From positions 1 to 24,124 of IMG/VR virus record IMGVR_UViG_3300010354_000641: 24,124 nt of DNA. One strand, given 5' to 3'. The translations under genes and the position numbers were made by a program. A model generated the notes under the pieces. That model did no database searches. It was not told the origin of the DNA and saw nothing but the letters and a program-made list of their open reading frames with translations. Below are positions 1-24,124 of the stretch, in pieces. The stretch's first letter is position 1. The number at the start of each line of letters is the position of its first letter. Origin of the DNA: a virus.

Positions 1-639
1 ATGATCCCGCGGACGATTGGCGTGCGGGTACCGATCAGCCGGCGGATGATGATCCAGAGCTCGCCTGATATTGAGAATCTGGTGCGGCTTGATATGGCCG
101 AGTCTGTGGCGCTGGGGATGGATTACACCATCGGCTACGGCACTGGCTCTAATGGCCAACCGCTTGGCATCATCAACACCACCGGCATTGGTTCGGTGAC
201 GTTTGGTGGTGGTACTAGCAAGACGTTCCCGAGCAGCCTTGGCGGTGGCTCTCACGATTGCGGTGACTGGTCTGATTACGTGGATCTGGAGACTGCACTG
301 GCCGCTAACAACCTGGATGCAGGTGCTATGCGGTACGTCATGAACAGCGTTGTAAAAGGCGCTTTGAAGCAGACGTTGCGTGCATCAGCTGCTGGTTCGG
401 ATTACATCATGACTGACGCCGGAGCGGTGAATGGTTATGAGGTAGTGGTTTCAAACCAGATGCAGACCAATGATGTGCTCATGGGTAATTTCCAAGATTG
501 CGTGGTCGGGATGTGGTCTGGGCTTGATGTTGTGATTGATCCCTACTCACAAAGTGCTAGCGGCCAGGTAATTCTGACCGTACATCAGGACTTTGATGTA
601 GCGGTACGCCGCGCTCAGAGCTTTGCGCTGGGCACCTGA
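1..639 (+). CDS. Major capsid protein, HK97 fold (C-terminal part, 5' truncated by window edge)
   Basis: This is the shell-forming subunit of the phage head. The visible 212 residues match the C-terminal half of HK97-type capsid proteins. They include a segment like 'RVPISRRMMIQSSPDIENLV', a helix ending in 'MDYTIGYGTGSNGQPLGI' followed by 'NTTGIGSV', and a late 'HQDFDVAVRRAQSFALGT' strand typical of the A-domain end. Family members are usually 300-400 residues, so the N-terminal arm and E-loop lie upstream of base 1. The ATG at base 1 is probably an internal methionine. A small gene starts 2 nt after the stop. The fold assignment rests on pattern recognition of family motifs and its position ahead of connector and tail genes. 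Confidence 0.88.
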   Translation: MIPRTIGVRVPISRRMMIQSSPDIENLVRLDMAESVALGMDYTIGYGTGSNGQPLGIINTTGIGSVTFGGGTSKTFPSSLGGGSHDCGDWSDYVDLETALAANNLDAGAMRYVMNSVVKGALKQTLRASAAGSDYIMTDAGAVNGYEVVVSNQMQTNDVLMGNFQDCVVGMWSGLDVVIDPYSQSASGQVILTVHQDFDVAVRRAQSFALGT

Positions 640-641
640 TC

Positions 642-845
642 ATGAGGCTCCGTATTCTCAGCAACTGCCGAGGAGACGGCCGCCACCTTGCGATTGGTGA
701 GGTGGCGGAAGTGCCCGACAGTGTTGGCAACGAGCTGTTGTCAGTAGGTTTGGCAGAGATTGCGCCAGTACCCGAATCAATGCCGACAAGCGAGTTAAAG
801 CAACGGCGAACAAAAGCACACACCCCAACCACAAACGAGGACTGA
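642..845 (+). CDS. Small conserved phage protein downstream of capsid
   Basis: This is a 67-residue protein. It opens with a short beta-rich domain ('MRLRILSNCRGDGRHLAIGE', then 'VAEVPDSVGNELLSVGLAEI'). This matches a widespread type of phage mini-protein found next to capsid genes, in which a 'V-L-N-C-x-x-D-G-x-x-x-x-x-G-E' strand pair is followed by a 'LLxxGLAE' helix. The C-terminal third is polar, lysine/threonine-rich and probably disordered. It lies 2 nt after the capsid stop and 3 nt before the next ATG. Its role is unknown; a head-assembly or connector accessory is a guess from position only. Confidence 0.72.
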   Translation: MRLRILSNCRGDGRHLAIGEVAEVPDSVGNELLSVGLAEIAPVPESMPTSELKQRRTKAHTPTTNED

Positions 846-848
846 TCC

Positions 849-1229
849 ATGGCCATTCAGCAACGAAATCTGGACCAGCTCCAGGTTTTTAATATCCGCA
901 CTCCCGCGACTCTGAGCTCTAATAGCGACACCACTGGTGTTGACCTGTCTGGTATTGACGGTGACGCTTTGTTCATTTTGAACGCCGGCACCAGTTCAAC
1001 CGGAACGATCAACGCCAAGCTGCAGCATTCGCTGACGGTTAGTGGCACTTATGATGATGTTACCGGCGGTGCATTTGCGCAGTTGACTGCTACTGCCAGC
1101 ACTCAAAAGCTAGCAGTACCTCGGGACGAGCTGCGCCCCTTCCTGCGCATCTCCTTTAGTGGGCTAGCATCCTCCTACTCGGCTGCTGTCAGCTGTGTAG
1201 CTGTTGGTGCTGCACGTTACGCAAGCTGA
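849..1229 (+). CDS. Probable virion structural protein (head region), function unknown
   Basis: A 126-residue protein rich in Thr, Ser, Ala and Gly with alternating hydrophobic strands. It has a 'LFILNAGTSSTGTINAKLQH' core and a C-terminal 'LRPFLRISFSGLASSYSAAV' strand pair, so an all-beta virion protein is likely. Similar proteins sit between capsid and connector genes in many siphoviruses, where head decoration is a possible job, but no defining motif is visible. The start is preceded by a purine-rich 'cgagga' about 8 nt upstream. Its TGA overlaps the next ATG by one base (TGATG at 1227-1231). Confidence 0.7.
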   Translation: MAIQQRNLDQLQVFNIRTPATLSSNSDTTGVDLSGIDGDALFILNAGTSSTGTINAKLQHSLTVSGTYDDVTGGAFAQLTATASTQKLAVPRDELRPFLRISFSGLASSYSAAVSCVAVGAARYAS

Positions 1230-1558
1230 TGATGATCCAGGAAATCGCTGATGATTTCCTGCTGAACGACTTCGGCTCCAGCGTCACCGCTGGGGCCGTT
1301 GTTGGTTTGGGGATTATGGATCGCGCCAGCCAAGTTATTATGAATGACCAGGTGGTAACGGTAGATTATGCGCTGACGGTACGTACGGATCAGTTTGGCC
1401 ATCTTGGCTATGGTGACTTTATTGAGCATGATGGCAATGTGTATAGATTGCAGCATGAACCACTGCAATTAGCAGACGGTCGGTTTTCAGTGATGGTGCT
1501 TGAAATGGTCGATGATAATACTGAGGTTACCGTTGTTATTGATGGTGACTGGCTATGA
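1229..1558 (+). CDS. Putative head-tail joining / connector protein
   Basis: A 109-residue acidic protein with an N-terminal helix ('MIQEIADDFLLNDFGSSV') followed by a beta-rich body containing a 'FIEHDGNVYRLQHEPLQLAD' hairpin and 'FSVMVLEMVDD'. That shape, an N-terminal helix followed by a 'GxxYxVxxxxxxxDG' beta sandwich, fits lambda FII-like and other head-tail joining proteins. Its position after the capsid block is where such a stopper belongs. It overlaps the previous gene by 1 nt and the next by 4 nt (ATGA). A second ATG at 1232 is an equally possible start. The family call is by shape and position, not by an invariant motif. Confidence 0.55.
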   Translation: MMIQEIADDFLLNDFGSSVTAGAVVGLGIMDRASQVIMNDQVVTVDYALTVRTDQFGHLGYGDFIEHDGNVYRLQHEPLQLADGRFSVMVLEMVDDNTEVTVVIDGDWL

Positions 1559-1932
1559 GCACGCAGACGTATAAGACAAGGATCCGCACGTTGTATGCAA
1601 CAGCAGCTGTATTAGCAGCGCAAAATCCTGTATTATTGCAAGGCGAGCCAGCGTATGAGAGTGACACCGGAAAAGAAAAGATCGGCAATGGTGTGACGGC
1701 GTATAACAGTTTGCCATATAAACCAAGCGGCCAAGCTGGTGCGTCGTATGTGCATAACCAGCCATCAGCAGCTGCGACCTGGACGATTGCTCATAACTTA
1801 GGTTTCAAGCCATCGGTAGAGCTGTTGAACTCTGGCAGCCAAGAGATCGAAGGTGATGTGGTGCATACTAGCCAGAATGTAACTGTAGTGAACTTCACAA
1901 CCCCTATTGCCGGCTTTGCACGGTTGAACTGA
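1555..1932 (+). CDS. Fibre-like protein with Mtd-type N-terminal domain
   Basis: A 125-residue protein with two recognisable parts. Residues about 1-55 ('ANPVLLQGEPAYESDTGKEK' then 'IGNGVTAYNSLPY') form the small trimerising domain seen at the N terminus of phage tropism determinants and hyaluronidase-like fibres. Residues about 72-125 hold a beta domain of pattern 'WTIAHNLGFKPSV...SGSQEIEGDV...NVTVVNFTTP'. The same domain ends the next gene. There is no tip domain between them, so this is a minimal fibre or spike, perhaps on the head because of its location. It overlaps the upstream gene by ATGA and ends 1 nt before the next ATG. No reverse transcriptase or variable repeat accompanies it. 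Confidence 0.72.
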   Translation: MSTQTYKTRIRTLYATAAVLAAQNPVLLQGEPAYESDTGKEKIGNGVTAYNSLPYKPSGQAGASYVHNQPSAAATWTIAHNLGFKPSVELLNSGSQEIEGDVVHTSQNVTVVNFTTPIAGFARLN

Positions 1933-1933
1933 C

Positions 1934-2725
1934 ATGGCACGCTCCATTCTTACTGACTTTGACTTTGGGTCAGTTTCCAAGATCCTGAACCTGCCCACAC
2001 CGGCCACCTCAGGCGAACCGGCAACCAAGGGTTACGTCGATTCCGCCGTTGAAGGCCTGGCGTGGAAGGATTCGGTGCGGGTCAGCACCCAGGGCAACAT
2101 TGATCTGAGCGCACCTGGCGCCACGATTGATGGCATCACGATGGCCAACGGCGATCGGGTGCTGGTGCGGTCGCAGACGACCCAGAGCCAGAATGGCATC
2201 TATGTGTGGAATGGCGCCAGCACCGCCGCTACGCGTGCGCTGGATGCGAGCACGTTTGCGGAGCTAAAGCAGGCCGTCGTCACTGTTGAAGAGGGCACGG
2301 ATGCAGGTGCCACTTTCCGGCAGACCCAGGTCAATGGCACGATCGACTCCAGCAACGTCATCTTCAGCAGCTTCGGCACCACTGCACCGAGTGCTTCTGA
2401 GAGCACGGCGGGGATTGCTGAGATCGCCACACAGGCTGAGACTGACACCGGAACTGATGATGCACGGATCGTTACCCCGCTGAAGCTCAAGACCTGGACC
2501 GGCGCACCGAAGCGCTATGCAGCGGCCTTTGGTGATGGCAGCGCCACCAGCTACACGATCACCCATAACCTGGCCAGCCGGGATCTGACCGTGGCTGTAT
2601 ACCGCAACAGCGGTAACTACGACGAGGTGGAGTGCGATGTGGAGCACAGCACCACCAACACGGTGACGCTGAAGTTCAGCAGTGCACCGACGTCTAACCA
2701 GTACCGCGTCGTGGTGCTTGGCTGA
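1934..2725 (+). CDS. Phage fibre/adhesin-like structural protein
   Basis: A 263-residue fibre-type protein. The N-terminal part has the fibre motif 'ATKGYVDSAVEGLAWKDSVR' followed by the repeat-like 'GDRVLVRSQTTQSQNGIYVW' and 'AVVTVEEGTDAGATFRQTQ' strands. These are found in many phage fibre N-terminal and shaft domains. Residues about 155-185 carry the 'STAGIAEIATQAETDTGTDD' segment typical of tail-fibre shafts. The last about 60 residues ('YTITHNLASRDLTVAVYRNS', then 'VECDVEHSTTNTVTLKFSSA') are related to the C-terminal domain of the preceding gene. Its TGA overlaps the next ATG. Probably a trimeric receptor-binding or decorating fibre; whether it sits on head or tail cannot be told from sequence. 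Confidence 0.75.
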   Translation: MARSILTDFDFGSVSKILNLPTPATSGEPATKGYVDSAVEGLAWKDSVRVSTQGNIDLSAPGATIDGITMANGDRVLVRSQTTQSQNGIYVWNGASTAATRALDASTFAELKQAVVTVEEGTDAGATFRQTQVNGTIDSSNVIFSSFGTTAPSASESTAGIAEIATQAETDTGTDDARIVTPLKLKTWTGAPKRYAAAFGDGSATSYTITHNLASRDLTVAVYRNSGNYDEVECDVEHSTTNTVTLKFSSAPTSNQYRVVVLG

Positions 2726-3102
2726 TGGCTAAGTCATTCCTAAGTGGAATGAATGTTGCTGGCGGAACGTTTGCTTTGCGGCAAAGCGTCACCGCCAGTA
2801 GCAGCATCTACTCATTGGACGTAACAGCTTCCAACGAATTTGTAACCAGTGCTGCGATTAACGGCAATGTCACAGTAAACCTCAGCAATCTTTCTGGCAT
2901 TCCTTCGGAGTATAGCTGGCGTGGAGTGCTGCGCTTTGCATACACAAGTGGCACCATCACATGGTTTTCTGGCAACAGCGGCTACACCGTGAAGTGGGAT
3001 GGCGGCTCAGCTATGACGCCAACCGCTGGGGAGACTGAGTGCGTGGTAATTGAGGTTTATGGCACCACGATCGAAGTTGCTGCGCTGCGCGGGAGATCCT
3101 GA
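2725..3102 (+). CDS. Small all-beta structural protein in fibre island
   Basis: A 125-residue Ser/Thr/Gly-rich protein made of short predicted beta strands ('IYSLDVTASNEFVTSAAING', 'GVLRFAYTSGTITWFSG', 'CVVIEVYGTTIEVAALRG'). No family is recognised. Length and composition fit a fibre tip or shaft module rather than an enzyme, with no signal peptide or membrane segment. It is coupled on both sides by TGATG overlaps (2723-2727 and 3100-3104), so it is translated with the flanking fibre genes and may form part of the same appendage. Confidence 0.65.
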   Translation: MAKSFLSGMNVAGGTFALRQSVTASSSIYSLDVTASNEFVTSAAINGNVTVNLSNLSGIPSEYSWRGVLRFAYTSGTITWFSGNSGYTVKWDGGSAMTPTAGETECVVIEVYGTTIEVAALRGRS

Positions 3103-3941
3103 TGCTGCAACGAATGACGCTTTTGGCTGCAACAAACTTCAGCAGCTACGACACCGACGCGCAGAGCTACATCACGGCGGTTGAGGTTGCTGACACCGCC
3201 GCAGGGCAATCTGGCGGGCTGGAGACAGCAACCAAAGACGCCATCAATGCCTTTGTTGTGGGCTGCAAAACTGATGGCATCTGGTCTGCGATTAAGGCAT
3301 CGTGCATCCTGGCCGGTGCCCGCACGCTGAGTGGTGCGTTGGTGCCGCTGGTAGGTTCTGCGCCGACGAACGTGAACTTCGTCAGTGGTGATTATAACAG
3401 AAAGACAGGACTTAAGGGCAATGGAACCACGCAGACGCCAAAGTATCTAAATACAAACAGAGCCGATAATTCAGATCCTCAAAATAATCATCACTTGTCT
3501 GTTTATTGTTCGGCGGTTCCAACGTTTCCAGGCGGTCAATTCTTCGAGGTAGATTTTCCTGTTTTAATAGGCTCGACTGTGTACGGGACGACTGGGGCAA
3601 CGCAATTATTCTTCAGAAAGTCTAACGGATATGAAGTTCAACATAGACATACCACTACGATACGAACAAATGCTGCTTTTAGTCCAGGCGCTGTTTCTTT
3701 TGTCGGCGTAGCACGTAATGCAAGCACCACTGTAACCATGCGTGCAAATAACACAAGCGTCAGCCTAAGTATTACATCAGAAGCCCCTGGAAGCACTACC
3801 ACAAAAGTCTTTGCTATTGGCAATGGCGCTAACAACACCTCCGCCCGCATCTCCTTCTATTCCATAGGGGAGTCTCTCGACCTGTCCCTGCTTAATTCCC
3901 GAGTAACCACGCTCGTTAACGCGATGGCCGCCATCCCATGA
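3102..3941 (+). CDS. Putative adhesin / lectin-like receptor-binding protein
   Basis: A 279-residue protein. Residues about 12-85 form an alpha-helical N-terminal region ('SSYDTDAQSYITAVEVADTA' and 'AINAFVVGCKTDGIWSAIKA'), a pattern seen at the start of many phage surface proteins. From residue about 85 on it is beta-rich ('NFVSGDYNRKTGLKGNGTTQ', 'FVGVARNASTTVTMRANNTS', 'ISFYSIGESLDLSLLNSRVT'). This resembles concanavalin-like lectin sandwiches, including the final 'slIGeslD...l..rv..l...mA' helix. About 3390-3850 is clearly richer in A and T than its flanks, suggesting the tip was acquired separately. It overlaps the next gene by ATGA, and that neighbour may be its chaperone. Receptor-binding is inferred from fold resemblance and context. 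Confidence 0.68.
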   Translation: MLQRMTLLAATNFSSYDTDAQSYITAVEVADTAAGQSGGLETATKDAINAFVVGCKTDGIWSAIKASCILAGARTLSGALVPLVGSAPTNVNFVSGDYNRKTGLKGNGTTQTPKYLNTNRADNSDPQNNHHLSVYCSAVPTFPGGQFFEVDFPVLIGSTVYGTTGATQLFFRKSNGYEVQHRHTTTIRTNAAFSPGAVSFVGVARNASTTVTMRANNTSVSLSITSEAPGSTTTKVFAIGNGANNTSARISFYSIGESLDLSLLNSRVTTLVNAMAAIP

Positions 3942-4507
3942 CTTACATCCACGCCCCAGCCGACTCCGCGCCTGCCTGGCCCTATAGCCTGGCCCAGCTT
4001 CGGGCAGATAACCCCAACGTCAGTTTCAGCGTTCTGCCCACGGCTGATGATCTGGCTCCGTTTTATGTGTTCGAGGTGCAGCCTGTTGAACCACCGGCGA
4101 CAGATCAACGGACCCAACGAGTGGAGGAGGCGCTTCCCGAGCTGGTGGATGGCGTCTGGCAACAGCACTGGGCTGTGCGCGATGCGACGCCGGAAGAGAT
4201 CGCGGCCTATGACGACGCCAACAAACCGCGCCCAGACTGGCTGAGTTTCAAGACGGCAATGCTCTCCAGCCCAGATGTCAATGCCGCGATGGGCGCCGCC
4301 ATGCCATCAGCACCATTGGCGGTCATGAGCCTGCCTGCGGCACTCAATGCCGCTGTGGCCGGCGACACCAGCGACTTCGCCGTCACCTGGACCACACTCT
4401 GCCAAGCCGGTCTGATCCCCCAGCCGGTGATTGATGCCGTGGCGGCTACGGCAGTTGCATGTCATTTGCCGGAGGCGTTTGTGCAGGTGCTGGGAGGTGA
4501 AGCATGA
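3938..4507 (+). CDS. Putative fibre assembly chaperone (paralogue of 17227-17655)
   Basis: A 189-residue protein. Residues about 55-90 carry 'RTQRVEEALPELVDGVWQQH' and 'WAVRDATPEEIAAYDDANKP', a phrase typical of tail-fibre assembly proteins of the DUF4376/Tfa-like kind. The C-terminal region from residue about 98 is helical, starting 'PDWLSFKTAMLSSPDV'. It lines up with '[16 protein letters not shown]' and following helices in the 142-residue protein at 17227. Both paralogues begin 'MTY' and both directly follow an adhesin gene, which supports a role in folding or attaching that adhesin. ATGA overlaps couple it to genes on both sides. The chaperone function is inferred. Confidence 0.6.
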   Translation: MTYIHAPADSAPAWPYSLAQLRADNPNVSFSVLPTADDLAPFYVFEVQPVEPPATDQRTQRVEEALPELVDGVWQQHWAVRDATPEEIAAYDDANKPRPDWLSFKTAMLSSPDVNAAMGAAMPSAPLAVMSLPAALNAAVAGDTSDFAVTWTTLCQAGLIPQPVIDAVAATAVACHLPEAFVQVLGGEA

Positions 4508-4962
4508 CAACCCCAGCCAGTATCCGCGAACAGATCCTCAACCGCATCGCCACCGTCACCCTGCCTGGAACAGTGCAGGTTGGCAATAGGATCTACCGCT
4601 CCAGAACACAAGCCTACAGCCGCAGCGAAGCACCAGCAATCACTGTTAGCCCTGGTGAGGACAACCCAGCGAACGCACCACGTACAACCGGCGCCAGCCT
4701 TGGCCGGCTAGATCAGGTGCTGCCGGTACTGATCGAGATCTACGTTCGTGGTGATGTACCGGATCAGTTAGCGGATCCGATTGGTGTTGATGTGCACGCC
4801 AGGATGATGGCCGATCGCACGATGGGTGGCCTGGCACATGATGTGCAGCCTGATGGCTGGCGGCCTGAATATGAGCAAGCGGACCTTACAGCTGGATGGA
4901 TTGGTCATAAGTTTCTGATTCGGTATCGCACGCGAGATGATGCGATCAATGCTCAGCCCTGA
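4504..4962 (+). CDS. Tail terminator / tail completion protein (lambda U-like)
   Basis: A 152-residue protein that would cap the tail tube and join it to the head. It opens with the 'SIREQILNRIATVTLPGTVQ' helix typical of minor tail protein U / tail terminator families. It continues with 'RSEAPAITVSPGEDNP', 'LPVLIEIYVRGDV' and a late 'EQADLTAGWIGHKFLIRYRT' strand pair, matching the alpha/beta layout of that family. Position supports it: it lies immediately before the tail tube gene, as in lambda (U then V). It starts in a 4-nt ATGA overlap with the upstream gene. Confidence 0.75.
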   Translation: MTTPASIREQILNRIATVTLPGTVQVGNRIYRSRTQAYSRSEAPAITVSPGEDNPANAPRTTGASLGRLDQVLPVLIEIYVRGDVPDQLADPIGVDVHARMMADRTMGGLAHDVQPDGWRPEYEQADLTAGWIGHKFLIRYRTRDDAINAQP

Positions 4963-4998
4963 TGTCCATAGGCTGATGATGTGGATGCTCAACACACA

Positions 4999-5139
4999 AT
5001 GCCCGAGCAGTACGAACACCACGGATTGAGTGGTGAATACGTGATGTTGCCATCGGGTGAGGTGGTACCTGCTGCTGAATACAAGGAGCCAGCTGAGCCC
5101 ACGAAGACTGTTAAACCCGCACCAAAGGCCCAGGACTGA
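4999..5139 (+). CDS. Tiny 46-residue protein between tail terminator and tail tube genes
   Basis: A short reading frame that starts ATG (MPEQYEHHGLSGEYVMLPSG...) and ends in a TGA overlapping the tail-tube ATG by one base. The same frame stays open back to 4972 and offers a GTG at 4981, which would give 52 residues. No clear ribosome binding site decides between the two. The N-terminal half has the 'GEYVxLPSGEVVPAAEY' pattern of a small beta hairpin. The rest is Pro/Lys/Ala-rich and likely disordered. The coupling overlap, lack of alternative coding and sensible composition support it as real; its function is unknown. Two micro-ORFs (4962-4976 and 4976-5029) chained by TGATG precede it and might deliver ribosomes. 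Confidence 0.6.
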   Translation: MPEQYEHHGLSGEYVMLPSGEVVPAAEYKEPAEPTKTVKPAPKAQD

Positions 5140-6317
5140 TGGCACTGCTGATCCGCAACAGCTTCCTGCTGGCGAAGGCTGAAACCACCTACGGCACGCT
5201 GGGTACCGCAATCGCTGCTACCGATGCGGTGAAGATCGTGAGCATGGAGGTGAACCCGATCACGGGCGAACGCGTCCAGCGCAACCTGATCAAAGGATTC
5301 CTCGGTGCTGACCGGCAACCGCTGACGAATGAGCATGTATCGGTGACGATCACCTTTGAATGGGGTGGATCTGGTGTTGCTGCTACCGCACCACGGTTCT
5401 CGCCGCTGCTGTTGGCAGCAGGCATGAATCTGACGAGCTCAGCTGAGATCACAGGTACTGCCCAGGCTGGGGCTGCAAATAGCATTACGCTTGCCTCTGG
5501 CGCCAGTGCTGTGACGGATGTCTATGTTGGCTATCCCATCATCATTACCAGTGGCACTGGTCAAGATCACGCTGGTGTGATTACGGCTTACAACGGTTCC
5601 ACAAAGGTTGCCACTGTGGTGCCGTCCACAGCGACGTTCGTGCCTGGTGCCAGCAGTGGCTACAAGATCCCAGCGCTGAGTCTGTACCAGCCGATCAGCA
5701 GCTTTGGTAATGGGTCCAGCTGCACGTTGGTCGCAGTGAAGGATCAGAATGTCCATCGGATCGAAGGTTTTCGCGGCAGCCCGGCATTGAATGCACCGTT
5801 AAATGCTTATGGCACTTTCACGATCACTGGTGTAGGCCGATACGTGACACCAACCGCAAAATCTACTGAGTCGTACACCTACGGCGATCAAGCCCAGCCT
5901 GTGCCAGTGACACCAAAGCACACGAAAGCGCTGCGGTTCCAGAGCTTTGGGCCATGTTCTGAAGGGTTTACGTTCGACTGGGGACTGTCAACAACGTTCC
6001 GTTCATTAATTGGTTGCACAACGGAAGCGCTGATTACGGATCGCCCAAATCCCAATGGTACGTTGACCATTGAAAACCCATCAGTTGCTACGAAGAATTT
6101 CTTCACCGCAGCTGCTGATAATACCGGCGCCAGTGATGGGCCGTTCCTTGTTCAGCAGGGTACAACTGAAACCCAGAGCACGATCTTTTATGCACCCAAG
6201 TGTGCGATTAGTGGTGACCTTAGCTTCAGTGATACTGATGGTGTTGACATGATGCAGATTCCATTCACTGCACTGCCAACCAGCGGTAACGACGAAACCA
6301 GACTGATCTTCTACTGA
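5139..6317 (+). CDS. Major tail tube protein (lambda V-like), with inserted beta domain
   Basis: A 392-residue tail tube subunit. The start 'MALLIRNSFLLAKAETTYGT' is the hallmark opening of siphovirus tail tube proteins, and 'NEHVSVTITFEWGGSG' and the C-terminal 'KCAISGDLSFSDTDGVDMMQ', 'IPFTALPTSGNDETRLIFY' strands fit the tube core. Residues about 105-177 ('GTAQAGAANSITLASGASAV' through 'GASSGYKI') look like a separate beta domain of a type I recognise from many unrelated phage surface proteins, inserted in the tube fold. The protein is longer than many tube proteins for this reason. TGATG overlaps couple it to the tiny gene upstream and to the tail chaperone downstream. Confidence 0.85.
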   Translation: MALLIRNSFLLAKAETTYGTLGTAIAATDAVKIVSMEVNPITGERVQRNLIKGFLGADRQPLTNEHVSVTITFEWGGSGVAATAPRFSPLLLAAGMNLTSSAEITGTAQAGAANSITLASGASAVTDVYVGYPIIITSGTGQDHAGVITAYNGSTKVATVVPSTATFVPGASSGYKIPALSLYQPISSFGNGSSCTLVAVKDQNVHRIEGFRGSPALNAPLNAYGTFTITGVGRYVTPTAKSTESYTYGDQAQPVPVTPKHTKALRFQSFGPCSEGFTFDWGLSTTFRSLIGCTTEALITDRPNPNGTLTIENPSVATKNFFTAAADNTGASDGPFLVQQGTTETQSTIFYAPKCAISGDLSFSDTDGVDMMQIPFTALPTSGNDETRLIFY

Positions 6318-6778
6318 TGTTTCATCTCTATCAACCGGACTACATTGAGTGGCCGGTATCTGTTGATCTTCCCGCTAAAGGCGGCGTGAAGAAGGCGTAT
6401 AAGCTCACGGCACATTTTCGTGTACTGGATCAGGAGGACTGCCAAGAGCTGCAGGATCAGCATAATCAGATGCTGGTGGCCTTACGTCGTCGGCTGCAAG
6501 CATTGCAGGGGTATAGCAGTGATGCAGAGGCCGAGGATGCGATGACCGCACCATTGCCCTGTAGCTATCAAGATCTGGCTGATGCGGTGTTATGCGGCTG
6601 GGGTGAGGAAGTTGTTGATGAGGCTGGTGAACCGGTGGAGTTTAATGACGTGAGTAAAGCACGGTTTTATCGAATCCAGGGTGCTGCTGCTGCGGTCTTT
6701 AACGCATGGACCGAAAGCCTCGGCACACCAACTGAAAAGAGTGCTGCAAAGGCCGGAGGATTTAGAGCAAAAAACTGA
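6317..6778 (+). CDS. Tail assembly chaperone, short form (lambda G-like)
   Basis: The zero-frame product is 153 residues and close in length to lambda gpG. It starts 'MFHLYQPDYIEWPVSVDLPA', followed by a strand-rich N-terminal domain ('KKAYKLTAHFRVLDQEDCQE') and helices, including a 'YQDLADAVLCGWGEEVVDEA' segment usual in tail chaperones. These act before assembly by binding the tape measure protein and recruiting tail tube subunits. The gene lies between tube and tape measure, the canonical place. It ends in GCA AAA AAC TGA, where a slippery heptamer lets some ribosomes continue into the -1 frame (see the G-T entry). Confidence 0.82.
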   Translation: MFHLYQPDYIEWPVSVDLPAKGGVKKAYKLTAHFRVLDQEDCQELQDQHNQMLVALRRRLQALQGYSSDAEAEDAMTAPLPCSYQDLADAVLCGWGEEVVDEAGEPVEFNDVSKARFYRIQGAAAAVFNAWTESLGTPTEKSAAKAGGFRAKN

Positions 6779-7119
6779 TCGGTGCGGCGCGGTGTATCGC
6801 CGCTGCCGCAAAGGGTGTACCAGCTGATGATGGCAAGGATGCGGCTGATGCTGCAGCGGTATTTGGCTTGGCGGTTCCGGAAGCACCGGATGAACCTGAA
6901 TCCTATGGGTTGCTGCCCGAGAACCTAGATGTGGTGATCTGGTTTCTGAAGATGCAAACGCAGTGGCGTGTTGGCATCAATGGCGCTACCGGTATGGATT
7001 ATGGAGTGTTTCTGTATTGGGCAAAGGAAGAAGGCGTCAAGCGTGGTGATCGTGTGTGGATGCTGGATGATTTACGGTTGATGGAACATGAGTTCTTGAG
7101 TGTGGTGCATAGTGGGTAA
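6317..7119 (+). CDS. Tail assembly chaperone, long form made by -1 frameshift (lambda G-T-like)
   Basis: Slipping back one base at A AAA AAC (6769-6775) joins the 153-codon G frame to a further 114 codons read from CTG at 6775 to the TGA at 7117-7119, giving about 267 residues (lambda G-T is about 279). The downstream frame has no ATG or GTG near its beginning. The only early start-like codon is a TTG at 6868 deep inside conserved-looking sequence, and the frame is open right through the heptamer. The T part includes 'PESYGLLPENLDVVIWFLKM' and 'TGMDYGVFLYWAKEEGVKRG', resembling helices of tail chaperone C-terminal domains. A GC-only stem lies 8 nt downstream of the heptamer. Confidence 0.85.
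6769..6803 (+). promoter_or_regulatory. Programmed -1 frameshift signal: A AAA AAC heptamer plus downstream stem
   Basis: The heptamer A AAA AAC (6769-6775) is in the correct phase (gcA AAA AAC tga), with the G stop codon immediately after. An 8-nt spacer follows. Then a perfect 6-bp GC stem, GCGGCG (6784-6789) with CGCCGC (6798-6803), closes an 8-nt loop. Heptamer type, phase, spacer and stem all match the standard prokaryotic -1 arrangement used by lambda-type phages for G/G-T. Further pairing (a pseudoknot) was not evident by eye. Confidence 0.85.
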
Positions 7120-7148
7120 CCTGAGGATAGGACAGCAGCTGATAACAG

Positions 7149-10040
7149 ATGGCCCAGATGAGCCTAGATACGGCCATCCGGCTCAGTGCTGAGGTAAAAG
7201 GTGGTGGGAATATCGATCGTGTGAAGCGGTCGTTGCAAGATCTAGCGCAGGGCAGCAGGACAACTGCTAAGGATATGGATACGTTGCGTTCAGCAACGTT
7301 TCAGTTCGCACGTGCTAATGATGGCACGATTGCTGGCATCAAGAGTAGCATCGGTGCTTTCCGTGGCCTGCAGGAACAAGCCAAGATCGGCAGCCGTGAA
7401 TTTCAGCGATATGGAGCTGAGATCCAGAAGTTAGAGGCAAAACTGAACGGCCTTGATGACGCAGCACGCCGTTCAAATCCAGGTCTGATGGGCTTGGCTG
7501 GTGCTGCTAAGAATCTGATTGCAGCCTATGCCGGGATTGAAACCGTAAGATTTGTGTTCGGAAAAACAGCTGAACTTGAAACTCAGACACGTAGTTTGCA
7601 GGTCCTTACGGGCAGTGTGGAGCGTGCTAAGCAGATCATTCAAGAGCTGCAGCAGCTTGGTGCGATAACACCATTCACCAGCACAGAGCTGATTGAGACT
7701 GCAAAGCGTTTGCAGGCATTTGGTGTTGAGACTGCCAATGTTGTTGATACCACTCGTCGTCTTGCGGACGTAAGTGGTGCAACTGGAGCTAATCTGCAAG
7801 AGCTAGCAACAGCCTATGGTCAAGTGCAGGCCAAAGGGCGTTTGCAAGGTGAAGAGCTGCTGCAGTTCCAAGAGCGCGGCGTTGCGCTACAGGAAGTGCT
7901 GAGGAAGGAATATGGGCTTAGTGGTGCTGAATTTCAGAAAGGACTAGAGAAAGGACAGATCAGTGCAGAAGCTGTTGAATATGCGTTGATTAAGCTAACA
8001 GACACCGGTGGCAAGTATGCAAATGGCGCAATCGCGCAAAGCACAACGCTAAGCGGTAGGTTATCTACGCTGACTGATGGCGTTGAGCAGTTGGCACGAA
8101 CCATTGGGGCTGCCCTGTCGCCAGCGATCAGAACGGTATTAAATGAGGCAACGTTTGCTGTAAATCAGATCAACCAGCTGATAGGTGCTGGAGCCAGAGC
8201 TAAGTCGTTTGGCTTAGATCAGACGCAACGTAAACAGGTTTTAGATCAAGCAACCAGAGAAGCAGAAGACATCGTAAACCGCCGCAATATCCGAGATCCG
8301 TTCGAGCGTAACCGTCAGTTTCAGGAAATCAGATCTCAGCGTGAACGTGACCTAATCGAATCCTATGGCTACCGCACCGGGCAGATCAAGCCACCTGCAG
8401 CGGCACCACAGGCGATGAGTACGCCACCACCACTGGTAGGCGCCAAGACAGGCGGCAGCAGTGCTGGTGGATCTTCTGGCCGTGCTGGTACTGGCTCATC
8501 ACCCAAGTTCGAGCTATCCAGTCGTGGCCGTGCCTTAGTGACTGCTGCGCAGAAACTTGGTGTCAGCCCGCTGGATCTCGCCACAATTATCAGCTTTGAA
8601 ACCGGCGGTACATTCAACCCGTCCAAGTTCGGTGGTGCTGGTGGCAACTACATGGGACTGATTCAGTTTGGTGCAAATGAACGCAAAGCGTATGGTGCAC
8701 GACCTGGGCAGTCCTTTGAAGAGCAGGTCACTGGCCCTGTTGTGCGTTACTTTCAAGATCGGTTTAAGGGTGCTGGCATGAGCACTCAAGGTGCTGACCT
8801 GTTGACGTTGTATCGCACAGTGCTGGGTGGAAACCCAAAAGCCAGCCTTGATGCAAAGGATTCATTTGGTACATCACCACGTAGTGGTGTCTCACGAATG
8901 GCGCCACATCGCCAGAAGGCATTGAATACATTCTTCGGCGGATCAGTCGCAAATGTTGGATATGGTGCTGGAGATCGAGCAGAAGCTGCAAACGAAGCAT
9001 TTGATCGTTTGCGCGAACAAGAACAACGCATTGCGAGCATCGTCCGTGAACGTTCTGCAGAAATCAGTCTGATGGGCATCAAGGTCAACATGGAAGAAAA
9101 GATTGCTGATGCTCAGACTCAAGGTGACAAGCTGCTAGAACGAAGGATGGAAGGCCAGCAGCGGCAAATTGATATTCAGACTGAGTATGCAAAGCTGTTG
9201 GCTGATCCAGCCAACCAAGATATCAGGATTCAAGAGATATTAACCACTCAAGGACTGATAGCGCTAAAAGCAGAACAGGTACGCACTGAGCGTGAGCTGC
9301 AAGCCATTGACCGTGAACGCGCAGAAGAGCAACGCAAGTCAACACCTGGCTTTATCCTTGGTGAAGCATACGATCAATCCGTTAAAAAACTAAGGGATCT
9401 CACAAATGCGGGTAATATCCTTTCGGCTTCGGCAGATAGTATTGGCAGTTCGTTTGGTTCCGCATTTAAGGATCTGATTACAGGTGCAACATCAGCGCAA
9501 GAAGCACTTGCCAAGATGTTTCAGAGCATTGCTGACAGCTTTGCTGATATGGCAGCACAGATGATTGCTGAATGGATCAAGATGCAGATCCTTGGGATTG
9601 TTAAGTCAATCTTTGGTGCTGTTGCAGGTGGTTTTTCGTTTGGTGGCAGTAGCGGTGGGTTCAACCTTTCTGGTTTTGAGATGCCTAGCTACATGGCCGG
9701 CACCTCAATTCCGAGCGGCTTCGCCAATGGTGCTGCATTTGATCGCGGCATTGTTGATTCACCAACCCTATTCAAGTTTGCCAATGGCGGCGCAATGCGC
9801 ACTGGCCTGATGGGCGAAGCTGGACCAGAAGCCATCCTTCCATTGAAGCGTGGCGTGGATGGCAAATTAGGTGTTTCTGGTGGTGGTAATACTACAAGTG
9901 TTACTGTCAATGTTGATGCCTCTGGTTCAAATGTCCAAGGCGATAGCGATCGCAGTCAGCAACTAGGGCGAGCGATCTCACAAGCTGTGCAAACTGAATT
10001 GATCAAACAAAAACGGCCCGGCGGCCTTCTTGCTTCATAA
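7149..10040 (+). CDS. Tail tape measure protein with embedded lysozyme-like domain (lambda H-like)
   Basis: A 963-residue protein that sets tail length and passes into the host envelope during DNA entry. Residues about 1-125 are helical. About 130-330 match the tape-measure N-terminal domain ('QQLGAITPFTSTELIETAKR', 'LADVSGATGANLQELATAYG'). A Gly/Ser/Pro linker at about 415-455 leads to a lysozyme or transglycosylase-like domain at about 457-600 ('LGVSPLDLATIISFETGGTF', 'YMGLIQFG'), with Glu484 as likely catalytic acid. Coiled coil follows (about 610-720), then a hydrophobic patch ('IAEWIKMQILGIVKSIFGAV') and a lambda-H-like end ('MGEAGPEAILPLKRG'). It follows G-T by 29 nt and precedes M by 2 nt. 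The enzymatic activity is inferred from motif resemblance. Confidence 0.9.
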   Translation: MAQMSLDTAIRLSAEVKGGGNIDRVKRSLQDLAQGSRTTAKDMDTLRSATFQFARANDGTIAGIKSSIGAFRGLQEQAKIGSREFQRYGAEIQKLEAKLNGLDDAARRSNPGLMGLAGAAKNLIAAYAGIETVRFVFGKTAELETQTRSLQVLTGSVERAKQIIQELQQLGAITPFTSTELIETAKRLQAFGVETANVVDTTRRLADVSGATGANLQELATAYGQVQAKGRLQGEELLQFQERGVALQEVLRKEYGLSGAEFQKGLEKGQISAEAVEYALIKLTDTGGKYANGAIAQSTTLSGRLSTLTDGVEQLARTIGAALSPAIRTVLNEATFAVNQINQLIGAGARAKSFGLDQTQRKQVLDQATREAEDIVNRRNIRDPFERNRQFQEIRSQRERDLIESYGYRTGQIKPPAAAPQAMSTPPPLVGAKTGGSSAGGSSGRAGTGSSPKFELSSRGRALVTAAQKLGVSPLDLATIISFETGGTFNPSKFGGAGGNYMGLIQFGANERKAYGARPGQSFEEQVTGPVVRYFQDRFKGAGMSTQGADLLTLYRTVLGGNPKASLDAKDSFGTSPRSGVSRMAPHRQKALNTFFGGSVANVGYGAGDRAEAANEAFDRLREQEQRIASIVRERSAEISLMGIKVNMEEKIADAQTQGDKLLERRMEGQQRQIDIQTEYAKLLADPANQDIRIQEILTTQGLIALKAEQVRTERELQAIDRERAEEQRKSTPGFILGEAYDQSVKKLRDLTNAGNILSASADSIGSSFGSAFKDLITGATSAQEALAKMFQSIADSFADMAAQMIAEWIKMQILGIVKSIFGAVAGGFSFGGSSGGFNLSGFEMPSYMAGTSIPSGFANGAAFDRGIVDSPTLFKFANGGAMRTGLMGEAGPEAILPLKRGVDGKLGVSGGGNTTSVTVNVDASGSNVQGDSDRSQQLGRAISQAVQTELIKQKRPGGLLAS

Positions 10041-10042
10041 CA

Positions 10043-10378
10043 ATGGCAACATTTACATTCGTTCCTAGCTTTAATGCAACGGAATCAAGCAAGCCACGTG
10101 TTCGTAAATTCAAGGCAGGTGATGGCTATGAGCAGCGCTTACAGTTTGGACTAAATACTGATCCAAAGGAATGGTCGCTGTCATTTGATAATCGAACAGA
10201 TGCTGAACGTGAAAGCATCGTTGCATTCTTAGAAGCACGGAATGGAGTTGAGTCATTTACGTGGACACCTCCACGTGGCAGCGTAGGCAAGTATGTCTGT
10301 GAAGACTGGCAAGTAACACTAAGTAACTGCAATAATAACCAGATTCGTGCAATGTTTAGAGAAGTCTTTGAACCATGA
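10043..10378 (+). CDS. M: Minor tail protein M-like
   Basis: A 111-residue protein matching the phage minor tail protein M family in length and motifs. It starts with 'MATFTFVPSF' and has 'RVRKFKAGDGYEQRLQFGLN', 'WSLSFDNRTDAERESIVAFL' and a 'VESFTWTPPRG' stretch followed by 'YVCEDWQVT', all in family order. In lambda, M helps assemble the tail tip around the tape measure C terminus. It lies 2 nt after the tape measure stop and overlaps L by ATGA, as expected from the conserved M-L-K-I-J order. Confidence 0.9.
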   Translation: MATFTFVPSFNATESSKPRVRKFKAGDGYEQRLQFGLNTDPKEWSLSFDNRTDAERESIVAFLEARNGVESFTWTPPRGSVGKYVCEDWQVTLSNCNNNQIRAMFREVFEP

Positions 10379-11166
10379 CCGTACCATTTTCCGATTTACA
10401 ATCTATTGCACCTAGTTCGATCATAGAGCTGTATGAGCTGGAGTTAAATGCAGCGCAACATGGCATCAATGACATCTATTGCTTTCATGCTGGCGTGAAT
10501 GCTGATGCCGCTGGTGATATCATCTGGGCGGGCAATAGCTATTTGCGCTTTCCCATTGAAGCCGAAGGTTTTGAATATACAGGCAATGGCCAGTTACCAC
10601 GGCCGAAAGTACGCGTTAGTAATATCATGGGAACGATCACTGCAATTCTGTTAAGCCTGCCTGATGGGCTAGAAGGCGCAAAGTTTACACGCATTCGCAC
10701 CTTAGCGCGATACATTGATGCTGCTAACTTCTCATCTGCAGATGTGCTGTTGCTTGAAGATGGCGGTATTCTTTTGCTTGAGGATGGCTCGTTCTTTTTG
10801 CAAGAAGCTGGAAATCCATACGGCACGCCTGATCCGACTGTGGAGTTTCCTAGAGAGATTTACTATGTTGATCAAAAGACCACTGAAAGTCGTGATGTAG
10901 TTGAGTTTGAACTCGCGGCTGCATTTGATCTCGCGGGCATTCGCGCTCCGAAACGTCAGTGCATTGCCAATATCTGCCAGTGGCAATATCGCTCGGCTGA
11001 ATGTAGCTACACCGGCGGCTCATATTTTGACGCTAATGATAGCCCCGTTGCAACACTAGCAGCGGATGTATGCGGTAAACGATTGAGTAGTTGCCAGGTA
11101 AGATTTGGAGCAACTAATGAACTACCCTTCGGCTCCTATCCTGGTATCGGCGCCTATTTCGCATGA
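10375..11166 (+). CDS. L: Minor tail protein L-like, with [4Fe-4S] cysteine pattern
   Basis: A 263-residue tail-tip protein. '[20 protein letters not shown]' and 'VRVSN' followed by '[20 protein letters not shown]' and '[20 protein letters not shown]' follow the L family throughout. Cys201, Cys210, Cys233 and Cys240 have spacings of 9, 23 and 7, the same as the four cluster-binding cysteines of lambda L, so an iron-sulfur cluster is likely here too. Cys196 is extra. Residues about 124-147 are an insertion relative to lambda L, made of three 8-residue repeats ([24 protein letters not shown]). ATGA overlaps join it to M and K. Confidence 0.9.
10744..10815 (+). repeat. Three tandem degenerate 24-nt units inside gene L
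   Basis: Units at 10744-10767, 10768-10791 and 10792-10815 encode [16 protein letters not shown] and FFLQEAGN. Units 1 and 2 match at 17 of 24 bases and the third is more diverged, so this is an older tandem expansion kept in frame. It lies where lambda L has no equivalent residues. Confidence 0.75.
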
Positions 11167-11888
11167 CCTGGCAACTTGACGCATTAAATCACGCCAAGAC
11201 CGAAGATCCACGCGAGGCCTGTGGATTGTTGGTGGTGATCAAAGGTCGTGAACGTTACTGGCCATGCCAGAACCTATCTGATGGCAATCAACAGTTCATC
11301 CTGAATCCTGATGACTATGCCGCCGCCGAGGACGCAGGAGAGATCATGGCCATTGTCCATAGCCATCCCGTCACACCACCAGCGCCAAGCCAGGCCGATC
11401 TGATCGGCATTGAACGCACGGCGATGCCATGGTGGATCGTCAATCCAAAGACTGAAGCATGGAGCGGAGAACTACGTCCGAGGGGATACAAGGCACCACT
11501 AATCGGTCGTGAATGGACCTGGGGCCTTACTGACTGCTGGGCGCTGGTGCGTGATTGGTACGCCGAGCACGGCATTGCGTTGCGCGATTGGGAACGCCCG
11601 TTGTCTCCTGTTGATTTTGAGCAGAGTCCAATGTTTGATCAATGCTGGAAGGACACTGGGTTTTATGAGCTACAAGATGAAGATGAATACAAATATGGCG
11701 ATGCATTACTCATGAATATAAGTGGTAATGGCCTTAATCATTGTGCAGTGTATGTAGGCGATCAGCTAGTATTGCATCATATCCGTGGGCGACTATCAAG
11801 CCGTGATCTATACGGCGGATGGCTGATGAAATGCACAGGCCGGCGGTTGCGTCATTACGATGCAGATAGATTGGAGGTCGTGTCATGA
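11163..11888 (+). CDS. K: Tail assembly protein K-like: JAMM/MPN plus NlpC/P60 domains
   Basis: A 241-residue two-domain protein. Residues 1-105 are a JAB1/MPN metalloprotease-like domain with Glu18 and a complete JAMM motif His66-x-His68-x7-Ser76-x2-Asp79. Residues about 112-241 are an NlpC/P60 cysteine peptidase domain. Cys125 lies in '[16 protein letters not shown]', His193 in 'NHCAVYVG', and a third polar residue is at His205 or His206. Both active sites look intact. In lambda the same fusion is needed for tail-tip assembly, and the NlpC/P60 half may also cut peptidoglycan stems. ATGA overlaps connect it to L and I. Confidence 0.93.
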
Positions 11889-12460
11889 TGCGCACCATTC
11901 GGCTCTATGGACGGCTGGCCAAGTTTCTAAAGCGTCGCGTGTTTCAGGCTGAAGTAAGCAGCGCCGCCGAGGCCGTGCGGTTTTTGGTGACCAACTTTCC
12001 GCAGCTTGAGAAGCACATGGCGGAGCAGTATTATCGCGTGAGTGTTGATAACTATGATCTAGATAAAGATGAGTTGCATCATCCGGCGGGCTCTGAGATC
12101 AAAATTATTCCAGTGGTGGCTGGTGCTGGCAATGTAGGAAGAGCTATTCTCGGTGCATTGTTGATCATTGGTTCGTTTTTTATTCCGGGCGGGGCTGTCC
12201 TGCTTGGTATCGGCATCAAAGGCGTTGTTGCAACAATCGGGGCCACCTTGTTCTTGGGAGGCGTTGCTGGGCTTTTATCACCAGTGCCAAGGCCAATGCA
12301 AGGCACGAACAGCGACCAAGATCCGCGCAAGTCCTATAGCTTCAGCGGCATCCAGCAAACATCCAGGCAAGGCGTGCCAGTGCCTATTGTCTATGGCGAA
12401 ACCCTTGTCGGTTCAGTTGTCATCTCTGCCGGTGTTGACACCGTACAGGTGGCAGCATGA
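11885..12460 (+). CDS. I: Tail assembly protein I-like
   Basis: A 191-residue protein of the lambda I family. An N-terminal ubiquitin-like region ('[20 protein letters not shown]', '[20 protein letters not shown]') ends in '[14 protein letters not shown]'. A strongly hydrophobic glycine-rich segment follows (about residues 85-130, '[20 protein letters not shown]' onward), then a conserved C-terminal '[20 protein letters not shown]'. The function in lambda is tail-tip assembly; I is not kept in the mature virion. It overlaps K and J by ATGA on each side. Confidence 0.92.
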
Positions 12461-15400
12461 CATACATTCGTGGTGCTGGTGGTAGCAACAGTAATGACGG
12501 CAAGGGCGGCGGCGGTGGCTCAACACGCACGCCTACGGAAGAACGCGATAGTCTTGCATCCAGTCAATATGCAAACCTGCTAGATCTTATCAGTGAAGGT
12601 GAAATCCAAGGACTGAAGGATGGACATAAATCTATCTTCCTAGATAATACACCACTGCAAAATTCAGACGGTAGTTATAACTTTCAGAATGTCACCGTCT
12701 ACACACGCAATGGCACGCAGAACCAAGATTTTATTCCCATTGCTGCTGCCGTAGAGGACGAAAAACCAGTTAATGTAAATGCACAGTACAACGTTCCTAT
12801 TGTCCGTTCAATCACTGATACCAGTGTCGATGCAGCAAGAATCACGATTACAGTGCCGCAACTGCAGTTCTTCACTGATGAAGGCGACATCTATGGCACA
12901 AGCGTAAGGTTACAGATTGCTGTGCAGTACAACGGCGGTGGTTACATCACCGTTATTGATGACACCATAGCAGGTCGTACTGGTGATCAATACCAGAGAG
13001 ATTATCTTGTGAATCTTACTGGCGCCTTTCCAGTTGAACTGCGTGTATTACGCCTCACGGCAGATAGCACTAGCGCAAAGCTGGTCAATGCGTTTAGCTG
13101 GACAAGCTACACCGAACTAACTTATGCCAAACTTCGCTATCCAAACAGCGCTTTAGTTGGCATTCGCGTGGATGCGGAACAGTTTAGTAGCATCCCGCAA
13201 CGCTCCTATCTCATCCGTGGTATCAAAGTAAGAATACCAAATAATGCCACAGTTGATCAGACTAATGGCCGGCTCATTTATAGCGGCATTTGGAACGGTA
13301 GCTTTGGTGCTGCGCAGTGGACCACTGACCCAGCCTGGATTTTGTGGGATTTGCTTACCTCCACGCGCTACGGCTTTGGCGATCACATCAAGGCAGCACA
13401 GCTTGATAAGTGGGCTTTTTATTCTGCCTCGCAGTATTCCTCAGAGCTTGTACCAAATGGCTTTGGCGGCACCGAACCTAGGTTCTCTTGTAATGTCAAC
13501 ATCCAAACTGCAGAAGAAGCCTACAAGCTGATCAATGATATGTGCTCGGTGTTTCGAGCCATGCCTTATTGGTCCACTGGTAGCTTGACTGTCAGCCAAG
13601 ATAAGCCTTCAGACCCGGCATATTTATTTACGCTTGCTAATGTCACCGAGGACGGCTTTAGTTATTCCGGCGGCAGTCTTAAGACCAGGCCCAATGTAGC
13701 AGTAGTTAGCTATATGGACCTAACGCAGCGTGATATGGCCTATGAAGTGGTTGAAGATCGTGATGCCATTGCAAAATATGGCGTGGTAAAAACAGAAGTG
13801 AGCGCATTTGCTTGCACCAGTCGAGGCCAGGCAGCAAGGATTGGCGAATGGTTGCTTTACACTGAAAACTATGAAGCTGAGGTGATCAACTTCACGGCCA
13901 GCATTGATGCCGGCGTGGTAGTTCGCCCTGGACAAGTGATTGCCGTTAGTGATCCAGTGAAGGCTGGTGGACGGCGTGGTGGACGCATTGCTTCTGCTAC
14001 CACTACTGCGATCACGGTTGATAATGCCACGGGCTTGACGATTGGCTCTGCGCCGCAACTTTCAATCATCACACCAAGCGGCACGGTTGAATCACGCGCT
14101 GTCAACAGCATCGTTGGCAATGTCATTACTGTCGCATCGCCATTCAGTGCAGCACCTAATAACAACAGCGTCTGGCTCTACGAAACCTCCGACATTCAAA
14201 CCTCATTGTGGCGCGTGCTGTCTGTCCAAGAACAAGACCTAACGCAATATGCCGTTAATGCCATTGCATACAACCCGTCAAAATATGGCTACATCGAACG
14301 TGGCGAGCCCCTGCAGCAGCGTGATATTACCAATCTCAATGTCATTCCTGATAGTCCAACCAATCTACAAGCCACGGAAACTCTCTACGAAGAACAAGGC
14401 CGTGCGTTTGCAAAGATTATTCTGAACTGGCGACCAGTTGTTGGCGTTAAGCAGTATCGCGTTAGATGGCGTGCTGAGAATGGCAACTGGTTCACAACTA
14501 TTGTTGAAAGCCCAGACTATGAAGTAAGGGAATCAGCGCTTGGTATTTATCAGTTTGAAGTGTATAGCTTGAATGCTGGACTGCGGCCATCAGTGCTGCC
14601 GGCTTCCTTGACGTTCCAAGCCTTTGGCAAAACTGCTCCCCCCGAGGCCGTTACTGGCATCTCACTGATTCCCATTGATGAAGCAAGCGCCATCTTGAGC
14701 TGGAATCGCAGCACTGAGCTAGATGTGCTCTTGGGCGGTAAGGTATTGATTCGCCATAGCACGCTGTCTGTTGGTGCCGTCTGGGATGAAAGCCAGGATA
14801 TTGTTGCTGCAGCGGCCGGCAGTCAAACGCAGAAGCAAGTGCCATTGCTTGAAGGCACCTATCTACTGAAGTTTGAAGACGATGGCGGTAGGCGATCCAA
14901 TGCAGCCACGACAGCCGTAGTTGATCTACCAACGCCACAACCACGCTTGCTGGTGCAGAGTTATCGAGAAGATCAGGAAAGCCCGCCGTTCTCGGGCAAC
15001 CTGACCAACATGGTTTATAGTTCGGAATTTGATGGACTAATACTGAATTTAGGACAGTTCATTGATGATTTGCCTGGCTTGTGGGATGACATCACAAACG
15101 TTGACGGTGTTAGCAGCAACCTCGGCAGTGGTGAGTATGAGTTTGGTAGCACCTATGATCTTGGTGGAGTATTTGACTTAGACCTTCGTAGGTATTTTGT
15201 TACTCGACCATTTACACCAGGTAACCTCTGGGACGATCAAACTGATTTGATTGATCTTTGGTCATCAATAGATGGCGACGTGTTGGATCAAGTAAATGCT
15301 CGCCTTTATGTGCGATCAACGCCTGATGATCCAGGAGCATCGCCTGTTTGGAGCGAATGGTCTGAATTTGTCAATGCAATTAAACGCGGACGTGCGTTTC

Positions 15401-15723
15401 AATTTAAGGTCATTGCAACAAGCACCTCCGAGCAAGAGAACATCATTATTGACGAACTTGGTGCTGAGCTTGAGCTGCAGCAACGCACTGAGCAATCAGG
15501 ACAGTTAACAAGCGGAGCGGCTGCTTATGCCGCAACGTTCACGAACGCCTTTTATCAAACGCCATCCATTGGTATCACGGCTTACAATATGAACAGTGGT
15601 GATTACTTTGCAATTACTTCTCCATCGCGCACGGGCTTCACGGTGACCTTCCGCAATTCAGGCGGGACTGCTGTGAGCCGAAACTTCACCTATACTGCAA
15701 TAGGATACGGGAGGCAAGTCTGA
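12457..15723 (+). CDS. J: Central tail tip / host specificity protein J-like
   Basis: A 1088-residue tail-tip hub and receptor contact. After a Gly-rich start comes the J signature 'SLASSQYANLLDLISEGEIQ', then the long hub region including 'TDPAWILWDLLTSTRYGFGD' and 'YKLINDMCSVFRAMPYWSTG'. Residues about 630-725 and 728-820 look like two fibronectin-III-type modules ('AKIILNWRPVVGVKQYRVRW', 'DEASAILSWNRSTELDVLLG'). The last about 85 residues ('FYQTPSIGITAYNMNSGDYF' to 'YTAIGYGRQV') form a beta module common at J C termini and likely near the receptor-binding tip. It follows I with an ATGA overlap and ends 3 nt before the GTG of the next fibre gene. Confidence 0.92.
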   Translation: MTYIRGAGGSNSNDGKGGGGGSTRTPTEERDSLASSQYANLLDLISEGEIQGLKDGHKSIFLDNTPLQNSDGSYNFQNVTVYTRNGTQNQDFIPIAAAVEDEKPVNVNAQYNVPIVRSITDTSVDAARITITVPQLQFFTDEGDIYGTSVRLQIAVQYNGGGYITVIDDTIAGRTGDQYQRDYLVNLTGAFPVELRVLRLTADSTSAKLVNAFSWTSYTELTYAKLRYPNSALVGIRVDAEQFSSIPQRSYLIRGIKVRIPNNATVDQTNGRLIYSGIWNGSFGAAQWTTDPAWILWDLLTSTRYGFGDHIKAAQLDKWAFYSASQYSSELVPNGFGGTEPRFSCNVNIQTAEEAYKLINDMCSVFRAMPYWSTGSLTVSQDKPSDPAYLFTLANVTEDGFSYSGGSLKTRPNVAVVSYMDLTQRDMAYEVVEDRDAIAKYGVVKTEVSAFACTSRGQAARIGEWLLYTENYEAEVINFTASIDAGVVVRPGQVIAVSDPVKAGGRRGGRIASATTTAITVDNATGLTIGSAPQLSIITPSGTVESRAVNSIVGNVITVASPFSAAPNNNSVWLYETSDIQTSLWRVLSVQEQDLTQYAVNAIAYNPSKYGYIERGEPLQQRDITNLNVIPDSPTNLQATETLYEEQGRAFAKIILNWRPVVGVKQYRVRWRAENGNWFTTIVESPDYEVRESALGIYQFEVYSLNAGLRPSVLPASLTFQAFGKTAPPEAVTGISLIPIDEASAILSWNRSTELDVLLGGKVLIRHSTLSVGAVWDESQDIVAAAAGSQTQKQVPLLEGTYLLKFEDDGGRRSNAATTAVVDLPTPQPRLLVQSYREDQESPPFSGNLTNMVYSSEFDGLILNLGQFIDDLPGLWDDITNVDGVSSNLGSGEYEFGSTYDLGGVFDLDLRRYFVTRPFTPGNLWDDQTDLIDLWSSIDGDVLDQVNARLYVRSTPDDPGASPVWSEWSEFVNAIKRGRAFQFKVIATSTSEQENIIIDELGAELELQQRTEQSGQLTSGAAAYAATFTNAFYQTPSIGITAYNMNSGDYFAITSPSRTGFTVTFRNSGGTAVSRNFTYTAIGYGRQV

Positions 15724-15726
15724 TCT

Positions 15727-17223
15727 GTGGCACAACACGACTACAACATTGCTAACCAGTCTGGTGCTGCATTCAGAGCCGATCTGAATAATGCACTTTC
15801 TGCGATTGTTAGCCAGAACAGCGGCGCGGCTGAGCCTAGTACCACATATGCGTATATGCCATGGGCTGATACGACCAATGGCTTGTTCAAGATACGCAAT
15901 GCCGCCAATAGCGCATGGATCACGCTGTATCAGCTAGATGGTGAATGGAGTGCTATTCCGCTTGAAAATGGTTCGGCCACTGCGCCGCCTTTATATTTCA
16001 AAACTAGCGGCACAGATACTGGTATCTTCAGCCCCGGCACCGATCAATTTGGCATTGCTACTGCTGGTGTAGAGCGCGTTGAATATGGCACCAGTGAAGT
16101 TGTCTTTAATGATGGCGGTGTCGATTATGACTTGCGAGTCGAGGGTGACACCAAAGCGAATCTGTTCTTTGTTGATGCCAGCGCTGATGCTGTAAGCGTT
16201 GATGGTGTATTTTCTGTTACAGGAAATGCAACTGTAGGCAGCTTAAATTCTACAGGAAATGCAACTGTAGGCAGCTTAAATTCCGGCCCGCTTGCAGGCT
16301 CCCGTAACCGCATCATCAACGGTGATATGCGGATTGCACAGCGTGGCACGAGCTTTGCAGCGATAACAGGTGGTACGTATAGCCTTGATCGGTGGCAGTG
16401 GGGACAGGTTGGCGCAATGGTCTGCACAGTATCGCAGGACACTGACGCGCCAAATAACACTTTTCAGAGTTCGCATAAAGTTGCTGTAACAACTGTTGAT
16501 ACTTCTATTGCAGCAGGTGACTACGCAGGTGTCCTCCAAAAAATTGAAGGTTACAACGTGCGTGATTTGATCGGCAAGACCTTTACGCTTTCGTTTTGGG
16601 TGAAGAGTCCAAAGACTGGTACTCATTGCATTGCGTTTAGAAACCTTGGCGTCGGGTCTCCCGCTTCTCCAGATCGCAGTTATATTAAGGAATATACAAT
16701 CGTAGCGGCAAACACTTGGGAATACAAAACCATCACTGTTACTGGCGGCTTGATTACTGCTGGCACTTGGAGCTGGACTAATGGCATTGGAATGCATGTT
16801 ATATTCACTCTTGCCACAGGCACCACCTTTCAAACCACTGCCGACGCTTGGCAAACAGGCAACTTCCTGGGCACCGCCAATCAAGTCAACGTAATGGACA
16901 ATACTGCCAACGAATTCTTCCTCACCGGAGTCCAACTTGAAGCCGGCAGTGTCGCCACTCCGTTTGAACGCAGGAGCTACGGGCAGGAGCTGGCGTTCTG
17001 CCAGAGGTATTACGAGAAGCTAGACGGAAGTGTTCAGGCGCCGGGGATCGGCGGAGCATCAGTCTCTGCAAACTGGATTTTCAAAGTCACCAAGCGAGCC
17101 ACCCCGACCGTTACCGGAAACACTGGCACGGCACCAAGCGTTGGAGCTGACGTTGCCAACACAACCAACACATCCGCTACCGCGAGCTGGGCGTCTGGCT
17201 CAACCGCCTCCATCGAGCTGTAA
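15727..17223 (+). CDS. Tail fibre protein with tandem-duplicated shaft motif
   Basis: A 498-residue fibre with a GTG start 3 nt after the J stop. The N-terminal 'AQHDYNIANQSGAAFRADLN' and 'PWADTTNGLFKIRNAANSAW' segment is a virion-attachment module. A shaft segment 'GTDTGIFSPGTDQFGIATAG' follows, then a perfectly duplicated 11-residue unit (TGNATVGSLNS twice, residues about 164-186). From about residue 195 there is a C-terminal module 'SRNRIINGDMRIAQRGTSFA' ... 'LDRWQW' ... 'TGVQLEAGSVATPFERRSYG' ... 'CQRYYEKLDG', a carbohydrate-binding-like fibre head seen in many phages. Codon choice turns more C-ending from about 16850 on. The next gene is a putative chaperone. Confidence 0.85.
   Translation: MAQHDYNIANQSGAAFRADLNNALSAIVSQNSGAAEPSTTYAYMPWADTTNGLFKIRNAANSAWITLYQLDGEWSAIPLENGSATAPPLYFKTSGTDTGIFSPGTDQFGIATAGVERVEYGTSEVVFNDGGVDYDLRVEGDTKANLFFVDASADAVSVDGVFSVTGNATVGSLNSTGNATVGSLNSGPLAGSRNRIINGDMRIAQRGTSFAAITGGTYSLDRWQWGQVGAMVCTVSQDTDAPNNTFQSSHKVAVTTVDTSIAAGDYAGVLQKIEGYNVRDLIGKTFTLSFWVKSPKTGTHCIAFRNLGVGSPASPDRSYIKEYTIVAANTWEYKTITVTGGLITAGTWSWTNGIGMHVIFTLATGTTFQTTADAWQTGNFLGTANQVNVMDNTANEFFLTGVQLEAGSVATPFERRSYGQELAFCQRYYEKLDGSVQAPGIGGASVSANWIFKVTKRATPTVTGNTGTAPSVGADVANTTNTSATASWASGSTASIEL
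16218..16283 (+). repeat. Perfect 33-nt tandem duplication in the fibre gene
   Basis: Copy 1 (16218-16250) and copy 2 (16251-16283) are identical over all 33 bases (beginning 'tacaggaaatgcaactgtag'). The unit is 11 codons, so the frame is kept. Perfect identity at synonymous sites indicates a recent duplication. Confidence 0.97.
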
Positions 17224-17226
17224 CCC

Positions 17227-17655
17227 ATGACCTACCAACTTACCCACGGCGACGCCATCCTCCGCCTTGCGGACGGTGCCTTCATCCCACCCGACCCAGC
17301 CAACCGGGATTACGCCGAGTACCTGGCTTGGCTCGATAAGGGGAATACTTCCGAGCCTGCACCACCGCCATCACCACCTGGCCCTGATTACCTGGCCTTC
17401 TGGGATGCGCTGATCGCCAGCAGCGTGTATGCCTCCATCCGCACGCAGTCAATGTCAAGCCTGCCGATGAATACGCTCGCCACTGAGTTCATTGCGCTCG
17501 TCGGTGATGCCAAAGCCGGACGGCCGAATGTTGCCGCCATCCAAGCCAGCATCAGCGCCATCCTCAACACTGGCACCTTTGCCGAGGACGACATCGAGGA
17601 GTTTCAAGCGGCGCTTGCTGCAGGCCATCTCAGCGATACCTTCGCCTTGTCCTAA
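17227..17655 (+). CDS. Putative fibre assembly chaperone (paralogue of 3938-4507)
   Basis: A 142-residue protein. Residues about 10-40 ('[20 protein letters not shown]' then '[10 protein letters not shown]') are a motif frequent in small proteins next to phage fibres. A proline-rich linker follows, and then a helical domain from about 53 ('[20 protein letters not shown]') that aligns along its length with the C-terminal helices of the 189-residue protein at 3938. It sits 3 nt after a fibre gene and overlaps the next fibre by one base (TAATG, 17653-17657), supporting a fibre-chaperone or attachment role. The DNA is GC- and C-ending-codon-rich compared with J. Confidence 0.62.
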
Positions 17656-18965
17656 TGGCTGACCGTTCAATTTCAAGCCTCACGGCCCTTACCGCACCAG
17701 CCTCTGGTGATTACTTGCCAATTATTGACATTAGCGAAGCTAGTGCAACTGATAGAAATAAGCGCATTACCGTTGAAGAATTACTTCGTGGTGCGCCTAG
17801 CGGCACTGCAGCAGCACCAGGCATTGCATTTGAAAGCGATGATAATACTGGCATCTATAGCCCAGGCGCTGATCAACTAGCCCTTAGCACTGGCGGGACG
17901 GGGCGGTTGTTTGTTGATGCAAGCGGCCGCGTGGGGGTCGGGACGAGTAGTCCGCAGGTGCCTTTCGTCGTTTCGGCTTCAGGTTCTGCTGGATTTGAGG
18001 TAACCCCAGGATCTGCTGGCGCATCAAGCGGCACCCTTATTGAGCATTACAACAGAAGCACTTCGGCCTATACACTTGTAAGAACACTTGCTTCTGCACA
18101 TCGTTTTGATGTTGGCACCACTGAAGCAGCCCGCATCGACAGCTCCGGCCGCCTGTTAGTTGGCACGTCTACTACGCCTACCGGCTCAGTTACTCAGTAC
18201 GCCAAGTTCTTCCTAGTAGGAAACACTGGAGACTCAACTGCAAGTTCAGTGCTGGCCTTAGGAAAAGGCAGCGCTGCATCTAATGGCGACACACTTGGGC
18301 AAATCTATTTCACTGATAGCACAAACGGCCAATATGCCTTTATTGGCGCGTATGCAGACGCTGCGACTGGCTCAGGAGACAATCCAGGCCGTTTAGTGTT
18401 CTCCACTACCGCCGACGGAGCGAGCAGCCCGACGGAGCGGATGAGGATTGCGAGTGATGGTTTTACGAATCTATTTGTAACCGCCAACGACGGCTTCCAG
18501 TCAAGGAACAGTGCGGCAGCGGGCACCACTTATGGTTTCTTTGTTGGTCGACACTCTGCAGCAAACACAGGAGACGGGACCATTTCTTATGTTGTTTACA
18601 CAAATGGCAACGTCCAAAACACAAACAACTCCTACGGCGCAATCTCCGATGCAAAGCTGAAGGAGAACATCGTTGACGCCAACTCCCAGTGGGACGACCT
18701 GAAAGCCCTCCAGGTCCGCAACTACAACTTCAAAGAAGGCCAAACCCACACCCAGATTGGCCTTGTCGCCCAAGAGGTTGAACTGGTCTCCCCCGGCCTT
18801 GTCAGCGAATCACCCGACCGCGACGAGGAAGGTAACGACCTTGGCACCGTCACCAAGAGCGTCAACTATTCGGTGCTCTACATGAAGGCCGTCAAGGCTC
18901 TGCAGGAAGCAATAAAGCGCATCGAAACCCTTGAGGCCAAAGTTGCAGTTCTTGAGGCCCAGTAG
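17655..18965 (+). CDS. Tail fibre with C-terminal S74 intramolecular chaperone domain
   Basis: A 436-residue fibre. The start 'SISSLTALTAPASGDYLPII' and 'NKRITVEELLRGAPSG' is a standard fibre N terminus. The shaft has repeats such as 'DDNTGIYSPGADQLALSTGG' and 'RLFVDASGRVGVGTSS'. Residues about 325-436 form a Peptidase_S74 chaperone: the likely cleavage and nucleophile residue Ser331 is in 'GAISDAKLKENIVDA', followed by 'QVRNYNFKEGQTHTQIGLVA' and a terminal coiled coil ('ALQEAIKRIETLEAKVAVLE'). In the family this domain trimerises the fibre and then cuts itself off. It is the last gene of the tail operon and is followed by a hairpin. Confidence 0.9.
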   Translation: MADRSISSLTALTAPASGDYLPIIDISEASATDRNKRITVEELLRGAPSGTAAAPGIAFESDDNTGIYSPGADQLALSTGGTGRLFVDASGRVGVGTSSPQVPFVVSASGSAGFEVTPGSAGASSGTLIEHYNRSTSAYTLVRTLASAHRFDVGTTEAARIDSSGRLLVGTSTTPTGSVTQYAKFFLVGNTGDSTASSVLALGKGSAASNGDTLGQIYFTDSTNGQYAFIGAYADAATGSGDNPGRLVFSTTADGASSPTERMRIASDGFTNLFVTANDGFQSRNSAAAGTTYGFFVGRHSAANTGDGTISYVVYTNGNVQNTNNSYGAISDAKLKENIVDANSQWDDLKALQVRNYNFKEGQTHTQIGLVAQEVELVSPGLVSESPDRDEEGNDLGTVTKSVNYSVLYMKAVKALQEAIKRIETLEAKVAVLEAQ

Positions 18966-18982
18966 ACCTACTCACATCAACG

Positions 18983-19011
18983 CCTGGCTCAGTGATAACC
19001 GCTGGGCTTGG
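18983..19011 (+). terminator. Hairpin after the tail operon, possible terminator
   Basis: CCTGGCTCAG (18983-18992) can pair with CTGGGCTTGG (19002-19011) around a 9-nt loop, with one mismatch and two G-U pairs over ten positions. No clean run of T follows, so efficient intrinsic termination is uncertain. Its place between the last fibre gene and a promoter-like box supports an operon boundary. Confidence 0.35.
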
Positions 19012-19040
19012 TAGTCACCTTCTCTAGCAAAACTCACCAA

Positions 19041-19053
19041 CCCTATAATCGCC
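19041..19053 (+). promoter_or_regulatory. Promoter-like TATAAT box before the lysis/accessory cassette
   Basis: CCCTATAATCGCC contains a perfect -10 hexamer at 19044-19049. No TTGACA-like hexamer stands 16-18 nt upstream. The box ends 21 nt before the ATG at 19071, and an identical 21-nt spacing separates the related CGCTATGATGGCC box from the ATG at 23024. The two boxes match at 10 of 13 bases. Confidence 0.5.
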
Positions 19054-19070
19054 TAAGAGATCTATCACTC

Positions 19071-19370
19071 ATGACCACCTTCTCCTGGAACATTACCAAT
19101 CTTGAGCGTGAAACTGCTGATGGCTTTGTATTCACGGCTCATTACACCATCGACGCCAATGATGGCACGTATTCCGCTGGAGCCTATGGGAGCATCGGCC
19201 TAGAACGTCCTGAAACGCTCATTCCCTACAGCGACCTTGCCAAAAAACAAGTGGTTGGCTGGGTGAAAGACAAGCTCGGCACTGAGCAAGTAGAAGCCAT
19301 TGAAGCTGCCCTGCAAGCCCAGCTTGATGAACAACATGCGCCGAGCAAAGCCGCAGGCGTACCGTGGTAA
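19071..19370 (+). CDS. Conserved small phage protein (99 residues, DUF7936-like)
   Basis: The ATG at 19071 is chosen although the frame is open further up, because the family-like sequence begins there ('MTTFSWNITNLERETADGFV'). Features are an N-terminal beta sheet ('FVFTAHYTIDANDGTYSAGA', 'YGSIGLERP'), an amphipathic helical pair ('YSDLAKKQVVGWVKDKLGTE', 'QVEAIEAALQAQLDEQHAPS') and the ending 'KAAGVPW'. I recognise this as a short protein common in marine and cyanobacterial phages, which I believe Pfam lists as DUF7936. The function is unknown. It opens the cassette behind the TATAAT box. Confidence 0.75.
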   Translation: MTTFSWNITNLERETADGFVFTAHYTIDANDGTYSAGAYGSIGLERPETLIPYSDLAKKQVVGWVKDKLGTEQVEAIEAALQAQLDEQHAPSKAAGVPW

Positions 19371-19401
19371 CGCCCTACCCTGAACTAACTGCTCATCCCA
19401 A

Positions 19402-19539
19402 GTGGCTGTTCGCGCCAAGACAGGCACCGCACGCATTGATCACCAACCCGGTCCACCAAAGACCACATCCCAAGGTCAAGGCCAGCATTCACGGCCTCGC
19501 CGTCGCGGGCGCAAGAAGACACGTGGACAGGGCGGCTAA
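19402..19539 (+). CDS. Small highly basic phage protein (45 residues, GTG start)
   Basis: This GTG-initiated frame reads VAVRAKTGTARIDHQPGPPK, then a glutamine/glycine stretch and a very basic tail 'RPRRRGRKKTRGQGG'. The order (AKTG-x-AR-x-DHQPG-x-PK, a Ser/Gln/Gly linker, basic cluster, RGQG end) is one I recall from short hypothetical proteins of cyanophages. It is preferred over the overlapping longer frame 19364-19573, which has no family-like character. The frame is closed by a TGA at 19381, so GTG 19402 is the only standard start. High charge suggests nucleic acid or virion-interior binding, which is inference. Confidence 0.65.
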   Translation: MAVRAKTGTARIDHQPGPPKTTSQGQGQHSRPRRRGRKKTRGQGG

Positions 19540-19565
19540 CCTGTTGCTAGGTACTTTGGCTGATC

Positions 19566-19826
19566 GTGATTGAAGTTCTAGCAGCACTGGCTGGTGCTTC
19601 AATTTCAGTCATTGCCATGATCTCTGGTTCCAGCCTCAAGCGATCTAGTGAAGGCCGTGAAGCACTCGTAAGGCTAACGGTCGGGCTGGAGAGCATCTCC
19701 AACAAGCTGGAACAGCTGCACGTAGACATTCGTAGTGATCGAAAGGAAATCTTCAGCAGGATCGGTACGCTTGAAACTCGTGTGGCACGGCTCGAAGCGC
19801 ATTCCAGCGAATCCATTCATTCATAG
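19566..19826 (+). CDS. Small membrane-anchored coiled-coil protein (86 residues, GTG start)
   Basis: The N-terminal 20 or so residues ('MIEVLAALAGASISVIAMIS') form one hydrophobic segment. The rest is charged and helical, with heptad-like spacing in 'GLESISNKLEQLHVDIRSDR' and 'IFSRIGTLETRVARLEAHSS', so a membrane-anchored coiled coil is likely. Similar proteins occur near lysis genes of cyanophages. One transmembrane segment plus a coiled coil would suit a pinholin-like or spanin-like helper, but no diagnostic motif is present. The start is GTG with no strong ribosome binding site. Confidence 0.68.
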   Translation: MIEVLAALAGASISVIAMISGSSLKRSSEGREALVRLTVGLESISNKLEQLHVDIRSDRKEIFSRIGTLETRVARLEAHSSESIHS

Positions 19827-19827
19827 C

Positions 19828-19848
19828 CTGTAGGTGTAGCTGCTACAG
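19828..19848 (+). other. Small hairpin just upstream of the GTG start at 19853
   Basis: CTGTAG (19828-19833) and CTACAG (19843-19848) are perfectly complementary around a 9-nt loop. The second arm ends 4 nt before the GTG start, where a ribosome binding site would lie. The 26-nt gap otherwise has no Shine-Dalgarno-like sequence. A translational control hairpin is possible. Confidence 0.35.
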
Positions 19849-19852
19849 CATT

Positions 19853-19996
19853 GTGGATTTCCTTAATCACCCCGCTACCTGGATTGTGATCGCAGCAGCG
19901 TCTGAGCTGATCGGCCTCAATCCAAAGATGAAGGCTAACAGCATCATCCAGCTGGTATTCCAGGCGCTCTATGCCCTGAAGCCCGCAAAAAAGTAA
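19853..19996 (+). CDS. Small hydrophobic/amphipathic phage protein (47 residues, GTG start)
   Basis: The product begins MDFLNHPATWIVIAAASELI, continues with 'GLNPKMKANSIIQLVFQALY' and ends 'ALKPAKK'. Two hydrophobic helices joined by a short polar turn suggest membrane association. I recognise this as a type of short conserved protein near cyanophage lysis genes. The frame ends GCA AAA AAG TAA, and the -1 frame is open from there to the endolysin start, so a longer frameshift product is possible (next entry). Function is unknown; a holin-like part is one possibility. Confidence 0.7.
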   Translation: MDFLNHPATWIVIAAASELIGLNPKMKANSIIQLVFQALYALKPAKK

Positions 19997-20241
19997 TCAC
20001 CACGCCGGTCAGCATCCTTATCCCAATCATCGGAAACAAAGATCGGGTTCAGGCGATCAAAAATGAACTGCTGATTGAATCGCGTCTTGATGCGTCCATT
20101 GAAGCCTTTCATGCCACGCAACCACCGGCCATGCCCGAGCCAGTGATCAGCGAACAACCGATCAACCCCGAGCTGCAGACCGGCGACAGCGCCCTTCTGG
20201 GCGGCGAGCTACGCATTCAGTCCCCATGGAGCCATGACTAA
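19853..20241 (+). CDS. Candidate -1 frameshift product of the 47-residue gene (about 129 residues)
   Basis: The -1 frame is open from 19939 to a TAA at 20239-20241 that overlaps the endolysin start (ATGACTAA). It contains no ATG, GTG or TTG before an ATG at 20131, so most of it has no standard start of its own. The zero-frame gene ends on A AAA AAG (19987-19993) in correct phase for -1 slippage, the same heptamer as in E. coli dnaX. The added 82 residues begin 'VITTPVSILIPIIGNKDRVQ', then a helix ('AIKNELLIESRLDASIEAFH') and a proline-rich acidic tail. No strong stem or upstream Shine-Dalgarno stimulator was seen. Alternatives are a miscalled A-run, a non-standard start, or a decayed gene. 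Confidence 0.45.
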
Positions 20242-21436
20242 AGCCCCAGTCCGTTTTGCGGATCTGTTCCGTTACTGGCGTGGTAAGCCTCACCAGATGG
20301 CAGCGGTTGAACTCCTCGGTCGTGAGATTCCGATTGAACTACTTGGTCGTGATCAGGAATGGTTCAAGGTCTGGTCTCAGGCCGGCAAGTCCCCCGAGCC
20401 CGAATGGCTGGCGCCAGCTGAAAACATCATCAAGCAGTTTGAGGGCTGCCGACTGGTGGCTTATCAATGTGCGGCAGGTCACTGGACGATTGGATGGGGT
20501 GCCACAAACCTGATTGATCGCCCCGTCCAGCAAGGCGACAAGATCAGCGAACAAATGGCCGATGACCTTCTCCAGAACACGGTGGAGATCACCGCCCGCG
20601 AGCTGTTCAAGCTGCTGCCGATGGCGGCCAAGTGGCCAGGCCATCAAAGCGCAGCATTGATCAGCTGGATGTTCAATGTCGGCAGTGGTGCAGCACGGGA
20701 CTCCACCCTGCGCACAAGGCTCCTTGCTGGTCAGGATCCAAAGCAGGTCATCCGCGAAGAACTCCCGAAATGGGATAAAGCCAACGGCAAACCACTACCT
20801 GGCCTGACCGGTCGGCGTGCTGCAGAAGTAGCGCTATTTCTTGGAGCTGAACCCGTAAAAAAGCCCAGTGACCACGGCAACCCCCTTCAGGTGCCGTGGT
20901 ATGCGCAGATGGATTCAGCTACCTCGCAAGGCGCTCGGATGTGCTACAGCAGCTCCTGCGCCATGCTGCTTCAATACCTCAAGCCTGGCACCTTGCCTGG
21001 CGCCAATGGTGATGACCTCTACCTGAAGCGGGTCCAACAGTACGGCGACACCACCGAAGCCGCTGCGCAGATCCGTGCGCTCAGTAGCTACGGCATCCGC
21101 GCCACGATGACCAAGACCGCCACCGTTGAGACGCTGCGCAAACAGATTGATGCGGGTATCCCAGTGCCATGCGGATACATCCATCGTGGGCCGCTCAACC
21201 AGCCATCAGGTGGTGGCCACTGGCTGATCGTGGTGGGTTACACCACCAATCAACTGATCGTGCATGACCCCTATGGCACGATGAACCTGGATACCGGCGA
21301 ACGAGCCAGCAGCGTGGCACGGTTCGCCAAGTACGACCTGAATGATTTCGTGCTTCGCTGGTCCGTCGAACCCGCCGGTCCCGGCACCTACCGGCATGTC
21401 CCCGGTCGTGGCTGGGCGATCATCGCGCAGCGTTAG
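20234..21436 (+). CDS. Two-domain endolysin: GH24-type lysozyme plus C39-like cysteine peptidase domain
   Basis: A 400-residue lysis enzyme. Residues 1-50 are a helical leader ('FADLFRYWRGKPHQMAAVEL'). Residues about 60-210 are a phage lysozyme of the T4/P21 type with a complete catalytic arrangement Glu70-x8-Cys79-x5-Thr85 ('QFEGCRLVAY', 'GHWTIGWGA'), where Cys replaces the Asp of T4 as in some lambdoid lysozymes. After a short linker, residues about 222-375 resemble a C39-type peptidase: 'VPWYAQMDSATSQGARMCYS' with Cys237 (or Cys242) as nucleophile, His329 in 'GGHWLIVVGY' and Asp345 in 'IVHDPYG'. No signal peptide is evident, so export needs a holin. It overlaps the upstream frame by 8 nt, and its TAG overlaps a minus-strand stop. 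Confidence 0.9.
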   Translation: MTKAPVRFADLFRYWRGKPHQMAAVELLGREIPIELLGRDQEWFKVWSQAGKSPEPEWLAPAENIIKQFEGCRLVAYQCAAGHWTIGWGATNLIDRPVQQGDKISEQMADDLLQNTVEITARELFKLLPMAAKWPGHQSAALISWMFNVGSGAARDSTLRTRLLAGQDPKQVIREELPKWDKANGKPLPGLTGRRAAEVALFLGAEPVKKPSDHGNPLQVPWYAQMDSATSQGARMCYSSSCAMLLQYLKPGTLPGANGDDLYLKRVQQYGDTTEAAAQIRALSSYGIRATMTKTATVETLRKQIDAGIPVPCGYIHRGPLNQPSGGGHWLIVVGYTTNQLIVHDPYGTMNLDTGERASSVARFAKYDLNDFVLRWSVEPAGPGTYRHVPGRGWAIIAQR

Positions 21437-21606
21437 CGATGTTTGGTAGTCAATAGATGTTCCATCACGGCCACTGCACGTGCGCCGCTAGAACATTCAA
21501 TGACAATATCACGATCAATGACTAGCCATATTGCACCACCGCGATAATTTTTGCCGACTGTAATGTATGGCATCAGGTCATGTTGCTTAAGCTGTGGTAA
21601 CTGCAT
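21433..21606 (-). CDS. Short minus-strand gene (57 residues), function unknown
   Basis: Read on the minus strand from ATG at 21606 it gives MQLPQLKQHDLMPYITVGKN, followed by 'YRGGAIWLVIDRDIVIECSS' and a helix 'ARAVAVMEHLLTTKHR'. That is a plausible compact beta-beta-alpha protein with balanced composition. No plus-strand gene occupies 21437-21613, so it is not merely a shadow. Its TAA and the endolysin TAG share bases 21434-21435 tail to tail, and its start region overlaps the next plus-strand gene's start. An upstream in-frame ATG at 21615 would add three residues. It is the only minus-strand gene inside the lysis cassette. Confidence 0.55.
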   Translation of the reverse strand: MQLPQLKQHDLMPYITVGKNYRGGAIWLVIDRDIVIECSSGARAVAVMEHLLTTKHR

Positions 21607-21613
21607 GTGCGCC

Positions 21614-21898
21614 ATGGAGGATGATTGGCTAGTCCCACATCTCAGTCTGGCCACGCAGCTAGAGCAAGAACTTGATCGTCGCAAGGCGGCAAAATTATCG
21701 CATCACGAGCTTTCAGTCCTAGTTGATACGCTCATCTGCAAGTGGTATCACAATCAAGAGCTGATCAGTCGACTGCTAAGGCAAGTGCAACAGCTACAGG
21801 TCAAGGCTGCACTAGCAGAAGCCAAGCCATCAAACCCAGAACCATCAGCTGAACACTATCAGTGGGCGCAAGACCTGTTATCGCTCGTCAATCAATGA
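21614..21898 (+). CDS. Small helical protein (94 residues), function unknown
   Basis: The start at ATG 21614 ('MEDDWLVPHLSLATQLEQEL') is preferred to upstream ATGs because the sequence from there has the conserved-looking pattern. The protein is almost entirely helical ('LSHHELSVLVDTLICKWYHN', 'QELISRLLRQVQQLQVKAAL'), with a soluble coiled-coil character. Similar short 'SxxELxxLxxxLIxxWYxxxxLI' proteins occur in cyanophage genomes. It overlaps the next gene by ATGA, implying coupled translation with the small membrane protein downstream. Confidence 0.65.
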   Translation: MEDDWLVPHLSLATQLEQELDRRKAAKLSHHELSVLVDTLICKWYHNQELISRLLRQVQQLQVKAALAEAKPSNPEPSAEHYQWAQDLLSLVNQ

Positions 21899-22029
21899 CT
21901 GAAGAACAGATCCAACTGATGATCAACCGTGCCATCGTGGCGCATGAATTACGTGTTGCCTTCTGGTCTGGTGTGCTTGGGGCGACCCTATTGTTCGGCA
22001 CGTGGCACGCGATCTGGATGCTCAGGTAA
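21895..22029 (+). CDS. Very small single-pass membrane protein (44 residues), possible lysis helper
   Basis: The product is MTEEQIQLMINRAIVAHELR followed by one hydrophobic segment 'VAFWSGVLGATLLFGTWHAI' and a short positive end 'WMLR'. A charged amphipathic helix before one transmembrane span matches small proteins found near cyanophage lysis genes and could act as a pinholin or antiholin, but this is inference from shape and neighbourhood. It overlaps the upstream gene by ATGA. It converges with the sigma factor gene, overlapping it tail to tail by 8 nt. Confidence 0.65.
   Translation: MTEEQIQLMINRAIVAHELRVAFWSGVLGATLLFGTWHAIWMLR

Positions 22030-24124: not shown

Follow-up and report, generated by a model that had tools for sequence, protein, structure and literature searches.

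Evidence for a conserved programmed -1 ribosomal frameshift in a small cyanophage gene that mostly lies beside the endolysin

The stretch of DNA analysed here, referred to below as the window, comprises positions 1 to 24,124 (24,124 nucleotides) of the viral record IMGVR_UViG_3300010354_000641. Near its endolysin gene lies a very short gene that stops immediately after a run of As, and in the -1 frame a longer reading frame runs on from that same point. Is this one gene that makes two proteins, a pair of overlapping genes, or a single gene that appears broken? All features of the locus are on the plus strand. The short gene (ORF1, positions 19853 to 19996) starts with GTG and encodes 47 amino acids. 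As an earlier note on this DNA had read it, it ends GCA AAA AAG TAA; the heptamer A AAA AAG (19987 to 19993) is directly 5' of the stop codon, in a register that fits tandem -1 slippage. The -1 frame is then open for 82 codons plus a stop (the extension, 19993 to 20241, with its TAA ending at 20241), and the first ATG, GTG or TTG in it lies 46 codons past the ORF1 stop, both also in agreement with the earlier reading. Joined at the heptamer, the two parts would encode a 129-amino acid fusion (19853 to 20241), a product to which the frame relation, the heptamer, and coding and synonymous constraint across relatives all point. The extension had been said to run exactly into the start of the endolysin gene; it does reach the endolysin ATG at 20234 but does not simply abut it, since that codon falls within the extension's last bases, giving an overlap of 8 nt. 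The endolysin (20234 to 21436, 400 amino acids) has Phage_lysozyme and Peptidase_C39_2 domain matches. On the other side of ORF1, positions 19566 to 19826 encode an 86-amino acid protein that matches phrog_26178, a family of unknown function, and that has a hydrophobic N terminus and then a coiled-coil-like helix (the coiled coil was read from the sequence). Proteins similar to it sit 5' of ORF1 in many relatives, and it is a possible candidate for a lysis partner of ORF1.

Relatives were gathered by three scans with ORF1 alignments, from which the best 80 of 310, the best 80 of 495 and the best 80 of 503 relatives were retained, so that all counts of relatives given here describe a sample of a larger family; three sequences from genome contigs and 17 from a cyanomyovirus query were added. 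The collection of 282 sequences yielded 265 ORF1 matches, of which 232 were distinct. A search of viral contigs with the extension gave 10 loci, and tblastn against phage records found the extension in 10 records and ORF1 in 14 (with some phages represented by more than one record); no close DNA relatives of the window were found among those phage records. An extension-profile match is present 3' of ORF1 in 177 of the 232 distinct relatives. In all 177 it is in the -1 frame, and in all 177 that frame is open through the ORF1 stop; none of the 177 gave a match in another frame, and no in-frame fusion of ORF1 to the extension was found among the 232. A search of host genomes matched only three metagenome-assembled contigs, which are probably phage contigs. 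These three (L103, L104 and L105) are cyanophage-like contigs placed in metagenome-assembled genomes that bear the labels Hyphomonadaceae, TMED88 and Blastopirellula, and their presence there is probably binning contamination.

Seven isolated Synechococcus phages, whose recorded taxonomy is Autographiviridae or unclassified tailed phages, have both parts in the -1 relation with a heptamer at the junction. The junction heptamer is AAAAAAG in KBS-S-2A, S-CBS1, WH11-B, S-B28 and 7B11-B and GGGAAAG in S-EIV1, while S-CBS3 has GGGAAAA and then AAAAAAG. In the deposited annotation of S-CBS3, S-CBS1 and S-EIV1 the extension has a CDS of its own that starts later, and in that of KBS-S-2A and S-B28 it is covered by no CDS. 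ORF1 is also found in the uncultured phage S37-C6, without the extension and without the heptamer, and in P60 an ORF1-like protein continues in frame into a different tail.

The heptamer, synonymous-codon and tree tests left out L159 (where the contig ends) and L020 (phage P60, with its other in-frame tail), as well as L273 and L274 (distant ORF1, GTG start). Seven relatives with a 42-amino acid extension that the profile had missed (L213, L216, L218, L221, L226, L245 and L247) were added on inspection; since every one of them has the heptamer, adding them favours the frameshift reading. An X_XXY_YYZ heptamer is present no more than three codons before the ORF1 stop in 180 of 182 relatives with an extension versus 3 of 46 without one, and these values become 173 of 175 versus 10 of 53 when the seven added relatives are removed. 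After clustering at 90% identity, 106 clusters with an extension have a heptamer and 2 have none, compared to 1 and 14, respectively, for clusters without an extension (p = 1.8e-15); at 80% identity the corresponding numbers are 31 and 0 versus 0 and 8 (p = 1.6e-8). We also built a quick DNA tree of ORF1 minus its last eight codons, which is weakly resolved because ORF1 is short; it contains eight independent supported pairs in which one member has the extension and the other lacks it, and on average the heptamer was concordant in 7.7 of these eight (median p = 0.008 by sign test). At the ends of control ORFs of at least 80 amino acids from the collected sequences, XXXAAAN or XXXTTTN was present in the last four codons in 22 of 2254 cases, and the ten control matches listed include the tail chaperone site of the window and one ORF1. 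The combination of heptamer and extension is far from a chance arrangement.

The heptamers themselves vary. The 182 extension-bearing relatives have AAAAAAG alone (110), CCCAAAG (45), GGGAAAA with AAAAAAG (19), CCCAAAA with AAAAAAG (3), GGGAAAG (2), AAAAAAA with AAAAAAG (1) or no canonical heptamer (2). The last two are L098 and L128, and L128 ends AAG AAG TGA. A separate group of three near-identical sequences (L182 to L184) has the heptamer in TTC CCA AAG, followed by a -1 frame of just 25 codons with a different sequence, perhaps through a recent replacement of the extension.

The codons used at the slip site vary with the extension as well. Where ORF1 ends in Phe/Ile-Pro-Lys, the nucleotides are C CCA A in 46 of 47 relatives with an extension versus 3 of 28 without one, the latter being closely related sequences that reduce to 5 at 90% ORF1 identity, 4 of which lack CCA; the extension-less ends mostly use CCC, CCT or CCG for the same amino acid. 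At Lys-Lys sites the order is AAA AAG in 132 of 141, and 140 of the 141 have a preceding codon with A in third position. When that preceding codon encodes Gly it is GGA in 39 of 39 cases, whereas at other positions of ORF1 GGA makes up 8 of 139 Gly codons. These frozen synonymous codons (C CCA, AAA AAG and GGA) indicate nucleotide selection on the heptamer that goes beyond the needs of the protein and that tracks the extension; in relatives without an extension, the slip site has in most cases decayed by synonymous codon changes. The extension also bears the mark of coding. In 180 of the 182 extension-bearing relatives (two with cut extensions were left out) its dN/dS is 0.18 over 60 disjoint pairs, with 419, 245 and 1009 differences at the three codon positions, and it is 0.17 in the part before the first ATG, GTG or TTG (1181 codon comparisons). 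Between the window and L002, L003 and L004 the extension values are 0.085, 0.049 and 0.112, respectively. By these codon comparisons the extension is under purifying selection even 5' of its first possible start codon, and the value of 0.18 rules out a non-coding extension.

Sequence comparison establishes where the slip site is, which frame follows it and that the extension is constrained as a coding sequence. We consider it highly probable (about 0.9) that this gene yields two products through a programmed -1 ribosomal frameshift, by tandem slippage on X_XXY_YYZ. The earlier note had proposed such a frameshift for the window, and the conserved heptamer, the constant -1 frame, purifying selection and the synonymous freezing linked to the extension support it strongly. 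Ribosomes that do not slip would stop just past the heptamer and release the short ORF1 peptide, and ribosomes that slip back by one base would make ORF1 fused to the 82-residue domain (129 amino acids in the window). We infer both a useful rate of slippage and the identity of the minor product.

Might ribosomes instead terminate at the ORF1 stop and reinitiate in the -1 frame at or near it, so that the extension is made as a separate protein? The -1 codon that overlaps the stop would lend itself to this in many relatives, being CTG in 116, TTG in 11 and GTG in 4 of the 182, but in 51 of the 182, the window included, it is CTA, GTA or TTA, none of them a start codon, and the first ten extension codons contain no ATG, GTG or TTG in 143 of 180 relatives. 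Relatives in which the extension has a separate standard start, which the earlier note had held to speak against a frameshift, are represented by one odd pair of similar contigs, L273 and L274; the overlapping GTG and missing heptamer of this pair suit reinitiation, as does the GTG overlap created by AAG AAG TGA in L128. That mechanism leaves the heptamer and its frozen synonymous codons unexplained, however, and we consider it very unlikely. The pair deserves a description of its own: at about positions 1600 to 2100 these contigs encode a distant ORF1 homologue and then the same C-terminal domain, whose GTG overlaps the ORF1 stop, and this is possibly a two-gene version of the frameshift gene.

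Slippage by the RNA polymerase on the A run, which would add a base to some mRNAs and allow in-frame reading of those, is suggested by the six As present at most sites, but runs of the CCCAAAG and GGGAAAG type are not substrates for polymerase slippage, and the relatives with these heptamers (45 and 2, respectively) contain no long homopolymer; it is less probable still than reinitiation. A sequencing error or a recently broken gene, whose true form would be one in-frame ORF, might be suspected from the window alone, a single metagenomic contig, given how often A6 and A7 are miscalled, but the same frame break is present in the seven isolate genomes and in 177 of 177 extension-matched contigs, no in-frame fusion was found among relatives, and the several different heptamers (AAAAAAG, CCCAAAG and GGGAAAG) exclude a homopolymer error, so that a seven-A run with simple in-frame fusion is ruled out and we give error or recent breakage practically no weight.

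In the dnaX case below the frameshift is assisted by nearby mRNA elements, and we looked for such elements here. Neither a Shine-Dalgarno (SD)-like element nor a downstream stem-loop was found at the site in the window, an SD-like element near the site was found in just 2 of 92 representatives, and Rfam gave no match. Downstream folding is slightly better than that of shuffled sequences, with a mean z of about -0.6 to -0.8 just 3' of the site, but this signal is not localised, since positions further downstream behave similarly. No conserved RNA stimulator of either type (SD-like element or downstream folding) was found across the representatives.

How does this gene compare with known systems? 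The window carries a standard tail-assembly-chaperone -1 frameshift of its own at 6317 to 7119, which the earlier note had implied by counting the present site as a second one: the ORF at 6317 to 6778 ends with A AAA AAC directly before its TGA at 6778, the -1 frame is open for 114 codons, a stem-loop is predicted 7 nt downstream, and the gene is in the usual place 5' of the tape measure gene. ORF1 resembles tail assembly chaperones of the lambda gpG/gpG-T type in having an X_XXY_YYZ heptamer just before the stop, a long -1 extension and two products that would share an N terminus. It differs from them in that it lies between tail-fibre genes and the endolysin and not 5' of the tape measure gene, in that the proteins are unrelated by the family searches made, and in the much smaller size of its 47-amino acid product; neither ORF1 nor the extension has a match to a tail family, and the locus is far from the tape measure gene (7149 to 10040). 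With dnaX the gene shares the heptamer A AAA AAG, which is present in the window and in 133 of the 182 extension-bearing relatives. In dnaX, frameshifting shortens the product with the help of an SD-like element upstream and a hairpin downstream, whereas the cyanophage frameshift would lengthen the product and neither stimulator was found. The lambda S105/S107 holin and antiholin are made from two start codons of one small gene and differ at one end. The cyanophage gene is similar in that it too is one small gene with two products that would differ at one end and may be opposed, but here the difference would be a C-terminal extension added by frameshifting and the function is a predicted one. 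The MS2 lysis gene offers a further parallel, as a phage lysis gene in a frame that overlaps another gene (coat), and an early paper ascribed its expression to a frameshift; the ribosome restarts there and makes a separate lysis protein, whereas the cyanophage gene indicates a fusion made from a conserved heptamer.

The extension also resembles phrog_3316 proteins of cyanomyoviruses (S-CRM01 g111 and, by fold, the S-PM2 protein 'T4-like GC 852'), which have the same C-terminal domain ending in LGGEMRLxxPW; S-CRM01 g111 is also one gene away from an endolysin. They differ in having another N terminus and in being read from a single unbroken ORF, so that no frameshift is needed. Cyanomyovirus-like proteins of this kind, with the LGGEMRLxxPW domain end, other N termini and a single uninterrupted frame, were also present among the collected sequences (L267 to L272, L021 and L022).

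What might the two products do? Searches of Pfam, NCBIfam, PHROGs and PDB sequences linked neither ORF1 nor the extension to a known function, and the PHROGs matches were to function-unknown families only. The absence of a match to known holin families in Pfam or NCBIfam weighs little, since many holins have no family match. The structure model of ORF1 is a helical hairpin, and its best 19-residue Kyte-Doolittle mean, used to look for a transmembrane segment, is at least 1.6 in 66 of 91 cases and 1.14 in the window; the earlier note's description of the short product as membrane-associated is plausible in the family as a whole, but the ORF1 of the window itself gives it little support. For the extension, AlphaFold predicts a helix at residues 10 to 41 and a small beta domain with strands at 51 to 54 and 73 to 76; pLDDT averages 82 overall and, block by block, 88 to 95 across residues 31 to 80. 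A fold search with this model found no PDB match and, in a viral library, two matches at E <= 0.001, both without a name; the third match is a Synechococcus phage protein, and the best matches include S-PM2 'T4-like GC 852'.

The position of the gene suggests a part in lysis. In the window it is in the lysis cassette, with the endolysin as the next ORF. Among the 92 representatives, 13 yielded no following ORF; of the other 79, at least 70 have an endolysin-family match in that ORF. In podoviruses the gene stands 5' of the terminase small subunit, which is the place of the T7 holin. From its position and its helical-hairpin character, we think that the gene is probably used in lysis, with considerable room for doubt, and, judging by position, one gene may supply two lysis regulators, as the earlier note had supposed. 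More tentatively, the short helical-hairpin peptide could be a holin or the partner of one, and the frameshifted form, which would carry an acidic helix-plus-beta domain, a low-dose antiholin-like regulator or adapter; the slip rate would then set the ratio of short to long product. There is also a substantial chance that the frameshift is real and the gene has nothing to do with lysis, encoding for example a virion, membrane-remodelling or host-takeover protein between the tail and lysis genes. Consistent with this, family searches gave no known function and fold searches no PDB match, podovirus copies lie next to a packaging gene, and the lysozyme annotated in S-EIV1 is encoded on the opposite strand and is not an immediate neighbour of the gene, which weakens the link to lysis. 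The frequency of endolysin families in the next ORF, the T7 holin-like place of the podovirus copies and the presence of an endolysin near the cyanomyovirus relatives with the same C-terminal domain argue against it.

Tail assembly chaperones are the main known case of conserved -1 frameshifting in dsDNA phages, and a few phage capsid genes use it as well. We found no report of this gene in the literature on cyanophage frameshifting, holin frameshifts or cyanophage holins, antiholins and spanins, a body of work represented here mostly by papers outside subscription journals. Passages from five papers (PMC5009743, PMC10885494, PMC6157547, PMC3556154 and PMC3483164) mention frameshifts in tail chaperone genes as well as the lysis gene of MS2, but not a frameshift in a lysis gene of a tailed phage. 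The cyanophage gene adds a second conserved frameshift gene family, with 106 ORF1 clusters at 90% identity, mostly beside an endolysin. The mechanism is a known one, new in a gene family of its own, and its slip site seems to have been kept across very different cyanophages without being noticed, in deposited genomes that give the extension a later start or miss it altogether. The several heptamers, the repeated loss or gain and the frozen synonymous codons of the family make up a large natural data set on the evolution of a frameshift site, and the gene is a well-defined and testable handle on cyanophage lysis. It is possible, though less likely than not, that several kinds of cyanophage set their lysis clock by frameshifting, with a short pore former and a long form that restrains or targets the short one; if this were true, it would be the first conserved fusion-making -1 frameshift in dsDNA phage lysis.
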